NCBI RefSeq assembly: GCF_003014475.1
Contig: NZ_PYGJ01000021.1
Span: 1 to 64,000 of the forward strand
Source of the DNA: Shimia abyssi
GTDB taxonomy: Bacteria > Pseudomonadota > Alphaproteobacteria > Rhodobacterales > Rhodobacteraceae
Reading direction: 5' to 3'
DNA: 64,000 nucleotides
Of this stretch, positions 1 to 64,000 are shown piece after piece. Made by a program: the position numbers and the translations under genes. Position 1 is the first letter of the stretch. Each line of letters begins with the position of its first letter. The notes below the pieces were generated by a model that made no database searches, was not told the DNA's origin, and saw only the letters and a program-made list of their open reading frames with translations.

Positions 1-95
1 CCCTCAATCCATCAGAAAAACGCCTAAGCCATCGTCACGCCAAATGGCCGGCTTTTACTCCGCCACACTGGCAGGTTTTTAATCCGCCGTTGACA
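1..95. mobile_element. Terminus of an IS21-like insertion sequence
   Basis: The first 95 bases contain two similar direct units, at about 44-64 (TGGCCGGCTTTTACTCCGCC) and 69-89 (TGGCAGGTTTTTAATCCGCC), and end in GTTGACA at position 95. Short repeated units near the tip and a terminus of the form TG...CA are known features of IS21-family ends. The coding sequence of the next gene resumes directly after base 95 with no start codon of its own, which fits an insertion boundary. No transposase gene lies inside the window, so the family assignment rests on the end structure alone and is moderate. The rest of the element would lie upstream of the window. Confidence 0.5.
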
Positions 96-96
96 G

Positions 97-1497
97 CCTT
101 ACGAGTTCAGCTTGGATGGCGGGACATTGCCCGAAGGGATAACACTAAGTCGCGATGGTGTGTTCGATGGAGTGCCTTTGCAGACAGGCACTTTTGACCT
201 TGAGGTTTTGGCCGTGGATAGTCAGGGCAACACAGGTCGGCGCAGCTATACAATAGAAATAGTTCCAGCCGAAGGCATCATCGATCTAACGCCGGACACG
301 CTTCCAAATGGTCGGACCTATATCGAGTACGAACAACAACTAAGTGCTCAAGGCGGCAGTGGTGATTACGTGTTTTCGATTGTTGAAGGCGCGCTGCCGC
401 TGGGGATAGCGCTTTCTGCCGATGGGTTGATTTTGGGAACGACAAGAGATCGTGGTGACTTCAATATTTCTGTTGAAGTGCTCGATTCACAAAGAAATTC
501 TGGCCTGATAAACTATGCCCTGATTATCGAAGAGGGGCGGCCGGACCCTTCAACTGACCCAGATGTCGGCAGGTTGATCGATGGGCATTTTCGCAAAGCG
601 ACAAAGTTTGCGGGCCACATGATACGGCATCTGAACCGACGTACAGATTTTCTGCACTACAAGTTGAATTGCACGGGGCTTGAGGACGATTGCAATCGAT
701 TGGGAATTTGGCAGGAAGGTCAGGTTTCAGGCAATGAAGAGGAGACGACTGCGACTCTCGTGCTGGGTGCGGACTATGGTCTTAATGACAATCTATTTGC
801 TGGTTTCTCGCTTGGGTATGGTCAAACATCTGAATCTATAGGCAATCTTGGGACCTACTCGGAAGCGACCACAAACATCTATGCGGGATATTTCGCTGCC
901 AAGCTTCCCGGCGGGTTTTACCTCGATGGGGCATTGGGGCATGGCGAAATCAAGTTTAAGGACAGACGCTATATTTTGCTGCGGGACGTGACAGAAACAA
1001 GTGAAAGACGAGGCGATTATCAATTTGGGTCGTTGAAGCTCTCTGGCGATTACCCAATGCAAAACAACATGGTTTTGTCGCCCTACGCGCGTTACGAGGC
1101 GGTTCGAACAAACTTGGACGCCTATCGCGAATCCGGCATTAGCGATCTGTCCTTGGCATACGGAAACACAAACCAGACGTCGCAGCGCGCAGTTGTGGGT
1201 GCAGCCTTGGAGAAGGTATTTCCTCGGCGTTGGGGGGTGATAACGGGGACGATACAGGCGGAGATTGGGCGCAATCATGAAAGTGGATACCGTCAAACGA
1301 TTACCTATCTTGATACACCTGATACGACCTACGTGCTTGAGAAGGCAGGCAGCAGTAGCCGTCATGCAGCTTTGGGGCTGGAAATAAATTTAATCAGTGG
1401 TCCATCACACTTCGATTTTGGCATCTTCGCAACCCAATCGGGATCGAGTAGCAAGCCTGACATTGGCGCCACATTCGGATGGAGCTACCAATTTTAA
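97..1497 (+). pseudogene. 5'-truncated autotransporter with He_PIG repeats
   Basis: This is the C-terminal part of a surface autotransporter (type V secretion). Counting from a TTG at 112, residues 1-50 and about 55-140 are putative Ig (He_PIG) repeats with the typical SLDGGTLPEGITLS and GALPLGIALSADG motifs. A linker follows, and residues about 205-461 form an autotransporter beta-barrel rich in alternating Gly/Tyr/aromatic strands. It ends in YQF, a C-terminal Phe as expected for BAM-dependent outer-membrane insertion. The reading frame is open back to 94 but is closed by a TGA at 91-93 that lies in the IS end, so the signal peptide and most of the passenger are missing. The TTG at 112 is not preceded by a convincing ribosome site. 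I infer that the gene was inactivated by the IS; the barrel itself is intact. Confidence 0.7.
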
Positions 1498-1718
1498 CTC
1501 CAAATTTGTCCCGTGGCACGGCCCCCTGCGTAACAACGATGTCTTAGAGTTCTGTGCAACGTCAGCAAGGCGCGCGCCACCTAAGGATCGGAAGCTGACG
1601 TAATTTTCGATGGTTTGATTTGCTCTTTTTGCATGGAGTTCAGACCCAGCCATTTTTTGTGGGTGGGGATTGTTTGTCCGGGTGGCCCAAATGGCTTTCA
1701 ACGGCTCTGTTGCGTATA

Positions 1719-1750
1719 AGAAAAAACGCCCCTTCACGTAGAAAGGGCGT
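1719..1750 (-). terminator. Rho-independent-type terminator
   Basis: ACGCCCCTT (1726-1734) pairs with AAAGGGCGT (1742-1750) across a 7-base loop with one internal mismatch. On the minus strand the stem is followed by a run of T (the A-run at 1719-1726 on the plus strand). It could end minus-strand transcripts coming from the arylsulfatase gene about 250 bases away. Confidence 0.55.
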
Positions 1751-1899
1751 GCAATAGTCTGCCGAAGCATGAAAAAATATCGGGATGTCAGGCACTTCAA
1801 CATTGTTTCGGCTGTAAACCGAGACCGTGTTTTTCCCGCTCCTTTCACGCAATTGGGACCTGAATCTTTTTCCCACATTCTGGTCGGCGCGTTGCTGTG

Positions 1900-1979
1900 G
1901 GTCGAGGTGGCTCGAACCGTCAATGCAGATGCCGGTTTGGGCGCAATGCATTGACGGTAGAGGTGCCTGAACCCGACCC
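1900..1979. repeat. Two-tier inverted repeat, possible structured RNA
   Basis: CCGTCAATGCA (1917-1927) and TGCATTGACGG (1947-1957) are perfect 11-base inverted arms around a 19-base loop. Outside them GGGTCG (1900-1905) pairs with CGACCC (1974-1979). Between the two tiers lie similar direct segments (GAGGTGGCTCGAACC and GAGGTGCCTGAACCC). There is no T-run directly after it. It sits 20 bases beyond the arylsulfatase stop codon, so it may be a 3' UTR structure, a small RNA or a remnant of a mobile element. Confidence 0.4.
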
Positions 1980-1999
1980 CAAAACGAAAGATGGTGGAG

Positions 2000-3739
2000 T
2001 TAGTGGCTGCCGTTGCGTTTGGCGTTGATCACTGTTTGCTCGAGCGGATTGTATCCCTCGGGAACGGGCACGAGATTTACGCTTTGCGCCCAATCGTCGT
2101 AAAACGCCCGCATCTCATTGACACGTTCGGGCATGTCAGCGGCGAGATCATGGAGTTCTGAAGGATCGGCTTCGATGTCGTAAAGCTCCCATGAGCCATC
2201 GCCTTTGGGCGCGAGGTTTTGCATCAGTTTAAATTTCCCCTGAAACACCGCCGACGATCCGGCCAATTCATAGCCCACGGGGTGTTCTTCGGTGCGCACA
2301 GTGGCGACGTCGCCGCGCAGTACGGGCATCATCGACAGCCCGTCGGGCGCATAGATGTCGCGGCCTTCATAGGTGATGCCAGGTGTTTCAACGCCAGCCG
2401 CTTCGAGCAGTGTGGGCACGATATCGCGAACATAGGCGAATTTATCGACCTGGGCGCCAGGTGTTACCACACCGGGGAAGCGCACGATCAGGGGAACGCG
2501 CAGGCCGCCTTCGGTTGAGAACGTCTTAAAGTAGCTGCCCGGGACAGCCGCCGCAGCAGCCCAGCCGGGGCCATAATCGGCGTAGACACCTTTTTGTCCC
2601 ATATCCGAATAGTCGCGGTCGAAGTCTTCCATATAAACCTTGTCGTAATTGGCCTTGTACCAGTCACGATAGGCTTCGGAGAGCGGCAGCTGGTTGGGAT
2701 CGGGGCCGTTGTCGGCCATGAAGATTACGATTGTGTTGTCGGCAATGCCCTTTTCATCGAGATACCCAAGGATGCGATCAATATTGACGTCCATATTGTC
2801 GAGCATCCCGGCGTAGGTCTGCATACGGCGCGCGTTGAAGGTTTGTTCTTCGTCGCTCAGCGCCTCCCAGTCGGGCATGCGCCATGGATCAAAAGAGGTT
2901 TTGTCAAAAGACGGATCAAGTTCGACATCGGGTGAAATCAGGCCGAGTTCCTTTTGCTTTTCAAGGCGAGAGACGCGCAGTGCTTCGAAGCCCTGATCAT
3001 AAACACCGTCGTACTTGTCGATGAACTCCTTGGGTGCCTGATGTGGGTAGTGCACTGCCTGATACCCGACCCATGCAAGGAAGGGTTTGCCGTCATCCAG
3101 ATTGCTGTCGATGTAGTCGATCATCTGCTGGGTGTAGAAATCGGACGAGAAATAATCATCGGTGGGCAGCGAGACGAGTTCGTTGTCCTGATAATAGTGC
3201 ACGCGTTTGTAAAACGGGGCGTAGGGCTGTTCGATCCAGTTGTCCGCGCCGCTTTCCCCGAGCATGAAGGATTTTTCGAACCCCCGGTCATAGGCAATGG
3301 TGCCGGGTTCGGTGCCCAGATGCCATTTACCTGTCATGTAGGTGTGATAGCCCGCGTCGCGCAGCAGGCGGGGCATCGCGACTACCTTGTCGTTCAAGTG
3401 CCCTTCGTAACCGGGTTTGCCAAATTGGTTGTCGGCCTGGATTTCCAGCATGTTGCCAAGACCGGCCAAGTGGTTGTCGACACCGGAAATGAGCATGGTC
3501 CGGGTTGGCGAGCAGGAGGCGCCAACGTGGAAGTTGGTAAACAGCATTCCGTCAGCGGCAAGCTGGTCGATGGCAGGGGTATCAATTTCGCTGCCAAAGG
3601 CGCCAACATCGGAAAAGCCCATGTCGTCGGCAATCAGGATGAGGATATTGGGACGGGTTTCGTCGGTCGCGGCAAGCGCGGCTGAGGTTGCAAGCGCGCT
3701 GGCGCTGAGCAACGTGCAAAGGGATAGGGAACGAACCAT
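2000..3739 (-). CDS. Periplasmic arylsulfatase
   Basis: A 579-residue sulfatase of the alkaline phosphatase superfamily that would release inorganic sulfate from sulfate esters. A Sec-type signal peptide covers residues 1-23 or so, ending in ALA, so the enzyme acts in the periplasm or outside the cell. The Ca2+-binding ADD pair is at residues 37-39, and the formylglycine motif CSPTR starts at Cys76, which makes it a type I sulfatase needing a formylglycine-generating enzyme. A GKWHLG block and an FMADNGPD block complete the active site. Length and motif order match Pseudomonas AtsA-like arylsulfatases more than choline sulfatases. It is divergent from a LysR regulator whose start is about 145 bases away, so control by that regulator is likely. 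The natural substrate cannot be read from the sequence; algal sulfated compounds are a reasonable guess for a marine host. Confidence 0.85.
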   Translation of the reverse strand: MVRSLSLCTLLSASALATSAALAATDETRPNILILIADDMGFSDVGAFGSEIDTPAIDQLAADGMLFTNFHVGASCSPTRTMLISGVDNHLAGLGNMLEIQADNQFGKPGYEGHLNDKVVAMPRLLRDAGYHTYMTGKWHLGTEPGTIAYDRGFEKSFMLGESGADNWIEQPYAPFYKRVHYYQDNELVSLPTDDYFSSDFYTQQMIDYIDSNLDDGKPFLAWVGYQAVHYPHQAPKEFIDKYDGVYDQGFEALRVSRLEKQKELGLISPDVELDPSFDKTSFDPWRMPDWEALSDEEQTFNARRMQTYAGMLDNMDVNIDRILGYLDEKGIADNTIVIFMADNGPDPNQLPLSEAYRDWYKANYDKVYMEDFDRDYSDMGQKGVYADYGPGWAAAAAVPGSYFKTFSTEGGLRVPLIVRFPGVVTPGAQVDKFAYVRDIVPTLLEAAGVETPGITYEGRDIYAPDGLSMMPVLRGDVATVRTEEHPVGYELAGSSAVFQGKFKLMQNLAPKGDGSWELYDIEADPSELHDLAADMPERVNEMRAFYDDWAQSVNLVPVPEGYNPLEQTVINAKRNGSH

Positions 3740-3884
3740 AAAGAACTCCGGTTACAAGAAAAGATGTCGAGGTCGGGCCACGAACTTTCTTTGTGTTGCA
3801 GGGTGTTGATAGACAATCTAGAGCAGAGGTGTGCCGTTCCAGCATTTGGTATGCGGGTTTGGCTTTTTGAAACGAGGGCAAGAT

Positions 3885-4790
3885 TTGATTGACGATAAAA
3901 CAACGTCGGCAGTGCGCGCTTTGGCGCGGATGGGCAGCTTTCGGGCGGCTTCGGAGGCTGTTGGGACATCACCGGCGAGTTTCTCGCGCTATATCGCGCA
4001 GGCGGAAGAATATGCCGGGCAGACGTTGTTCGAACGGGGTGGACGGCACACGATACTAACGTCCGCGGGGCGTGAATTTATGGTGTTGCTGGACAAGTTG
4101 GACGTTGCGACGCGGATGTTTGAGGCCGGTGTCGGGCGGCTGACCGAGACAGGGCCGGAGATGCTGAATATCGGGTGCGGGCCGTTGACGACGCGCGCGA
4201 TTATCTCGCCGATTTTGGCCGACATGCTGGAGGCGCACCCCGATATGCGAGCGCGCGTCATGGTAAGCGCAAGTAAGGCGCCGCTGGAGGCGCTGAGGAT
4301 GGGGCAGCTGGATGTGGCGGTGTGTGATCTGACGCACACGCCTGACCTGAGTGATCTGGAGATTCAAGTGCTGCGCAAAGAGCCGGTGTCGTTTTGGGCG
4401 CATCCGGCTCATCCAATTTTCGAACAATCCCAAGTGAGTGTTAAGGACGTGTTTCGCAGTCCGTTCATGACCGCGCATTTGCACAAACACTGGCGCGCCG
4501 CAGTGGCCAATGTTCTGGGTGGAGACGAAGAGGCGTGGCAGATTGTGTCAAGCTTGCCGCAGATCGAAAGCGATGATTTTGGCTTTATCTGTGATCTGGC
4601 GTGTCGGACCAATTTGATTTGCGGTGGTATGGCGGCAGACTTTGCAGAACATGCGGCGCTAGGCCGTTTGAAACAAGTGCAGACAAAGGAAACCATGACG
4701 TGGAATATCTGTGGTGCGCGGCGCAAGACGGCGTCTTTTCCCATCTTGGATCAGTTCTGGGAACGGCTGCGTGATCAGTTCGGTACATAG
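3885..4790 (+). CDS. LysR-family transcriptional regulator
   Basis: A LysR-type regulator of about 301 residues. The winged helix-turn-helix is at the N-terminus (TSAVRALARMGSFRAASEAV, then SFSRYIAQAEEYAGQTLFER), followed by a periplasmic-binding-protein-like effector domain from about residue 90. I chose the TTG at 3885 because GAGGG lies six bases upstream and the HTH begins almost at once; the longer frame from 3831 adds residues not typical of the family. It is divergent from the arylsulfatase, the usual arrangement for a LysR regulator and its target, so sulfatase control is the likely role. Its Ser/Ala-rich second helix is slightly unusual for LysR proteins but the fold-defining spacing is kept. 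Confidence 0.8.
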   Translation: MIDDKTTSAVRALARMGSFRAASEAVGTSPASFSRYIAQAEEYAGQTLFERGGRHTILTSAGREFMVLLDKLDVATRMFEAGVGRLTETGPEMLNIGCGPLTTRAIISPILADMLEAHPDMRARVMVSASKAPLEALRMGQLDVAVCDLTHTPDLSDLEIQVLRKEPVSFWAHPAHPIFEQSQVSVKDVFRSPFMTAHLHKHWRAAVANVLGGDEEAWQIVSSLPQIESDDFGFICDLACRTNLICGGMAADFAEHAALGRLKQVQTKETMTWNICGARRKTASFPILDQFWERLRDQFGT

Positions 4791-4798
4791 TCAAAGAG

Positions 4799-4825
4799 CG
4801 GCCCGAGAAGCATCTCCTCGGGCCG
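4799..4825. terminator. Convergent-gene hairpin
   Basis: CGGCCCGAG (4799-4807) and CTCGGGCCG (4817-4825) form a perfect 9-base stem between the convergent ends of the LysR gene and the TRAP binding-protein gene. A U-tract is weak on both strands, so its terminator role rests on position and stem strength. Confidence 0.6.
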
Positions 4826-4834
4826 GGGCGAACA

Positions 4835-5866
4835 TTAGTTCGTGTATTTTGCGATAAGCGCGCGTGCTTCGTCAATCAGGGCCTGACCGTCGATACCGCG
4901 TTCGTTCATTTCGGCGACCCATTGTGCATAGATCGGCTCGGCAGCGGCTTTCCACTCTTCGACCTGCGTGTCGGTGAGTTGAATGATGTTGTTGCCATTA
5001 TCGACCGCAAGCTTGCGCGCGGGCCCATCGGCGGCCTCTTGGGTGGAACCGGCAAAGACCGAGAACTCTTCGCCTGAGCTGTCATCAATCGCCTTTTTCT
5101 GGGCGTCAGTCAGGCTTTCATACTTGGCCTTGTTCATAGCGAGAACGAAGGTCAGCGAGTAAAGCGCTTGATCTCCAAACTCGGTGTGATTGCCAACAAG
5201 TTCAGGCACCTTGAGCGCGGCGGTGACTTCCCACGGGATGGTGGTTGCGTCGATCACACCTTTGGACAGCGCCTCGGGCACGGCAGGCACGGGCATGCCG
5301 ACTGGCGTGGCGCCAAGTTCGACCAGCAGGTTGTTCACCGTGCGCGACCCGCCGCGGATTTTTACACCATCAAGGTCAGAAACCGAGGCGATAGGATCTT
5401 TGGAGTGGATCAGACCGGGACCGTGTACCCAAGTGCCAAGGATTTTGAGGTCTTTGAACTCGGTATCCTGCATATGTTTTTCGAACATTTGCCAATAGGC
5501 GCGCGAGGTTGCGCCCGCGTTGGTCATCATGAAGGGCAGCTCAAACACTTCGGTACTGGGGAAGCGGCCGGGGGTGTAGCCGACCACCGTCCAGACCACA
5601 TCAACCACGCCGTCGCGTGCCTGATCCATGAGCTGGGGAGGAGTGCCGCCAAGCTGCATGGAAGGATAGATTTCCACAGCGACGTCGCCACCTGAGGCTG
5701 CTTCGACATCTGAGGCCCACTTGCCAAGAACGTCTTTGGGTACGTTGGCCTGAGGTGGTAGAAAGTGGTGAAAGCGCAAGGTGACATCTTGGGCGAGGGC
5801 ACCGGTTGCCATTGCGGCAGACAGGAGCGTTGCGCTCGCGAGTTGAGTTAGGTGTCTGATTTTCAT
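4835..5866 (-). CDS. TRAP transporter substrate-binding protein (DctP family)
   Basis: A 343-residue periplasmic binding protein of the TRAP (DctP/TAXI-type 7) class. A signal peptide ending in ALAQ spans residues 1-25, and the mature protein starts with a beta-strand DVTLRFHHFLPP. A PGRFPSTEVFELPF segment and the Arg-containing block SDLDGVKIRGGSRTVNNLL contain the conserved ligand-carboxylate-binding region of TRAP receptors. The start at 5866 is preceded by a strong GGGAGGAAA. It begins 26 bases after the glutamine-synthetase-like gene and is almost surely cotranscribed with it. No DctQ or DctM membrane subunits occur nearby, so this receptor is an orphan that must share a membrane component encoded elsewhere or was left by a deletion. 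Confidence 0.88.
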   Translation of the reverse strand: MKIRHLTQLASATLLSAAMATGALAQDVTLRFHHFLPPQANVPKDVLGKWASDVEAASGGDVAVEIYPSMQLGGTPPQLMDQARDGVVDVVWTVVGYTPGRFPSTEVFELPFMMTNAGATSRAYWQMFEKHMQDTEFKDLKILGTWVHGPGLIHSKDPIASVSDLDGVKIRGGSRTVNNLLVELGATPVGMPVPAVPEALSKGVIDATTIPWEVTAALKVPELVGNHTEFGDQALYSLTFVLAMNKAKYESLTDAQKKAIDDSSGEEFSVFAGSTQEAADGPARKLAVDNGNNIIQLTDTQVEEWKAAAEPIYAQWVAEMNERGIDGQALIDEARALIAKYTN

Positions 5867-5892
5867 TATATTTCCTCCCAGAGATATTGATC

Positions 5893-7341
5893 TTAGTATT
5901 GGTTGAAGTATTCGGCCTGTTCCCAATCCGAGATGGCGAGGTGATAACGGTCCCACTCGGCGCGGCGGATATGAGAGAGGTAGTCGACAAAGGGATCCCC
6001 CAACACTCTACGGTAGAAGGTCGACCCCTCAAAGGCCTGGATCGCCGCGAGCAGTGAGCCGGGTAGACGGGGGGCGTTTTCCAAGTATGGCGTTTCGACA
6101 GGATCAGGGGCCGTCAGGGCGCGGGAGAGGCCATCAAGGCCAGAGAGTATTTGGCTGGCAAAGAAGTAATACGGGTTTGCTGTGGGGTCAGCGACGCGGT
6201 TTTCGATGCGGCTGGCCGGATCGCCGGGGGCCATCAGGGCGCGGATCATAGCACCGCGATTGTCGTGCCCCCACAGAACGCGGTCGGGTGCGAGCTGGTG
6301 GGGCTGATACCGTTTATAGCCGTTCACCGTGGGGGTGGTCAGCAGACAGGACGCGTGGGCGTGTTCCAGCAGGCCCGCGATCCAGCCTGAGGCGGTTTGG
6401 CTGAGCGATCCGTCAGGGTTTGGTATCATCAGGTTTTTATCGGTGACGGTGTCCGTCAAAGATTGATGCAGGTGCCAGCCATTGGCGCAGGCATTGGCGT
6501 GGTTGGGCTTGCACATAAAGGTGGCATGCAGGCCCTTGCGCGCGCAGATCGACTTGGTCATTGCGCGTAGCATCATCATGTTGTCGGCATGGGTCATCGG
6601 ATCGGCGGGGTCAAAGGTGAACTCGAACTGGCTGGGCCCCATTTCGATTTCCATTGAGCGGATCGGCAGGCCCAGTGACTGGGCCGCGCGGCGCAGGTCG
6701 TCGAGAAGGGGCTCAGCGATGTCATAAACCTGTGCGGTCAGGAACTGGTAGCCTTGGGTCAGGTTTTGCGTTGCGACCGGGGTGCCGGGCATGGTGGAGT
6801 CTGAATGGTTCAAGCGCGGGTCGGTGCAGGTGAACACCTGAAATTCTACTTCGAGCCCCACGGTTAGTGCGCGATTGGCGGCGGCGAGTTGGTCAATCGC
6901 GGTGCGCAGTACAGGGCGCGGAGCAAATGGGATTGCACCACCAGTTGGGGTGACAGGGTCACAGAAGATCCATGCGGAATGGGGTGCCCACGGCAGGCGG
7001 CGAAATGTTTCGGTGTCAGGAACGAGAAGGATGTCGCCCGCACCTGACGAAAGACCGCCGGGGGTGTCACCGTCGCTCCAGACCGGAAAGACGGTGCGAT
7101 GGGACGTGTCCTTGAGTAAAAGCGTTCCGGGCATGTTAATCCCGGATTGAAAGATGGACGGCAGAGCGTCGGAGGTGATCGTTTTGCCGCGCAACAACCC
7201 GTGCTGATCGGCAAACAGTACGCGGATGGTTTCAAGTTCTGAGCTGGCAACCTCGGCCAAAAGGTCCTGTGCGCGGGCGACCTGCTCCGGGGAGAGCAGG
7301 CCAAGGTGGTACAGGGCGCCTTGGGTGAGGTCCGTTGTCAT
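5893..7341 (-). CDS. Glutamine synthetase-family gamma-glutamyl-amide ligase
   Basis: A 482-residue protein of the glutamine synthetase fold, the group that includes PuuA (gamma-glutamylputrescine), IpuC (isopropylamine) and the aniline-pathway gamma-glutamylanilide synthetase. It would use ATP to join glutamate to an amine. An N-terminal beta-grasp domain (about 20-125) contains VLFADQHGLLRGK. The catalytic domain shows the metal ligands in GLEVEFQVF and SQFEFTF, the His motif NGWHLHQSL, and the Arg motifs NRGAMIRAL and RIENRVADPTANPY, so it looks active. It is not a housekeeping GlnA: the classical adenylylation segment is not seen and its neighbours are catabolic. It heads an operon with the TRAP receptor and is divergent from an IclR regulator. 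The true amine substrate is unknown. Confidence 0.82.
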   Translation of the reverse strand: MTTDLTQGALYHLGLLSPEQVARAQDLLAEVASSELETIRVLFADQHGLLRGKTITSDALPSIFQSGINMPGTLLLKDTSHRTVFPVWSDGDTPGGLSSGAGDILLVPDTETFRRLPWAPHSAWIFCDPVTPTGGAIPFAPRPVLRTAIDQLAAANRALTVGLEVEFQVFTCTDPRLNHSDSTMPGTPVATQNLTQGYQFLTAQVYDIAEPLLDDLRRAAQSLGLPIRSMEIEMGPSQFEFTFDPADPMTHADNMMMLRAMTKSICARKGLHATFMCKPNHANACANGWHLHQSLTDTVTDKNLMIPNPDGSLSQTASGWIAGLLEHAHASCLLTTPTVNGYKRYQPHQLAPDRVLWGHDNRGAMIRALMAPGDPASRIENRVADPTANPYYFFASQILSGLDGLSRALTAPDPVETPYLENAPRLPGSLLAAIQAFEGSTFYRRVLGDPFVDYLSHIRRAEWDRYHLAISDWEQAEYFNQY

Positions 7342-7510
7342 CTCAGGTGGAACCGGTCCAGTTAGATGGCGGGTTTGGTATTATGCTCCGGTGGCTTGGA
7401 TGCAATTTGCATACCTCGCTGAATGACGATTATGTTTAAGGCAATCATAGGAAAAGAAGCGCAATTTGGTTAACTTGTCAAGTATGTGCTGGAAATCAGG
7501 CGAATTCTAC

Positions 7511-8281
7511 ATGGACCAAATTGGCGCGCGCGACATGTCGACGACCTTTGTCAAAGGTATTCGAGTGCTCAAGGCGTTTGATGATGCAGACACGCATATG
7601 ACCCTGTCTGATCTGTCGCGAAAGACCGGGCTGGACCGGGCGACGGTGCGGCGGCTGGTGTTGAGTTTGGTGGCGCTGGGATATGCGCGCAAGGATGGGC
7701 GTCAGTATTCGCTCACGCCGCAAGTGTTGGCCTTGGCGGGTAGTTTTTTGCAGGGCAACGCGTTTGGGCGCGAGGTACAGCCATTGTTGAACCGGGCGTC
7801 CGAGGCGCTGGGCGGGCCGGTTCTACTGGCGATCCGTGACGGGGATGCGGCGGTGATTGTCGGGCAGGCCGTGGCGCGGGCGCAACCAGTGACGATTGGG
7901 TTGACGGTGGGCAGCCGACTGCCGCTGACGCATTCCGCGATTGGGCGCATGATGTTGGCCTATGGGGCTGAAGATTGGGCGGCGGCGGTTCTGGAGGGCG
8001 CTGAGTTGGTGCCGTTGACGGAACGGTCCTTGGTCGACCGAGGCGCGGTGCGGCGCGCGGTTGCGGCGTGCCGGACGCAAGGGTTTGCGGTTGTGGTGGA
8101 TGAGCTGGAAATGGGTGTGACCGGGATTGCGGCTCCGGTTGGTGCAGTGGGGGCGGTGAAGGCGGTTGTCGGCACATCCTTTGAGCATGGAGATGTAGTA
8201 GGGCGCGAGGGTGTGGTTCGCGGCATCTTGCAAAGCCTTGCGGTGGAATTGGCCGAGGTGCGGTTATTTTCGCAAGGGTGA
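7511..8281 (+). CDS. IclR-family transcriptional regulator (PcaR/PobR-like)
   Basis: A regulator of about 256 residues with an N-terminal winged helix-turn-helix (TLSDLSRKTGLDRATVRRLV at about residues 34-53) and a C-terminal IclR effector domain (GPVLLAIRDGDAAVIVGQAV through VTGIAAPVG). The opening TTFVKGIRVLKAFD resembles regulators of aromatic catabolism of the PcaR/PobR branch. The ATG at 7511 is chosen over the upstream frame start at 7466 because the HTH distance is then normal for the family; a third Met at 7535 is also possible. It lies between the divergent ligase/TRAP operon and a convergent amidohydrolase, so it is the probable local regulator of the cluster. Confidence 0.8.
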   Translation: MDQIGARDMSTTFVKGIRVLKAFDDADTHMTLSDLSRKTGLDRATVRRLVLSLVALGYARKDGRQYSLTPQVLALAGSFLQGNAFGREVQPLLNRASEALGGPVLLAIRDGDAAVIVGQAVARAQPVTIGLTVGSRLPLTHSAIGRMMLAYGAEDWAAAVLEGAELVPLTERSLVDRGAVRRAVAACRTQGFAVVVDELEMGVTGIAAPVGAVGAVKAVVGTSFEHGDVVGREGVVRGILQSLAVELAEVRLFSQG

Positions 8282-8286
8282 GGTTT

Positions 8287-9834
8287 TTAAAGGTCGTCTT
8301 TGACGACTTTGCCATCCTTCATCACCAAGTCAGCACGACAGTCATTGAGTTCATCTGGCGATGCGGTGAAGGGGTTCATATTGAGGACAACAAGATCGGC
8401 GGCTTGTCCGGGGGCGAGTGTGCTGCGGAAATGATCATGGCGCATCGCGTGGGCACCACCGGAGATGTAGGCATTGAGTGCCTGAGCAAAGGGGAGGGAC
8501 TCGCTCGGGCCGATGGGTTCGCCGCTGGGGGCGCGGCGTGTGATTGCGGCGGCAATGCCATCCCAAGGGGAAAGCGGGCCGGTGGGGGCGTCGGAGCTGA
8601 ACGCGAGGGCAACGTTTGCGGCCAATGCACTGGCGCCGGGGTAGACACAACCAAGCGCGCGCGGGCCAAGGCCACGGGCGATGCTGGTGCCCATGCGGTG
8701 CAGAAAGCCGGGTTGCGTGACAACATTGATACCAGCATTGGCAGCAGTATGCAGGCCTCCTTTGGGTGCGACAAAGAAGTGTTCGATGCGGTGGCGGCGT
8801 GATGTGTCATCGCCCTGGGCGGCGGTGATGGCATCAAGGGTTTGGCTGATGCCCCGGTCGCCAGTGGCGTGCACGGCAATACGCCATCCGGCGGCGTGGG
8901 CGGCGGTGAGCTGGGACTGTAAGACGCCGGGGGGATGCATGACATCGCCCATCGTGTCGATGTCGCAATAGGGTTCAGACAACGCGCCGGTGCGCCCGCC
9001 TATGATGCCGTCTGCAAAGAATTTCAGGGTTTCGGATGACCAGTTTGCATCCCATTGCGGCGTGAGTGCGCGGGCGGCGGCCTGATCTGTGGTGAGTTCG
9101 TTCATGAACCCCAATCGCACCGGGATGTTTCCGGCGGCGCGCAGTTTGGTCCAGATTGCAGCCTCGCGGTCATAGCCAAGAGTGAAGCCGACGGCGGCTT
9201 CGACCAGTGAGGTGAGCCCGTAGGCGAGGCATTGATCGATAACTGCGCTAATTTCAGACAGGATCTGAGCGTCGGGCGGAGCTGGTGCGCGTGCGAAAAT
9301 CCACGCGGCCGCGGCTTCGTCGGCTTGGCCGGTCAGGTTGCCAGCGGCGTCGCGTCGGAAACTGCCAGATGCAACATTGGGTTGCCGGGTTAGCAGGCCA
9401 AGCGCATTGAGCGCTGCCGTGTTGAGGATGGCGACATGGCCACAGTAGCGGCGCAGGAATACCGGGGTGTCGGGGAAGGCAGCGTCAAGCTCGGCGCGGG
9501 TGGGCAGGCGCGCCTCGGTAAAGGTGTCTTCGACCAGAACGGCCGCTTGCAGCCAGCCGCCGTGGCGACGCGCATCCGGGACTTGGTGCAACGCGTCAAT
9601 CAGGGCCGGGATCGAAGTGATGCGCGCCGCGGCAATGTCGAGCTGCAGGCGGAATAGCGCGAGAGGGAAGATATGGAGATGTGCATCGGTGAGACCCGGC
9701 AAAACGATACGGCCCCCCAGGTCGCGTTTGGGGCCGTCGAAGTGCGTCCCGACATAAGCGCCATTCAGCGCGATTTCAGAATGCGGGGCTGTGTCAGTGG
9801 CGTCGCAATAGACTTGCGCATTGGTAAGAAGCAC
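8287..9834 (-). CDS. YtcJ-type metal-dependent amidohydrolase
   Basis: A 515-residue amidohydrolase_3 protein. The TIM-barrel metal site is visible: DAHLH after LPGLT near residue 45, HATGDRG, HRIEHFFV, and SSDAPTGPLSPWDGIAAA with the last Asp. A small beta-sandwich is made by N- and C-terminal segments (LTNAQVYCD and AADLVVLNMNPF). I place the start at GTG 9834, which has AGGGGA about seven bases upstream; the longer frame begins in unrelated sequence. The gene is convergent with the IclR gene (5-base gap) and divergent from the Rieske genes. Members of this family hydrolyse amide, urea or formamide bonds. In context it could release an amine or acyl group from a cluster intermediate, but the substrate is not predictable. 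Confidence 0.82.
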   Translation of the reverse strand: MLLTNAQVYCDATDTAPHSEIALNGAYVGTHFDGPKRDLGGRIVLPGLTDAHLHIFPLALFRLQLDIAAARITSIPALIDALHQVPDARRHGGWLQAAVLVEDTFTEARLPTRAELDAAFPDTPVFLRRYCGHVAILNTAALNALGLLTRQPNVASGSFRRDAAGNLTGQADEAAAAWIFARAPAPPDAQILSEISAVIDQCLAYGLTSLVEAAVGFTLGYDREAAIWTKLRAAGNIPVRLGFMNELTTDQAAARALTPQWDANWSSETLKFFADGIIGGRTGALSEPYCDIDTMGDVMHPPGVLQSQLTAAHAAGWRIAVHATGDRGISQTLDAITAAQGDDTSRRHRIEHFFVAPKGGLHTAANAGINVVTQPGFLHRMGTSIARGLGPRALGCVYPGASALAANVALAFSSDAPTGPLSPWDGIAAAITRRAPSGEPIGPSESLPFAQALNAYISGGAHAMRHDHFRSTLAPGQAADLVVLNMNPFTASPDELNDCRADLVMKDGKVVKDDL

Positions 9835-9976
9835 AGGATTTCCCCTTGGTTGCGTGATGTGCAGTATTGGCCTGGGACGGCGATGCGCCAAGCGAATGTT
9901 GACAGATTGCCGGCAGCGCAGATAGCAATGATGTCAAACTGGTCGAATAACGCACAAAACGATAGGAGGTGTTCGC

Positions 9977-10369
9977 ATGAAAGACACCCCGATCCCTAGG
10001 ACAATTGTGATTGAGGGCACAGGCCCCTGGCTGAGGCTGGGCCCGGTTGAGATGCTTGAGATTGTGCGACCTGTCGTTCCAGTGGAGTTGAATGGCCAAC
10101 GGTTGGTTCTGTTTCGCGATGACGACGGAAAAATGGGCCTGATTGGGCGGCAGTGTCCGCACCGAGGCGCTGATCTTTGCTATGGGCGGTTGGAAGATAA
10201 TGGGTTGAGATGTCCGTTTCATGGCTGGCATTTTGATCGCACAGGGCAATGCGTAGAGCAGCCTGCCGAACCTGAGGGTTCGCAGATGTGGAAGGCCATC
10301 AAGGTGCCTATGATCCCGGTGCAGGTGCGAGACGGGGTGATCTGGGCCAATTTGGGAGAGGTTTCATGA
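9977..10369 (+). CDS. Stand-alone Rieske [2Fe-2S] protein
   Basis: A 130-residue protein made of little but a Rieske domain. The ligand set is complete: Cys60 and His62 in CPHRG, and Cys79 and His82 in CPFHGW, with 16 residues between the pairs. The spacing and flanks resemble the N-terminal half of phthalate-dioxygenase-type oxygenase alpha subunits rather than classical bacterial Rieske ferredoxins: it has VELNGQRLVLFRDDDG before the cluster and a VRDGVIWANLGE strand after it. A strong GGAGG precedes the ATG. Its stop codon overlaps the ATG of the next gene (ATGA), indicating translational coupling with a catalytic subunit that lacks the cluster ligands. It probably delivers electrons to the mononuclear iron in that partner. 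Confidence 0.85.
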   Translation: MKDTPIPRTIVIEGTGPWLRLGPVEMLEIVRPVVPVELNGQRLVLFRDDDGKMGLIGRQCPHRGADLCYGRLEDNGLRCPFHGWHFDRTGQCVEQPAEPEGSQMWKAIKVPMIPVQVRDGVIWANLGEVS

Positions 10370-11589
10370 TTTCACAGCAGTTGAACGATTCGATCACGCG
10401 TGTCGGGCCAGACAGCGCGGCGGGGGCGGTGCTGCGGTGTTATTGGCAACCAGCTGCATTGATTGAGGAGTTGGAGTATCAGAATCCGGCACCGGTGAAC
10501 CTTTTGGGGGAGCGGTTGGCATTGTGGCGGGATGATACGGGAAGTTTCGTTTTGGCGGCGCGAAAAGCGGAGGCGGGGGAGCCATCGGTGTACCATCCGG
10601 GGCCGGAGCAGATAGAGGCGGAGCCGGGCGGGGCGGTGTATCCTGTGGTGGAGAAAAAGGGCGTAGTATTTGCCTATCTGGGTGACGGTCCCGTGCCCGA
10701 ATTTCCAAACCTTGATTGTTTTCGCGCGGATGACAGCCATGTTTTTGCCTTTAAGGGGCTGTGGGAGTGCAATTGGTTGCAGGCGCTGGAGATTGGCATC
10801 GATCCGGCGCACGCGTCTTTTTTACATCGGTTTCTGGAGGATGAAGACCCGGACGAGGGCTATGGCAAGCAGTTTCGCGACCAGGTGGCCAATACCAACA
10901 TTCCAATGACTCGTGTCTTGCGAGAATTTCCTAGACCACAGATTGAGGTGGATGAGACCAACTATGGACTGAAGATCACGGCGCTCCGGCATTTGGAGAA
11001 TGGGCAAACCCATGTGCGGGTCACGAACCAGATTTTCCCTGAGGCAATTTGTATCCCGATGTCGCGTGAAATGACGATCACGCAGTGGCATGTGCCGGTG
11101 GATGACGAGACCTGTTATTGGATGACGATGTTCACCAGTTTTCGAGACCCGGTGAACAAGGCGCTGATGCGGGAACAGCGGCTCGAGGAACATGTTTTAC
11201 CCACTTATGCGCCATTGAAACATAAGGGCAATCACTATGGGTACGATCCCAAGGAGCAGGAGAGCGTGACCTATACGGGCATGGGGCTGGATATCAACGT
11301 GCACGATCAATGGGCGGTCGAAGGCATGGGGGCCATTCAGGACCGCACTCAGGAACATTTGGGCCGCTCAGATGTGGCGATCATTCGGTATCGACGCATG
11401 TTGCGAGAGGCAATTGCAGCGTTGGACCGCGGCGACCGCGACGCGTTGCCGATGCAGGGGGAAGAAACATCGGGCATTATTGGCCCGTTATCCAACGACA
11501 CGATTGCACCAACCGCGAATTGGTCCGGAGCCAGCCGCGAGGCTGATCTGGAGCGGCGGTCCGGGTGCCCGTGGGATGCATCTGTTTGA
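10366..11589 (+). CDS. Rieske-type oxygenase catalytic subunit lacking its own Fe-S ligands
   Basis: A 407-residue homologue of phthalate 4,5-dioxygenase-type alpha subunits. Residues about 20-110 keep the outline of a Rieske domain (LRCYWQPAALIEEL, NLLGERLALWRDDTG, then VYPVVEKKGVVFAYLG), but the whole segment that should hold CPHRG and CxxHGW is replaced by a short AARKAEAGEPSVYHPGPEQ stretch with no Cys. The catalytic domain is intact: NWLQALEIGIDPAHASFLHR gives the iron ligands Asp146/His149/His154 in the family spacing, and a DINVHDQWAVEGMG block is near the C-terminus. It starts inside the stop codon of the Rieske gene. I infer that the two proteins form one oxygenase. A reductase is not encoded nearby. 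Confidence 0.82.
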   Translation: MISQQLNDSITRVGPDSAAGAVLRCYWQPAALIEELEYQNPAPVNLLGERLALWRDDTGSFVLAARKAEAGEPSVYHPGPEQIEAEPGGAVYPVVEKKGVVFAYLGDGPVPEFPNLDCFRADDSHVFAFKGLWECNWLQALEIGIDPAHASFLHRFLEDEDPDEGYGKQFRDQVANTNIPMTRVLREFPRPQIEVDETNYGLKITALRHLENGQTHVRVTNQIFPEAICIPMSREMTITQWHVPVDDETCYWMTMFTSFRDPVNKALMREQRLEEHVLPTYAPLKHKGNHYGYDPKEQESVTYTGMGLDINVHDQWAVEGMGAIQDRTQEHLGRSDVAIIRYRRMLREAIAALDRGDRDALPMQGEETSGIIGPLSNDTIAPTANWSGASREADLERRSGCPWDASV

Positions 11590-12230
11590 CAGGGGGCATT
11601 CCGGTACGCGCTGAGGTCTTTGAGGAGGCAATTGACGGATATTTTCCATTGCGGGTCTCGTTGGGCCATTTGTTGGCACGGCATGGGTTTTGCAGCGCAT
11701 GGGTGGTGATAAGGGTGGCGCCGATTATGGATGTTCCGGGGCTGGCCCGCGAAGCGCCTGTGCCGCTGAAATTGGACACGGCATGGGGTGGTCAAGCGGA
11801 TTGGCTGGCCGTGTGTATCGCGGCTGGCGGCATGTCCGGACGCGGTATCTGGCGATGGACTGACCCGTCGCGCAGAGCGGCGACCTTGCCCGAGGATATC
11901 CGGCTGGCAGAGCCAGCGTTTGTGCGCGGTATTGGGTTTTTTGAAGGGGACATAGAGGCCGGTGCGCTGGGCAGTATCGCGTCGCGGCCAGAGTCAAAAG
12001 TTGCCATATGTTCGGGGCGCAAGTGTGCTAGCGGGGCGTGCGCGCGCGCGCAGTGTTGGCCTATTTCGGGATGTGTCGGGATCATGCGCAACACGGATGA
12101 TCATCGGAGAGCTGGGTGCGATATTGGGACAAATAGCGCAAAATCGTTCTTGCTGATTCATATGGATTCGGAGGAAAATTCGCCATTTGGGCGACTCTTC
12201 ATAGACGGGATGAGTGGGTTGAAAGCCTAA
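11586..12230 (+). CDS. Uncharacterised protein after the oxygenase, possibly frameshifted
   Basis: A reading frame overlapping the end of the oxygenase gene (TTG at 11586, no convincing ribosome site). Residues up to about 135 have protein-like composition and codon use like the neighbours (LRVSLGHLLARHGF, WGGQADWLAVCIAAGGM, FVRGIGFFEGDIEAGALG). After about 11980 the frame becomes rich in Cys and Arg and looks non-coding, while the +1 frame (RARSVGLFRDVSG, RMIIGELGAILGQIAQN) looks better, suggesting a frameshift or a decayed gene. I do not recognise the family. It could also be non-coding sequence. Confidence 0.3.
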   Translation: MTGGIPVRAEVFEEAIDGYFPLRVSLGHLLARHGFCSAWVVIRVAPIMDVPGLAREAPVPLKLDTAWGGQADWLAVCIAAGGMSGRGIWRWTDPSRRAATLPEDIRLAEPAFVRGIGFFEGDIEAGALGSIASRPESKVAICSGRKCASGACARAQCWPISGCVGIMRNTDDHRRAGCDIGTNSAKSFLLIHMDSEENSPFGRLFIDGMSGLKA

Positions 12231-12432
12231 GAATTGGCCTTAGAAAACAGTGATTAGGCGTATTTTGTCGCCATTATGGAATTAGTGGTTAGGTTTCCAT
12301 TGGTATTGTTTCTCTCACTTATCAGTGATGCCGGGGTTATGTTAAAATTCTTGAATATTTTGACGTTTTGGCTGACGATTAAAGACGGCAAACGGAATAA
12401 TTGCAGCCAATTTTTTATTCGGGGGAGCAGGA

Positions 12433-14790
12433 ATGATTTGTCCTGCCGCAAAGAGACGACGGACACGTACGGCTCTGGTTTTTGTGCTGGTGGCGTTACC
12501 TGTTTTGTTCGCAAGCGGACGCGAGCCTGTAAGTGCGGAGGTGGACCCATTCTCTGCGCCCTATGAATTGGTGCGTTATGGCGGCGATGAAACGCTGCGC
12601 GATTTTGTGGCGAAACACCTGAATGATCCTGACCTGTGGCCCACCGTATTGAAGATCAACAAAATGGCGTCTCCGGCGGATCTGGAACCCGGAGCGGTAT
12701 TGGAGATGCCAGTTCAGCAGGTGGCCTTGGCGGACGACGCATTGATGACGTCGCTTGCGGCGATTCAAAGGGCGACAGCAGAAGGGGCGCGCCTGTTTGC
12801 TCCTGACGAAATTGGCAGCGCGATCAATGATCGGGATGCCGCCGTTGAGCGGCGCGGTGATGGTGAATGGCGCGAAGTTGTGGCCTTTGCCGGGTCTGCA
12901 ACGGTTCATGCAACTGAGGCGTTTGAGATTGCCGTTGCACAGCGGGACAAGGCCGCGGAAGCGCTGATCACTGATATTCATGGTGATGTTGAGGGGCGCG
13001 ACCCCACAGAGGCAGCATGGTCTGATCGGGACTTGAACGACATTCTTGTTGAGTTTGAGCGGCTGCGCACCCTGTCCAATTCGACCACACAGGTGACGTT
13101 TCGTGATCTGAGCCGATTGCGGCTGAACCCCAATTCCAACGCGACGATCCAGCGAATGCGATCAGACCCGTTGACCGGCAAGGAGGTTACCAAGGTCAGT
13201 TTGGCCGAGGGTGATTTTTATGCGCTTTTGAACCAGCTGTCGGATCGCGACAGCTTTGAGATTGATGTGCCGGGGATCAAGACAACGACGGATTCAGATG
13301 ATTTCTGGATCAAGAATGACGCCGATAGTGCCTTGTTTGTGAACTATGACACGGCTGCTCTGGATATTGATTCTGCGGGGGCGGCGGTGTCGCTTGGTCA
13401 GGACGAAGGCGTCGTGATTGGGCGGGACGGGACCACCTCGCGAGCGGAGGTGCTGGAGCGCACATTGCTGTCCAGCCCAGACAATCGCGCGGATGTTTAC
13501 GGCAATGCGGTTGAGCTGGCATGGCAGGCCTATCCTGACGCGGCGGGGTATTGGTTTGAGGTTGCGGGGGATCCGGGGTTCAATCGAATGATCGCATCTG
13601 AATGGGGTGTGAAAGAAACCGGGTTCCGTGTCGCCGCGCTTGAACCCGGTGTGCATTTCTGGCGCGTCGCGGCGTTGGACCAATTGGGACTGCCCGGAAA
13701 ATGGAGCGAGGTGCGCGAGTTTGAATTGCGCATCGATAATACGCCGCCGTTTCTGACGCTTTTTGCGCCTGGTGAAGGCGAATTGTTCGAGGCGGACCGC
13801 GTAGAATTGCTGGGCGCATCTGAGAGCGGCGTTACGCTGACATTGAATGGTCAGGCGGTCGAGGTGGCGGAAGACGGCAGTTTTCTGTTGGCAGCGGCGC
13901 TGATTGAGGGGAACAACCAACTGGTGATTGTTGCGACGGATGCGGCAGGCAACCGGTCGGAAAAGCGCCGGCAGGTGGTGTATGTACCCAAAACGTCGGT
14001 GGAGATCATAGTTGATCCGAACCTGCCACGCAGTGGCGACGTTCTGGTCAGCCGAACCGGCGAGATGACGTTGCTCGGAACAAGTTCGGCGCAGGCTGGA
14101 TTAGAGATGTTATTGCGTGACGGAGCAGGGGCCGAAATTGGGCGCACACGGATTGGCGGCGGCGGCGCATTTGGCATCACGGTGCCGGTGAGCGAGGTGG
14201 TCGCAGGGTTTTCGCTGGAGGTGCTGAGCCAGGGCGGTAGTGGGCTGGGTTCGGTGGCGTTTCAGGTGCAGCGCGACAGCGTAGCGCCCGAGATCGTGCT
14301 GGATGTACCGCCACCACGCGCAACATCCGAGGATGTGCTGGACCTGACCGGAGAGATTGGTGACGCGGTGGCGGCAACGCTGAGCGGGGAAGAGTTGGAG
14401 ATTTTTGACGGGTTTTTTGCTACGCAAGTGACCCTTGAGCCGGGAACCAACGTGTTTGAGTTCCAGGCCGAGGACGCGGCAGGCAATGCGAGTGTGTTGG
14501 TTGTTGAGACGGTTTTGGACCTTGAGCCACCCGAAATTCTGGACGCTCAGATGACGCGCCCGAATGGGAAGGGTGGTGCGATCGAGATCGTGGTGCAGGC
14601 GCAGGATGCGTCGGGGCTGCGGCAGGCTGCTCCATATCTGGTCGAGGTCGGGGACGAGGAATTTGAAGGATACCTGCGCTGTGACAGCGCCAATGGTGTG
14701 TGCCGGGCCAATGTGCCTGCGACGCCGGGCGAGATGAACCTCATTGAGGTGATCGTGCAGGACTATGCAGGGAACGAGGCAATCCGGTGA
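12433..14790 (+). CDS. LysM/FecR/Ig-like envelope protein
   Basis: A 785-residue exported protein. A signal peptide follows a basic start ([20 protein letters not shown]). A LysM-like segment at about residues 35-90 ([17 protein letters not shown], then [10 protein letters not shown]) suggests glycan contact. Residues about 215-335 match FecR-domain proteins ([15 protein letters not shown], then [20 protein letters not shown]). Next comes a fibronectin-like unit ([20 protein letters not shown]), and the rest is a series of Ig-like units of the glucodextranase-B type ([31 protein letters not shown]). GGGGAGCAGGA precedes the ATG. The last four bases overlap the next gene, so the trio 12433-21415 is one operon. 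No TM segment other than the signal is seen, so it is probably periplasmic or surface attached. Confidence 0.75.
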
Positions 14791-17700
14791 TGGCAATGAA
14801 AGAACTGAAACGCTGCGTTTCGCGGCTGGGGATTTGCGCGGCCATGGTTTTGGGGGGCGCACTGGGTGCGTCTGGACAAGACTTGGCCCCACCGCCCGAT
14901 CATGGTTTGCTGGTGGTCTATGGTGTTCTTGCGCCGACGCGCGAAGGCGACATCGACCACAAGGAGACGATTTACTTCAGCGTTCCCAAGGATTTGCGGG
15001 ATCGGTTTTACGTTCGTGTGTTCGATCCGGAAATGAGTGGTGAACATGACTTCCGCTATGGCGGGGCAGGTAATACACAAACGATTTACCGCGTGAGCGG
15101 GGGCGAGGGCGCTTATTCTGACATGGCGATGCCTGAGCCTGTGGCCAATGGATCGCGGCCACAAAAGCTACGCCGGGCCGAGCTTATGGCGGAGATGCCG
15201 GGCAAGGTGCTGCGCGAAGAGACATTTGGCAGTGATGCGGCGACAGATGGTGAGTGGGTATCGATTGGTTCGGTACGGGCACGCCAAGGCGAAGTGATCG
15301 GGGATCGGGCATGGTTCCGGTTGGATGTGCTGGGCGCGGATGGGGACGATGGCAACGGGTTCAACGTGGATGTGAGCCTTGCCCGAGATGTGCATCGCCG
15401 CCCCGAAGGGTTGCAGATGGTGGCCTATCAGCCGACCATTCGCTGGCCCGGTGGCACTATTGGCACAAGGGTTGAATTCCAGAACCCCGGTGGTGGACCG
15501 ATCGTCGTTCAGAACTTTGACGGCGCTGCGGCGGATTTGCGGTTGAACCGGATGTATTCGGATATTGCGCTGCGGGCGTCGGGACAGGATACATGGGCCA
15601 GCGAAGAGGCGCGCCCGGAAGAAGAGCTGCTGGCGATCACGCTGAAAGGTGGATTTGAAACGCCCAACGACATCACGCTGCGGATTTTTGATCAAGCGGG
15701 CAAGGTGCTGCCGATCATGATGCCACCGCGTCAGGCCCCGGAACCAGAGCGGCCGCAGGCGCTGCCAAGGGCCAGAGAGTTGGCGGATTGTACGTCAGTG
15801 GCGTTTGACGGCACGTATGAGGGGGCCGATCCGCTGTTGGGCTATCGCTGGGATTATGGCGACGGGTCGTCGTCGCAAGAGCCGGTGATTGTTTACAGCT
15901 ATCTCAGCCCCGGTCGTTACGACGCGCGGTTGAGGGTGCTGGAGCCCGGTACGCGCGCGGCGCGCGGTTGGGAAAACACGGTCCCGGTACATGTCCGATC
16001 GGCACCGCGTGCAGTGGCGGGCAATCCGATAACCGTGGCACCGGGGGATGTGGTGCCGTTTGATGCCAGCGCCAGCCAGCCAAGCGACAGCCCTATCACC
16101 AGCTATCTCTGGACCTTTGGTGATGGCGCAGTGTCCAATCTGGCCCAAACCGACAAGATGTATGCTGAGCCCGGTGCCTATCGGGTTGTGTTGCGGGTCA
16201 TGGACGGCAGCAATCATCCCTGTAATTTCGGCGTTGCGACGAGGTTGGTGAATGTGAATTTCCCACCGGTGGCCGAGGCAGGCACGGATCTGAGCTCGAT
16301 TGTTGGGCGCCCGGTGTCGCTGGACGGATCAGCCAGCTATGACGTGGATGGCACGGTTGTTGATCATGACTGGGATATGGGGGACGGCACCGAGATTGAC
16401 GGTGCACGGGTCACGCATATCTACACCGAGCCAGGGGTTTACCGCGTGGCTTTGGCAGTGACGGATGATAGCGGCGTGTCGAACGAGACAACGCGCGATT
16501 ATCTGACGATCAAGGTGAACGCGCCGCCCGTGCCCTTAATCGAAGGCCCAACCGAGCCAATTGCGGTCGGCGAAGCTGTGCTGATGGATGGGCGCAAGTC
16601 CAGCGATGCGGATGGCGTGATCCTGAGCCATCTGTGGGACTTTGGTGATGGGGCGATTGGTGAAGGTGAAGCGGCGGAATATGCTTGGGCGCGGCCCGGA
16701 GTATACGAGGTCACGCTGACGGTGATTGATAATTCGGGCACCGCCTCGGCCACACAGAGCGCGCGGTTTGAGGTGATTGTGAACACACGCCCAATTGCGG
16801 ATGCCGGTGCGGATCAGTTTGTAACCGCGTCGGATGTGCAGTTTGACGGCGGTGCATCGCGCGATATTGACGGCAAGATTTCTCAGTATCTTTGGGAATT
16901 TGGCGATGGCCGAACCGGCATGGGGCCGCGCCCGGTGCATTCTTATTTGCGCCCAGGTATGTACGAAGTTGCGCTGACTGTTACCGACGATAGTGGTGCC
17001 CCCCAAAGCAGCCATCGCGATACAATGACAGTTACGGTGAATGCGTCGCCCATCGCGGATGCGGGGCCTGCGCTAACAGTGGCTCCGGGTGAGGAATTTG
17101 TGCTCGACGCAGGTGCGTCGGTTGATCCGGATGGGCGGATTGCTGGGTTTGAGTGGCGGTTCAACGATGGTGCCACGAAACCGGGGGAGCGTGTCAGCCA
17201 TGTGTTGGAGCAACCTGGATTGCACCGCATCCTGCTGAAAGTCACAGATGATTTTTCCGGGGGCGGGGCGAGTGATGAGTCCGAGGTGTTGATCACTGTG
17301 AATGCGCAACCTATCGCTGAAGCGGGGCCAGATGTGCGCATTGCGCCGGATGAAACCGTGCGATTTGATGCGCGTGGATCGTTTGATCGGGATGGCAAGC
17401 TGGCCGAATATCGCTGGGAGTTTGATGACCTTCAGACGCCTCTGGAGGCCGCAATGATCGAGCGTGCCTGGCCAACGGCGGGCATTTTCAATGCGCGACT
17501 TGTGGTGCGGGACGATAGCGGCGTGGCCAACTCGACCGCGACGGACACCGTGACAATCCGTGTGAACCATCGCCCCGAGGCCGAGGCCGGCCCTGTGGTT
17601 GATACAGATCGCCTGCTGGTCCAGTTGGACGCGGGTGGGTCAAGCGATGCGGATGGCGACAACCTTGTTTACATGTGGGATTTTGGCGATGGTTCGCAGC

Positions 17701-19676
17701 CGGTCTATGGCCGCGAAGTGGCGCATGTGTTCCCACGTGCCGGACGTTTTCCTGTGACATTGCGGGTTGATGACGGCTCGGGTTTAAGTAATGCGCGGGA
17801 CGTGGATGCGACAACAGTGATCATCAATGCGCCGCCTGTAGCGGATGCTGGTGGCAACCGGAATGTGTGTTCAGGGCAATCCATCTTGTTTGACGCGAGC
17901 GGATCGAGCGACGAGGACGGTGATTTACTGCGATACGCGTGGGATTTTGGTGACGATTCAGGGTCTGAGATCGTGAATCCGACCAAAACTTATGAGATGC
18001 CTGGAACCTATCCGGTCACGTTGAGCGTGGCGGATGAGAGCGGTTCCAAGCGTGGCACGGACATGGACCGCATAGCGGTGATCGTTCAAGAAGGGCCGAT
18101 TGCCAATGCAGGACCGGATATGAGGGTTTGCGTTAATCAAGAGGTACGTATGGATGGTACAGCGTCCACGGACGCGGATGGTTCGGTAAATGCGTTTGAG
18201 TGGACCTTTGGCGATGGCAGTCGGGCAAGTGGCGCAACGCCGGTCAAAGCGTTTGACCGTGCCGGCACCTATGCGGTCACGCTGACAATCACAGGCGATA
18301 CAGTGGGGCAATGCAGCCCTCTGGACACGGATGTTGTGAATGTCGAGGTGTTGCCTGCGCGAAGCCAGTCCATTGAGGCTGTGGAGCGGGCGCCTGCGGG
18401 GGGGGCGGTGTCGTTCGCCGCGGTGTTGGGTGATGAGCCGAACACAGGCGAGCCGATTGCCTATGACTGGGTTTTCTCGGATGGCGGTACGGCGCAAGGG
18501 CTGGAGGTAGAGTATGTGTTTGCCGAGCCGGGCGTGTATTTAGCGACACTGACGACGACAATGGAGGGCGGATTGCAAGATTGCGGGGCGCTTGAAACCA
18601 TACACAAAATCATTGTTAATGATCCGCCAGAACCCAGGATCGACGGACCAGAGACGCTGGCCGTAGGTGAATTGGTGAGCTTTGATGCCACGGGATCGAC
18701 TGATCGGGACGGGGTTATCACCAGTTTCGTATGGGACTTTGGCGATGGCACCACAGGTCAAGGTGTGGCGGGTGATCATCGTTACGAGCAGGCGGGCACG
18801 TATAAGCTGCAACTGGCGGTTCAGGATGATGCGGGCGTGGATAATTCGATAGTTGTGCTGGAGCGCGAAGTGGTGGTGAACCCGGTTCCGATTGCCGGGT
18901 TGGAAACACCACCCGCCTTATGTGCCGGTATCCCGGAGTATTGGGCCGTTGCGACCGAAGAGGGCGTAAAGGTGGATTGGGCATTTGGCGATGGCCAATC
19001 CGGTACGGGTGCTGCGCTGGAACATGTGTTCGCTAAACCGGGATTGTATCCCGTATCTGTGACAACGGATGACGGGCGCGGGCTGGCCAATTCGGTTTAC
19101 CGTGAAGAGGTCTATGCGCGGGTGAATGCGATCCCTGAAGCTGATGCAGGGGCTGACCAGGTGGTGTGCCCGGGCGCTCCGATATCGTTCAGTGCAGGGG
19201 CACATGACGCGGATGGTGCGATCACACAGTATATCTGGCGGTTTTCAGATGGGGTGACGCTGGAAGGCGCGGATGTGACCCGATCGTTTGAGGAAACGGG
19301 CCCGCTGGAGGTTGAGCTGAGCGTTGTCGACGACAGCGGGTCGATGTGCGACACTGGCGTTGATACGGCGCAAATTCTGGTGAATGCAGCGCCGATTGTG
19401 GATGCCGGACCAGATCAGCAAACACCAGTCGGCGCGGCACATGACGTGGTGCGTTTTGATGCCAGCGGGGCGACGGATCCAGATGGGCAAGGTGTGCTGA
19501 TCAATTGGGATTTCGGCGATCAGACTAACGTTGCGGGCGCGGTTTCACGACATAGATTTGCCAGTGCTGGTACTTACACGGTGACTGTCACGGCAAGCGA
19601 CAGCACCGGGCTGGCTTGCGGTGTATCGACTGATACGGTGCGCATTGAAGCCTTTGAACGCGAGATCGGCAATTGA
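14787..19676 (+). CDS. Giant PKD-repeat surface protein
   Basis: A 1629-residue exported protein. An N-terminal signal ([12 protein letters not shown]) is followed by a unique domain of about 300 residues ([15 protein letters not shown] onward) that I do not recognise. Then come roughly 15 PKD repeats of about 85 residues from about residue 335 to the end. Each carries a variant of the YxWDFGDG motif (for example [51 protein letters not shown]), an AGxxYxVTLxVxDDSG strand and a [10 protein letters not shown]-type linker. Several repeats, mainly in the second half, have a Cys before strand B (NVCSG, RVCVN, ALCAG, VVCPG), and several have another in a late loop. There is no C-terminal anchor or sorting signal. 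It overlaps its neighbours by four bases on both sides. PKD repeats usually mediate protein or polysaccharide contact outside the membrane. Confidence 0.85.
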
Positions 19677-21415
19677 TGCGGTTCCCACTACCGCTCAAGT
19701 TCTTTGTTTTTGCAGCGCTGGTGGCGGTGGCGCCACTTGCTCTTGTTGGGCAGAACTTAGTCAAAATCACACGTGATGAGCTGAAGAGCGCGGCGAACGA
19801 GGATCTGACCGGTGTCGCGGCACAGGTGCGGGGTGAATTTGACAACCTGTATCAAGGACGCTGGCTTGCGCCGTTGATGGTGATCCGATCCGGTGTGGAC
19901 AACCCTGATCTCGACGTCGCGCAAAAGGTATCGCTGCTGACGCTGGGCATGGAGCAGATGGAAAGCGTTGTGGCTTTGCAGCTGAGCCTTGAGGGTTCCG
20001 ACATTCCGGTGATGGTGTCGGATCAGAGTTTTGTGGATAAGCTTTCAGCAGCTGGGTTGGAGGCGACGGCGCTGTTGTCGACATCGGGTGATTTGATCGC
20101 GAATATCGAGGGCACCGGACAATTTGGACGTCCTTTGATCAGTCAGGTGCCAGAGACCGGGGATTGGTTGGCTACCTTGGCCTTGCCGATGGAAACGCGG
20201 CTGGCGGGGCGAAAACTGACGCTGGTCGCGCGGATCGATCTTGGATCGCTCCGACGCACGGTTGAACAGCATCCTTTTAATCAAAGAGGCGAGATTACGA
20301 TTGTGGATCATGCAGGGCGGCGCGCGCTTGTCGATGCTCCAGAGGTGCTTGCCGACCGCGCCATTGTTGCGTCTGCAATGCCGCTGATCGTGGCCGGCGC
20401 ACGGGCGGATGCTTTGGAAAACTATGTGCGGCGCGATGGCACCGTGATGCTGGGCGCGTATGCGTTTCCGGATTGGTTCCCGTGGGCGGTGATAACTGAA
20501 CTGAGCGAGGACAAGGCCTATGCGGTGATCAATCAGATGATGGAGCGTATCCTGCTGGTTGGCGCGCTGGGATTTGCGGCCGCATCGGCGGCGGCGCTGG
20601 TTTTTTCGCGCGGCCTCACAGGGCCAATCCTCCAGATTGGTCGGGTGGCGGATGCCATAGGCGAAGGCGATTTCTCTGCGCGGGTGCAGAAGGTCAAAAC
20701 ACGTGACGAGATTGGGGATCTGGCCAAGCGGGTGAACACGATGGCCAGCCAATTGGGCGAGCGGCTGGAGCTGATGAAGTTTGTCAGCAATGAAACCATG
20801 ACAGCCATCCAGTCGCGTGAAGGCGAAGGGATCTCGCGCGGCGGAGAACGGCGCGATGTGACCATGCTGTTCTCAGATATTCGCGGCTATACGGCGTTTT
20901 CGGAAACCGTCACGCCAGAAGAAGTGATTGAGGTTCTGAACCGTTATTTTGAATTTCAGGCCGAGATTGTTGAACGCCACGGCGGGGATATCGACAAGTT
21001 TGTCGGCGACGAATTGATGGCGATGTTCGTGGGCGACGACAAAGAGGATCGCGCCGTGCGCTGCGGTGTGGAAATCCGTGACGCGCTGGCGCAGCACTTT
21101 GGTGGCCATGACGGGCAACGAGAGCTGGCGGTTGGAATTGGCATCGCCTCAGGGGGCGTTGTGCTGGGCGCTATGGGCGCGCGACAGCGGATGGATTATA
21201 CGGTTCTGGGATCTACGGTGAATCTGGCCGCGCGCCTTTGCAGCAAGGCAGGGCCATGGCAGGTTTTGGTTGATCGCTCTACGTCCGACCTGGTGGATCT
21301 GGATTTGCGTGTCGAACCGCAAGAGGCCGTGGAACTAAAGGGCTACGCCGATCCGGTGCCGGTGTTCCTCGCTGATTTTGAGCCTGAGGAAGAGGTGCCG
21401 GTCATACATCCCTGA
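19673..21415 (+). CDS. Membrane-bound class III adenylate/guanylate cyclase with HAMP
   Basis: A 580-residue sensor cyclase. One TM segment at residues 1-22 and a second at about 288-312 enclose a periplasmic sensor domain of about 260 residues; a HAMP domain follows ([20 protein letters not shown]). The cyclase domain from about residue 395 has both metal aspartates ([10 protein letters not shown] and [12 protein letters not shown]), the purine-selecting Lys in DKFVGD, and [16 protein letters not shown] with the Thr and catalytic Arg. The Lys/Thr pair is the pattern of class IIIb adenylate cyclases, so cAMP is the likely product. It is the last gene of the operon with the LysM/FecR and PKD proteins. 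The periplasmic domain could read the state of those proteins, which is inference. Confidence 0.88.
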
Positions 21416-21494
21416 CGGGCTGTCTTCGCCATTTCTCAATGTTGCTCAAATACCCCGGGGGAATCGCAGCATTCTGCGATGGCGGCTTGCCCTC

Positions 21495-21791
21495 CTAGTG
21501 CGAAAGATCGATTTCCTGACGCAACGCACCGGTGATGCGATCAAACACCAGCAGGCGCCCCTCTTTGGTCGTAACGCCTACCCAGTCTTCTGCAACCGTC
21601 ACGGAATATGCGACGGCCCCCTCGGGTAGATCAAGGTTTTCGGGCAGAACCGGACCTGTATCACGGAATTGGATGACAATCAGTGAAACCACGACTACAA
21701 GCCCGACAATCATCACCCCTGTCAGCCCGGTGACCATCAGGCGCAGGAGTTTCAGGTTGGCCGGTTCGACCGGCTCGGGAGTTTCGTTCAT
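21495..21791 (-). CDS. Small single-pass membrane protein (DUF6476-like)
   Basis: A 98-residue protein with one TM helix at about residues 20-43 (VMIVGLVVVVSLIVIQF) and a short C-terminal domain ending in GRLLVFDRITGALRQEIDLSH, which resembles one blade of a beta-propeller. The N-terminal PEPVEPANLKLLRLMV is acidic then amphipathic. Homologues are common next to the pseudouridine synthase in Rhodobacterales as I recall, but the function is unknown. Its start codon (CAT on the plus strand at 21789-21791) overlaps the ATG of the divergent synthase gene by two bases. Confidence 0.75.
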   Translation of the reverse strand: MNETPEPVEPANLKLLRLMVTGLTGVMIVGLVVVVSLIVIQFRDTGPVLPENLDLPEGAVAYSVTVAEDWVGVTTKEGRLLVFDRITGALRQEIDLSH

Positions 21792-22821
21792 GTCCGTCAC
21801 TGCGCTGTCCTTTGAGATTGGAGACAATCCGCCCAACCGTCTTGATAAGGCGCTTTCGCGTGATGTGCCAGAGGCCGCAGCGTTGTCGCGTACACGGCTT
21901 GCCAGGCTGATCGGCGAAGGTGCGGTGCAAGTGGACGGCGTGGTTGTGCGTGACCCCAAGCACAAAGTGTCTGGTGGCGAGATTGTCGAAGTGACAGTAC
22001 CAGAAGCCGCAGAAAGCCATATCGGGCCGGAGGATATCCCGTTGGACGTGGTGTTTGAGGATGACGACCTGATTGTGATCAACAAGCCCTCGGGCATGGT
22101 AGTGCACCCTGCACCCGGTTCGCCCAATGGAACACTTGTGAATGCGCTGTTGCACCACTGCGGAGAAAACCTTTCCGGCGTGGGTGGCATGAAGCGCCCC
22201 GGTATCGTGCATCGGATCGACAAGGAAACCAGCGGGCTGTTGGTGGTGGCCAAGTCGGATGGCGCGCATCAAGGGCTGGCCGCACAGTTTGAGGCGCATA
22301 CTGTGGAGCGTTATTACCGCGCGCTTTGCTATGGTGTTCCTGACGCGAGCGACCCGCGTTTGCGTGGCGTTCGCGGCGTGAACTTTGAGGCGGGCAATAT
22401 TATGCGCGTTACGACGCAGCTGGCACGTCACAAGACCGATCGGCAACGGCAGGCCGTCTTGTTTGAGGGCGGGCGCCATGCGGTGACACGGGTGCGTATT
22501 GTCGAGGCGCTTGGCACGCCGAGTTGTGCGGCATTGGTGGAATGTTGGCTGGAAACCGGTCGTACGCACCAGATCCGTGTACACCTGGCTCATGCGGGGC
22601 ATGGGCTTGTCGGCGATCCGGTGTATGGCGGGCGGCGTAAGCTGTCGGAGAAAGCTGTGGGCGTGGGCGGTGCAGCAGCGGCGCGGGGATTCGCACGTCA
22701 GGCGTTACATGCTGCGGTGTTAGGGTTTGCACACCCGGTGAGCGGTGAGCCGATGCGATTTGAAGCGCAGATGCCGCAAGATATGCAAAATTTGCTGCGA
22801 GCGCTGGGCGGTGCTTGGTAA
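21790..22821 (+). CDS. RluA-family 23S rRNA pseudouridine synthase (RluD-like)
   Basis: A 343-residue enzyme with an N-terminal S4 RNA-binding domain (RLDKALSRDVPEAAALSRTR, then VQVDGVVVRDPKHKVSGG) and a pseudouridine synthase domain. The catalytic Asp lies in HRIDKETSGLLVVAK. ETGRTHQIRVHLAHAGHGLVGDPVYG is the usual second signature. Both RluC and RluD carry S4; the layout and length fit RluD, which modifies helix 69 of 23S rRNA. The ATG at 21790 sits within the start region of the divergent small membrane protein, so the two genes have face-to-face starts and each leader lies inside the other coding region. The upstream open frame to 21532 is a shadow of that gene. Confidence 0.88.
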   Translation: MSVTALSFEIGDNPPNRLDKALSRDVPEAAALSRTRLARLIGEGAVQVDGVVVRDPKHKVSGGEIVEVTVPEAAESHIGPEDIPLDVVFEDDDLIVINKPSGMVVHPAPGSPNGTLVNALLHHCGENLSGVGGMKRPGIVHRIDKETSGLLVVAKSDGAHQGLAAQFEAHTVERYYRALCYGVPDASDPRLRGVRGVNFEAGNIMRVTTQLARHKTDRQRQAVLFEGGRHAVTRVRIVEALGTPSCAALVECWLETGRTHQIRVHLAHAGHGLVGDPVYGGRRKLSEKAVGVGGAAAARGFARQALHAAVLGFAHPVSGEPMRFEAQMPQDMQNLLRALGGAW

Positions 22822-23092
22822 CGCTCAGATGAGATGAACGGCTTAGATTACTGTAATTGTAATGAAAATCTGGAGTTTTGTTCTGGCTAAGTTGCCGATC
22901 AATCGTCACGATGAGCACATCGCTGTGAATAGCTTAGCAAATGCCTGACAGGGTTCGATTGATGCCTTAGGCTTTTATTAAAGAATTACGGCTCTTCCTC
23001 TTGATAGGGGGATAATGCTGATTATCTATATGTTAATGACGTAAACATTGGCTTGGATAACATTCTAACGCCGAATGGGAGGCACGAGAGAC

Positions 23093-23989
23093 ATGAGCAA
23101 TTATGCTAACCTTCCCGCCCCGACACCGGAAGGCGGATTGAACAGATACCTTCAGGAAATCCGCAAGTTCCCGCTTTTGGAGCCCGAAGAAGAATACATG
23201 CTGGCCAAGCGCTGGGTGGAGGAGCAGGATTCAAATTCTGCGCATAAGATGGTGACATCCCACCTGCGATTGGCGGCAAAAATTGCGATGGGTTATCGTG
23301 GTTATGGATTGCCTCAGGCCGAAGTGATTTCGGAGGCCAATGTGGGGCTTATGCAGGCAGTCAAACGCTTTGACCCGGAAAAAGGTTTCCGTTTGGCGAC
23401 CTATGCCATGTGGTGGATCCGTGCGAGTATTCAGGAATATATCCTGCGGTCGTGGTCGCTGGTCAAACTGGGCACAACCAGCGCACAAAAGAAACTGTTC
23501 TTTAACCTGCGCAAAGCCAAGGCACGTATCGGCGCGTTGGAAGACGGCGATATGCGCCCGGAAAATGTGGCGCGGATTGCCAATGATCTGGGTGTGACTG
23601 AGACCGAGGTTATTTCGATGAACCGGCGTTTGTCTGGCGGCGATGCGTCGTTGAACGCTCAGGTCGGTTCTGACGGCGAAGGGTCGATGCAGTGGCAGGA
23701 CTGGTTGGAGGATGAAAGCGCTGATCAGGCGTCCGATTACGAAGCGCGTGACGAGCTGGAAGCGCGGCGTGAGCTGTTGGCTGATGCAATGGACGTGCTA
23801 AATGATCGCGAAAAGGACATTCTGACACAACGGCGCCTGACCGAGAAGGCCGTCACGTTGGAAGACTTGAGCGGACAATATGATGTCAGCCGTGAACGTA
23901 TCCGCCAGATCGAAGTGCGCGCATTTGAGAAGTTGCAAAAGCGCATGCGCGAGCTGGCAGCCTCAAAGGGGATGCTGGGCGCGTCGTGA
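23093..23989 (+). CDS. rpoH: RNA polymerase sigma-32 factor RpoH
   Basis: A 298-residue heat-shock sigma factor. Region 2 is clear (RLAAKIAMGYRGYGLPQAEV, then GFRLATYAMWWIRASIQEYI), followed by the RpoH box QKKLFFNLRKAK, which separates it from sigma-70 housekeeping factors. Region 4 carries the HTH in LSGQYDVSRERIRQIEVRAF. I choose ATG 23093 because GGGAGG lies 11 bases upstream; the ATG at 23075 would begin inside that site. Rhodobacterales often carry two RpoH paralogues, and this window does not show which one this is. About 270 bases separate it from the upstream synthase gene, with TTGATA at 23001 as a weak promoter candidate. Confidence 0.93.
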   Translation: MSNYANLPAPTPEGGLNRYLQEIRKFPLLEPEEEYMLAKRWVEEQDSNSAHKMVTSHLRLAAKIAMGYRGYGLPQAEVISEANVGLMQAVKRFDPEKGFRLATYAMWWIRASIQEYILRSWSLVKLGTTSAQKKLFFNLRKAKARIGALEDGDMRPENVARIANDLGVTETEVISMNRRLSGGDASLNAQVGSDGEGSMQWQDWLEDESADQASDYEARDELEARRELLADAMDVLNDREKDILTQRRLTEKAVTLEDLSGQYDVSRERIRQIEVRAFEKLQKRMRELAASKGMLGAS

Positions 23990-24047
23990 GGCGCGAATGC
24001 GAAGAAGGGATTGAACCGCGCATATCAGGTGTGATTTTGTCTGCCTG

Positions 24048-24986
24048 ATGCCACGCATAGTTTTTCACCTTCCGCCACATCTTTTGCAGCGTGTTCCGCG
24101 TGCTGCAAAAGGGTTTTATGGCGAATTGCATCACGCGCTGCACGAGGCGGGCGGGCATGTTGAGTTTCGTGAGCGCGCCTTTTTGCGCGCTCACGTTGCG
24201 TTTGAGGATGACGCATTCCATTTTGTCCATCAGGGGTTGGTGGACATGCCGAATGTTCTGAACACGGGCCCCAGTTACTTGCGCGATTTCTGGTATGCCG
24301 ACCCGAAGGGTGTGTTTGGCGAGAGCTCGATGCGCAGCAAGATGTTTGATCCTTCCTCTGTGCGAAAAGAGCGGGCCGCCAAGTATTTCAGCTGGCTGCG
24401 CGAACGTATTTTGAACAAGCGACTTTCAAAGCACCGGCAGCCCGACGAAAAAGTGGCGTTTGACGGTGGTCATGTTGCGGTCTTCTTGCAAGGTGAGTCG
24501 CTGCCGGTTTTGCGGGCAGGGTTTGTCAGCGAAGTTGAAATGGTTGCTGGTGTGATTGATGCTACTCCCGACCGCCCTATCCTGATCAAGCGCCATCCAC
24601 GCAATGAGGCGCAGGAAAGCTGGTCTGATATTCAGGCAATGGCGGCAGATCATGAGCGGGTGATGCTGGTGGATGCAAATGTGCACGACATTTTGGAGGG
24701 CGCTGCGCTGAGCTGCTCGATCAGCTCAAGCGTATCGGTTGAAGGCATGTTGCACAGAGTGCCTGCATTGGTTTTTGGGCGCACGGATTTTCATCATTGC
24801 GCTGTGACTGTTGAGACGCCTTTGGAGACAGGGCGGGCTGTGGCAAGTGCATTGCAGACAGATTGGCCGTTTGAGGCATTTTTGTTTTGGTTTTTTCGTC
24901 AGAATGGGCTGGACCTGAGGTCAAAGGTGTGGCGACGGACATTGAGTGAGCGCATGGGGCAGTTTTCACCGTCGGGATTTGGATAG
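24048..24986 (+). CDS. Capsule polysaccharide synthesis-type protein (KpsS/KpsC-like)
   Basis: A 312-residue cytosolic protein resembling the KpsS/KpsC (capsule synthesis) glycosyltransferases. The C-terminal half has the family pattern ILIKRHPRNE, then MLVDANVHDILEGAALSCS, then SISSSVSVEGMLHRVPALVFG, which forms the nucleotide-sugar site in these enzymes. The N-terminal half holds NVLNTGPSYLRDFWYADPKG. No other capsule genes lie close by, so it is isolated between rpoH and an oxidoreductase. It may add a Kdo-like or other sugar to a lipid or surface glycan; the acceptor is not evident. Confidence 0.68.
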   Translation: MPRIVFHLPPHLLQRVPRAAKGFYGELHHALHEAGGHVEFRERAFLRAHVAFEDDAFHFVHQGLVDMPNVLNTGPSYLRDFWYADPKGVFGESSMRSKMFDPSSVRKERAAKYFSWLRERILNKRLSKHRQPDEKVAFDGGHVAVFLQGESLPVLRAGFVSEVEMVAGVIDATPDRPILIKRHPRNEAQESWSDIQAMAADHERVMLVDANVHDILEGAALSCSISSSVSVEGMLHRVPALVFGRTDFHHCAVTVETPLETGRAVASALQTDWPFEAFLFWFFRQNGLDLRSKVWRRTLSERMGQFSPSGFG

Positions 24987-25052
24987 TCTGACCGGCTTGT
25001 GTGTCGGTGGGTTGCTGCATAGGGTTTAGCGGTAACAGGAGGGCATATTAAG

Positions 25053-26018
25053 ATGGATCAGGTTGTACGATGGGGAATTTTGGGGGCTGCAAATTTTGCG
25101 CGCAATCACATGGGGCCTGCGATCAATGCAGCCCATGGCGCAGAGTTGGCGGCGCTGGCCACGTCGAGTGCAGAGAAAGCCGCGGGCTTTCAGGCATTTG
25201 CGCCCAGAGTGGCGGTGCATGACAGCTATGAAGCGTTACTGGCAGATCCAAGCATCGATGCGGTTTACATCCCGCTGCCCAACCATTTGCACGTTGAGTG
25301 GTCGATCAAGGCGCTGGAGGCGGGCAAGGCTGTTTTGTGTGAAAAACCGGTTGGGCTGGATGTTGGGCAGATTGATCGTTTGATTGATGCGCGCGACAAA
25401 GCGGGGCTGTTGGCGGCAGAAGCGTATATGATTGTGCACCATCCCCAGTGGCAACGTGCCAAGGCGCTGTTGGATGAGGGCGCCATTGGCACCCTTTTGC
25501 ACGTGAATGCGGCATTCTCTTTTTATAACAACGATATGGACAATATTCGCAATCAGGCAGGCACCGGTGGCGGCGGGTTGCGCGATATAGGTGTCTATAC
25601 GATGGGCAGCGTTCGGTGGGCGACAGGGCAGGAGCCGGAAAAGCTGGATTATGCGCGTGTGCAAATGCAAGACGGGTTTGATTTGTTTGCGGATGTTGGT
25701 TTTGCATTCCCGGGGTTCACGTATCAGGGGTTCACTGGCATTCGCATGGCCAATCGGCAGGAGATGCATTTTCACGGTGATAAGGGAGTGATGAGCCTGA
25801 CATGTCCGTTTAATGCCAACGTGTTTGATCAGGCAGAGGTGCGGCTGTCTTATCCAGATCAACGGGTTGTGGTGGAGCGGTTCACTGGCATCAATCAGTA
25901 TGTGAAACAGGTTGAGGCCTTTGGGCGCAGTGTGCGAGATGGGGCGGATTATGCCTGGACGCTAGAGGACGCGCGCGGCACGCAAGCCATGCTTGATACG
26001 ATTTTTGCAAGTGTCTGA
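25053..26018 (+). CDS. Gfo/Idh/MocA-family NAD(P)-dependent oxidoreductase
   Basis: A 321-residue oxidoreductase with an N-terminal Rossmann fold (WGILGAANFARNHMGPAIN) and the hallmark EKPVGLD, whose Lys is the catalytic residue of the family. The C-terminal alpha/beta domain contains GGGGLRDIGVYTMGS. GGTAACAGGAGGG lies upstream of the ATG. Family members oxidise or reduce sugars, inositols and related compounds; the substrate is not evident. A strong hairpin follows the stop codon directly. Confidence 0.85.
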   Translation: MDQVVRWGILGAANFARNHMGPAINAAHGAELAALATSSAEKAAGFQAFAPRVAVHDSYEALLADPSIDAVYIPLPNHLHVEWSIKALEAGKAVLCEKPVGLDVGQIDRLIDARDKAGLLAAEAYMIVHHPQWQRAKALLDEGAIGTLLHVNAAFSFYNNDMDNIRNQAGTGGGGLRDIGVYTMGSVRWATGQEPEKLDYARVQMQDGFDLFADVGFAFPGFTYQGFTGIRMANRQEMHFHGDKGVMSLTCPFNANVFDQAEVRLSYPDQRVVVERFTGINQYVKQVEAFGRSVRDGADYAWTLEDARGTQAMLDTIFASV

Positions 26019-26069
26019 GCCGGGGGGCGGACAACGCCCACCCACCCACTCCGTTGCCCGCCCCCCGGC
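26019..26069. terminator. Strong convergent terminator hairpin
   Basis: GCCGGGGGGCGG (26019-26030) and CCGCCCCCCGGC (26058-26069) form a perfect 12-base GC-rich stem beginning right after the oxidoreductase stop. The SLC13 gene converges from the other side. Confidence 0.6.
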
Positions 26070-26106
26070 GCGGTTGCAATGGCTATTAGCTGAAACGGGA
26101 CCGTCT

Positions 26107-27990
26107 TTAAAAAACTACGTTCAGCATTGTCAGCGAGACCACGAGGAACACGATAGTCATGATGCCGCCGCTCTTGACGAAATCGACCACCTTGTAGCCG
26201 GCAGGCCCCATGATCAGGGCGTTGACTTGATGGGTGGGGATGATGAAGGAATTTGAGGTGGAGATCGCCACAGTCAGAGCAAAGACTGCAGGATTGCCAC
26301 CTGCGGCGATGGCGATGGAGATCGCGAGTGGGACCAGTAGCACAGTCGCCCCGACATTCGACATCACCAGCGAAAAGGCCGTTGCCAAAATTGCGATTCC
26401 AGCCTGAAGCGACCAGAGCGGCCACCCGTTCAGCAGGACAAGGATTTTCTGGGCGATCCATTCTGCCGTTCCGGTATTCTGCACGGCCTGTCCCAGCGGG
26501 ATAAGGCAGGCCAAGAGGAATACTGTGTTCCAACCAACGGCGTCATAAGCTTCATCAATGGACAGAACGCGGGTCAGCAGCATTCCGACCGCACCCGTCA
26601 GAAGGCAGAGCGAAAGGCGCACATCGGTAAATAGGATCATCGACAGCGAAATGGCAAAGAAAAGAAGCGCCCAGCCGACTTTCTGCGGGCGTAGTTCCTC
26701 TTGGGGGAAGTCGGTTGTGACGACAACAAAATCGCGATCTCGTTTGACCCGCATCAGACTGTCCCAGCGGGTATGGGCGACAAGCATGTCGCCAGCCTGA
26801 AACTCGACCAGCCCAATTTGTGTTGGCGTGTGGGTTTCTGTTTCGACGTGGCTCATGGTGTCTTCGCCACGGTGGATCGCCAGCAGCGACATGCCGTAGG
26901 TTTTGCGAAACAATAATTCGCGTGGGCATTTGCCGATGGCCTTACTGTCAGGCGCGATGACAACTTCTGCGATGCCGGCATTCGTAGGGGCAAACTCTTC
27001 GGCAAAGACGTCGAGTTGGGGTAGGATTGTTAGACCGTATTTGGCGCCGAATTCCTTGACCACAGACTTGCGACCGATAATGGCAAGGCGGCACGGGGCG
27101 GCGATTTCGGCGGTCAGCACCTGAACCATGGATGTTTTGCCGCGATAGAATGTCGAGATGATATAGAGGTGTTCATTGTGGTTAATATCGGCCAGAATCT
27201 GGCCAACCAGCGCGCTTTTCTCGGGCACGATAACCTCAAATACATCCGCCTTAAGACCGTAGACACGCTTTAGATAGTCCTGCGTGCCCTGACCGGTGCC
27301 GGTGCTATCTCCTTCGGAGGCGCGCGGTAGTACCCAGCGCCCAAGTAACCGAAAATACGCAATGCCCGACAGGACAAGGACAACGCCGATTGGCGTTACC
27401 GAGAACAGGCCAAAGAGGTCCATTTGTTGTTCTGGGGGTAGGTTGCTGTTGGCTGTTGCCAGAAGGTCGTTGAGCAGGATCAGCGGCGAGGAGCCGACCA
27501 TAGTCATGGTGCCGCCCAAGATTGCGCAAAAGCCCATTGGCATAAGGAGGCGGCTGATTGGGATACCCGAACGGGTGGAGATGCGACTGACTACAGGCAG
27601 GAACAAGGCGGCGGCGCCAACGTTTTGCATGAAGCTGGAGATCACGCCAACGGTTCCTGCGATGATCGGCTGAATGCGCGCCTCGGATGTGCCGCCGCGT
27701 TTCATGATGGTGGCGGCGACCTTGTTCATGATGCCGGTCTTGTCCAATCCAGCGCCCACGATCATCACCGCAATGATTGAGATCACGGCGTTTGAGGCAA
27801 AGCCGTCGAATAGTTGGTTCACGTCGGCGAGGTTGTGCAGCGGCGGTGCATAGCTGAGGATGCCGAGGATCACGAGCACGAGGATGGCGGCGAGATCAAT
27901 TCGTACGATTTCGGAGACGAAGAGAAACACCGTGAAGGCTAGCATCGCGCAGACGACGCCCATTTCCAGTGTGAACGCGATGGGGTCCAT
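26107..27990 (-). CDS. SLC13/DASS-type anion permease with RCK_C domains
   Basis: A 627-residue membrane carrier. The N- and C-terminal parts are hydrophobic helices of the citrate/anion transporter (ArsB/NhaD superfamily) fold, with repeats such as SSFMQNVGAAALFLPVVSRI and VMSNVGATVLLVPLAISIA, each holding an Asn-x-Gly-Ala tip typical of ion-binding hairpins. A cytosolic insert at about residues 225-415 contains two RCK_C (TrkA-C) units (FEVIVPEKSALVGQIL and IAEVVIAPDSKAIGKCPREL), which in this class bind regulatory ligands. The ATG is preceded by AGGAGA. Sulfate or a dicarboxylate are the usual cargoes of the family; the present one is not predictable. Confidence 0.85.
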   Translation of the reverse strand: MDPIAFTLEMGVVCAMLAFTVFLFVSEIVRIDLAAILVLVILGILSYAPPLHNLADVNQLFDGFASNAVISIIAVMIVGAGLDKTGIMNKVAATIMKRGGTSEARIQPIIAGTVGVISSFMQNVGAAALFLPVVSRISTRSGIPISRLLMPMGFCAILGGTMTMVGSSPLILLNDLLATANSNLPPEQQMDLFGLFSVTPIGVVLVLSGIAYFRLLGRWVLPRASEGDSTGTGQGTQDYLKRVYGLKADVFEVIVPEKSALVGQILADINHNEHLYIISTFYRGKTSMVQVLTAEIAAPCRLAIIGRKSVVKEFGAKYGLTILPQLDVFAEEFAPTNAGIAEVVIAPDSKAIGKCPRELLFRKTYGMSLLAIHRGEDTMSHVETETHTPTQIGLVEFQAGDMLVAHTRWDSLMRVKRDRDFVVVTTDFPQEELRPQKVGWALLFFAISLSMILFTDVRLSLCLLTGAVGMLLTRVLSIDEAYDAVGWNTVFLLACLIPLGQAVQNTGTAEWIAQKILVLLNGWPLWSLQAGIAILATAFSLVMSNVGATVLLVPLAISIAIAAGGNPAVFALTVAISTSNSFIIPTHQVNALIMGPAGYKVVDFVKSGGIMTIVFLVVSLTMLNVVF

Positions 27991-28126
27991 TTCGTCTCCT
28001 GCTTTTTTGGGTACAAGGCGTACCTGCCAGAATGTGGTGTCACAAACAGGTTAGTCGTATTTGTGCTGAAAAAAAAAGCACTTCTGTGCGGTTGGTGGGC
28101 CAAGGTCGCATATAACCGACATCCGG

Positions 28127-28144
28127 ATACGTGGTATACGTGGT
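28127..28144. repeat. Perfect tandem 9-base repeat
   Basis: ATACGTGGT occurs twice without a gap in the spacer between the SLC13 gene and the RcnB-like gene, about 135 bases upstream of the latter. It could be a regulator-binding element or chance. Confidence 0.35.
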
Positions 28145-28278
28145 GTCTTACGATGGTGTGCACGTTAGGTTTGTAGATTATTGATCGAAATTTGGTTTGA
28201 TTCGACAATTGCTGAGGCAATTCTGCCGCTTTGCGCGCCGCCGATTGGGCACATTGGGGAAAATCGAAAGAGGGCATC

Positions 28279-28638
28279 ATGTATAACAGACGAACACTCT
28301 TGACCAGTATGTTGGCATTGGGCGCGACTGGGGTCGCCGTGCCATCGTTTGCAAAGGACAAAGCAAAGGACAAGCCGGGCAAGAACAAAGCTAAAAGCAT
28401 AGGCAATGGTAAAGGCGCGGACAAAATACCTCCGGGTCAGATCAAGAAATACACACGTGGTGCAAAGCTTCCCGGTGACTTAAAGTGGGACAGCATTGGT
28501 GACTTGTCGAAATGGAAGCTGAAGCCTCCTGGAAATGGAAACCGGTATATCAAAGTAGATAACGAGATTCTGGAAGTCACCGAAGATCTGTCGACAGTCG
28601 TCGATGCGGTCGGCATTGTCGACGATCTATTACGCTAA
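28279..28638 (+). CDS. Exported RcnB-like domain protein
   Basis: A 119-residue protein. A signal (MYNRRTLLTSMLALGATGVA) with a twin-Arg-like beginning lacks a full Tat motif and ends near SFAK. A Lys-rich linker (AKDKAKDKPGKNKAKS) follows, then a C-terminal domain of about 60 residues (YTRGAKLPGDLKW, WKLKPPGNGNRYIKVDNEIL, VVDAVGIVDDLL) matching the RcnB/YohN family. E. coli RcnB is periplasmic and tunes nickel/cobalt efflux. Most family members, including this one, lack visible metal-binding His clusters, so a metal role is doubtful. The ATG at 28279 has AGAGGG upstream. Confidence 0.65.
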   Translation: MYNRRTLLTSMLALGATGVAVPSFAKDKAKDKPGKNKAKSIGNGKGADKIPPGQIKKYTRGAKLPGDLKWDSIGDLSKWKLKPPGNGNRYIKVDNEILEVTEDLSTVVDAVGIVDDLLR

Positions 28639-28882
28639 GGCGTACCTTCAATTCCTTCGAACCTGGCTTCATTGTCCTGCCAGATCGCTGGGGCCTCAGC
28701 GGTTTGTCGGTGCATCTCCAGTTTCTGGTCGCCGACTGAGCACCGATGAGTTGCTCATAAGATTATGTGGGGCAATACTCTGGATTAAGGCAGAGCTAGT
28801 GCTAGAGATCGTGCCTAGGTGCTTTTGGTGCAACTTCGCCATGTGGCTAAACATGGGTCACATGCTTCAAGTTGGGATGTGC

Positions 28883-28909
28883 GGTGCGTGCCGCATTTCG
28901 GTACGCACC
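28883..28909 (-). terminator. Hairpin after the beta-barrel gene
   Basis: GGTGCGT (28883-28889) pairs with ACGCACC (28903-28909), extended by CCG/CGG inside. It lies 15 bases past the stop of the minus-strand barrel gene. There is no clear U-tract. The rest of 28639-28923 shows no supported gene. Confidence 0.45.
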
Positions 28910-28923
28910 AGTGCTGTGGTCGG

Positions 28924-29646
28924 TTAAAGGCCCGGGATGACCGAAAGCAGGCTTCGTTTGCCGAAGGTGGCGCCACGCTCCGCGCCAAACTTGTATTCGG
29001 CACCCAGAGCGATGAAGGTTTCGGAATCTGAGACCCCGAATGCCTCAGCCCGTGCCGCGCCAAGATCAGCCGTCAGCGCAAAAGAATTACTAGTTTTGTA
29101 ACGCACACCGACCGAATAACGATCAAAGTTCAGGTTTCCAAAGTCGCCAAGCAAAATTTGGCCCGTAACTTCAAAGGAGTCCGTTATTTCGTAATCACCT
29201 GAAATGCCAAAAATACGCCCGTCGCTGTTGTTGTCGATATCGGTCATGAAAAAGGTCTCAAGATCCAGCGCCTGCGCCTCGACACCAAGTTCAAAACCAG
29301 CAAAATTGACGTCGTTCGATTCCAGCCCGTCTTGACCAATAAACGCGCCAAATGAAGTGGTTTCGTTTGCGTGGTAAATACCGTGCAGCGCAACGTTATG
29401 ACCGTCAAAATTGGAGGCACCGTAAGAGTTGAGGCCTAGATCCAGCTGAGCCGACGTGTTTCGATTGAAACCCAGTTCGGTAGAGGTGTCGAGTGTAGTG
29501 TTGCTGAGGGTCTGACCAGTCGTGGTCTGATTAGTGAATTGGGAATAACCAAGTTTAATACTGCCGCCGGTAATTTCAACTGCATTGGCAGGGTGAGTTG
29601 CAAGCATAGTTATAGTGGCGGCGGAAGCCGTGGAAATCTTAAACAT
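28924..29646 (-). CDS. Small outer-membrane beta-barrel (porin-like)
   Basis: A 240-residue exported protein. A signal peptide (MFKISTASAATITMLATHPANA) is followed by alternating strands such as GGSIKLGYSQF, VALHGIYHANETTSFGAFIG and RYSVGVRYKTSNSFALTADLG. Composition is Asn/Gly/Asp/Phe-rich with almost no Lys, as for barrels; however, the sequence ends in PGL, not in the aromatic residue usual for BAM substrates. I chose ATG 29646 (AGGTT upstream) over a TTG two codons earlier. It may be a porin of the Rhodobacter type, but it is only about two thirds of their usual length. Confidence 0.6.
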   Translation of the reverse strand: MFKISTASAATITMLATHPANAVEITGGSIKLGYSQFTNQTTTGQTLSNTTLDTSTELGFNRNTSAQLDLGLNSYGASNFDGHNVALHGIYHANETTSFGAFIGQDGLESNDVNFAGFELGVEAQALDLETFFMTDIDNNSDGRIFGISGDYEITDSFEVTGQILLGDFGNLNFDRYSVGVRYKTSNSFALTADLGAARAEAFGVSDSETFIALGAEYKFGAERGATFGKRSLLSVIPGL

Positions 29647-29699
29647 GTTCAACCTAAAGTGGATTTTCTTTGTTTTGATCGATGGTCGGTTTCTTAGTC

Positions 29700-29719
29700 T
29701 TGACGCCTTTGGGCGTCAA
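29700..29719. promoter_or_regulatory. Perfect palindrome upstream of the barrel gene
   Basis: TTGACGCC and GGCGTCAA form an 8-base perfect inverted repeat around TTTG, about 54 bases upstream of the barrel start. It may be an operator. Read on the minus strand its TTGACG could act as a -35 box, but the hexamer at the right distance (TAAGAA) is weak. The remainder of 29647-29967 holds only the terminator at 29902-29936. Confidence 0.4.
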
Positions 29720-29901
29720 TATAAATATCTGTAATTTCTTCATAAATTATTGATCTATAGCCTTCCATCCGAATGCACTTATCGGTTGTGGCGAGCAATC
29801 TTGCTGTGTTGAGGCTGTGTACTTCAGATTCTATTCTGCTTAGTGAGGATAATCATAGCCTTGATTGTGATAAGAACATTACTTTCGAACGGCCGTATCT
29901 T

Positions 29902-29936
29902 TAAAAAAAGGCGCAAACGAATTAATCGGTTGCGCC
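29902..29936 (-). terminator. Terminator of the PepF gene
   Basis: GGCGCAA (29910-29916) and TTGCGCC (29930-29936) pair around a 13-base loop. On the minus strand the stem is followed by a seven-base T-run, about 30 bases after the stop of the oligoendopeptidase gene. Confidence 0.75.
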
Positions 29937-29967
29937 CTTTTACTTTTGTTCCCGTGAGGAAAGCGGA

Positions 29968-31788
29968 TCAGTCCTCCATCGCTTCCAACTCATCGATCAT
30001 CGAAGAGATCATGCTAAGGCCTTTGTCCCAGAATTTTGGGTCGGATGCGTCAAGGCCAAACGGAGCGAGCAGCTCCGTGTGGTGTTTGGAGCCACCGGCG
30101 CGCAGCATGTCGAAATACTTGTCTTCAAAGCCTTCGCCGCCTTCAGCGTAAACGGCGTAGAGCGCGTTCACGAGGCCGTCGCCAAAGGCATAGGCGTAGA
30201 CGTAGAAGGGCGAGTGCACGAAGTGCGGGATATAGGCCCAGAAGGTTTCATAGCCCTCCATAAAGTCAAACGCTTCGCCGAGGGATTCGGCCTGTACCGA
30301 CATCCAGATAGCGTTGATGTCATCCGGGGTCAGTTCGCTTTCGCGGCGTGCGGCGTGCAGTTTGCACTCAAAGTCATAGAAGGCGATCTGACGCACGACC
30401 GTGTTGATCATATCCTCGACTTTGCCCGCCAGCAGGATCTTGCGCTGTTCCTTGGTTTCGGCACCGTCTAACATAGCGCGGAAGGTGAGCATTTCGCCAA
30501 AGACGGACGCAGTTTCGGCGAGGGTGAGGGGGGTGGAGGACAGCATCTCGCCCTGATCAGCGGCAAGAACTTGATGTACGCCATGCCCGAGTTCGTGAGC
30601 AAGGGTCATCACGTCGCGTGGTTTGCCGAGATAGTTCAGCATCACGTAGGGGTGCACGTTGGTGACAGTGGGGTGGGCAAATGCGCCGGGCGCTTTGCCA
30701 GGTTTCACACCCGCGTCGATCCATCCCTTGGTAAAGAACGGCTCGGCCAGGTCGCCCATGCGCGGGTCAAATGCATTGTACGCGTCCATCACGGTTTTCT
30801 GGGCGTCTTCCCATGAGACGGTGGATGGGTCCTCCATCGGGAGGGGTGCGTTGCGGTCCCAGACCTGCATCCGATCAAGGCCCAGCCATTTGCGTTTAAG
30901 TTCGTAGTAGCGATGGCTGAGTTTAGGATAAGCAGCGACAACAGCGTCGCGCAGGGCCTCGACCACTTCGGGTTCTACGTCGTTTGAGAGGTGACGACCG
31001 GTTTGAGCGGTGGGCATATTGCGCCAGCGGTCGACGACCTCTTTTTCCTTGGTCGCGGTGTTGTGCACTCGGGCGAAGATTTTGAGATTCTCGTTGAAAA
31101 CGCGGGCAAGTTCATATGCTGCAGCCTCGCGGTTGTCGCGATTGGGGTCAGTCAGAAAGTTAAGCGTGCCCTCGATATTATGCTCTTCACCGTTCACCGT
31201 GAACATCAGCCCGGCAATGGTTTCGTCAAACAGACGTTCCCACGCGTCGCCGACCACGCCCAGATCGTGCAGGAATTTTTCCAATTCGTCCGAAAGTTGG
31301 TGTGGCTTCATTGCGCGAATGCGGCGAAATACGGGCTCATAGCGTGCCAGATCGGTGTTTTCTGCAAAGGCGCTCGTGAGGGCTTCATCTTCGATCCGGT
31401 TGAGTTCGAGGGTGAAGAAAACCAACGGCGTGGAAAAGTTTGTCAGCTTTTCCTGACAGTTGGCCGTGAACTGGGCACGTTCAGCGTCTGTCGTCAGTTG
31501 GTAATAACGCAAGCCCGCATACGACATGATGCGGCCAGAGACCTGTGAGATTTTTTCGTTACGCTGCACGGCTGTCAGGAGTTCGCTGGCTGACAGGTCA
31601 GCCAGTTTGCCCTCGAAGTCAGCGGCGAATGCGGCACATTCAGTTTCGAGCCAGTCTAAATCAGCGGACAGTTCAGGGGCGTCGTCGCCTTTGTACAGAT
31701 CGCTGAGGTCCCATTCGGGCAAACTGCCCAGGCCGTCGGAGCCACTTTGGGCGTTGGCGTCACGAACGGGAAAGGGAAGGTTCAGCAT
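29968..31788 (-). CDS. pepF: Oligoendopeptidase F (M3 family)
   Basis: A 606-residue zinc metallopeptidase of the M3B/PepF family that would cut short peptides in the cytosol. The zinc motif is HELGHGVHQ (residues about 396-404), with the third ligand in SVFGEMLTF. The N-terminal lobe has the helical PepF signature (WDLSDLYKGDDAPELSADLD). CAGGAGA precedes the ATG, and a strong terminator follows. Length and motifs match the family throughout, with no sign of decay. Confidence 0.92.
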   Translation of the reverse strand: MLNLPFPVRDANAQSGSDGLGSLPEWDLSDLYKGDDAPELSADLDWLETECAAFAADFEGKLADLSASELLTAVQRNEKISQVSGRIMSYAGLRYYQLTTDAERAQFTANCQEKLTNFSTPLVFFTLELNRIEDEALTSAFAENTDLARYEPVFRRIRAMKPHQLSDELEKFLHDLGVVGDAWERLFDETIAGLMFTVNGEEHNIEGTLNFLTDPNRDNREAAAYELARVFNENLKIFARVHNTATKEKEVVDRWRNMPTAQTGRHLSNDVEPEVVEALRDAVVAAYPKLSHRYYELKRKWLGLDRMQVWDRNAPLPMEDPSTVSWEDAQKTVMDAYNAFDPRMGDLAEPFFTKGWIDAGVKPGKAPGAFAHPTVTNVHPYVMLNYLGKPRDVMTLAHELGHGVHQVLAADQGEMLSSTPLTLAETASVFGEMLTFRAMLDGAETKEQRKILLAGKVEDMINTVVRQIAFYDFECKLHAARRESELTPDDINAIWMSVQAESLGEAFDFMEGYETFWAYIPHFVHSPFYVYAYAFGDGLVNALYAVYAEGGEGFEDKYFDMLRAGGSKHHTELLAPFGLDASDPKFWDKGLSMISSMIDELEAMED

Positions 31789-31969
31789 GGTCGTCTCCTG
31801 ATGGGAATAGGTTGAGCGTTAGATAGGCAGAGGGAGGCGTGGGGTTCAAGGGGCAGTGGGGCGTTGCCCCTCTTGGGCTAAGGCCCAATTCACCCCGGGT
31901 ATTTGGGAACATTGAGAATGAGGGGGATTGCTCGGGGCGAGGAAAGCCCGCATGGGCTTGAGGATCTGG

Positions 31970-32908
31970 TTAAGTGTGTTTGGCGAAGAGTGCAGCGCAC
32001 TGGTCGAAAATGGCGGCGCGAGTGGTGGGGCTGTCCATCATGACCTCGTGTTCGCCGTTCGGCACCATTTCCAGCGTGCCGTTTGGCCACCGGGACATGC
32101 GATCGTGGATTTCCGCTGTGTCGACGATGCGTTCGTTGGTTCCCAGGAATGTGAGCGAGGGTGTTTTCGGCGAGGGGAGGGTCCGCAGGGCGCGGCATTC
32201 GGTGAGCGCGGCAAACAGCCAGTGCAGGCTGGGACCACCCAGTGCGAGGTCAGGGTGATCTGTCATCTGCCGTTTCATATAGGCGTACATGTCCGGGTCG
32301 GTGGTCAGCGTGTTGTCCTCGAACGGCTCGGCGAGCACGTATGTGGTTTCAATTGTGCCGGGTGCAAGGCGATGGCTTTGTGCGAAATGGCGGCTGGACC
32401 AAGACAGGGCCCATGCAATCGGCCTGAGTGCTGTGGACAGGCGAATGCCGAACATTGGGCCGGTAAAGACCGCCGCATTCACGGGCATGTTGTTTAGCAG
32501 AGCGCGCAGACCGATGCAGCCGCCCATCGAGTGGGCCACCAGGAACCAGGGGCGCGGCAGATCCTGTTCTTTGGCCATCGCCATCACGGCGGCGAGGTCT
32601 TTCTGGTAGTCATCAAAATGCAGCACATGGCCGATCAGGCGGTTGTTTACCTGTCGGTCCGCAAGGCCCTGGCCGCGCCAGTCAATGGCCACCTGTGCAA
32701 ATCCTCGCGCCGCAAAGTCCGCAGCCGTTCGCCCGTATTTTTCAACGTATTCAGTGCGCCCGGGGAACAGAAATACCGTTCCTCGGGCGTTTTCATGCGC
32801 CCAGCAGGCCGCGCGAATGCGCACGCCATCAGACGTATCAAGCCACCATGCCTGGGCATGTGGGCCTTCAGCGACGTCGTGGTAAAAAGGCGCGGCGCGG
32901 AATGTCAT
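31970..32908 (-). CDS. Alpha/beta hydrolase, lysophospholipase (PldB-like)
   Basis: A 312-residue serine hydrolase. The nucleophile elbow is AHSMGGCIG, the oxyanion loop is FLFPGRTEYVEKYG, and WRGQGLADR is the PldB/monoacylglycerol lipase signature. An Asp in ERIVDTAEIHDRM and a late His in NGEHEVMMDS complete the triad. No signal peptide is seen. Its ATG shares one base with the TAA of the upstream SCP2 gene, so the two are translationally coupled; a role in lipid turnover with the sterol-carrier-type protein is plausible. Confidence 0.83.
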   Translation of the reverse strand: MTFRAAPFYHDVAEGPHAQAWWLDTSDGVRIRAACWAHENARGTVFLFPGRTEYVEKYGRTAADFAARGFAQVAIDWRGQGLADRQVNNRLIGHVLHFDDYQKDLAAVMAMAKEQDLPRPWFLVAHSMGGCIGLRALLNNMPVNAAVFTGPMFGIRLSTALRPIAWALSWSSRHFAQSHRLAPGTIETTYVLAEPFEDNTLTTDPDMYAYMKRQMTDHPDLALGGPSLHWLFAALTECRALRTLPSPKTPSLTFLGTNERIVDTAEIHDRMSRWPNGTLEMVPNGEHEVMMDSPTTRAAIFDQCAALFAKHT

Positions 32909-33198
32909 TAGCCGAGGATTGACCCAAGGCGCATTGCCGCGCCCATGTCACCGTCCACGGTGAGCTTGCCCGACATGAAAGCCGCAGTTGGGTTCAATTC
33001 GCCGTCGAGGATGGATTGAAACGTATCTGCATCGGCCATCAGCGTGACATCCGCGTCCTCGTCCGAGGCGCGTACGCCGTCGCCGTCGATAATGATGGCA
33101 CCTTCATCTTCGATGGCAAATTTGGCCGAACCGTCAAAGGCGTCTCCACCAAGTTTTTCAGTCAGTGCGGCTACGGCGGCAGTCAGGAGGTCGCTCAT
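32908..33198 (-). CDS. SCP2-type lipid-binding protein
   Basis: A 96-residue protein formed of one SCP2 sterol-carrier domain (FAIEDEGAIIIDGDGVR, DVTLMADADTFQSILDGELN, AFMSGKLTVDGDMGAAMRL). Such proteins bind fatty acyl or other lipids in a small hydrophobic tunnel. It is cotranscribed with the lysophospholipase and divergent from the TPR gene, whose possible upstream ATG at 33197 overlaps its start. Confidence 0.88.
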   Translation of the reverse strand: MSDLLTAAVAALTEKLGGDAFDGSAKFAIEDEGAIIIDGDGVRASDEDADVTLMADADTFQSILDGELNPTAAFMSGKLTVDGDMGAAMRLGSILG

Positions 33199-33280
33199 GT
33201 GGTTGATCCTTCACTTTGTCGTGCCCATCTTGGGTTATGATGCGGCACAGGCTACAATCCCTTACGTTATGGTCACCTTA

Positions 33281-33862
33281 ATGAAATATCTCAAACCTGT
33301 CGTCACGGCATTTATGATGTTTTTTGCGCTTTCGCAGCCTGTGGTTGTTTATGGGCAGGAAGCTGTCCCCAAAGCTAATCCGGATATGGGCGGTGTTTCG
33401 GGGCTGTTGGAGCAGTTGCGCGATGCCGAGCCGGGCGCGGCGGAGACCTATGCAGATCGGTTACGCCGGGAGTGGAGCCTGTCAGGATCAGCTTCGGCTG
33501 ATTATCTTTTGAAACGGGGGCGCGACGCCTTTGAGCGTGAGGATCTGAAATCGGCTGTCGAGCATTTCACAGCCGTGATCGACCACGCGCCGGGATTTGC
33601 TCAGGGGTGGGCCGAAAGGGCGCGGGTTTATTATGAAATGGACCTCTACGGACCGGCGATTGGCGATTTGGAACATGTAATTGCGCTGAATCCGCAGCAT
33701 TTTGACGCCATCATGGGGTTGGCCTCTATCCTGGATTCCATGGACCGGCCAGAAGGCGCTTATGAGGCATATATGCAGGTCAAGGCTATACATCCGCATC
33801 AGCCGGGCCTAACAGAAGCCTTGGCAAGACTCGAACCGCGCGTGCGCGGGCGCGACTTGTGA
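33281..33862 (+). CDS. Exported TPR protein
   Basis: A 193-residue protein. A signal peptide (KPVVTAFMMFFALSQPVVVY) is followed by about three tetratricopeptide repeats at residues about 65-180 (ADYLLKRGRDAFEREDLKSA, GWAERARVYYEMDLYGPAIG, DAIMGLASILDSMDRPEGAY). I use ATG 33281 since it begins directly before the signal; ATGs at 33269 and 33197 are in frame and would give a longer leader. TPRs mediate protein contacts, so it may be a periplasmic assembly factor. It precedes the helicase gene by 39 bases. Confidence 0.75.
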   Translation: MKYLKPVVTAFMMFFALSQPVVVYGQEAVPKANPDMGGVSGLLEQLRDAEPGAAETYADRLRREWSLSGSASADYLLKRGRDAFEREDLKSAVEHFTAVIDHAPGFAQGWAERARVYYEMDLYGPAIGDLEHVIALNPQHFDAIMGLASILDSMDRPEGAYEAYMQVKAIHPHQPGLTEALARLEPRVRGRDL

Positions 33863-33901
33863 TCAACTGAGGCAACGGGCTGAATCGGGACGGGCGGAAA
33901 A

Positions 33902-36757
33902 ATGGCCGCTGAAAAGCAGATTACCGCGGTATTGGGGCCGACCAATACCGGCAAGACGCATTATGCCATCGAACGCATGTTGGGCTATCGCACCGGTGTG
34001 ATCGGGCTCCCGTTGCGGTTGTTGGCGCGAGAAGTCTATGACCGAATCGTCGCAGTGCGCGGCCCTTCGGTTGTGGCGCTGGTTACCGGGGAAGAGCGGA
34101 TAGTGCCGCCCCGTACGCAATACTGGGTTTGTACCGTTGAGGCTATGCCCGAGGGCATGGGGCCGGATTTTCTGGCGATTGATGAAATTCAACTATGTGC
34201 TGATCCCGAGCGTGGGCATGTTTTTACCGATCGTCTGTTGCGCGCGCGCGGTACGCACGAGACCCTTTTTCTGGGCAGTGACACCATGCGCGGCGTTATA
34301 GCGGATCTGATCCCGGGTGTTCAGTTTATGCGGCGTGAACGGATGTCGACGTTGAGCTATTCAGGTCCGCGCAAGATTTCGCGGATGCAGCCACGGTCGG
34401 CGGTGGTCGGGTTTTCGGTCGACAATGTTTATGCCATCGCGGAATTGATCCGGCGCCAAAAAGGTGGCGCGGCGGTGGTGATGGGGGCACTAAGCCCGCG
34501 CACACGTAATGCTCAGGTCGAGATGTATCAGAACGGCGATGTCGATTTTCTAGTGGCAACCGATGCAATCGGGATGGGGCTGAACCTCGATATTGATCAC
34601 GTGGCGTTTTCGTCGCTGACCAAGTTTGACGGCCGGCGTATGCGACCATTGGCGCCCAATGAGCTGGCTCAGATTGCCGGACGTGCCGGACGCGGGATGA
34701 GCCACGGCACCTTTGGAGTAACGGGCGAAGCGGGGCCGTTGCACGAAGAGGTCGCCGACGCGATCATGGAGCATCGCTTTACGCCCATTAAGAAACTGAA
34801 TTGGCGTAGTGCGCGGCTTGAATTCGGCACCATTGATGCGTTGATTGCGGCGTTGGAGACATCGCCTGACGATCCGATACTGGTTAAGGCGCGCGAGGCT
34901 GATGATCTTTGGGCGCTTAAATCACTGGCAGGGCAGGCGGAAATTCGCGCAAGAGCCAGTGATGCAGCGTCGGTCAGGTTGTTGTGGGACGTATGTCGCA
35001 TTCCGGATTTCCGGGGAATCAGTCATGCAGAGCACGCGAGTTTGATTGAGGGTATATTTGCCTATCTGCATGAGGCCGGCCGCGTTCCGAATGACTGGAT
35101 GGCGCGTCAGGTGCGCAGGTTGGATCGGCCGGACGGTGACATCGATACGCTGTCAAAACGGCTGGCCTTTATCAGGACTTGGACATATGTCGCACAGCGT
35201 AAGGGCTGGGTGGATGACGAAAACCATTGGCGCGGAGAGACACGCGCTGTAGAAGATCGCCTGTCGGATGCATTGCATGAGCGTCTGACGCAGAGATTTG
35301 TGGACCGGCGCACGTCAGTGTTGTTGCGCCGGCTCAAGCAGAAGGAGGCCCTTTTGGCCGAAGTGAATGACAATGGTGAAGTGACCGTCGAAGGTGAATT
35401 CGTCGGGCGCCTCGAAGGATTCCGCTTTAGCGCGGATAAGGCTGAAACCGGACAAGAGGCCAAGACGCTGCAGCAAGCAGCCATCAAGGCGCTGGCGCCG
35501 CAATTCCATCTGCGCGCAGATCGGTTTTATAACGCTCCTGATACCGAGATCGATTTTACCGAACAGGGCGGCCTGATGTGGGGCGAGCACGCGGTGGGCA
35601 AGTTGGTCGCCGGGGCTGAGCCGATGAAGCCCTTGGTTGACGTGTTTGTCGACGAAGAGGCCGGGACCGATGTTGCGGAAAAAGTGCGACGCCGTCTGCA
35701 GCACTTTATCGATCGTAAAGTGGCCGCTTTGTTTGAGCCGCTTTTGAACCTTAGCCGTGATGAGGAATTGACCGGGCTGGCGCGTGGTTTTGCGTACCGC
35801 ATTGTTGAAAACATTGGCATTATTCCACGCGGTGACGTGGCCGATGAAGTTAAAGAGTTGGATCAGGATGCACGGGGAGCGCTGCGCAAACACGGTATCC
35901 GGTTTGGCCAGTTTACGATATTTATGCCATTGCTGTTGAAGCCAGCGCCAACGCGGTTGCGTTTGGTATTGTGGTCCTTGGCGAATGGTTTGCAGGAGTT
36001 TCCCGAAGCGCCACCTCCGGGTTTGGTGACGGTACCTGCTGGTCAGGGCGCGCCGCGTGGGTATCACGCAATGGCGGGTTATCGCGCTGCTGGAGATCGG
36101 GCGATCCGGATCGATATGCTGGAACGTCTGGCGGATATGCTGCGTGTGGAAGACAGCCGTGGTGGTTTTGAAGCCAAGGCGGATATGCTGTCGATTACCG
36201 GTATGACGCTGGAGCAATTTGGCGATCTCATGCAAGGGCTGGGCTATAAGGCGGAGAAAGGTGAGCGCGCCAAGGTTAAGGTCGCGGCTGAGGCCGCACC
36301 CGCTACTGACACTGAGGAAGATGCAGCTAAGACCGTGGAAAGCGCATCGGCTGAGCCTGTTCAAGCGGACGAATCGGTGGAAACATCCGAGGATGTCCCG
36401 TCTGCTGTTGAGGGGGAAAGACCCACAGAGGAACCGGTTGCAACTGAGGCAAGCGACAGTGAAGCGGTGGACGCGGCCGAGCCAGAGATGGAAGTGTTCT
36501 TCACGTTCACCTGGGCTGGACGTCAAGCCAATCGCGGCCCGCGCCGCGGTGCGCCGCAGGGCCGCCGCGAACAGGGCGGGAACGCACCACGTGGCAAGGG
36601 CGCCAAGCCGCAAGGCAAAGGTGGCAAACCAAAGGGCAAAGGCCCACGTCGTGAAAGTGGACCCAAACAATTCCAGTCGCGCCCACCCAAACAAGACAAG
36701 ATCGACCCGGACAATCCGTTTGCAGCCGCGCTTATGGGGCTGAAAACCAAGGATTGA
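33902..36757 (+). CDS. Suv3-like DExH RNA helicase
   Basis: A 951-residue superfamily 2 helicase similar to the mitochondrial Suv3 degradosome helicase, found widely in alphaproteobacteria. Motif I is GPTNTGKT (residues 12-19) and motif II is DEIQ (about 89-92). Motifs V and VI are in ATDAIGMGLNLDIDHV and QIAGRAGRG. A helical region follows to about residue 790. The last 160 residues are low complexity: an acidic Glu/Ala/Val segment, a short EVFFTFTWAGRQ patch, and a Lys/Arg/Gly-rich tail (KGAKPQGKGGKPKGKGPR) likely to bind RNA. The Hsp15-like RNA-binding gene starts three bases later, so the two form an operon with an RNA-related role. Confidence 0.85.
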   Translation: MAAEKQITAVLGPTNTGKTHYAIERMLGYRTGVIGLPLRLLAREVYDRIVAVRGPSVVALVTGEERIVPPRTQYWVCTVEAMPEGMGPDFLAIDEIQLCADPERGHVFTDRLLRARGTHETLFLGSDTMRGVIADLIPGVQFMRRERMSTLSYSGPRKISRMQPRSAVVGFSVDNVYAIAELIRRQKGGAAVVMGALSPRTRNAQVEMYQNGDVDFLVATDAIGMGLNLDIDHVAFSSLTKFDGRRMRPLAPNELAQIAGRAGRGMSHGTFGVTGEAGPLHEEVADAIMEHRFTPIKKLNWRSARLEFGTIDALIAALETSPDDPILVKAREADDLWALKSLAGQAEIRARASDAASVRLLWDVCRIPDFRGISHAEHASLIEGIFAYLHEAGRVPNDWMARQVRRLDRPDGDIDTLSKRLAFIRTWTYVAQRKGWVDDENHWRGETRAVEDRLSDALHERLTQRFVDRRTSVLLRRLKQKEALLAEVNDNGEVTVEGEFVGRLEGFRFSADKAETGQEAKTLQQAAIKALAPQFHLRADRFYNAPDTEIDFTEQGGLMWGEHAVGKLVAGAEPMKPLVDVFVDEEAGTDVAEKVRRRLQHFIDRKVAALFEPLLNLSRDEELTGLARGFAYRIVENIGIIPRGDVADEVKELDQDARGALRKHGIRFGQFTIFMPLLLKPAPTRLRLVLWSLANGLQEFPEAPPPGLVTVPAGQGAPRGYHAMAGYRAAGDRAIRIDMLERLADMLRVEDSRGGFEAKADMLSITGMTLEQFGDLMQGLGYKAEKGERAKVKVAAEAAPATDTEEDAAKTVESASAEPVQADESVETSEDVPSAVEGERPTEEPVATEASDSEAVDAAEPEMEVFFTFTWAGRQANRGPRRGAPQGRREQGGNAPRGKGAKPQGKGGKPKGKGPRRESGPKQFQSRPPKQDKIDPDNPFAAALMGLKTKD

Positions 36758-36760
36758 TGG

Positions 36761-37138
36761 GTGAGTGACCCGGTCGGAAAACTGCGCGTAGACAAATGGC
36801 TTTGGCACGCGCGGTTTTTCAAGACCCGTTCGCTTGCCGCCAAGGTGGTTACGGGCGGTCATTTGCGGATAAACGGACAAAAGATTTCAAAGGCCAGCCA
36901 CGCGGTCAAGTTTGAGGATGTTTTGACGTTTCCGCAGGCCAAACAGGTTCGGGTGGTCAAGGTTCTGGAGCTTGGCGAGCGACGGGGGCCGGCGCCTGAA
37001 GCGCAAACATTATACGAAGATTTGACACCAGAGCAGAAATCCGTTCCAAGGGCGCCCGGAGCTGGCGAAAAAGGACGTCCGACCAAGAAGGATCGCCGCA
37101 ATCTCGTTTCTTTGCGCAGCACCCGCCTTGAAGATTAG
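36761..37138 (+). CDS. hslR: S4-domain RNA-binding protein (Hsp15-like)
   Basis: A 125-residue protein starting with GTG three bases after the helicase stop. The S4 domain occupies residues 8-65 (LRVDKWLWHARFFKTRSLAA, then GGHLRINGQKISKASHAVK), and a basic C-terminus (GRPTKKDRRNLVSLRSTRL) follows. In E. coli Hsp15 binds free 50S subunits that carry a nascent chain. The gene order helicase then S4 protein then fdxA then CarD is typical of this lineage. Confidence 0.85.
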   Translation: MSDPVGKLRVDKWLWHARFFKTRSLAAKVVTGGHLRINGQKISKASHAVKFEDVLTFPQAKQVRVVKVLELGERRGPAPEAQTLYEDLTPEQKSVPRAPGAGEKGRPTKKDRRNLVSLRSTRLED

Positions 37139-37186
37139 GACACGCTGATTTAGCTAGGTCCGCAAACATATGTGGAAAACTGAGCC

Positions 37187-37525
37187 ATGACCTACGTCGT
37201 CACTGAAAATTGTGTAGCCTGCAAATACACCGATTGCGTGGAAGTTTGTCCGGTGGACTGTTTCTATGAGGGAGAAAACTTCCTCGTGATTCATCCGGAT
37301 GAATGCATCGACTGTGGTGTTTGTGAACCGGAATGCCCGGCAGACGCCATTCGACCCGATACCGAGCCGGACATGGAAAAGTGGGTTGAGTTTAATCGCA
37401 AATACTCGGAAATCTGGCCGGTGATCATCACCAAGAAGGATCCGCTCCCTGAAGCGGATGAACGTGATGGCGAGCAAGGCAAGATGGACAAGTATTTCTC
37501 GGAAGCACCCGGCGAGGGCGGCTGA
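37187..37525 (+). CDS. fdxA: 7Fe ferredoxin FdxA
   Basis: A 112-residue seven-iron ferredoxin. The N-terminal cluster motif is [18 protein letters not shown], and the second is [16 protein letters not shown]. The Asp/Tyr-rich insert and the alpha-helical tail ([20 protein letters not shown]) are those of FdxA-type [3Fe-4S][4Fe-4S] ferredoxins. It carries one electron at a time in the cytosol; the partner cannot be told from the context. Confidence 0.93.
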
Positions 37526-37547
37526 CCCGAAATACCGTGACGTAAGA

Positions 37548-37574
37548 GCAGAGAATCGATTCGCTCTGCCTTTT
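37548..37574 (+). terminator. Terminator of fdxA
   Basis: GCAGAG (37548-37553) and CTCTGC (37564-37569) pair around a 10-base loop and are followed by CTTTTC, 22 bases after the fdxA stop codon. Confidence 0.65.
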
Positions 37575-37668
37575 CAACAATTTGTGGCGCGGTTTCCGTG
37601 TAACATGTTGAAAGTTAAGACGTTAATCACCTGTTGAGGTCGCTGCGCTTTCACCGGCCCTGATTTTG

Positions 37669-37677
37669 TGTTATACT
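37669..37677 (+). promoter_or_regulatory. Extended -10 promoter upstream of CarD
   Basis: TGTTATACT gives an extended -10 (TG, one base, TATACT) with five of six matches to TATAAT. The -35 region at about 37649-37654 (TTTCAC) is poor, which is usual for extended -10 promoters. The start of transcription would be near 37684, giving a leader of about 145 bases before the CarD start. Confidence 0.45.
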
Positions 37678-37707
37678 GCTGTTACAAAGAAAATAACTGC
37701 CTGTGAG

Positions 37708-37742
37708 CCATCCCTGCGCGTTCTGCCAAGGGTGGTTTTTTT
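37708..37742 (+). terminator. Terminator-like hairpin in the CarD leader
   Basis: CCATCCCT (37708-37715) pairs with AGGGTGG (37729-37735) with one bulged T and is followed by seven T. It lies only about 25 bases after the expected transcription start and about 88 bases before the CarD gene. A second T-run follows at about 37784-37797. It may attenuate CarD expression or end a very short RNA. The remaining part of 37526-37829 shows no gene. Confidence 0.5.
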
Positions 37743-37829
37743 GACCGGAAGGTGCCCCGTTTCGGAAACGCTTGTTTCTGCGGCGGTGTTTTTTTTCTGA
37801 TCTGACGGGACATATCTTAGGAAGTGTGC

Positions 37830-38348
37830 ATGAGCAAAGCCAAGAAGAATGAATTTCGCCCAAACGAATATGTGGTCTATCCGGCCCACGGCGTTGGGCA
37901 GATTGTTTCGATCGAGGAACAGGAAGTTGCAGGGATGCAGCTGGAGCTGTTCGTGATCTCGTTTGAGAAAGACAAGATGACCCTGCGGGTGCCAACCAAC
38001 AAGGCAACCGAGATTGGGATGCGCTCGCTGAGTTCGCCCGACGTGGTGAACCAGGCGATGAAAACGCTTAAGGGTAAAGCCAAGGTCAAGCGGGCCATGT
38101 GGTCCCGTCGTGCGCAGGAATATGAACAAAAAATCAACTCGGGCGATTTGATCGCAATTGCCGAAGTGGTCCGCGACCTACATCGCAGTGACGATCAGCG
38201 CGAGCAGAGCTATTCCGAACGTCAGCTTTACGAAGCGGCGCTAGAGCGCTTGACCCGTGAAGTTGGTGCTGTGGCCGGAGGTGACGAGGTTGCTGCGGCT
38301 AAGCAAATTGGCGATGTGCTGACCTCGCGCGCGCCAGCGGCTGCGTAA
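37830..38348 (+). CDS. carD: CarD-family RNA polymerase-binding regulator
   Basis: A 172-residue CarD/CdnL-type protein. The Tudor-like RNAP-interacting domain is at the N-terminus (FRPNEYVVYPAHGVGQIVSI, through MTLRVPTNKATEIGMRSLS), and the helical DNA-contacting domain follows (KRAMWSRRAQEYEQKINSGD, containing the conserved Trp near the promoter DNA). It stabilises open complexes at rRNA and other promoters. The ATG at 37830 has AGGAAG upstream. It is an important global regulator in Rhodobacter. Confidence 0.92.
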   Translation: MSKAKKNEFRPNEYVVYPAHGVGQIVSIEEQEVAGMQLELFVISFEKDKMTLRVPTNKATEIGMRSLSSPDVVNQAMKTLKGKAKVKRAMWSRRAQEYEQKINSGDLIAIAEVVRDLHRSDDQREQSYSERQLYEAALERLTREVGAVAGGDEVAAAKQIGDVLTSRAPAAA

Positions 38349-38372
38349 TCTGATCAGACATCAATTGAATTG

Positions 38373-38401
38373 GGCCGCTCCTGATTGGGGCGGCCTTTTT
38401 T
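38373..38401 (+). terminator. Terminator of CarD gene
   Basis: GGCCGC (38373-38378) pairs with GCGGCC (38390-38395) and is followed by TTTTTT, about 25 bases after the CarD stop codon. Confidence 0.85.
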
Positions 38402-38470
38402 GTTTGTTTTTGAGGTCTTGGCCAAAACGAGGCTTGCCCAATGCGGGGTGGGCGCGGTTATGATATCGCT

Positions 38471-39241
38471 ATGCAGAAGCTGAAGGCAAAACTGACATCT
38501 CTTTATCATGGCGACGCGAAAGGGTCGGTTCAGTTTCGTTATGCGCTGATCCTGTTTGACGTTGTAACGATTGGGTTTTTTGTTGCCACGGCGCATCTGG
38601 ACCAAGGGCTGTGGCTGAATGCAACCAGCCTGACGGTTGGCTTTATCATTCTGGCGGATTTGCTGGCGCGCCTGTGGGTTGCCGAGGATCCGATTTGGCT
38701 GTTGCGCCGGGTCTATACAATTGCGGATATTTTGGTGATTCTATCGCTGTTACTGGATCCGTTTTTGACCAGTAATCTGGCCTTTTTGAGGGTGCTTCGG
38801 GGCTTGCGGCTGGTGCATTCTTACCGATTGCTGGACGACATGCGACGCGACAGCCGATTTTTTCGTGAACACGAAGACACGGTGATCGCTACGGTGAACC
38901 TGTTGGTGTTTGTGATGGTCACAACGCTGGCGGTTCTGGTGTTTTTTCTGGATCGGGAGGCAACGACGACGCCTTATCTGGATGCGCTTTACTTTACGGT
39001 CGCGACGCTGACGACCACGGGGTTTGGCGATATCACGCTGAACACACCTGCAGGCAAGGCGTTTTCGGTGGTCGTCATGGTGGTTGGGGTCACGTTGTTT
39101 GTGCAGCTGGCGCGCGCGATATTAAAGCCGAGGAAGGCACAGTGCGAGTGCGCGAAATGTGGGCTGCTGCGGCATGATTTGGATGCGGTACATTGCAAGC
39201 ATTGTGGTGAGGTAATCCATATCGAAACTGAAGGGCTTTAG
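38471..39241 (+). CDS. Voltage-gated-type K+ channel with C-terminal zinc ribbon
   Basis: A 256-residue six-helix channel. S1-S4 form a voltage-sensor-like domain; S4 is FLRVLRGLRLVHSYRLLDDM with Arg every third or so residue. The pore has the filter TLTTTGFGDI at about residues 178-187 (GFGD instead of the usual GYGD). After S6 the C-terminus carries CECAKCGLLRHDLDAVHCKH with a second CKHCG pair, which looks like a zinc ribbon of C-x-C-x2-C / C-x2-C type. The last codon overlaps the convergent cobS end. Zinc or redox gating through the ribbon is possible. Confidence 0.8.
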   Translation: MQKLKAKLTSLYHGDAKGSVQFRYALILFDVVTIGFFVATAHLDQGLWLNATSLTVGFIILADLLARLWVAEDPIWLLRRVYTIADILVILSLLLDPFLTSNLAFLRVLRGLRLVHSYRLLDDMRRDSRFFREHEDTVIATVNLLVFVMVTTLAVLVFFLDREATTTPYLDALYFTVATLTTTGFGDITLNTPAGKAFSVVVMVVGVTLFVQLARAILKPRKAQCECAKCGLLRHDLDAVHCKHCGEVIHIETEGL

Positions 39242-39993
39242 CCGCTAAAGACGGTCAACGCAAACAGCAGTGTAACTTCCGTGATTTGTTGCGTTGCACC
39301 AAGGACATCGCCGGTTTGGCCACCGATTTTGTTGCGCGCGATAGCGGCGCATGTGACGGCAGTCAGGCCAGCCAATGTCGCGAGCCAGAGCCCGCTGAGC
39401 CCCGTTAAGACCAGCGCGCAGAGCACAGCAACGGCCGCAGCGAGGGTTGCTGTTGCGCGCTGCGGGCGCCCTTGGGATTGGCTGAGGCCGGTGTTGCGGG
39501 CATTTGGCAGCGCCGACATCAATACAGGCATTGTTGCGCGCGACAGTAGGGCGATGGCGATGAGGCCCCAAAGCCAGTTCTGACTGCTCAGGATGAGGGT
39601 GAGCGTCCCCCAGCGTGCCGCGAGTGAAAGGCACATTGCAATAACGCCATACGCGCCGATGTGACTGTCCTTCATAATCTCGAGGCGGCGGGCCGGTTCC
39701 CAGCCGCCCCAGAACCCGTCGGCACAATCGGCGAGGCCATCTTCGTGCATGGCCCCACACAGGACGACCGATGCGGAGAGCCAGATCAGTGCCGCGAGAG
39801 ACGGGGCCAATCCAAGGGCAAGAGCGCCAGCGGTCGGCGCGGCGGCGATTGCGGCTATGGCGACCCCGGCGAGCGGATAGGCCCAGGCAGCGCGCGCGCC
39901 ACGTGTGAAGTCGGCCCGAACCGGAAGGCGCGAAAGCAATGCGATAGCCGTCAGAATATCGCCGGGACGGATAAGGGCGTCGTTGTTGGACAT
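39238..39993 (-). CDS. cobS: Adenosylcobinamide-GDP ribazoletransferase (CobS)
   Basis: A 251-residue integral membrane enzyme that joins alpha-ribazole to GDP-cobinamide in the last steps of B12 synthesis. The conserved HEDGLADCADGFWGGW motif is complete, and further signatures are MKDSHIGAYGV, ALLSRATMPVLM and GGQTGDVLGATQQITE. The ATG at 39993 (AGGAAAAAG upstream) gives the family length; the longer frame extends past the divergent cobT start. It pairs with cobT, which supplies its ribazole precursor. Confidence 0.93.
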   Translation of the reverse strand: MSNNDALIRPGDILTAIALLSRLPVRADFTRGARAAWAYPLAGVAIAAIAAAPTAGALALGLAPSLAALIWLSASVVLCGAMHEDGLADCADGFWGGWEPARRLEIMKDSHIGAYGVIAMCLSLAARWGTLTLILSSQNWLWGLIAIALLSRATMPVLMSALPNARNTGLSQSQGRPQRATATLAAAVAVLCALVLTGLSGLWLATLAGLTAVTCAAIARNKIGGQTGDVLGATQQITEVTLLFALTVFSG

Positions 39994-40075
39994 GGCTGCG
40001 TCTTTTTCCTGCCTTGCCGAGCGTTGGCATTCAGGTAAACAGCGATGGACTTGAGAGATCAACAGGAGCTTGGAC

Positions 40076-41086
40076 ATGGCCGCTGAATTTTCTACCCTTG
40101 AGGCATTTCGAAAAGTGCTGGCAGAGGCGCCCGGGACCGATCAGGATGCCGTGCAGCAAGCCGAAGAACGCAACGGTCAATTGACCAAGCCTCCGGGCGC
40201 GTTGGGCCGGTTGGAAGACATGGCGATCTGGTACGCAGGCTGGCGTGGAACGGCGCGGCCCGAAATCGCATCGCCGCAGGTGATCGTGTTTGCCGGGAAC
40301 CATGGAGTGACGGCACAAGGGGTTTCGGCCTTTCCGGCGGAAGTTACTGAACAAATGGTGCTGAACTTTCAGCATGGCGGTGCGGCGATCAATCAGTTGA
40401 GCCGCGCGGCGGGTGCAACGCTGGATGTTCATGCGTTGTCGCTGGAAACGCCCACTGCTGATTTTACGCATGCGCCCGCGATGAGCGAAAAAGAGGTGGT
40501 CGCGGCATTGGCAACTGGCTGGAATGCCGTGAAGGCTGACACGGATCTGCTGGTTGTGGGCGAAATGGGCATTGGCAACACGACCTCGGCCGCAGCCATT
40601 GCACATGCCCTTTATGGCGGCGCGGCAGATGACTGGGTTGGCCGTGGCACGGGTGTTGACGATGCCGGTTTGGCCAACAAGGCGCGCGTGGTGCGCGAAG
40701 GAGTGGCATTGCACGAGGGTGCGGATGCGTTGAACGTGCTGCGCTGTCTTGGTGGACGCGAGTTGGCGGCAATGGCAGGAGCGATTGGGCGTGCGCGCTA
40801 TCTGCGTATTCCGGTAATATTGGATGGGTTTATCTGTTCTGCGGCTGCGGCGACTTTGGCTGAGGCCGTGCCCGGCGCGCTGGATCACGCCATCGCGGGC
40901 CATGCCAGTGCCGAGGCGGCACATGGCGCTGTGTTGGACAGGCTAGGCAAAGAACCCTTGTTGTCGCTGAACATGCGATTGGGCGAAGCCTCGGGCGGGG
41001 CGGTGGCGATCAATGTGCTAAAGGCAGCGGTAGCCTGCCATTCGGGCATGGCCACCTTTGCCGAGGCGGGCGTGTCAGACGTCTAA
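40076..41086 (+). CDS. cobT: Nicotinate-nucleotide-DMB phosphoribosyltransferase (CobT)
   Basis: A 336-residue enzyme (CobU in Pseudomonas naming) that makes alpha-ribazole phosphate from DMB and nicotinate mononucleotide. Family blocks are [56 protein letters not shown] and the C-terminal [18 protein letters not shown]. The catalytic Glu near the end is in [13 protein letters not shown] lies about eight bases before the ATG at 40076. Divergent from cobS across 82 bases that must hold both promoters. Confidence 0.93.
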
Positions 41087-42966
41087 GCGCTTTTTTTGGT
41101 GTTTTCTTCGGTCTGAGCGAGAAGCCGGGCTTCAAGCTCGGTTTCCAGCTCTTTCGCGCGTTCGATATAGGCCTTGTTTTTGGCGACGGGGACATCCTCA
41201 CGCCAAAGTTCGGCAAGCTCTTGAACTGAATAGCGGTCGTGTCGATAGAATATGTGCTCGGCCTGTGCAGCTTCGTATTCTGAAAGGCCGACATTTTCGA
41301 GAACGTAGCGACCTGCCCGCAAGGAGCTGTCGAACATTTCGCGGACAATGTCGTTGGCGCCGGCCTGATAGAGGCGGAACACCTGACCGCGGTCATAAGC
41401 CCGCGCCACGATGTGCAGGTCAGGGCGCTCGCGTCGTGCATAAGCGACGAGTTTTAGTGATGCCTCGCGATCGTCCATCGCGACAACTAGCACTTTGGCT
41501 TCGCCTAATCCTGCGGCGTGCAGCATTTCCGGGCGGGTCGGGTCGCCAAAGAACCCTTTGACCCCAAACTGGCGCATCATTTCTATGGTGCGCATGTCGT
41601 GGTCCAGAACCACGGTCTGGAAACCGGCGGATCGCACCAGCCTGTTAACGATCTGACCAAAGCGACCAATTCCGGCTATTATTACTGTGCCGCGCTCGTC
41701 AACTTCGTCTTCTTCGTGCTGTTCATCGTCGGTCTGGTCTGACGCGTATTTCGACAATAGATCATAGAGAATAAACAGCGCCGGGGTGATAAGCATTGTC
41801 AGGGCCACGACAAGCAAAAGACGCTCGGAGGCCCAGAGCGGTAGCACGTTTTGCTGGGTTGAAAACGAAATCAGTACAAAGCCGAATTCACCGGCCTGAG
41901 CAAGGCTGAGCGTGAACAGCATCAGGTTGCGTTTTCGCAGACCGAAGGCTCGACCAAGGAAAAATAGAATAGTTGCCTTGAGTGCAATCAGGCCAACAGC
42001 AAGGCCGATGATTTGGCCGGGCGAGCGGGCCAGAACAGCAAAGTCGATCTGTGCGCCAACGGTGATAAAGAACAGGCCGAGCAAGAGGCCCTTGAACGGT
42101 TCGATATCGCTTTCAAGTTCATGTCGGAATTCGGAGTTGGCCAGCAACATGCCCGCCAGAAATGTGCCAAGCGCCGGTGACAGGCCGACGAGAATCATGA
42201 GAAAGGCAATGCCTACAACGATCAGCAGTGCAAGTGCGGTGTACATCTCAGGCAAACGGGCAGCGTGAATGAAGCGAAAGACCGGGCGGGTGAGATACAT
42301 ACCACCGATAACAATGGCCCCAACAACGCCGATTGTTACCAGCGTCACACCCCATCCGGGCAGACCCTCGACCAGCGACAACGTGTGTTCGCCGTGATGT
42401 GCTGCTGTTTCCTTGTGGATTGATCCGTCACTGGCGATCTCAAACAACTCGGGCATGGCAAAAAGCGGCAAGATGGCGAGCATCGGGATGACGGCGATGT
42501 CCTGCGTCAAAAGGACTGAAAAAGCCGAGCGCCCACCGCCAGTTTGCATCAGACCCTTTTCCGACAGAGTTTGCAGAACGATGGCGGTGGAGGACAGTGC
42601 AAAGATCATACCCACAGCGATGGCCGTATTCAGGTGCATTCCCATCAACATTGCCGCGACGACGACCGCCCCGCCGGTCAGGCCAATTTGTAACCCACCC
42701 AGCCCGATCAGCTTGTGTCGCATGGCCCAAAGCGCGCGTGGATCAAGTTCCAGCCCGATCAAAAACAGCATCATCACAACGCCAAATTCCGCCACGTGCA
42801 ACAGGTCTTCGGTCTCGTTGGAGCCGACGAGGCCGAGAATAGGACCGATAAGGATCCCAGCGGCGAGGTACCCAAGGACCGACCCAAGGCCCAGCCGCGC
42901 AGCGATTGGCACTGCGATAACCGCAGTCAGCAGGAAGATTGTCGCCTGATAGAGGATATTTTCCAT
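41083..42966 (-). CDS. Kef-type K+/H+ antiporter (CPA2) with TrkA-N domain
   Basis: A 627-residue monovalent cation:proton antiporter of the CPA2 family. Twelve or so TM helices cover residues 1-390; the [20 protein letters not shown] and [18 protein letters not shown] blocks are typical. A cytosolic TrkA-N/KTN Rossmann domain follows ([20 protein letters not shown]), binding nucleotide. The charged tail (ELEAREL-like, Glu/Lys-rich) resembles KefB/KefC. Its stop overlaps the end of cobT by four bases. The protein may eject K+ in electrophile stress; no KefF/KefG-type ancillary subunit is adjacent. Confidence 0.9.
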
Positions 42967-42987
42967 GTTCTGTCCTGTCCTGACCTT

Positions 42988-43491
42988 CTAGGTCGGCAAT
43001 GGTGCGTCGCGCTTGAGTTGGTCCATGACAATTTGGCTTTGCACCCGGCTCACGGCTGAGTGGGGCAAAAGGATTTCATGTATCAAGCGGTTTAATGCAT
43101 TTAGGTCGCCACAATATACACGTAGCAGGTAATCGGCATCACCTGTTAGCGTCCACGCGCTCACGACTTCGGGGCGCGTGGAGATCAAGGTCGAAAAACT
43201 TTGCGCCTGTTCGGGGCCATGGGTGCCAAGCTGAACCTGAACAAATGCCTGTACATGCAGACCAACCTTGTCCGGGTCGAGGCGTGCGGCATACCCTTGG
43301 ATATACCCTTCGGACTCGAGCCGTTGTCGACGGCGCCCGATCTGGCTGGGCGACAGGTTGAGAATCTCGGACAGTTCCTGAGCTGTGAGATGCGCATTTT
43401 TTTGAAGCGCCGAGAGCAGGCGGGTATCTGTTTGATCAAGCACGTGCGTAAACCTTGCGTGTCTTGCGGGAATTTCGCTCACCATACGCAT
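42988..43491 (-). CDS. Lrp/AsnC-family regulator
   Basis: A 167-residue regulator with an N-terminal HTH (LTAQELSEILNLSPSQIGRR) and a C-terminal RAM ligand domain (HVQAFVQVQLGTHGPEQAQS, then TGDADYLLRVYCGDLNALNR). Starts at 43491 and 43485 are both possible, and neither has a strong ribosome site. It lies divergent to HPPD with about 105 bases between, so it probably regulates tyrosine degradation; an aromatic amino acid is the likely ligand. The 22-base gap to the antiporter gene would allow cotranscription. Confidence 0.85.
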   Translation of the reverse strand: MRMVSEIPARHARFTHVLDQTDTRLLSALQKNAHLTAQELSEILNLSPSQIGRRRQRLESEGYIQGYAARLDPDKVGLHVQAFVQVQLGTHGPEQAQSFSTLISTRPEVVSAWTLTGDADYLLRVYCGDLNALNRLIHEILLPHSAVSRVQSQIVMDQLKRDAPLPT

Positions 43492-43596
43492 TCTTACAGC
43501 GAAACGCACGGCAGTTTGCGGAAAAATAGCGTAGCTGAGCACGTATTTTATCCTTAGCGAACAAAATACAGACATTCCCTTAACAGGAGACGCGAT

Positions 43597-44694
43597 ATGG
43601 GCCCTTTCCCGCATGATGCGCCACGTGCCGAGATCTCGGATTATAACCCTGCTGGCACGGACGGATTCGAATTTGTTGAATTTGCCCATCCCGAGCCGCA
43701 AGAGCTGCGCGATTTGTTCGCGCGTATGGGGTTTGCACATGTAGCAAATCACAAGACCAAGGCGATTGAGTTGTGGCAACAAGGCGATGTGACCTATGTT
43801 CTGAATAATGAGCCGGGCAGCTTTGCAATGCGGTTTGTTGACGAGCACGGGCCCTGTGCGCCGTCAATGGGATGGCGAGTTGTTGATGCGCAAAAGGCCT
43901 ATGACCATGCAGTCTCAAAAGGCGCAGTTCCTTACGACGCGGCGGACAAAACGCTGGATTGGCCTGCGATTGAGGGGATCGGCGGTAGCTTGATCTATTT
44001 CACCGATCAGTATTTTGACACATCGCCGTACAATAACGAATTTGATTGGTTGGTGACGTCCAAACCGCAGGGCGATGGGTTTTACTATCTCGATCACCTG
44101 ACACACAATGTGTTCAAGGGGAACATGGATAAGTGGTTCAAGTTCTACGGCGATCTATTCAATTTTCGCGAGATCCGCTTTTTTGACATCGAAGGAAAAT
44201 TCACAGGATTGCTGAGTCGAGCGCTGACGTCGCCTTGTGGGAAAATCCGGATTCCGATCAACGAGGATCGCGGCGAAACCGGGCAGATTGTGGCCTACCT
44301 CAAGAAATACAAAGGCGAGGGAATTCAGCATATCGCAGTCGGTTCAGACGATATCTATGCATCTACAGACGCAATTGCGGAAAAAGGGCTGAAGTTTATG
44401 CCGGGGCCGAATGAAGCCTACTACAAGCTTAGTTACGAGCGTGTCGCAGGCCATGACGAACCCATGGAGCGCATGATGAAGCACGGGATACTGATTGACG
44501 GCGAAGGTGTTGTTGATGGTGGTGAGACGAAAATCCTGTTGCAGATATTCTCCAAAACAGTAATCGGCCCGATCTTTTTTGAGTTTATTCAGCGCAAAGG
44601 GGATGACGGTTTTGGCGAGGGGAACTTTAAGGCGCTGTTTGAATCGATTGAGCGCGAGCAGATCGAAAACGGCGAGTTGAGTGCTGCGGAATAA
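43597..44694 (+). CDS. hpd: 4-hydroxyphenylpyruvate dioxygenase
   Basis: A 365-residue Fe(II) dioxygenase converting 4-hydroxyphenylpyruvate to homogentisate. Two vicinal-oxygen-chelate halves are visible. Iron ligands are in FYYLDHLTHNV (His), GEGIQHIAVGS (His) and IFFEFIQRKGDDGFGEGNF (Glu), the last also being the conserved C-terminal signature. CAGGAGA lies ahead of the ATG. The full active site makes activity likely. The other genes of the tyrosine route (homogentisate dioxygenase, maleylacetoacetate isomerase) are not in the window. Confidence 0.93.
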   Translation: MGPFPHDAPRAEISDYNPAGTDGFEFVEFAHPEPQELRDLFARMGFAHVANHKTKAIELWQQGDVTYVLNNEPGSFAMRFVDEHGPCAPSMGWRVVDAQKAYDHAVSKGAVPYDAADKTLDWPAIEGIGGSLIYFTDQYFDTSPYNNEFDWLVTSKPQGDGFYYLDHLTHNVFKGNMDKWFKFYGDLFNFREIRFFDIEGKFTGLLSRALTSPCGKIRIPINEDRGETGQIVAYLKKYKGEGIQHIAVGSDDIYASTDAIAEKGLKFMPGPNEAYYKLSYERVAGHDEPMERMMKHGILIDGEGVVDGGETKILLQIFSKTVIGPIFFEFIQRKGDDGFGEGNFKALFESIEREQIENGELSAAE

Positions 44695-44720
44695 CAAGCC
44701 GGTCCAACCGGAGGGAGGAA

Positions 44721-44755
44721 GCGCCGTGCAGCCGTTGGTTGCGCGGCGTTTTTGT
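44721..44755 (+). terminator. Terminator of hpd
   Basis: CGCCG (44722-44726) and CGGCG (44744-44748) pair around an 17-base loop with additional inner pairs, and are followed by TTTTTG, 26 bases after the hpd stop. Confidence 0.6.
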
Positions 44756-44837
44756 ATGTGGTGGAGCACATTTGTAAAACCGATGGGCCAATTATCGTGT
44801 AATCGCCGTGGCGGCCGTTTTAAGGGTGGTCAAGAGA

Positions 44838-47255
44838 TCAGCTCTTAGGCATCTTCAGAACAAAGTTCTTGCCTGACTTAATATAGCGCAATTCCTGTTC
44901 GCCAATCGCGGCGACCTTGCCGCCATCGATGCGATCACCCACTTGAACCTTTTTGTAGCGCCCACTGGCCAGCCGGACCAAGGCGCGGCGATTGGAACTC
45001 GTTCCGTAGACGCCGATCAGGTTGATCCGGTTGAGATTGATTGCATTCTGGATGGTTGCCTGACGTGCGACCGACGCGGTGGACGGTATTTTGGGGGTAA
45101 GCGTCGCTGCCGCAGGTACAGCGACGACTGGCTCAGACGGTTTTGAGCGCTGAGCAAGCTGTGCGATATTAGACGGGCGTTGACGCGGCCGAACGGATGT
45201 CAGCACCGCAAGTTCCGTCGCGGTGGTGTCTGCCTCGGCCTCTTCTTTTTCCAAAAGCGGTCGCACGTTGGGCCGCAGGCTTGCCAACTCTTGCCGGGAC
45301 AAGCCCCCAAGCGTAGCACGTTGATTGCTTTCGATCAGGTCGGTAGGTCGGATTTGCGGGCGAATGGCCGCAATGCGAAGTTCATCATCACGAGACAGCG
45401 CACGGCCTTCGGTTTCACTGCGGTCCGGCAGGCTGGGTGGAAGAACAACGGGACGGCCAAGAAATACCATTACACCTTCGGGATTGAGTGTGCCTTGAGC
45501 AGACGCTGTCACGACGCCGCGGTCATCAAGGTCAAAAGTGGATCCCGGCGCGACAGGGTTCAACAGGCTCGTCATGGCCTGATCGCTGAGCAGGCTGTCA
45601 ATGGACGGCAAAGCAACCGCATCAAAGGCGGTTACGACGCGGTCAATTGAAGTGACATAGATGTCTTCGGTGCCTTGCGATGTTGGGGTTTCTGGCGGCA
45701 AAGGCGCCAGTTGCCAGATGCCTGTCACTGCATATCTAGCTTCGGCTTCGGTATCAGAAAGCAGTGCAGTCGGCGCGTCATTGGCCAATGCCTCTGCTTC
45801 GGCACTGTCTGTGATGTCGGCATTTTCAGAGGGTGTGGTCGCTTCCACATTAAGTGCCTCAGCCTCCGCAAGTGGCTGCACAAGCTCTGATGGCTCCGTT
45901 AGTTTGACGACATCGGAATTAGTCTGGCGGGAAGGTTCGTTTTGGAACGCCGTATCAGGTGCAACTGTTGGGATGATGGGCTGATCAGGGACAACCGCAG
46001 CCTCAGGTTCGAGCAGCACAATCTGCGAACTGTCATCTTTTTTGAACAACCCTGCAACGCCGTCTTCTAGAAATACAGTTGCCCAGAGCGCAACGGCCGC
46101 AAAAAAGATCAGGAGCACAATTGTCATGATCAGCCCGAGATAGCGCGGCTTGCCGCCTATCTGTTGCTCGGAGCGCGCGCCGAAGACCGTCAGTCGCTGT
46201 TTTTCGGATGCGGTCTTGTGTTTCGCGTCTTTGGAGGAACCGCCATTTTTCCTCGGCCTTGGCGGGGATTTTGACGCGCCTCTACGGCTAAAGAATGAGC
46301 TGTCAGGTATGTCAGTCGGCTCGTCAGAGCTTGCCGGCGGCGCTTCCTCATGGTCCGGGAGGGGACCGGCATCATGTTTCAAACCCGCGGCGACGCGGGC
46401 AGGATCAAAGCGAACCGACCGTTCCGCTGTCAGACTGCCAGAGTCGGGTATGTTTGGTGCGTTTGCACCTGTTGAGGTTCGAGTCGTCCCGCTCAAGGAT
46501 GCGGAGGGCGCCGGGGCGGGTGTGTCGCGCCGGGCGCGAATAGAGGCGAATGAGACAGGTGCCTCGGGAACTGGATCCTCTGCGCGGTCAGCGCGCGTGC
46601 TGGCCACTTCGGGCGAAGCATCCGTGTCGGGAACAGGCTTGGCCGGCTCTGTGTTTGATTTCTCAGGTGTTTGCGGTCGTGGCGCGGGCGTTTCGGGTAG
46701 GGGGAGCGGCCCGCTGGCGACAATGCTAATTGGCGTCGTGTCAATTTCAATCGGGGTGCCGTTAAGCAGTTTGGTTGCTGTCGCTGTGGGGCCGAAATTT
46801 GGTGCTGCTGCGAATGTGTCGGCCGCGGGGATTGCCGTGAAGATAACCGGGTTGAAAGCGTGCTCATTTGCAAATGAGAGCGCTTCGTCCAGCGTCTCGC
46901 GTGCGACTGCTGCAACTTGTGTTGTGCGCCCATTCGCAAGCAGGTCGTAGCGCAGTTCATGAGCCTTGTAGGGCGTTGCTTCTTCCAGAGCTTGAACAGC
47001 TGCATCGCGACGCTTAGCCTCGCGGATGCGTCCGGTGTCAAGCGACAGGTATTTTATCTGCTCATTAGGGACAACGACGGCTGTGGTGAATAGACCTTGG
47101 GCAAGCTCTTCGCCTTGCTGGCGTAGTTTGGCCAATTCACCCGACAGATCCTCTGAATCCAGTGCGACCTCACCCAATAGGTGCCAGCCTTCAGCCACGC
47201 GGTAAAGCAGGCTGATCCCTTCAAAAGAAAGCGAAAGCGCAAAATTCGGTTTCAT
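44838..47255 (-). CDS. PilM/GspL-like and PilP/GspC-like fusion membrane protein
   Basis: An 805-residue protein I would not name from one domain alone. Residues 1-150 look like an actin-fold GspL/PilM-type segment (FEGISLLYRVAEGWHLLGEV, VVVPNEQIKYLSLDTGRI, EEATPYKAHELRYDL). A disordered Pro/Ser/Ala stretch runs to about 370, then a single TM at about 372-396 (LIMTIVLLIFFAAVALWATV). A long acidic periplasmic linker follows to about 720. The last 75 residues (LNRINLIGVYGTSSNRRALV, then YKKVQVGDRIDGGKVAAIG) match the PilP/GspC HR-type domain, which binds secretins or their partners. No other pilus or type II secretion genes are near. The ribosome site is weak. Confidence 0.6.
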   Translation of the reverse strand: MKPNFALSLSFEGISLLYRVAEGWHLLGEVALDSEDLSGELAKLRQQGEELAQGLFTTAVVVPNEQIKYLSLDTGRIREAKRRDAAVQALEEATPYKAHELRYDLLANGRTTQVAAVARETLDEALSFANEHAFNPVIFTAIPAADTFAAAPNFGPTATATKLLNGTPIEIDTTPISIVASGPLPLPETPAPRPQTPEKSNTEPAKPVPDTDASPEVASTRADRAEDPVPEAPVSFASIRARRDTPAPAPSASLSGTTRTSTGANAPNIPDSGSLTAERSVRFDPARVAAGLKHDAGPLPDHEEAPPASSDEPTDIPDSSFFSRRGASKSPPRPRKNGGSSKDAKHKTASEKQRLTVFGARSEQQIGGKPRYLGLIMTIVLLIFFAAVALWATVFLEDGVAGLFKKDDSSQIVLLEPEAAVVPDQPIIPTVAPDTAFQNEPSRQTNSDVVKLTEPSELVQPLAEAEALNVEATTPSENADITDSAEAEALANDAPTALLSDTEAEARYAVTGIWQLAPLPPETPTSQGTEDIYVTSIDRVVTAFDAVALPSIDSLLSDQAMTSLLNPVAPGSTFDLDDRGVVTASAQGTLNPEGVMVFLGRPVVLPPSLPDRSETEGRALSRDDELRIAAIRPQIRPTDLIESNQRATLGGLSRQELASLRPNVRPLLEKEEAEADTTATELAVLTSVRPRQRPSNIAQLAQRSKPSEPVVAVPAAATLTPKIPSTASVARQATIQNAINLNRINLIGVYGTSSNRRALVRLASGRYKKVQVGDRIDGGKVAAIGEQELRYIKSGKNFVLKMPKS

Positions 47256-47422
47256 TAGTCGGCTCTAGCATTCGAACGAGGCAGATTGGAGTCTTCTGCG
47301 GGCTACGAAGAGATTTATAGCAAGTTATTGCCAATTGGGAAGAAAAAGCCTGTGGGGTGCTGGTCGAAACATGGGTGAGAACTACATGTTGGGGTGTATG
47401 CTCCGAAAAAAGGAGGAATTGC

Positions 47423-48109
47423 ATGCGGTTTGGTATGGTGATGGTGTTGCTGATGGCGATGACTGGGACGGCCTATGCAGAGCAGGGCCGAATAACAATG
47501 AATGGAACTGGAACGGTGTATGCCGAACCGGATATGGCTGTGGTGACGGTAGGTGCGACGCATCAGGCCAAGTCGGCCAAGGCCGCCATGGATCAGGTGA
47601 GCGGGACGGTGGAGAAGATCCTCGTGACATTGTCTGCATCCGGAGTTGAGCCGCGGGATATGCAGACCAGCGGTATCCGGCTTGATCCAGTGCGGGATCA
47701 CCGCAGTTATGATGACGGTGGGCCAAGGTTGGTTGGGTTCAGTGCGTCCAACCAAGTCAGCGTTCGCGTGCGGGATCTGGATAATCTGGGCGAAATTCTT
47801 GGGGATCTGGTGGCCGTTGGGGCCAATGATGTGAACGGTGTCAGATTTGATGTGCGCGAGCCGCGCAATATGCAGGATGAGGCACGTAAACTGGCTGTGG
47901 TTGACGCGCGTGCCAAGGCTGAGCTGTATGCAGAGGCCGCAGGGGTTCGTCTGGGCAGGATCGTGTCAATTTCCGAGAGCGGTGGCAGCAGGCCACGCCC
48001 TGAGATGATGCGTGCCGCATCAATGGCAGATTCTGCGGCCGTACCGGTTGCGGCAGGCGAACTGGCGTTGGAAGCGCAGGTACAGATTGTTTGGGAATTG
48101 GCCGAGTAG
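47423..48109 (+). CDS. SIMPL-domain (DUF541) periplasmic protein
   Basis: A 228-residue exported protein. The signal is MRFGMVMVLLMAMTGTAYA, and the SIMPL domain has the usual pattern ITMNGTGTVYAEPDMAVVTV, IRLDPVRDHRSYDDGG, ASNQVSVRVRDLDNLGEILG and ARAKAELYAEAAGVRLGRIV. E. coli YggE of this family affects oxidative stress. AAGGAGG lies before the ATG, with better spacing than the earlier in-frame starts. Confidence 0.88.
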   Translation: MRFGMVMVLLMAMTGTAYAEQGRITMNGTGTVYAEPDMAVVTVGATHQAKSAKAAMDQVSGTVEKILVTLSASGVEPRDMQTSGIRLDPVRDHRSYDDGGPRLVGFSASNQVSVRVRDLDNLGEILGDLVAVGANDVNGVRFDVREPRNMQDEARKLAVVDARAKAELYAEAAGVRLGRIVSISESGGSRPRPEMMRAASMADSAAVPVAAGELALEAQVQIVWELAE

Positions 48110-48118
48110 TCGGCGAGT

Positions 48119-48147
48119 AGTGGGGCGTGGATCAGCCTCGCCCCACT
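48119..48147. terminator. Bidirectional terminator between SIMPL and sulfhydrylase genes
   Basis: AGTGGGGCG (48119-48127) and CGCCCCACT (48139-48147) form a perfect 9-base stem between the convergent ends. Confidence 0.6.
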
Positions 48148-48158
48148 GAACTTAAAGA

Positions 48159-49451
48159 TCAGGAATGCGCTGTGTTCAGCGCCTGATCAAGATCTGCGAT
48201 CAAGTCTTCTGAGTTTTCGATCCCAATTGAAATGCGCACGACATTTGGCCCCGCTCCCGCGGCCTCTTGCTGCTCTGGTGTCAATTGGCGATGAGTTGTG
48301 GAGGCTGAGTGGATCACCAGCGACCGCGCGTCGCCCAGGTTGGCTACGTGGCTGAAGATTTCGAGGCTATCCACAAACTTCACGCAGGCCTCATAGCCAC
48401 CTTTTAGGGCAACGGTGAACAAGCCACCGGCGCCTTTGGGGCACACTTTGGCGACGCGCTCGTAATACGGAGATGAGGGCAGGCCCGCGTAGGTAACGTA
48501 GTCCACCAGATCGTGAGACTCGAGCCAGCCCGCGACGGTTTTGGCGTTTTCCACGTGGCGCTCCATACGCAGCGACAGAGTTTCGATGCCCATCAGCGTA
48601 TAATGTGCGGCTTGGGGATTCATGGTCATGCCAAGGTCGCGCAGGCCAATGGCGATGCCGTGGAATGTGAACGCAAGTGGACCGAACGTTTCGTGGAATT
48701 TGAGGCCGTGATAGGCAGGTTCTGCTTCGCTGAGCGACGGGAATTTATCATTCGCGGACCAGTCGAATTTGCCGGAATCCACGATGCAGCCACCGGTGAC
48801 AGTGCCGTTGCCGGTCAGGTACTTTGTTGTGGAGTGCACAACCAGCGTCGCGCCGAGGCTAATGGGGTTACACAGGTACGGTGTGGCCGAGGTATTGTCG
48901 ACGATCAGCGGGACACCCGCACCATCGGCGATACCAGCGAGCGCTTCGATATCTGTGATGTAGCCACCTGGATTGGCAATGGATTCGCAGAACACCACGC
49001 GCGTGTTTTCATCAATGGCGTCTTTGACGGCGTCGAGATCGTCGGTGTCGACAAATTTTGCCGACCAGCCAAACCGTTTTATGGTCTGGCTGAACTGGGT
49101 AACGGTGCCGCCATATAGCCGGGTCGAGGCCACAACGTTGCATCCCGGCTGCATCAACGGGAACAGGGCCATGATTTGCGCCGCGTGCCCTGAGGAACAG
49201 CAGACTGCGCCAACGCCGCCTTCGAGCGTTGCGATGCGTTCTTGCAGCACGGCGACGGTTGGATTGGTTAGGCGGGAATAGATGTAGCCAACTTCCTGAA
49301 GGTTGAAGAGGGCGGCGGCGTGCTCTGCATCGCGGAACACATACGCGGTGGATTGATAGATGGGGGTCTGGCGTGCGCCAGTGGCCGGATCTGGCCGCGC
49401 TCCTGCGTGAATTTGTAGTGTGTCAAAGCCGTATGTGGGGCCGTCGGACAT
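48159..49451 (-). CDS. metY: O-acetylhomoserine sulfhydrylase (PLP)
   Basis: A 430-residue cysteine/methionine-metabolism PLP enzyme of the MetY (O-acetylhomoserine aminocarboxypropyltransferase) group. The opening TLQIHAGARPDPATGARQTP and IYQSTAYVF are typical of the long MetY type. The PLP Lys is in VVHSTTKYLTGNGTVTGG, and the phosphate site in SSGHAAQIMALF. GAGGAGG precedes ATG 49451. It forms homocysteine directly from O-acetylhomoserine and sulfide. MetB/MetC-type enzymes are shorter, which supports the call. Confidence 0.9.
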   Translation of the reverse strand: MSDGPTYGFDTLQIHAGARPDPATGARQTPIYQSTAYVFRDAEHAAALFNLQEVGYIYSRLTNPTVAVLQERIATLEGGVGAVCCSSGHAAQIMALFPLMQPGCNVVASTRLYGGTVTQFSQTIKRFGWSAKFVDTDDLDAVKDAIDENTRVVFCESIANPGGYITDIEALAGIADGAGVPLIVDNTSATPYLCNPISLGATLVVHSTTKYLTGNGTVTGGCIVDSGKFDWSANDKFPSLSEAEPAYHGLKFHETFGPLAFTFHGIAIGLRDLGMTMNPQAAHYTLMGIETLSLRMERHVENAKTVAGWLESHDLVDYVTYAGLPSSPYYERVAKVCPKGAGGLFTVALKGGYEACVKFVDSLEIFSHVANLGDARSLVIHSASTTHRQLTPEQQEAAGAGPNVVRISIGIENSEDLIADLDQALNTAHS

Positions 49452-49544
49452 ATGGAAACCTCCTCTGAAAAATGTGTTGGACACAGTGTTAGGGGCAGGC
49501 AGGGCAGGGTGCAACGGCCTGAGAGGTGGTTTCCACCATAAATG

Positions 49545-50189
49545 TCAGTAGGCGTGTGGACGTCCGTCCCAGGTTTCAAAGCAACCTGTGGTGTCGAGCG
49601 AAAGTATTTCAAAACGTTCGCTGAGACCATTGGCAGCTTCTTTAACCGAGATGTCGGCCTGTTCGCCGCCCATGTCAGTGCGGACCCAACCGGGGTGGTA
49701 GATTCCCACAGCGATGCCGATATGGTGCAAGTCAGCAGCGAGGTTTCGGCCCAGATTAAGCGCAGCTGCCTTGGATGAGCGGTATATGTATGATCCCCCC
49801 GGTGCGCGTTCCTGTGACGCCATTTGCGACGAAATGATCGCGATGCGGGGCACGTGGCCAAGTTGCAGATTGGGCAAGAGTGCCTGAACCGTCAGGAACA
49901 CGCCTGTGACGTTCGCGGCAAAGGACGCCGCCCACATGTCGGCTGGGTAGCCATCGGCAAGGTTCTGTCCCCTGTCGAGGTAGACACCCGCATTGCAGAC
50001 CAAAAGGTCAATCGGGCGGCTGTCTAAACGCTGTGCCAGCTGTGACTGGCTGGCGAAATCGGTGACGTCGAGTTGCTCGAATTCACCACCGGCGCGCGAT
50101 GTGCCGGTAACGTCGTACCCTTTGGCACGCAGTGTCTGATCAAGGGCTTGGCCAATGCCACGATTGGCGCCGGTGATAAGTGCGTGCAT
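49545..50189 (-). CDS. Short-chain dehydrogenase/reductase
   Basis: A 214-residue classical SDR. The Rossmann motif is MHALITGANRGIGQAL, NNAG appears as CNAG, and the active-site set is ISSQMAS / YIYRSSKAAA (Tyr-x3-Lys present as Y-R-S-S-K). A HPGWVRTDMGG block follows. Close to the CsgA/SniffeR-like SDRs that lack the longer C-terminus. The ATG at 50189 begins the TGxxxGIG motif, so the upstream frame is not coding. Thirteen bases separate it from the DUF1178 gene upstream, indicating an operon. Confidence 0.85.
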   Translation of the reverse strand: MHALITGANRGIGQALDQTLRAKGYDVTGTSRAGGEFEQLDVTDFASQSQLAQRLDSRPIDLLVCNAGVYLDRGQNLADGYPADMWAASFAANVTGVFLTVQALLPNLQLGHVPRIAIISSQMASQERAPGGSYIYRSSKAAALNLGRNLAADLHHIGIAVGIYHPGWVRTDMGGEQADISVKEAANGLSERFEILSLDTTGCFETWDGRPHAY

Positions 50190-50202
50190 TAGGAGTGTCC
50201 TG

Positions 50203-50667
50203 TCAGTTGGTTTTACGACCGATGTTGAAGGGGAGAGGGGCGACGGGCACGCCGTCTTCGATAAGGGCTTTTGCTTCGTCCAGCTTGGCTTCGCCGTAGA
50301 TCGATCGTTCGGGTGCGGTGCCTTCGTGCATGGCTCGGGCCTCGGAGGCAAAATCTTTGCCGACATAGTCGGAGTTTTCCTGAACCTTGCGGCGTATGTC
50401 GGCCAGCGCCTGTTCGGTGGGGCTGGCTGGGGCAGAAAGGGGGCGATCGGCTGGCGCTTGCGCGGCTTGCTCTGTATCGGGACGTTTTGCGGCGGCATTC
50501 CGTGCTGGTCGCACGCGCGGTGCCATCATGGCTTTTGCGATGTCGCCATTACCGCAGATCGCACAGACGACCATTCCGGCCTTGTGCAGTTTTTCATACG
50601 CGTCCGCAGACTGAAACCAGCTGTCAAACCGGTGGTCGTTGGCGCATTTGAGAGTGTAGTTGATCAT
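50203..50667 (-). CDS. DUF1178 zinc-ribbon-type protein
   Basis: A 154-residue DUF1178 protein. The N-terminus (INYTLKCANDHRFDSWFQSA, then VVCAICGNGDIAKAMMAP) has the Cys and Cys-x2-Cys that would bind zinc. A low-complexity Pro/Ala part follows, then a helical C-terminus (VGKDFASEARAMHEGTAPER). The function is unknown; it is widespread in alphaproteobacteria. It is followed by the SDR gene. Confidence 0.85.
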   Translation of the reverse strand: MINYTLKCANDHRFDSWFQSADAYEKLHKAGMVVCAICGNGDIAKAMMAPRVRPARNAAAKRPDTEQAAQAPADRPLSAPASPTEQALADIRRKVQENSDYVGKDFASEARAMHEGTAPERSIYGEAKLDEAKALIEDGVPVAPLPFNIGRKTN

Positions 50668-50755
50668 ACGAAGTCTTAACCTTGTTGCCGCCCGTTATGG
50701 CGGCATGGCTTGGGTGTATCAAGTTAATCCCGGTGACAGACGTGTTCAAGCGCGA

Positions 50756-51232
50756 CTAGCGCAGCAATTGCGCATCAAAGCGGCGAATGATCTTGGCAAG
50801 TTCGGTGTTTTCGATACGCGCGGCGGCCCTTTTCGGGCGCAGCCATTTGCGTTTGCGCTGTCCTCGCTCTGGAAAGCTGTTGGCGAGTTTGCGCACTTCG
50901 ATCGGGAACAGCAGCACGGTGCAAATTTTTGTGCGGCCGTTTTTGCGTAGTTTGGGGTAGGAATAGACGCCTATACAGTGCTTTGAGGCCGTGCCTCGCA
51001 CGCCGGCTTCCTCCCATGCTTCGGTGGCGGCAGCCTTGTGCGGTTTTAATGCGGTAATGGGCCAGCCTTTGGGGACAATCCAACGATGCGTACGCCGTGA
51101 TGTGATTAGAAGAACCTGTGTTTTGCCATCTACAATGCGAAAAGGCACGGCCCCGTATTGCAGGTGTTTGCCGTTCTTTTTTCCAGCCGCCTTAATCATG
51201 GCGGCGATATCGGCGGGATGTTGCAAACCCAT
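50756..51232 (-). CDS. NUDIX hydrolase (DIPP-like)
   Basis: A 158-residue protein of the NUDIX superfamily. It has LLITSRRTHRWIVPKGWPIT followed by the box AAATEAWEEAGVRG, where the usual REUxEExGU appears as TEAWEEAGV, so the first Arg is not kept but the metal-binding Glu residues are. The layout is like diphosphoinositol-polyphosphate phosphohydrolases, whose substrate may differ in bacteria. No genes of evident related function are adjacent. Confidence 0.82.
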   Translation of the reverse strand: MGLQHPADIAAMIKAAGKKNGKHLQYGAVPFRIVDGKTQVLLITSRRTHRWIVPKGWPITALKPHKAAATEAWEEAGVRGTASKHCIGVYSYPKLRKNGRTKICTVLLFPIEVRKLANSFPERGQRKRKWLRPKRAAARIENTELAKIIRRFDAQLLR

Positions 51233-51330
51233 AGGTGAGCCCCGTCTGGTTAACTGCTCTTTTCACTAGTCTAGCAAGTGGGGGGCGCAGTTGAAAGTGC
51301 GTCCCTCAATATTCACCCGGAGCGTTTCAC

Positions 51331-52077
51331 CTAGGACAAGGCCATTGCACGAGTTTGAAAGGCGACAAATGCCTGAGCCACACCCTGTGCAGAGAGGCGC
51401 AGCAGGCGTTCGCCATCCTCAGGGGTGGCAAGCGCAGAGTGAGAGCCGACCCGCCCGTCGGGAAACTGGGCGCGGTGTTGATCCGTAGGGCCGTGGCGGT
51501 CACCGCTGTGATCGCGAATATACTCGGCGCTGAGGGGTGCAGGCGGAGAGGCCGCCTCGTTTTCAGGCAGGACACCTTGCAGATGTTGAGTGATGGCAAC
51601 TTCGGAGGGTGTGGCGTGCATGCCTTCCCAACTGCCATAGAGGTTTTGGCGCAGGGCGTTTACCTCGTCTGGTTCCCACCAGCTGAGGATGTGCATCCGG
51701 GCTTCGTTTTCTGATGCAATGGCGCGCAACGGTTCGAGATTTGCGCCATGACCGTTGACGACAAAGACCCCGACGAACCCTTGGTCCAGCAATCCGCTCA
51801 CGATCTCGCGCGCCATTGCTTCGAACAGCGTGGGCGAGAGGGACACGGTGCCGGGAAACCCGGTGTTGAAGGGGGCGGGTGTGTAGGCAAGGGGCGGCGC
51901 AACAATTGCGTTGCAGAGATGCGCAGTCTCCAATGCGACCGCTTCAGCACAGGTGGTGTCAGTGCCAATACGCCCCATCGGTCCATGCTGTTCTGTTGAG
52001 CCAGTGGGCAGAATAACAGCCGCCCGCTGATCGATGCGGTCCTGAACCTGATACCAGGTCATATCTGCAAGCTTCAT
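51331..52077 (-). CDS. Creatininase-family amidohydrolase
   Basis: A 248-residue creatininase/FapB-type metalloprotein. Metal ligands are visible in PTGSTEQHGPMGRIGTDTT (Glu, His, Asp) and VVNGHGANLEPLRA (His), with a Glu in the MHATPSEVAIT part. The start ATG 52077 matches the family N-terminus (MKLADMTWYQVQDRI); a GTG at 52119 is in frame. Members hydrolyse creatinine or formamide-type rings (for example in F420/riboflavin breakdown). The proximity to an amino-acid ABC transporter hints at nitrogenous substrate use, but the link is weak. Confidence 0.82.
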   Translation of the reverse strand: MKLADMTWYQVQDRIDQRAAVILPTGSTEQHGPMGRIGTDTTCAEAVALETAHLCNAIVAPPLAYTPAPFNTGFPGTVSLSPTLFEAMAREIVSGLLDQGFVGVFVVNGHGANLEPLRAIASENEARMHILSWWEPDEVNALRQNLYGSWEGMHATPSEVAITQHLQGVLPENEAASPPAPLSAEYIRDHSGDRHGPTDQHRAQFPDGRVGSHSALATPEDGERLLRLSAQGVAQAFVAFQTRAMALS

Positions 52078-52220
52078 TGTTTTGCGACACGCCCCTAAAA
52101 GGAATGGTTTAAGCGCCACTTGTGCACCAGAACTTTGTTCAGGGCCAAGTGAATCTTGCGCCGCTGACCATTTGTCTGGTGGCCGATGGATTCCAGACGA
52201 AAGCGTTTGGTAAAAAGAAA

Positions 52221-52250
52221 ACGCCCGGCCGTTGACAAGACCGGGCGTTG
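52221..52250 (-). terminator. Terminator of the ABC binding-protein gene
   Basis: AACGCCCGG (52221-52229) and CCGGGCGTT (52242-52250) pair perfectly; on the minus strand a T-rich tract follows, 23 bases after the binding-protein stop. Confidence 0.82.
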
Positions 52251-52272
52251 CTGTCGTTAGTGATTGGTGGGA

Positions 52273-53043
52273 TTAAAGGCCCCACTTTTCCTTGTTTGCG
52301 TCAAAGAATCCTTGAGCAGTTTTCACCTTGACCCAATTGTTCACGTAGTTGATCCAAACCTGATCGGTTTGCGGAAGCAACATTGCAATTGGAGAAGGCG
52401 AACGCGGTCCCGCGTTTTTCACACGTACAATGGGGAATTTGGCTTCGAGTGTTGACCCCTCGATGTTTGAGGTGATGAAGACATCCGCGCGACCGGCGAG
52501 AACTTCTTGAAAACCGCGCGCCGGGGCTTCGACGACTTTGATATCGGCGTTGGGGAACCATTCGCGCACGTATTTCTCGAAAGTTGTGCCAAGTGTTGTC
52601 GCCACTCTGACGCCGGGCTGGTTGATCGAGTCATACCCGTCAAAATCGTTGAACTGTTCCTTTGTCGTGAAGGGGAAAAGTTCGACCGAGATATAGCTTT
52701 CGGAAAAGCCTGCGACCTTCATTCTTGCAGGGGAGATCGACGCAGAACCGGTCATGTGGTATTTGCCGGCAACAACACCATTTACGAGTGTTTTCCAGTC
52801 GGTTGGTACGAACTCAACTTCAACGCCGAGGTCAGAGGCCAGCTCGGTCATAATGTCGATATCGAACCCCTTGTAGCTGTTGGTGGCCGGATCGCGTAGC
52901 GACATCGGATTCCAATCGCCGGTTGTGCCTACCTTGAGAACCCCAGTGTCCAGTATCTCGTTCAAGGCGGATTGGGCATGCGCTGCACCAGTTAGCGCTA
53001 GGCTAACCGCTGCAACTGCGGCGACTTTCATCAGGTTTCTCAT
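52273..53043 (-). CDS. Amino-acid ABC transporter substrate-binding protein
   Basis: A 256-residue family 3 solute-binding protein. A signal peptide ([20 protein letters not shown] to AHAQ) leads into [17 protein letters not shown]. The [20 protein letters not shown] and [20 protein letters not shown] segments are typical, and the ligand-binding Asp sits in [13 protein letters not shown]. Of two adjacent ATGs I prefer 53043 because GGAG lies six bases away (three from 53046). It is divergent from the ATPase and permease genes. Confidence 0.87.
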
Positions 53044-53166
53044 CATGTGCTCCGTGTTGGTATTCTTGTGATTGATCGCTGCCATATTGGCCTTGATTTA
53101 AAAGTTAAGACAAGAATAACCTCACGAACTGACCTAACCGTGAAGCAATCAGGGACTGGAGAGCGA

Positions 53167-53907
53167 ATGTCACAGGCCGCGATCGAGATGATCGGCGTGA
53201 ACAAATGGTTCGACACATTTCACGTTCTCAAAAATATCGACCTGAAGGTTGGCAGCGGCGAAAAGGTAGTGATTTGCGGGCCGTCCGGGTCGGGTAAGTC
53301 CACAGTCGTGCGATGCATTAACAAACTGGAAAAACATCAAGAAGGAATCATTCGTCTGGGTGGGGTCGAATTGACAAATGATCCAAAGTCAGTGGAAGCG
53401 ATCCGTTCAGAAGTTGGAATGGTTTTCCAGCAATTCAATCTGTTTCCGCATCTGAGTGTGTTAGAAAATCTGACCCTTGGACCCATAAAAGCAAGGGGTT
53501 TGAGCCGCAAGGACGCAGAAGAACGAGCGCGCCACTACCTTGAGCGCGTCCGCATCCCAGATCAGGCGGACAAGCGTCCCGCGCAGCTTTCTGGTGGACA
53601 ACAACAACGTGTGGCTATTGCCAGATCATTGTGTATGGAACCCAAAGTGTTGCTGTTTGATGAACCGACATCGGCACTTGACCCAGAGATGATTTCTGAA
53701 GTGTTGGACGTAATGGTTTCCTTGGCAGAGGATGGCATGACCATGGTAGTTGTCACGCACGAGATGGGCTTTGCCCGCAAGGTGGCCGACAAAATGGTGT
53801 TCATGGATGCAGGCGAGATTGTCGAACAGGGCCCACCTGAACATTTTTTCACCAAACCAAAATCAGAACGTTGCCGGACTTTCCTGTCTCAGATCTTGCA
53901 GCATTGA
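53167..53907 (+). CDS. Amino-acid ABC transporter ATP-binding protein
   Basis: A 246-residue ABC ATPase of the GlnQ/HisP type. Walker A is GPSGSGKST, the Q-loop [14 protein letters not shown], the signature [15 protein letters not shown], Walker [15 protein letters not shown] and the H-loop VTHEMGF. The ATG at 53167 has GGAG upstream. The permease follows after 10 bases. The set with the divergent binding protein forms a polar amino-acid importer. Confidence 0.95.
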
Positions 53908-53917
53908 GGGCAGATTC

Positions 53918-54679
53918 ATGAAAAGAACCGTCTTTATGTTGTTGCCGTTATTGGTTTTGGCGGGCTGTTCTTCCTCATCTACGTGGGGCTGGTATGTGAT
54001 TGATCCGAGGTCCGAGACTGGATGGATCAATGTGAAGTTCCTGTTGTCGGGTATGGGCGATACCATCCTGATTTCAGTGATTGCCGCCGTGATTTCGATT
54101 GCTTTGGGGCTGCTGGTTGCCTTGCCCGGTCTGTCGACCAAGCGTGGTTGGCGCATCGTGAACAGGGTTTATGTAGAACTTGTCCGGTCCATTCCGTTGC
54201 TGCCCATGTTGTTTTGGGTGTTTTATGGGCTGCCGATCATTTTCCGCTCAATGGGAATTAACGTTCCCATCGACCCGTTCTGGGGCGCGATTATCACCTT
54301 GGCCTTGTCTGATAGCGCGTTCACCGCCGAGATTTATCGTGCTGGCATTCAGTCGATTGCCAAAGGGCAAAGTGAGGCCGCCCAGACTGTGGGTCTGAAC
54401 TACTTTCAGACCATGCGTTATGTGATCTTGCCTCAGGCGATCCGGCGCATTCTGCCGCCTCTGGCAAACCAGTTTATCTATATCGTCAAGATGAGCGCTT
54501 TTGCGTCGGTGATTGGGATGCAGGAGCTGACCCGGCGGGCAAATGAGCTGGTGGTCACCGAATACCGACCGCTGGAAATTTATACTCTGCTAGTACTGGA
54601 ATATCTGGTCCTTGTGTTGATCATCAGCGCCGGTGTTCGTTGGTTAGAGCGAAGGATGGGGGCCGATGAGCGCCAATAA
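53918..54679 (+). CDS. Amino-acid ABC transporter permease with lipobox-like N-terminus
   Basis: A 253-residue HisM/GlnP-type permease. The domain starts at about residue 45, and the EAA-loop is in AAQTVGLNYFQTMRYVILPQ. The first 25 residues are a lipoprotein-type signal: FMLLPLLVLAGCSSSSTWGW, with LAGC as lipobox. Only one permease gene is present, so the transporter would be a homodimer. The alternative start further upstream lies within the ATPase gene and is not coding. An AhpD-like gene follows 10 bases later, probably in the same transcript. Confidence 0.85.
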   Translation: MKRTVFMLLPLLVLAGCSSSSTWGWYVIDPRSETGWINVKFLLSGMGDTILISVIAAVISIALGLLVALPGLSTKRGWRIVNRVYVELVRSIPLLPMLFWVFYGLPIIFRSMGINVPIDPFWGAIITLALSDSAFTAEIYRAGIQSIAKGQSEAAQTVGLNYFQTMRYVILPQAIRRILPPLANQFIYIVKMSAFASVIGMQELTRRANELVVTEYRPLEIYTLLVLEYLVLVLIISAGVRWLERRMGADERQ

Positions 54680-54689
54680 GGAGCCGAAT

Positions 54690-55025
54690 ATGGACTGGAA
54701 TAGATTCATGGCCGAAGCCGAGGCCGACATAGACTCGTTTTCTAAAGAGGTGCCTGAAACGGTCAAAGGTTTTGGTGTAATGGGCAAGGCGGCCAAGGCC
54801 AATGGCGCGCTTAGCGAAAAAACCAAAGAATTCATGGCGTTGGGAATTGCCATTGCGACCCGGTGTGAGAGTTGCATCGGGTTTCACATGCGCTCTTTGG
54901 TGCGGCTGGGGGCCACCCGCGAGGAGGTGTGCGAGGCTCTGGCCATGGCAACCTATATGGGTGGTGGACCGTCCTACGCCTATAGCGCAAAGGCACTTAA
55001 AGCATTTGACACGTTCTCTCAGTAG
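54690..55025 (+). CDS. Carboxymuconolactone decarboxylase-family (AhpD-like) protein
   Basis: A 111-residue protein with the AhpD core: EFMALGIAIATRCESCIGFH contains the Cys-x2-Cys, and His after it is in the position of the proton relay. AAGGAG lies before ATG 54690; the in-frame ATG at 54666 would start within the permease end. Single-domain AhpD-like proteins act as peroxidase or thiol-related enzymes. No alkyl hydroperoxide reductase is nearby. Confidence 0.87.
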   Translation: MDWNRFMAEAEADIDSFSKEVPETVKGFGVMGKAAKANGALSEKTKEFMALGIAIATRCESCIGFHMRSLVRLGATREEVCEALAMATYMGGGPSYAYSAKALKAFDTFSQ

Positions 55026-55083
55026 ACGCCGGAATGGTTGGCCGGGCAGAGGCTCTCTGTTGTCTAGAGTATCTTAAAAAAAC

Positions 55084-55107
55084 GGGCAGAAGTCTGCGCC
55101 TCTGCCC
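55084..55107. terminator. Convergent terminator before the BCCT gene
   Basis: GGGCAGA (55084-55090) pairs with TCTGCCC (55101-55107). The flanking A-run (upstream) and TTGTTTTT (downstream) make it bidirectional between the AhpD-like gene and the BCCT gene. Confidence 0.75.
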
Positions 55108-55123
55108 AATTGTTTTTGCGTAA

Positions 55124-56944
55124 TTATTCCGCCGCTTGAGTATCGCCAGATTTCTCGCGCAGCCCATCACGGTAAAGTGCCTTGCCTAACGAAATGCACA
55201 TGAGCCCCATAACCATTGTAAAGGGCAATGCGCCGATGATCATGGCATTGCGCAGCGCATCCATCGGGTTGTTGTCGCCCGCGGCCATCAATAGCGCACC
55301 GATGACAGCCGTGAGGATGACGCCCCAGATGATCTTGTGTTTGTTGCCAACTTCCTGATCGCCGCCAGACATGATTGTGTTCATGACGAGAATACCGGAG
55401 TCAGCTGACGTGACGAGGAAGGTCATAATCAACACAACACACATGATGGTGATTGCCGATAAGAACCCGCCTGAGATCATCTCGCCCAAGGTCACAAAGA
55501 GCTTGGCTGTGTTTGACGCACCAATAATGGTGCCTTCGGCGCCACCTGTCAGTTCTAGGTCAATCGCAGTGCCGCCCAATATGGTCATCCAGGCAAAACA
55601 AACCAGCGCAGGCGCGAAGACACAACCGACGATAAACTCACGCACCGTGCGACCACGCGAGATACGCGCGAGGAAGAGGCCAACAAACGGTGAGAATGCA
55701 ATCCACCAGGCCCAGTAAAACGTTGTCCAACCAGCTTGCCAGCCGAATTGTCGCCCCTGCTCTCCGGCTGCGTAGGCGGCTTGAAGAACTTCGTCGGGCA
55801 ACGCCGCCGCGTCCCCTTCTAGACCTGAACGGAATCCGTCAAACGACCCCCAAGCATTTGTCGCACCACCTCGCAACGCATCCGCAAATGGAGCAGCCTC
55901 TGCGGGCAGTCCGGCGGCGAAATCAGCCGCCGCTTGCGGGCTATATGCCGCAAAGCTGAGCGACAGAAAGTTCAGGATATAATCAACCATCGCAGAGGCA
56001 TAAGTTGTCATCGCGAACAGGAACGACCCGAATACCACGAAGGTCATAAGCAGGATCAGGGACAGCACCAAATTGAGGTTTGAGAGGTATTTCACACCAC
56101 GTCCCACACCAGATACCGCCGAAATGATCGAAAGACCCATAATAACCACAAGCCCGGATATCAGGCCAACAGTACCTGGAGCGGGTGTGTCACCCGACAT
56201 ATCCATCATCCAGTCCATGCCCGTGATCGCATAAAGGCCATCGATGAACTGGGAAACGCCATAACCGATGGTTACGGAAACACCGAGAATGGTTGCGACT
56301 ACTCCTAGAACATCAACGATGTGCCCAAGTATGCCATTCATCAGCTTGCCAAAGAGCGGCGTCAGTGCTGAGCGAATGGTCAGCGGCATGCCACGCGTGT
56401 ACGCATAATAGGCAAGCGACAGCCCCGTAACCACATAGATTGCCCAAGCGTGGAATCCATAGTGCAGATATGTGTAGCGGTATGCCGGCTTCAATGCGCC
56501 TTCGGTATTTGGCTCCACGCTGCCCGCAAGCACCATAGGGTTGGATCCCCAAAGGCCGAGTGGTTCTGCCGTGGCAAACACCATGAGGCCGACACCAAGA
56601 CCTGCGCCGAACATCATGGAAAACCAAGAAAAGTTGGAAAACTCTATGCCCTCTCCCGGGCGACCCATGACGCGCCGTCCGGTTTGAGGAAGAACCGCGA
56701 CAACCAGCAAAAAGAAGAAAAACAAACCAACGATGATGATGTAAAAAGAGTTAAAACCTTCGAGCAGACGCCAGTTCAGGCTGCCCAGAACTCCGTTTGC
56801 GTTTGCGGGAAATATTAGCGCCCAAAGGACAAGTCCGACCATTATCGCCTTGCTGAGCAAGGCAATTTCGAGACTGTGTCCCTTGTAGAAACCGGACGCA
56901 GCTCGCTGCACCTCGACTTCGGTAAAGGGTGGTTTAACTGACAT
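55124..56944 (-). CDS. BCCT-family betaine/choline/carnitine transporter
   Basis: A 606-residue symporter with about 12 TM helices. The BCCT signature region is present: FHAWAIYVVTGLSLAYYAYT and the Trp-rich AGWTTFYWAWWIAFSPFVGL, the latter forming the aromatic substrate box. An unusually long periplasmic loop of about 80 residues (AAYSPQAAADFAAG through QAAYAAGEQG) precedes that box. The ATG has AGGGAGAAG upstream. Imports an osmolyte or methylated ammonium compound; catabolic genes are not near. Confidence 0.92.
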   Translation of the reverse strand: MSVKPPFTEVEVQRAASGFYKGHSLEIALLSKAIMVGLVLWALIFPANANGVLGSLNWRLLEGFNSFYIIIVGLFFFFLLVVAVLPQTGRRVMGRPGEGIEFSNFSWFSMMFGAGLGVGLMVFATAEPLGLWGSNPMVLAGSVEPNTEGALKPAYRYTYLHYGFHAWAIYVVTGLSLAYYAYTRGMPLTIRSALTPLFGKLMNGILGHIVDVLGVVATILGVSVTIGYGVSQFIDGLYAITGMDWMMDMSGDTPAPGTVGLISGLVVIMGLSIISAVSGVGRGVKYLSNLNLVLSLILLMTFVVFGSFLFAMTTYASAMVDYILNFLSLSFAAYSPQAAADFAAGLPAEAAPFADALRGGATNAWGSFDGFRSGLEGDAAALPDEVLQAAYAAGEQGRQFGWQAGWTTFYWAWWIAFSPFVGLFLARISRGRTVREFIVGCVFAPALVCFAWMTILGGTAIDLELTGGAEGTIIGASNTAKLFVTLGEMISGGFLSAITIMCVVLIMTFLVTSADSGILVMNTIMSGGDQEVGNKHKIIWGVILTAVIGALLMAAGDNNPMDALRNAMIIGALPFTMVMGLMCISLGKALYRDGLREKSGDTQAAE

Positions 56945-57278
56945 TTACTCTTCTCCCTTTCAGTCAATCAAGGATGCTTGTGTGCTGAGAATTAGAGATC
57001 GGCTTGCACATCCTCGTATCTTTGTAGACCATTTGCGACATAATGTCGCAAAAACGTGATCGACTGGGCGAAACCGGGTTTTGCAACGAGAGCGTAAGCG
57101 CTTGCCTTCGGCGAATTCGGTTTGAATTCGTGTTTACGAGCGCATTGGACGTGAACGAAATCTACATCATTACAACAGCGGATCGCGGGCCAAATATTCG
57201 GTGCTCCTAAATCCGATATTTTGTACCATCACGGCCTTGACCTCTCAAAGCCGATGAAATATCACGAAATTCCACTGA
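56945..57278. other. Spacer upstream of BCCT and the tRNA-Gly remnant
   Basis: About 330 bases between the BCCT start and the broken tRNA. It should hold the BCCT promoter on the minus strand and the tRNA promoter on the plus strand, but no convincing boxes or structures are seen. Confidence 0.4.
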
Positions 57279-57329
57279 GCGGGCGTTGTGTAGTGGTAAG
57301 ACCTTAGCCTTCCAAGCTAAAAATGTGAG
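57279..57329 (+). pseudogene. Broken tRNA-Gly (anticodon TCC), integrase target remnant
   Basis: The first 42 or so bases read as a tRNA-Gly: the acceptor strand GCGGGCG (57279-57285), a D-arm with AGTGGTAA, and an anticodon arm TTAGCCTTCCAAGCTAA carrying TCC. After it AAATGTGAGTTT follows the variable loop and T-stem. The T-loop, the 3' T-stem and the acceptor 3' strand (expected CGCCCGC) are not found; ATGTGTGCTCAGAGG stands there instead. The gene cannot fold, so I treat it as a remnant. A tyrosine integrase starts 70 bases later, as expected for an island integrated in a tRNA gene. Confidence 0.65.
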
Positions 57330-57400
57330 TTTCCATGTGTGCTCAGAGGTTGACAACTATCAGAAAATAAATGATTAATTTTGGCATGCCATGCCAATAA

Positions 57401-58519
57401 ATGCCATGTATTTCCTTCCGTTTCCGACAAAAAGCCGACAAAATGCCGAAGCTCACCGAAACATATGCTAAGAAGCTCCCACACTCTCTGGCGGGCACTC
57501 AGAAGTACTGGGACAAGGAGATCAAAGGGCTGGTGCTCTTTGTTGGGAAAAGGTCAAAGACTTGGTATTTCCAGAAAGACGTGGGTGGGCAGACTAAACG
57601 AGTTCTGATTGGCCGCTATCCAGTTATCTCTTCTCATGCCGCCCGACAGACAGCTCTGGAATTGGCGCTAGAGATGGGGCGGGGGGCAGGCAAGGTGGCA
57701 CAAGTAGGTGCACCTTCTCTGGAAATTGCTATGGAGGTTTATCTGGCGCGCCCAAAACTTCGCTCGGATCAATATAAACACGGCGTTCGAGCTTATATGG
57801 AAAACCAACTGAGAGACTGGTTGAGGTTGCCTCTCGACGAGATCAGCAAATCCATGGTGGTTCGACGCCATCAGGAACTAGCGTCAAAACCATCAACTGC
57901 GAACCACTCTCTTCGGTATTTTAGATCAATCTACAATCATGCTCGAAGAACACATGATCTACCCGAGTGTCCAACGATGGCGGTGGAGTGGTATGAAGAA
58001 AAACCTGATGGCCGAGTCATTTTAGACTTAATGGACTGGCGTCGAGCAGTAGATTTTCTAGGCAATCCAATTCACAAAGTCTTTTATGAATTTCTTTTGT
58101 TCACAGGGCTTCGGAAATCTGAGGCGCTGACGCTTGAATGGAAGAACGTTTTGGACGACCGTATTCACCTTCCGATGACAAAAAACGGACGCAGTTTCGA
58201 TCTTCCTATCAACCAAGTACACCATGAAATTCTGGCTCCACTTAAACCGCACAGCCGGACTTGGATTTTCCCGTCGCTCAAGTCAGCCTCCGGTCACATA
58301 ACTGGACCAGAAAAGATGCAATGGAGCCCGCACACGCACAGGCGGACTTTTGCGACGGTAGCCTTGGAAGCTGGGATAATGGAGGAAATTGTAGGTCGGC
58401 TTTTGAACCATACACCATTGTCGATTACAGGTCAGCGGTACGCAATACCGTCGCTTGAGGCGCTCGCGCCAGCGATGCAGACGGTTTGCTCAGAGTTGTT
58501 GGCGCGTCAGAAGATGTAG
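57401..58519 (+). CDS. Tyrosine recombinase (island integrase)
   Basis: A 372-residue integrase of the P4/bacteriophage type. The catalytic set is visible: Arg in FTGLRKSEALTLEW (about residue 236), Lys in LPMTKNGRSF, HTHRRTFATVAL (His-x2-Arg, about 309-314), His in GRLLNHTPLS and Tyr in ITGQRYAIPS (about 345). The N-terminal half holds a DUF4102-like arm-binding part (KYWDKEIKGLVLFVGKRSKT). The start may be 57401 or 57443. It lies next to a truncated tRNA-Gly and would have inserted the island that fills the rest of the window. Confidence 0.87.
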   Translation: MPCISFRFRQKADKMPKLTETYAKKLPHSLAGTQKYWDKEIKGLVLFVGKRSKTWYFQKDVGGQTKRVLIGRYPVISSHAARQTALELALEMGRGAGKVAQVGAPSLEIAMEVYLARPKLRSDQYKHGVRAYMENQLRDWLRLPLDEISKSMVVRRHQELASKPSTANHSLRYFRSIYNHARRTHDLPECPTMAVEWYEEKPDGRVILDLMDWRRAVDFLGNPIHKVFYEFLLFTGLRKSEALTLEWKNVLDDRIHLPMTKNGRSFDLPINQVHHEILAPLKPHSRTWIFPSLKSASGHITGPEKMQWSPHTHRRTFATVALEAGIMEEIVGRLLNHTPLSITGQRYAIPSLEALAPAMQTVCSELLARQKM

Positions 58520-58864
58520 CCCCGATTTTGGCGTCAGGTCAGATACTTCGAAGGATTTATTGACTTCGAATGAACTTGATGTCGGTTTGCTCAGGCAAGT
58601 ATTAACTACGACATGCCACTTTTGCATTCAAAGTCGCTTTTCTGTCTGTTTTTAGCACAGTCAATTATAATGCGGCGCAAGACTGTTTTGAGTCCATACA
58701 AGCGGATGGCGAGAGATGCGCGAATGTCTGACATCGCGGTAGATGTTGCTATCAGTTAGTGAAATTATGCTACACAATTGAAACCTAAGCGACCTATCAG
58801 CGGTTGCTCTTCAGAGCAATTCGCAACGTCTTTGTTAGGATTTAGTCCCGATGCGGAGAATAAT
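58520..58864. other. Spacer after the integrase
   Basis: About 345 AT-richer bases without a supported gene or obvious repeat. A CGGAGAA ribosome-type site at the end belongs to the dnaJ-like pseudogene. Confidence 0.4.
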
Positions 58865-59679
58865 ATGACGAAAGATCCTTTTGGTGCGCTTGGCCTGTCC
58901 AAAAACGCCACGGCTGACGAGATAAAATAGGCTTACCACAAGATTGCGCGAGTTAATCATCCCGATTTAAATCCGGGTGATCCGGCTGCCGAATTGCGGT
59001 TCAAGGATGCAGGCCGGGCATATGACTTACTCAATGACCCCGAGCAGCGCCGCAAGTTCGACGCGGGAGAAATTGATGCCGCTGGAGCCGAACAAGCCCC
59101 ACGTGGCTACTACCGAGACGAGGCACGCAGACCGGAAAACCCGTATGCTCAAAGCAACTCCGCATCCGGTGGCGATCCGTTTGGACAAGGTTTTGACGCA
59201 GATTATTTTTTCGCCAATTTCGCCCGTAGCCGTACTTCAGGGCAAGGAGACAATTATAGCCGAGCAGCACCCGGCGATTGGCCAGGGCAAGACACACAAT
59301 ACCGCCTTGCCGTACCATTTCTGGACGCGGTAAGAGGTGCGAAGACACGGATCACAATGCCAGATGGGAAAACACTAGCGGTATCAATCCCCGAAGGGGC
59401 GCGTGACGGACAAACCCTGCGATTGCGCGGTAAAGGTGAACCGGGATTTGGCGCGGGTCCGCCGGGGGACGCGTTTATCGTTCTGGACGTTACGCCTAAC
59501 CCTGATTTCCAGCGCGAGGGCGACGATATTGTGGTTTCCTTACCTATCTCGATTGACGAAGCCATCCTTGGTGGCAAGGTTCCGGTAAACACCGTGAAAG
59601 GTACTGCGAACGTAACGGTGTCTGCTGGTGCAAGTTCTGGGCAGGTGCTTCGGCTTAAGGGGCGTGGAGTCAAAGCCCG
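58865..59679 (+). pseudogene. DnaJ/CbpA-like co-chaperone, broken
   Basis: Translation from ATG 58865 gives a J-domain start (TKDPFGALGLSKNATADEIK) interrupted at codon 22 by an in-frame TAG (58928-58930). The frame continues with ARVNHPDLNPGDP (HPD motif present) and RAYDLLNDPEQRRKFDAG. A Gly/Tyr-rich linker and a C-terminal peptide-binding domain follow (FLDAVRGAKTRITMPDGKTL, GQTLRLRGKGEPGFGAGPPG, SVSAG-like NVTVSAGASSGQVLRLKGRG). It breaks off near GVKAR at 59676, where an IS3-type fragment begins. About a quarter of the second beta domain is lost. Two independent lesions show that it is dead. Confidence 0.8.
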
Positions 59680-59766
59680 CAAGCCTCGTGGACTGACATC
59701 CATGACGTCACACAACCGGTGGGTGGGAAAGCTGTTACGGTGTTCCTCGATGAACCTAAACCTCAT
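59676..59766 (-). pseudogene. IS3-family OrfB N-terminal fragment, copy 1
   Basis: ATG 59766 begins RFRFIEEHRNSFPTHRLCDV and MDVSPRGLRA, the start of OrfB as also found at the window end. It stops at about 59676 where the frame enters antisense dnaJ sequence. The DDE domain is missing. Confidence 0.65.
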
Positions 59767-60037
59767 GGCTTTTGGCTCGCGAAGAACTGCGTTGCCTTTC
59801 TTAGGATCTCCCTCTCCTCCTTGAGAATACGGTTCTCACGTCGAAGCCGATCATTCTCTTGGGCTAAGCTCAAATCCTCTTTCGACACCACGTCTGTGTC
59901 TCTGTGTGCAGTGATCCACTTGTTCAGCGTCGACATGCCAACACCAAGGTCATCAGCAACCTGTTTGCGCGTCAGCCCACTGGTCAGCGCTATTCGCATC
60001 GCATCCCGTCGAAATTCATTTGTCGTTTCAGTCCCAT
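59763..60037 (-). pseudogene. IS3-family OrfA, copy 1
   Basis: An OrfA-type HTH protein (RRDAMRIALTSGLTRKQVAD, LGVGMSTLNKWI) with the leucine-zipper end QENDRLRRENRILKEEREIL. The ATG at 60037 with AAGGAG upstream seems to be out of frame with the rest by two bases (ATGGGACTG), so a small indel near the start is likely. In an intact element, OrfA would be joined to OrfB by frameshifting. Confidence 0.65.
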
Positions 60038-60100
60038 TGTCAGTCTCCTTTGCTGCAATAAATGCTATCAAAGGAGCGGCATCAAACCGGGACAGGTCCA

Positions 60101-60628
60101 AAGCTGCGAGAAGATCGGAAAGATGCTGTTGGCCCCAATGACGAATGGGCGATGGATTTTGTGCACGATCAGCTGGCCACAGGGCGCAAGATACGCATTT
60201 TGACGGTGGTTGACACCTTCTCACGGTACGTGCCGGTTTTGGATGCGCGGTTCAGCTACAAGGGCGAAGATGTTGTTTCCACGCTGGACCGAGTGTGCCG
60301 TCAGATCGGCTATCCCAAGACGATTCGGGTTGATAATGGCAGCAAATTTATCTCTCGTGACATGGATTTGTGGGCGTACCAACGGAACGTCACGCTGGAC
60401 TTTTCCCGCCCCGGAAAGCCGACAGACAACGCCTACATCGAGGCCTTTAATGGTAGGCTCCGCGCAGAATGCCTTAACGCTCATTGGTTCATGGGGCTTG
60501 AAGATACCGCCGAAAAGTTAGAGGCTTGGCGTAGAGACTACAACGAAGAACGACCGCATAGTGCCATCGGCAATAAGGTTCCGGCGGCACTGATGAAATT
60601 ACCGGACGTATCCAGCCCGTCTGTGTGA
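60101..60628 (+). pseudogene. IS3-family OrfB C-terminal fragment
   Basis: A DDE integrase core of IS3 type: NDEWAMDFVHDQLATGRKIR (first Asp), TIRVDNGSKFISRDMDLWAY (second Asp) and DNAYIEAFNGRLRAECLNAH (Glu), ending in NEERPHSAIGNKVPAALMKL. The N-terminal third is absent, cut by copy 1. It belongs to a different IS3 subgroup from copy 1, since the conserved block differs. Confidence 0.75.
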
Positions 60629-60675
60629 TCAAAGTGCGGAAAATCTTGCCCTGACCGGGGACACTTTGGGTAGCA

Positions 60676-60795
60676 CAGCAGTTTGAATACATCGAGCTGT
60701 TCTACAATCCCAAGCGCAAGCACACGAACAACGGCATGCTGTCGCCCGTTGACTTCGAAGACAGACAGGTCAAACTGAAAAAGGCAGGTGTCTAG
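60676..60795 (+). pseudogene. IS3-family OrfB 3' terminal fragment
   Basis: Forty codons ending in TAG (60793-60795): FEYIELFYNPKRKHTNNGML and SPVDFEDRQVKLKKAGV, the C-terminus of an IS3-type OrfB. No upstream part of the same gene is seen. AATAGGGGCACC after the stop may be the terminal repeat of that element. Confidence 0.7.
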
Positions 60796-60868
60796 GAAAA
60801 TAGGGGCACCTCAAAACGAATATCTGCTTAAAGTACACATGCCGCTGCAGGACCTCCAAAATATATGC

Positions 60869-61870
60869 TCAATTCATCAAATGGAAACTGCTTGGTGCAA
60901 CACCGGCCCAGCGCTTGAAGGCCGTTGAGAATGCGGCTTGATCAGCATAGCCGAGCGAAAAAGCGATTTCGGCCAGTCTCATTCCATCCTTCATGAAGGT
61001 CTTGCTCAGATCAAATCTGAGCTCGTCAACGATATCTCTAAAACTGGTCCCCTCTTCCTTCAATCTGCGAGCAAATGTTCTCGCGCTCATACCTACACTT
61101 GCTGCGATTTCATCTGCTGACAGCATCCTGGCAGGGAGCGCGGCAGTTAGAAGCCGCTCGACTTTTGATCTCAGAGACTGTTTCAGGCTTCCCCTCTCTG
61201 CAAGAAGCCGTTCGCCATATTCGGTTAAGTGCTCTCGTAAACGCAGATCGTACGTGGGTATAGGCAGGTCCAAAACGGGTAGAGGCAGGATCATTTCCAA
61301 TGTCTCAGCTCCAAACACCACAGAAAAACCTGCAACCTTTTGAAAGTCCGAACGAGAGTTTCTGACTTCGTGATCAAATCGAATTTCAATCGGGTAGAAA
61401 TCTGATTGGGTGATTGCCCGCATTCTCGACAAAACACCAAACATCAGGAACTCGGTGTGCCGGTGGTATTTGGCGTAACTGGCGTCCTTCCAGCTGACTT
61501 CGAAGGCAGCAAAGTTGCTTGAAATCCTCAATTCGTACCGGATCGCTGGGTCAACAATCTCGTGAAACCTTGCTGTATTCTCGATAGCTGCCCTTAGATC
61601 TTTGGAATACTTGCTGATGTAACCGGTCAGGCTGTTTGATTCTCGCCAACTAAGTCCGGCTCGGGCACCAAAAGTAAGATCACCGAGCAATTCGCAAGCT
61701 TCTCGAACAAATTTGGCTTCTTTTTCGTAGTCGACATCCTTCGAGGTGAGAGCCACATCTTTTCGCGTCAGCCCACTCTTCTTTAATACCCCGCCGACAA
61801 CATCTGTTTGAGCGCCTGAATGCTCCAGCGTTTTAACCAGGTGCACAAGCCTGGAAACATCAACTTCCAT
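60869..61870 (-). CDS. AraC-family regulator with arabinose-binding-like domain
   Basis: A 333-residue regulator. Residues about 20-215 resemble the Arabinose_bd domain of OruR/ArgR-type AraC members (FHEIVDPAIRYELRISSNFA), and the C-terminal 100 carry the double HTH (MLSADEIAASVGMSARTFAR, then MRLAEIAFSLGYADQAAFST with FKRWAGVAPSSF). I choose ATG 61870 because GAGG lies five bases upstream; a Met at 61906 is also in frame. Codon choice is more AT-rich than in the core genes, as expected for the island. No target gene is evident. Confidence 0.8.
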   Translation of the reverse strand: MEVDVSRLVHLVKTLEHSGAQTDVVGGVLKKSGLTRKDVALTSKDVDYEKEAKFVREACELLGDLTFGARAGLSWRESNSLTGYISKYSKDLRAAIENTARFHEIVDPAIRYELRISSNFAAFEVSWKDASYAKYHRHTEFLMFGVLSRMRAITQSDFYPIEIRFDHEVRNSRSDFQKVAGFSVVFGAETLEMILPLPVLDLPIPTYDLRLREHLTEYGERLLAERGSLKQSLRSKVERLLTAALPARMLSADEIAASVGMSARTFARRLKEEGTSFRDIVDELRFDLSKTFMKDGMRLAEIAFSLGYADQAAFSTAFKRWAGVAPSSFHLMN

Positions 61871-61974
61871 GTGAGCCTCAAAATTCGTTATGTGTTGTTG
61901 GTACATTAAGACTGGCAGGAAATCAAAAGATGACGACAATGCTTGTCCGGGCGCCGGCACAAGACAAAAAATAT

Positions 61975-62169
61975 CTAAGCATTGTGTGTCGTCGTGTAGC
62001 TAGTGATAATTGTATTCCACTCGATGGCTTGGATATCCTCGGCTGGCAGGCCGCCATATCCCTCGACATCCACGCCGGGAACAAAGTGCAGTTTGATTTT
62101 CATATAGTCGACATCCCGCACGCGCTGCCAGAAAGCGTGCAGTGTTTTCTCATAGGATATCCGTGCCAG
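61975..62169 (-). pseudogene. Coding-like tail in frame after the methyltransferase stop
   Basis: Directly after the TGA of the methyltransferase gene and in the same frame, about 64 codons remain open to TAG at 61975. They read like a real protein (KTLHAFWQRVRDVDYMKIKL, HFVPGVDVEGYGGLPAEDIQ, AIEWNTIITSYTTTHNA). No good start codon with ribosome site exists within it (an internal ATG is at about 62103). It may be the former C-terminus of the methyltransferase or the rest of another gene. I do not recognise it. Confidence 0.35.
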
Positions 62170-63114
62170 TCACGTAGCCTCTTCGGATCGATCCTTTGAT
62201 CTGAGGTAGCGGTTTTTTCCAATCAGGTAGTTTTTTGCAAACCAGGGAGAGTATTCAGTCTCCAGGAAATGTTCCAACCTGTCGGAGTGTTCCGTCGAAA
62301 CCAAATCAACGTTTGGCCTACGCTCTACATCCCAGCCAATCATAAACAACTGGGATAATTTCAGCGCTAGTTTTTTGATGTCCAACGGGCGTCGAATAGC
62401 AAACACATTACCAACTACTTCTCTGGTGGATAATCCGGAGATCAACCCACCCTCCTTTTCCACATCAGGACTGATCATCAAGTCATCTGGAACAAACTCA
62501 TAAATCAATTTTGGTCCAGTTGCATAAAGCGGTACCCTTGACCTGAACATCGTCAAATCATGGTGAACGATCAAACCACCGGGTTTCATCAAGGGAAGAA
62601 CCGCTAGAGTGTCGATTGTTGGCCATGGATTTAGGTGACATGCGTCAATGAAACATAGATCAATCTGCTCTCGTTCATAATACCGCCAAAGGTCCAACGA
62701 AATGTGTCCTGTGAACAGTTTGACCTTCGTCTTGTTCCTTTCAGGAACCTCGTCCAAAAGGTATCCAGTGTATTTGTCTGGATCACCGTAGAACTTCTCA
62801 GCCAAGTCGAAGCTACGTATGTTCGAGCCACCATACTGCTCGGTCATCATTTGTAACATCGAAGTCGAAAGGCCGCTTGCGCATCCAATCTCGGCAACGG
62901 TTCTTGGCTTGTGCTGCAGTAGTAGTTGTTCAAGAAATACAAGATCTCTACCATCCAGCGCTCCCATTTTTGGAGTCCATCGGGTGTTGAACCACTCAAT
63001 CATGTCCGAAGTAATCAATCTCAAGACGTTAAATATCCTACCAGAACTTAAGCCGACATTCCCCAAGTGGAACGCCTTGTCCTGGATGATGTTGCAATTC
63101 GGCGCCTCGATCAA
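62170..63114 (-). CDS. Class I SAM-dependent methyltransferase
   Basis: A 314-residue protein with a Rossmann-type methyltransferase core of the CmcI/Methyltransf_24 kind: motif I is TVAEIGCASGLSTSMLQMM, an acidic strand end follows in NIRSFDLAEKFYGD, and motif IV is EQIDLCFIDACHLNPWPTID. MKPGGLIVHHDLTMFRSRVP is the typical strand-helix after it. The assigned start TTG 63114 is uncertain; ATG 63003 would still keep the domain. Such proteins often modify sugars or small metabolites in surface-polysaccharide islands. The stop at 62170 may be premature. Confidence 0.72.
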   Translation of the reverse strand: MIEAPNCNIIQDKAFHLGNVGLSSGRIFNVLRLITSDMIEWFNTRWTPKMGALDGRDLVFLEQLLLQHKPRTVAEIGCASGLSTSMLQMMTEQYGGSNIRSFDLAEKFYGDPDKYTGYLLDEVPERNKTKVKLFTGHISLDLWRYYEREQIDLCFIDACHLNPWPTIDTLAVLPLMKPGGLIVHHDLTMFRSRVPLYATGPKLIYEFVPDDLMISPDVEKEGGLISGLSTREVVGNVFAIRRPLDIKKLALKLSQLFMIGWDVERRPNVDLVSTEHSDRLEHFLETEYSPWFAKNYLIGKNRYLRSKDRSEEAT

Positions 63115-63273
63115 GCCCCCGGATCGAGATGTCCCGCGGTTCGGGCATCTGACGCGTGAACTGAGTGCGATTTCTGGTCACGACGGTGGGGTTGTTCCGG
63201 AATTTGGTCTGATCGATACCCGTTTGGACGGACCGGTCGAGCCGCTTTCCCCGCGGTTTTGCCGCTGAGGTCC

Positions 63274-63498
63274 TCATCCGGGAACCGGCGGCGCACGCAG
63301 CCGATGGATGGCCGCGAGTATGCGGGTGAACAGATCACCGCTGACAGCCACCTCGGCCAGTTGGAACGTGATGGCACTGGCATCTTGTTCAGCTACCTGA
63401 TGTTTGATTGCCAATTCTTCTTCTTTAGTTAAAGCAGAGCCATCTAGTATTTCTGTTTCCCGAGCTTCCGAGAGTTCGCCTAACCGACCGCGCAACAT
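63274..63498 (-). CDS. Small unrecognised ORF beside IS debris
   Basis: From ATG 63498 this frame encodes 74 residues with helical, charged composition (RLGELSEARETEILDGSALT, KEEELAIKHQVAEQDASAIT, FQLAEVAVSGDLFTRILAAI). The frame is open further upstream into the IS3 end at 63526, so a longer gene may have been cut by the insertion. The family is not recognised. Confidence 0.35.
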   Translation of the reverse strand: MLRGRLGELSEARETEILDGSALTKEEELAIKHQVAEQDASAITFQLAEVAVSGDLFTRILAAIHRLRAPPVPG

Positions 63499-63630
63499 TC
63501 CGGGCGTATCATAGTCCTCTGGGTATGGACCTGTCCCGCTTTTGTGCCGCTCCGAGTGCTCGTTTAAGCCACCTTTCTTTCGAAGGCGACCGGGCTTTTC
63601 CAACCGAGTGCTGCGTGTCGACGTCGCGGG

Positions 63631-63816
63631 TTAGCTGCCCAGGCTGAGACGGGATTGCTCTTTGATATGTGCCAACGTCACCTTATCAGACCGCTGTCTG
63701 CGGCTGGCAGGTCGGCTGCGATACGCCCGCAAACCGCGCGGGCTGACAGCCATGACCCGACACATCAGTTCAATGGAAAATGCAGATCGGTGTTCTTCGA
63801 TAAACTTAAACCTCAC
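63631..63816 (-). pseudogene. IS3-family OrfB N-terminal fragment, copy 2
   Basis: From GTG 63816: RFKFIEEHRSAFSIELMCRV, MAVSPRGLRAYRSRP and LAHIKEQSRLSLGS, then TAA. The stop is created by the internal deletion junction at about 63632; the intact protein would continue with the DDE domain. Confidence 0.7.
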
Positions 63817-63854
63817 GGCTTTTGGCTCGCAAAGAACACCGTGGCCTTCATCGG

Positions 63855-63879
63855 GGAAACGCCCCACTGGGGCCTTTCC
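63855..63879. repeat. Imperfect palindrome inside IS3 copy 2
   Basis: GGAAACGCCCC (63855-63865) and GGGGCCTTTCC (63869-63879) are inverted with one mismatch around ACT. It lies within about 50 bases that copy 1 lacks, at the orfA/orfB junction. Confidence 0.55.
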
Positions 63880-63888
63880 TAATCCTCT

Positions 63889-64000
63889 TCAGTTTAACAC
63901 TTCCCTTTCCTCCTTGAGAATGCGGTTCTCACGTCGAAGCCGGTCATTCTCTTGGGCGAGGCTTAAATCCTCTTTCGATATCAGGTCAGTGTCTCCCCTC
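63889..64000 (-). pseudogene. IS3-family OrfA C-terminal part, copy 2 (runs off the window)
   Basis: The visible codons read DTDLISKEDLSLAQENDRLR and RENRILKEEREVLN, then TGA at 63889-63891. In copy 1 the same protein ends in EREILRKATQFFASQKP, so copy 2 is cut short by the inserted palindromic segment. The N-terminus lies beyond base 64000. Confidence 0.65.

What the first reader, a model, noticed from the sequence alone, without database searches (positions are those of the whole stretch)
12433..21415. LysM/FecR - PKD giant - class III cyclase operon as a possible envelope-to-cAMP sensor
Three exported or membrane proteins are encoded with four-base overlaps at both junctions: a LysM/FecR/Ig-like protein, a 1629-residue protein with about 15 PKD repeats, and a HAMP-linked nucleotide cyclase with all catalytic residues. 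Seen directly: the overlaps, the domain order and the cyclase motifs. Known: PKD and LysM domains bind proteins or glycans, FecR domains pass signals across the envelope, and class IIIb cyclases with Lys/Thr make cAMP. Inferred: the two large proteins present a stimulus (glycan, surface contact) to the periplasmic domain of the cyclase. I know of no described pathway with this trio.
Basis: partly seen in the sequence, partly recalled or inferred. Interest (0 to 1): 0.78.

Follow-up and report, generated by a model that had tools for sequence, protein, structure and literature searches.

The report
Three-gene envelope-linked cAMP cyclase unit
Certain marine bacteria carry a set of three genes that stay together and look like an antenna in the cell envelope, including a giant protein of fixed length, wired to an enzyme that probably makes the signal molecule cyclic AMP; looser relatives of the idea are known.

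Summary
The trio is real and is a genuine unit. In 292 genomes of the order, the 12 with a full match to the diagnostic part of any one gene have all three, adjacent and in the same order; elsewhere only weak matches and remnants were seen. A scan of about 85,000 species genomes gave 41 loci (overlapping the 12), all with the set, one cut by a contig end and one with a broken PKD frame. Plasmids of two Skermanella species, another order, carry it at 35-46% identity. Four of 14 fetched trio-less genomes show the clean empty site; one relative shows a scar.

Corrections: the cyclase start is most likely ATG, so the overlap is one base; LysM support is weak; the cyclase's periplasmic part is a dCache domain. 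New: the PKD giant keeps 1580-1594 residues in 42 copies, with 15 repeats.

Reading: an exported co-receptor or scaffold gating a dCache-HAMP adenylate cyclase. The unit is shown; signal flow is inferred. FecR proteins near CHASE2 cyclases and kinases are in print, so this is a new variant of a known kind.

The parts
12350..12355 (+). CTTG block, possible -35 element of the operon promoter
   Evidence: the CTTG is identical in 11 of 11 aligned upstream regions (window and 10 of the loci L096-L106); promoter role inferred
12433..14790 (+). gene 1: exported FecR / Ig-like protein, 785 aa, N-terminal hydrophobic stretch (residues 11-29)
   Evidence: relatives 49-76% identical at 41 of 41 loci; the only PF04773 match found in this genome
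12565..12711 (+). LysM-like stretch of gene 1 (weak, placed by eye)
   Evidence: no Pfam match in the window protein; 4 of 40 copies match at E<=0.1, best 0.00097
13060..13329 (+). FecR domain
   Evidence: PF04773 E 5.8e-8; 40 of 40 aligned copies match
13747..13980 (+). Ig-like (Glucodextran_B) domain, best-scoring of two stretches
   Evidence: PF09136 E 8.5e-21
14787..19676 (+). gene 2: exported PKD giant (1629 aa from GTG 14787; ATG at 14790 is an alternative start)
   Evidence: hydrophobic stretch at residues 10-28; length from the conserved LLVVYG motif (residue 41) to the end 1580-1594 aa in 42 copies, SD 3.0
14886..15776 (+). N-terminal part of gene 2, modelled as two beta-sandwich domains, no assigned family
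   Evidence: no Pfam family in the window copy, one chance-level match in 1 of 41 copies; no NCBIfam match; model pLDDT 87.5, pTM 0.87; no Foldseek match at E<=0.001
15780..19620 (+). 15 PKD repeats (approximate outer limits), motif centres 82-90 residues apart
   Evidence: PF18911 15 stretches; 15 motif centres
19673..21415 (+). gene 3: TM-dCache-TM-HAMP-class III cyclase (580 aa from TTG 19673; ATG 19676 is the likely start)
19757..20545 (+). periplasmic dCache domain between TM1 (residues 8-26) and TM2 (293-311)
   Evidence: PF02743 in 35 of 41 copies at E<=0.1, best 3e-8, window copy 13.5 bits against cut-off 45; model pLDDT 87.6; 109 PDB matches at E<=0.001; VIA Z 17.7 to an integrative model, 16.8 to the best crystal structure
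20603..20755 (+). HAMP domain
   Evidence: PF00672 E 1.4e-12
20852..21349 (+). class III cyclase catalytic domain, adenylate type (K442/T510)
   Evidence: PF00211 E 1.1e-22; nearest PDB chains are bacterial adenylate cyclases; residues conserved in 41 copies

Best explanation
The three genes encode one envelope receptor for cAMP signalling. Proteins 1 (FecR/Ig) and 2 (N-terminal domains plus 15 PKD repeats) are exported and form an extracytoplasmic scaffold or co-receptor of fixed geometry. Through the N-terminal part of the PKD giant and/or the FecR protein it acts on the dCache domain of protein 3; the change passes through TM2 and HAMP to the class III catalytic dimer, which makes cAMP that is read by Crp-type or other cyclic-nucleotide-binding proteins of the cell. 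Shown: an all-or-none, ordered three-gene unit; hydrophobic export-type N-termini; TM-dCache-TM-HAMP-cyclase architecture; adenylate-type catalytic residues; fixed PKD length. Inferred: physical contact of the three proteins, the direction exported proteins -> cyclase, the stimulus (surface, glycan or solute), cAMP output and its readers.
For: Three separate searches of 292 genomes found full matches in the same 12 genomes; adjacent and in order in the 11 of these that are not the window's own. In 41 named loci FecR and PKD genes were found in 41 and the cyclase in 40, the missing one beyond a contig end; one PKD frame is broken. Each of three tblastn queries hit the same 2 of 72,556 plasmids, where the trio stands in a row. 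It sits in at least three contexts: before the pseudouridine synthase and sigma-factor genes in the window and 10 of 12 loci L096-L107, between an AsnC regulator and DUF3307 in 12 of 41 loci, and on the Skermanella plasmids. In 4 of 14 fetched trio-less genomes (L141, L143, L145, L149) AsnC and DUF3307 lie side by side. Decay is joint: G196 keeps only the end of PKD and two bits of the cyclase at the Shimia site. PKD length constant to SD 3 aa in 42 copies. dCache fold. Precedent for an outer-membrane protein needed by inner-membrane receptor cyclases: NsrA with CyaK and CyaD1/D2 (PMC7529298, abstract and passages).
Against: No direct evidence of contact or of cAMP. dCache domains often bind small ligands directly (established knowledge; titles). 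In S. meliloti the FecR gene near cyaD1 was not required for perception of the tested signal (PMC5498481). Tree-distance correlation within the trio (0.875-0.956) is no better than with a flanking gene (0.892-0.939) on the same 23 loci, so it adds nothing. The spacing at junction 2 is loose in 17 of 39 loci (over 20 nt).
Confidence: 0.5

Rival explanations
1. The dCache domain senses a small solute directly; FecR and PKD proteins are co-expressed surface outputs (adhesin, matrix or wall proteins) deployed with the cyclase but not needed to activate it.
For: The dCache model matches solute-binding chemoreceptor domains. In S. meliloti smc02177 (FecR), near cyaD1, is a Clr target and not needed for perception of the tested signal (PMC5498481).
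Against: Outputs of a cAMP pathway are usually free to lie elsewhere (inference); here no full match to one member is found alone in 292 genomes and all three are missing or decayed together.
Confidence: 0.25
2. The cyclase monitors assembly or integrity of a structure built by the two exported proteins: the PKD giant is a fixed-length tether or ruler and the cyclase reports tension, contact or breakage.
For: 1580-1594 residues kept in 42 copies, down to 46% identity between window and Skermanella; 13 of 15 repeats resemble their positional counterpart in Skermanella more than any other repeat of the same protein, 10 of 15 more than any other Skermanella repeat.
Against: No measured length, location or force response; 5 of 15 repeats do not beat the best non-matching Skermanella repeat. 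Fixed length could also reflect a stable fold of the whole chain.
Confidence: 0.15
3. The linkage has no functional meaning: the trio is kept together by shared mobility or recent common ancestry.
For: Plasmid-borne copies in Skermanella; restricted distribution.
Against: Identity falls to 37-46% between window and Skermanella while order is kept; catalytic residues stay invariant in 41 copies. Different genomic contexts.
Confidence: 0.05

Closest known systems
S. meliloti NsrA with CyaK / CyaD1-D2 receptor adenylate cyclases, PMC7529298 (CHASE2 named in PMC13001267, passages)
   Same: An outer-membrane-associated protein is required for inner-membrane receptor adenylate cyclases to answer an external signal; cAMP output
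   Different: NsrA is a beta-barrel and the cyclases carry CHASE2; here no protein of the unit matches a barrel family over its cut-off, the sensor is dCache, and the partners are FecR/Ig and PKD proteins
S. meliloti smc02177 (FecR) and smc02178 near cyaD1 and clr, PMC5498481
   Same: FecR-domain, predicted non-cytoplasmic protein encoded near a receptor adenylate cyclase
   Different: Not required for perception of the tested plant signal; CHASE2 cyclase; no PKD giant in the passages read
Campylobacterota CHASE2 adenylate cyclase cluster, PMC9239204
   Same: Receptor cyclase clustered with a FecR-domain outer membrane protein
   Different: CHASE2 sensor, with phosphodiesterase and TPR protein; no PKD protein in the one passage read
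Burkholderia BiofilmReg operon (LysM-FecR protein, CHASE2 histidine kinase, response regulator), PMC5192318
   Same: LysM/FecR exported protein in an operon with a membrane sensor
   Different: Output is a histidine kinase and response regulator; CHASE2; no PKD protein in the passages read
dCache receptors (PctA, TlpA, Mlp24 and others)
   Same: Fold of the periplasmic domain
   Different: Output domain is a cyclase; a profile of this domain finds no solved chain at E<=0.1 by sequence

Membership tests
class III adenylate cyclase | Guanylate_cyc (PF00211) domain over the curated cut-off | tested here: met
   80.9 bits against cut-off 21.9
class III adenylate cyclase | two metal Asp, adenine-selecting Lys and Thr/Asp, transition-state Asn and Arg | tested here: met
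   D402, D446, K442, T510, R521 in 41 of 41, N517 in 40 of 41; roles recalled
class III adenylate cyclase | makes cAMP from ATP | not testable with these tools
   no assay
dCache receptor | two PAS-like modules with a long N-terminal helix, between two TM helices | tested here: met
   model pLDDT 87.6 with helix 5-74; Foldseek 109 matches at E<=0.001, the 50 listed being chemoreceptor, sensor-protein or biosensor domains; VIA Z 16.8, rmsd 3.6, 236 aligned to the TlpA crystal structure, and Z 17.7 to an integrative McpB model
dCache receptor | PF02743 match over its cut-off | tested here: inconclusive
   35 of 41 copies match at E<=0.1, best 3e-8; window copy 13.5 bits against cut-off 45
FecR + CHASE2 receptor module | FecR-domain exported partner | tested here: met
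   PF04773 in 40 of 40 aligned copies
FecR + CHASE2 receptor module | CHASE2 sensor domain in the membrane partner | tested here: not met
   sensor is dCache; PF05226 finds only one sub-cut-off match in the genome, on another contig
NsrA-CyaK type pathway | outer-membrane beta-barrel receptor in the unit | tested here: inconclusive
   no barrel family in Pfam for the three proteins (E up to 1); protein 1 has a short sub-cut-off NCBIfam match (22.8 bits, cut-off 40) to OmpL47-type barrel in its Ig-like part; a barrel encoded elsewhere is not excluded
FecIRA iron signalling | FecR with adjacent ECF sigma factor and FecA receptor | tested here: not met
   in the window the neighbours scanned are a ring hydroxylase-like protein, a pseudouridine synthase and a sigma factor with Sigma70 regions 1.2/2/4; the whole genome was not scanned for FecA
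LysM peptidoglycan-binding protein | LysM domain | tested here: inconclusive
   no match in the window copy; 4 of 40 copies at E<=0.1, best 0.00097

The most novel reading that the evidence does not exclude
A bacterial envelope sensor in which a rod of exactly 15 PKD domains, held by a FecR/Ig protein, is a fixed-length tether that gates a dCache-HAMP adenylate cyclase, so that contact, spacing or tension at the cell surface is turned into cAMP.
Probability: 0.13. Interest if true: 0.85.

Novelty: new variant of a known kind. Interest (0 to 1): 0.6.

Why it matters
What CHASE2-, dCache- and FecR-linked receptor cyclases sense, and how exported partners talk to them, is largely open. Here is a compact three-gene set that stays together in marine bacteria, several of them named strains with culture-collection numbers in their titles, with related genomes that lack it cleanly. 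Whether exported partners gate a receptor cyclase can be tested with three clean deletions and a cAMP reporter. The constant length of the PKD giant is a second, directly testable oddity.

Tried and rejected
Dedicated cAMP effector next door: in 23 of the 30 loci L107-L136 (23 of all 41) a ~1000-residue protein with ABC_membrane and a C-terminal cyclic-nucleotide-binding domain lies downstream. It was tempting as the effector, but a DUF3307 gene on the opposite strand lies between, it stays in place when the trio is absent, and close homologues (E=0) occur in 66 of 280 trio-less genomes as well as in 12 of 12 trio genomes (handles copied by hand; Fisher p 7e-8, not corrected for kinship). Kept as a lead only.

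Co-phylogeny as evidence: rejected, the flanking gene correlates as well.

Wider relatives: profile search of 385 class genomes with the PKD N-terminal domain gave only G000 and G001; profile search of 299 phylum genomes with the sensor gave the same two plus one weak partial match (G868); the samples overlap in part. The genome-contig scan used two short peptide patterns, so 41 is a lower bound; it did not return Skermanella.

Weak single-gene matches in the order: PKD-NTD G287 (E 7.7e-4; no relative of the trio over 80 bits in its 20 kb); sensor G185 (E 1.3e-4), G196 and G258 (remnants); FecR-part matches G008, G014, G141, G142. Pfam scans with ORF positions show the G014 protein to be heparinase-like, the G142 one exonuclease VII, and the G141 one a different FecR protein beside a TPR/SlipAM barrel-type gene. 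G008 and G185 were not resolved.

Empty site: of 14 trio-less genomes fetched around the ABC gene (L140-L153), 4 show AsnC next to DUF3307; G258 (L140) has a remnant; in the other 9 at least one of the two flanking genes was not found, so they say nothing.

PKD N-terminal domain: Foldseek best E 1.8e-3 with TM about 0.2; VIA-align Z up to 8.0 to unrelated beta-sandwiches; no assignment made. Sequence profile against PDB: best E 0.06, not meaningful.

Papers (held library only): FecR + LysM + adenylate cyclase, none; 'PKD domain' + adenylate cyclase + periplasmic, one unrelated; FecR domain + CHASE2 + cyclase, two; FecR-containing + PKD-containing, none; dCache + adenylate cyclase + class III, none; two of PKD domain, Roseobacter, cyclase: 100 papers, 15 listed, one of these with all three, whose passages are unrelated gene lists; Roseobacter + adenylate cyclase + cAMP, three, listing only. 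Garnerone 2018 (NsrA) is not held; known only as cited.
Full report
What is there. Three same-strand ORFs lie at 12433-14790, 14787-19676 and 19673-21415. Protein 1 (785 aa) has a hydrophobic N-terminal stretch, a FecR domain and Ig-like domains. Protein 2 (1629 aa) has a hydrophobic N-terminal stretch, about 300 residues without any Pfam family, then 15 PKD domains. Protein 3 (580 aa) has TM1, a periplasmic domain, TM2, HAMP and a class III cyclase domain (two weaker hydrophobic windows inside the dCache and catalytic domains were not taken as TM). Across relatives the cyclase starts at an ATG (MRFPL) in 37 of 39 loci, which gives a one-base TGATG overlap here. 8 of 39 loci overlap at this junction, 14 have 0-20 nt and 17 more, up to 156 nt. 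LysM is weak: absent in the window copy, 4 of 40 copies at E<=0.1.

The cyclase. Nearest solved chains are bacterial adenylate cyclases. The metal Asp pair, the Lys and Thr of the adenine pocket, the Arg and the phosphate Lys are invariant in 41 of 41 copies; the Asn is present in 40 of 41 (roles recalled). The periplasmic domain is dCache: 35 of 41 copies match PF02743 at E<=0.1 with best 3e-8, though the window copy is far below the cut-off. The AlphaFold2 model has mean pLDDT 87.6; Foldseek gives 109 PDB matches at E<=0.001, the 50 listed being chemoreceptor, sensor-protein or biosensor domains; VIA-align gives Z 16.8 (rmsd 3.6, 236 aligned) to the TlpA crystal structure and 17.7 to an integrative model of McpB. 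A sequence profile finds no solved chain at E<=0.1, so the ligand class cannot be read off. The host genome holds 18 cyclase-domain places, but only one FecR match, that of protein 1, and no CHASE2 over the cut-off.

Is it a unit? Three searches of 292 genomes of the order, each with a part specific to one protein, found full matches in the same 12 genomes. Remaining matches were weak or remnants: PKD-NTD 1 (G287); sensor 3 (G196 remnant, G258 remnant, G185); FecR part 4 (G008, G014, G141, G142; two of them shown to be other protein families and one a different FecR protein). The 11 other genomes have all three genes in the same order on one strand. A scan of the GTDB species genomes with the PKD N-terminal alignment gave 41 loci, by title all Rhodobacteraceae or genera of the roseobacter group (placement of the genera recalled). 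FecR and PKD were found in 41 of 41 and the cyclase in 40 of 41; L122 ends inside the PKD gene, and L101, a MAG, has a broken PKD frame. Outside the order, each of three tblastn searches of 72,556 plasmids hit only Skermanella mucosa pSM-3 and S. rosea pSR-3, where annotation shows FecR-PKD-cyclase in a row; the S. mucosa copy again has 15 PKD stretches. Its identities to the window are 37, 46 and 45% for proteins 1-3.

All-or-none gain and loss. In 12 of 41 loci the trio lies between an AsnC-type regulator and an opposite-strand DUF3307 gene. In 4 of 14 fetched trio-less genomes (L141, L143, L145, L149) these two flanks lie side by side with nothing of the trio between; the others lacked one of the flanks, or in G258 hold a remnant. 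In the window and 10 of the 12 loci L096-L107 the trio lies before a pseudouridine synthase and a sigma factor gene; at that very place the same-genus genome G196 keeps only PKD residues 1534-1627 and two pieces of the cyclase. G258 keeps a 48-residue piece of the sensor beside DUF3307. The three genes thus sit in at least three contexts, and are missing together.

The fixed-length giant. From the conserved LLVVYG motif (residue 41) to the end, protein 2 measures 1580-1594 residues in 42 copies (window, 39 of the 41 loci with L101 and L122 dropped, and both Skermanella copies), mean 1586.7, SD 3.0, although one repeat is about 87 residues. 13 of 15 repeats are closer to their positional counterpart in Skermanella than to any other repeat of the same protein; 10 of 15 beat every non-matching Skermanella repeat. 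The length leaves no room for gain or loss of a repeat among the copies seen, which is unexpected for a tandem-repeat surface protein (general knowledge, no control was run) and suggests that length or register matters. The N-terminal part is modelled with confidence as two beta-sandwich domains (pLDDT 87.5, pTM 0.87) without a convincing fold match.

How it most likely works. Shown: an obligate unit with two proteins that carry export-type N-termini and a dCache-HAMP adenylate-type cyclase. Inferred: the exported pair forms a co-receptor or scaffold that meets the dCache domain and gates cAMP synthesis. The genome offers nine places with cyclic-nucleotide-binding domains as possible readers. 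Rivals: direct sensing of a solute by dCache with the two proteins as outputs; or the cyclase as integrity, tension or spacing monitor of the structure built by the two proteins. In favour: the outer-membrane protein NsrA is needed for CyaK and CyaD1/D2 signalling (PMC7529298, abstract and passages).

Known kinds. FecR-domain proteins with membrane sensors are in print: a LysM-FecR protein with a CHASE2 histidine kinase in Burkholderiales (PMC5192318, abstract, outline and passages), and a FecR outer-membrane protein with CHASE2 adenylate cyclases in Campylobacterota (PMC9239204, one passage). The present unit shares the FecR partner but not CHASE2, and adds the PKD giant. I therefore file it as a new variant of the kind 'FecR-associated receptor cyclase', not as a member of any named system. 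Searches of the held papers found no description of the trio; subscription papers are mostly not held.

A negative control and a set-aside lead. Distance-matrix correlations within the trio are high (0.94-0.97 on 42 copies), but on the 23 loci with a flanking gene they are no higher than those with the flank, so they are not used as evidence. The flanking ABC_membrane plus cyclic-nucleotide-binding protein, downstream in 23 of 41 loci, persists without the trio and is kept only as a lead.

Noticed in passing
L030:15222-18158 (and 23 of the loci L107-L136; own genome G000:C2:380-3340): A ~1000-residue ABC-transporter-like protein with a C-terminal cyclic-nucleotide-binding domain, in what look like two paralogue groups, is found in 78 of 292 genomes of the order with E=0 (counted by hand) and flanks the trio in 23 of 41 loci; a possible cAMP-responsive exporter.
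   Followed up: partly
L167:5503-9801 (genome G141): A different FecR protein (937 aa) lies beside a TPR plus SlipAM/outer-membrane-barrel-type protein, reminiscent of the Campylobacterota FecR-TPR clusters.
   Followed up: no
window 12350-12355: A CTTG block about 80 nt before the first gene is identical in 11 of 11 aligned upstream regions, where little else is; perhaps the -35 element of a single operon promoter.
   Followed up: no
L154, L155 (Skermanella plasmids): In Skermanella the trio follows a TAXI-TRAP transporter gene set on a ~300 kb plasmid, and in S. mucosa another cyclase-domain protein lies about 2 kb downstream.
   Followed up: no
G000 (whole genome): 18 class III cyclase-domain places against nine cyclic-nucleotide-binding-domain places in one genome.
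   Followed up: no
window 24048-24986: A Capsule_synth-like gene a few genes downstream of the trio has counterparts of only about 30% identity in 5 of 13 loci compared, while the genes on both sides are about 70-94% identical.
   Followed up: no
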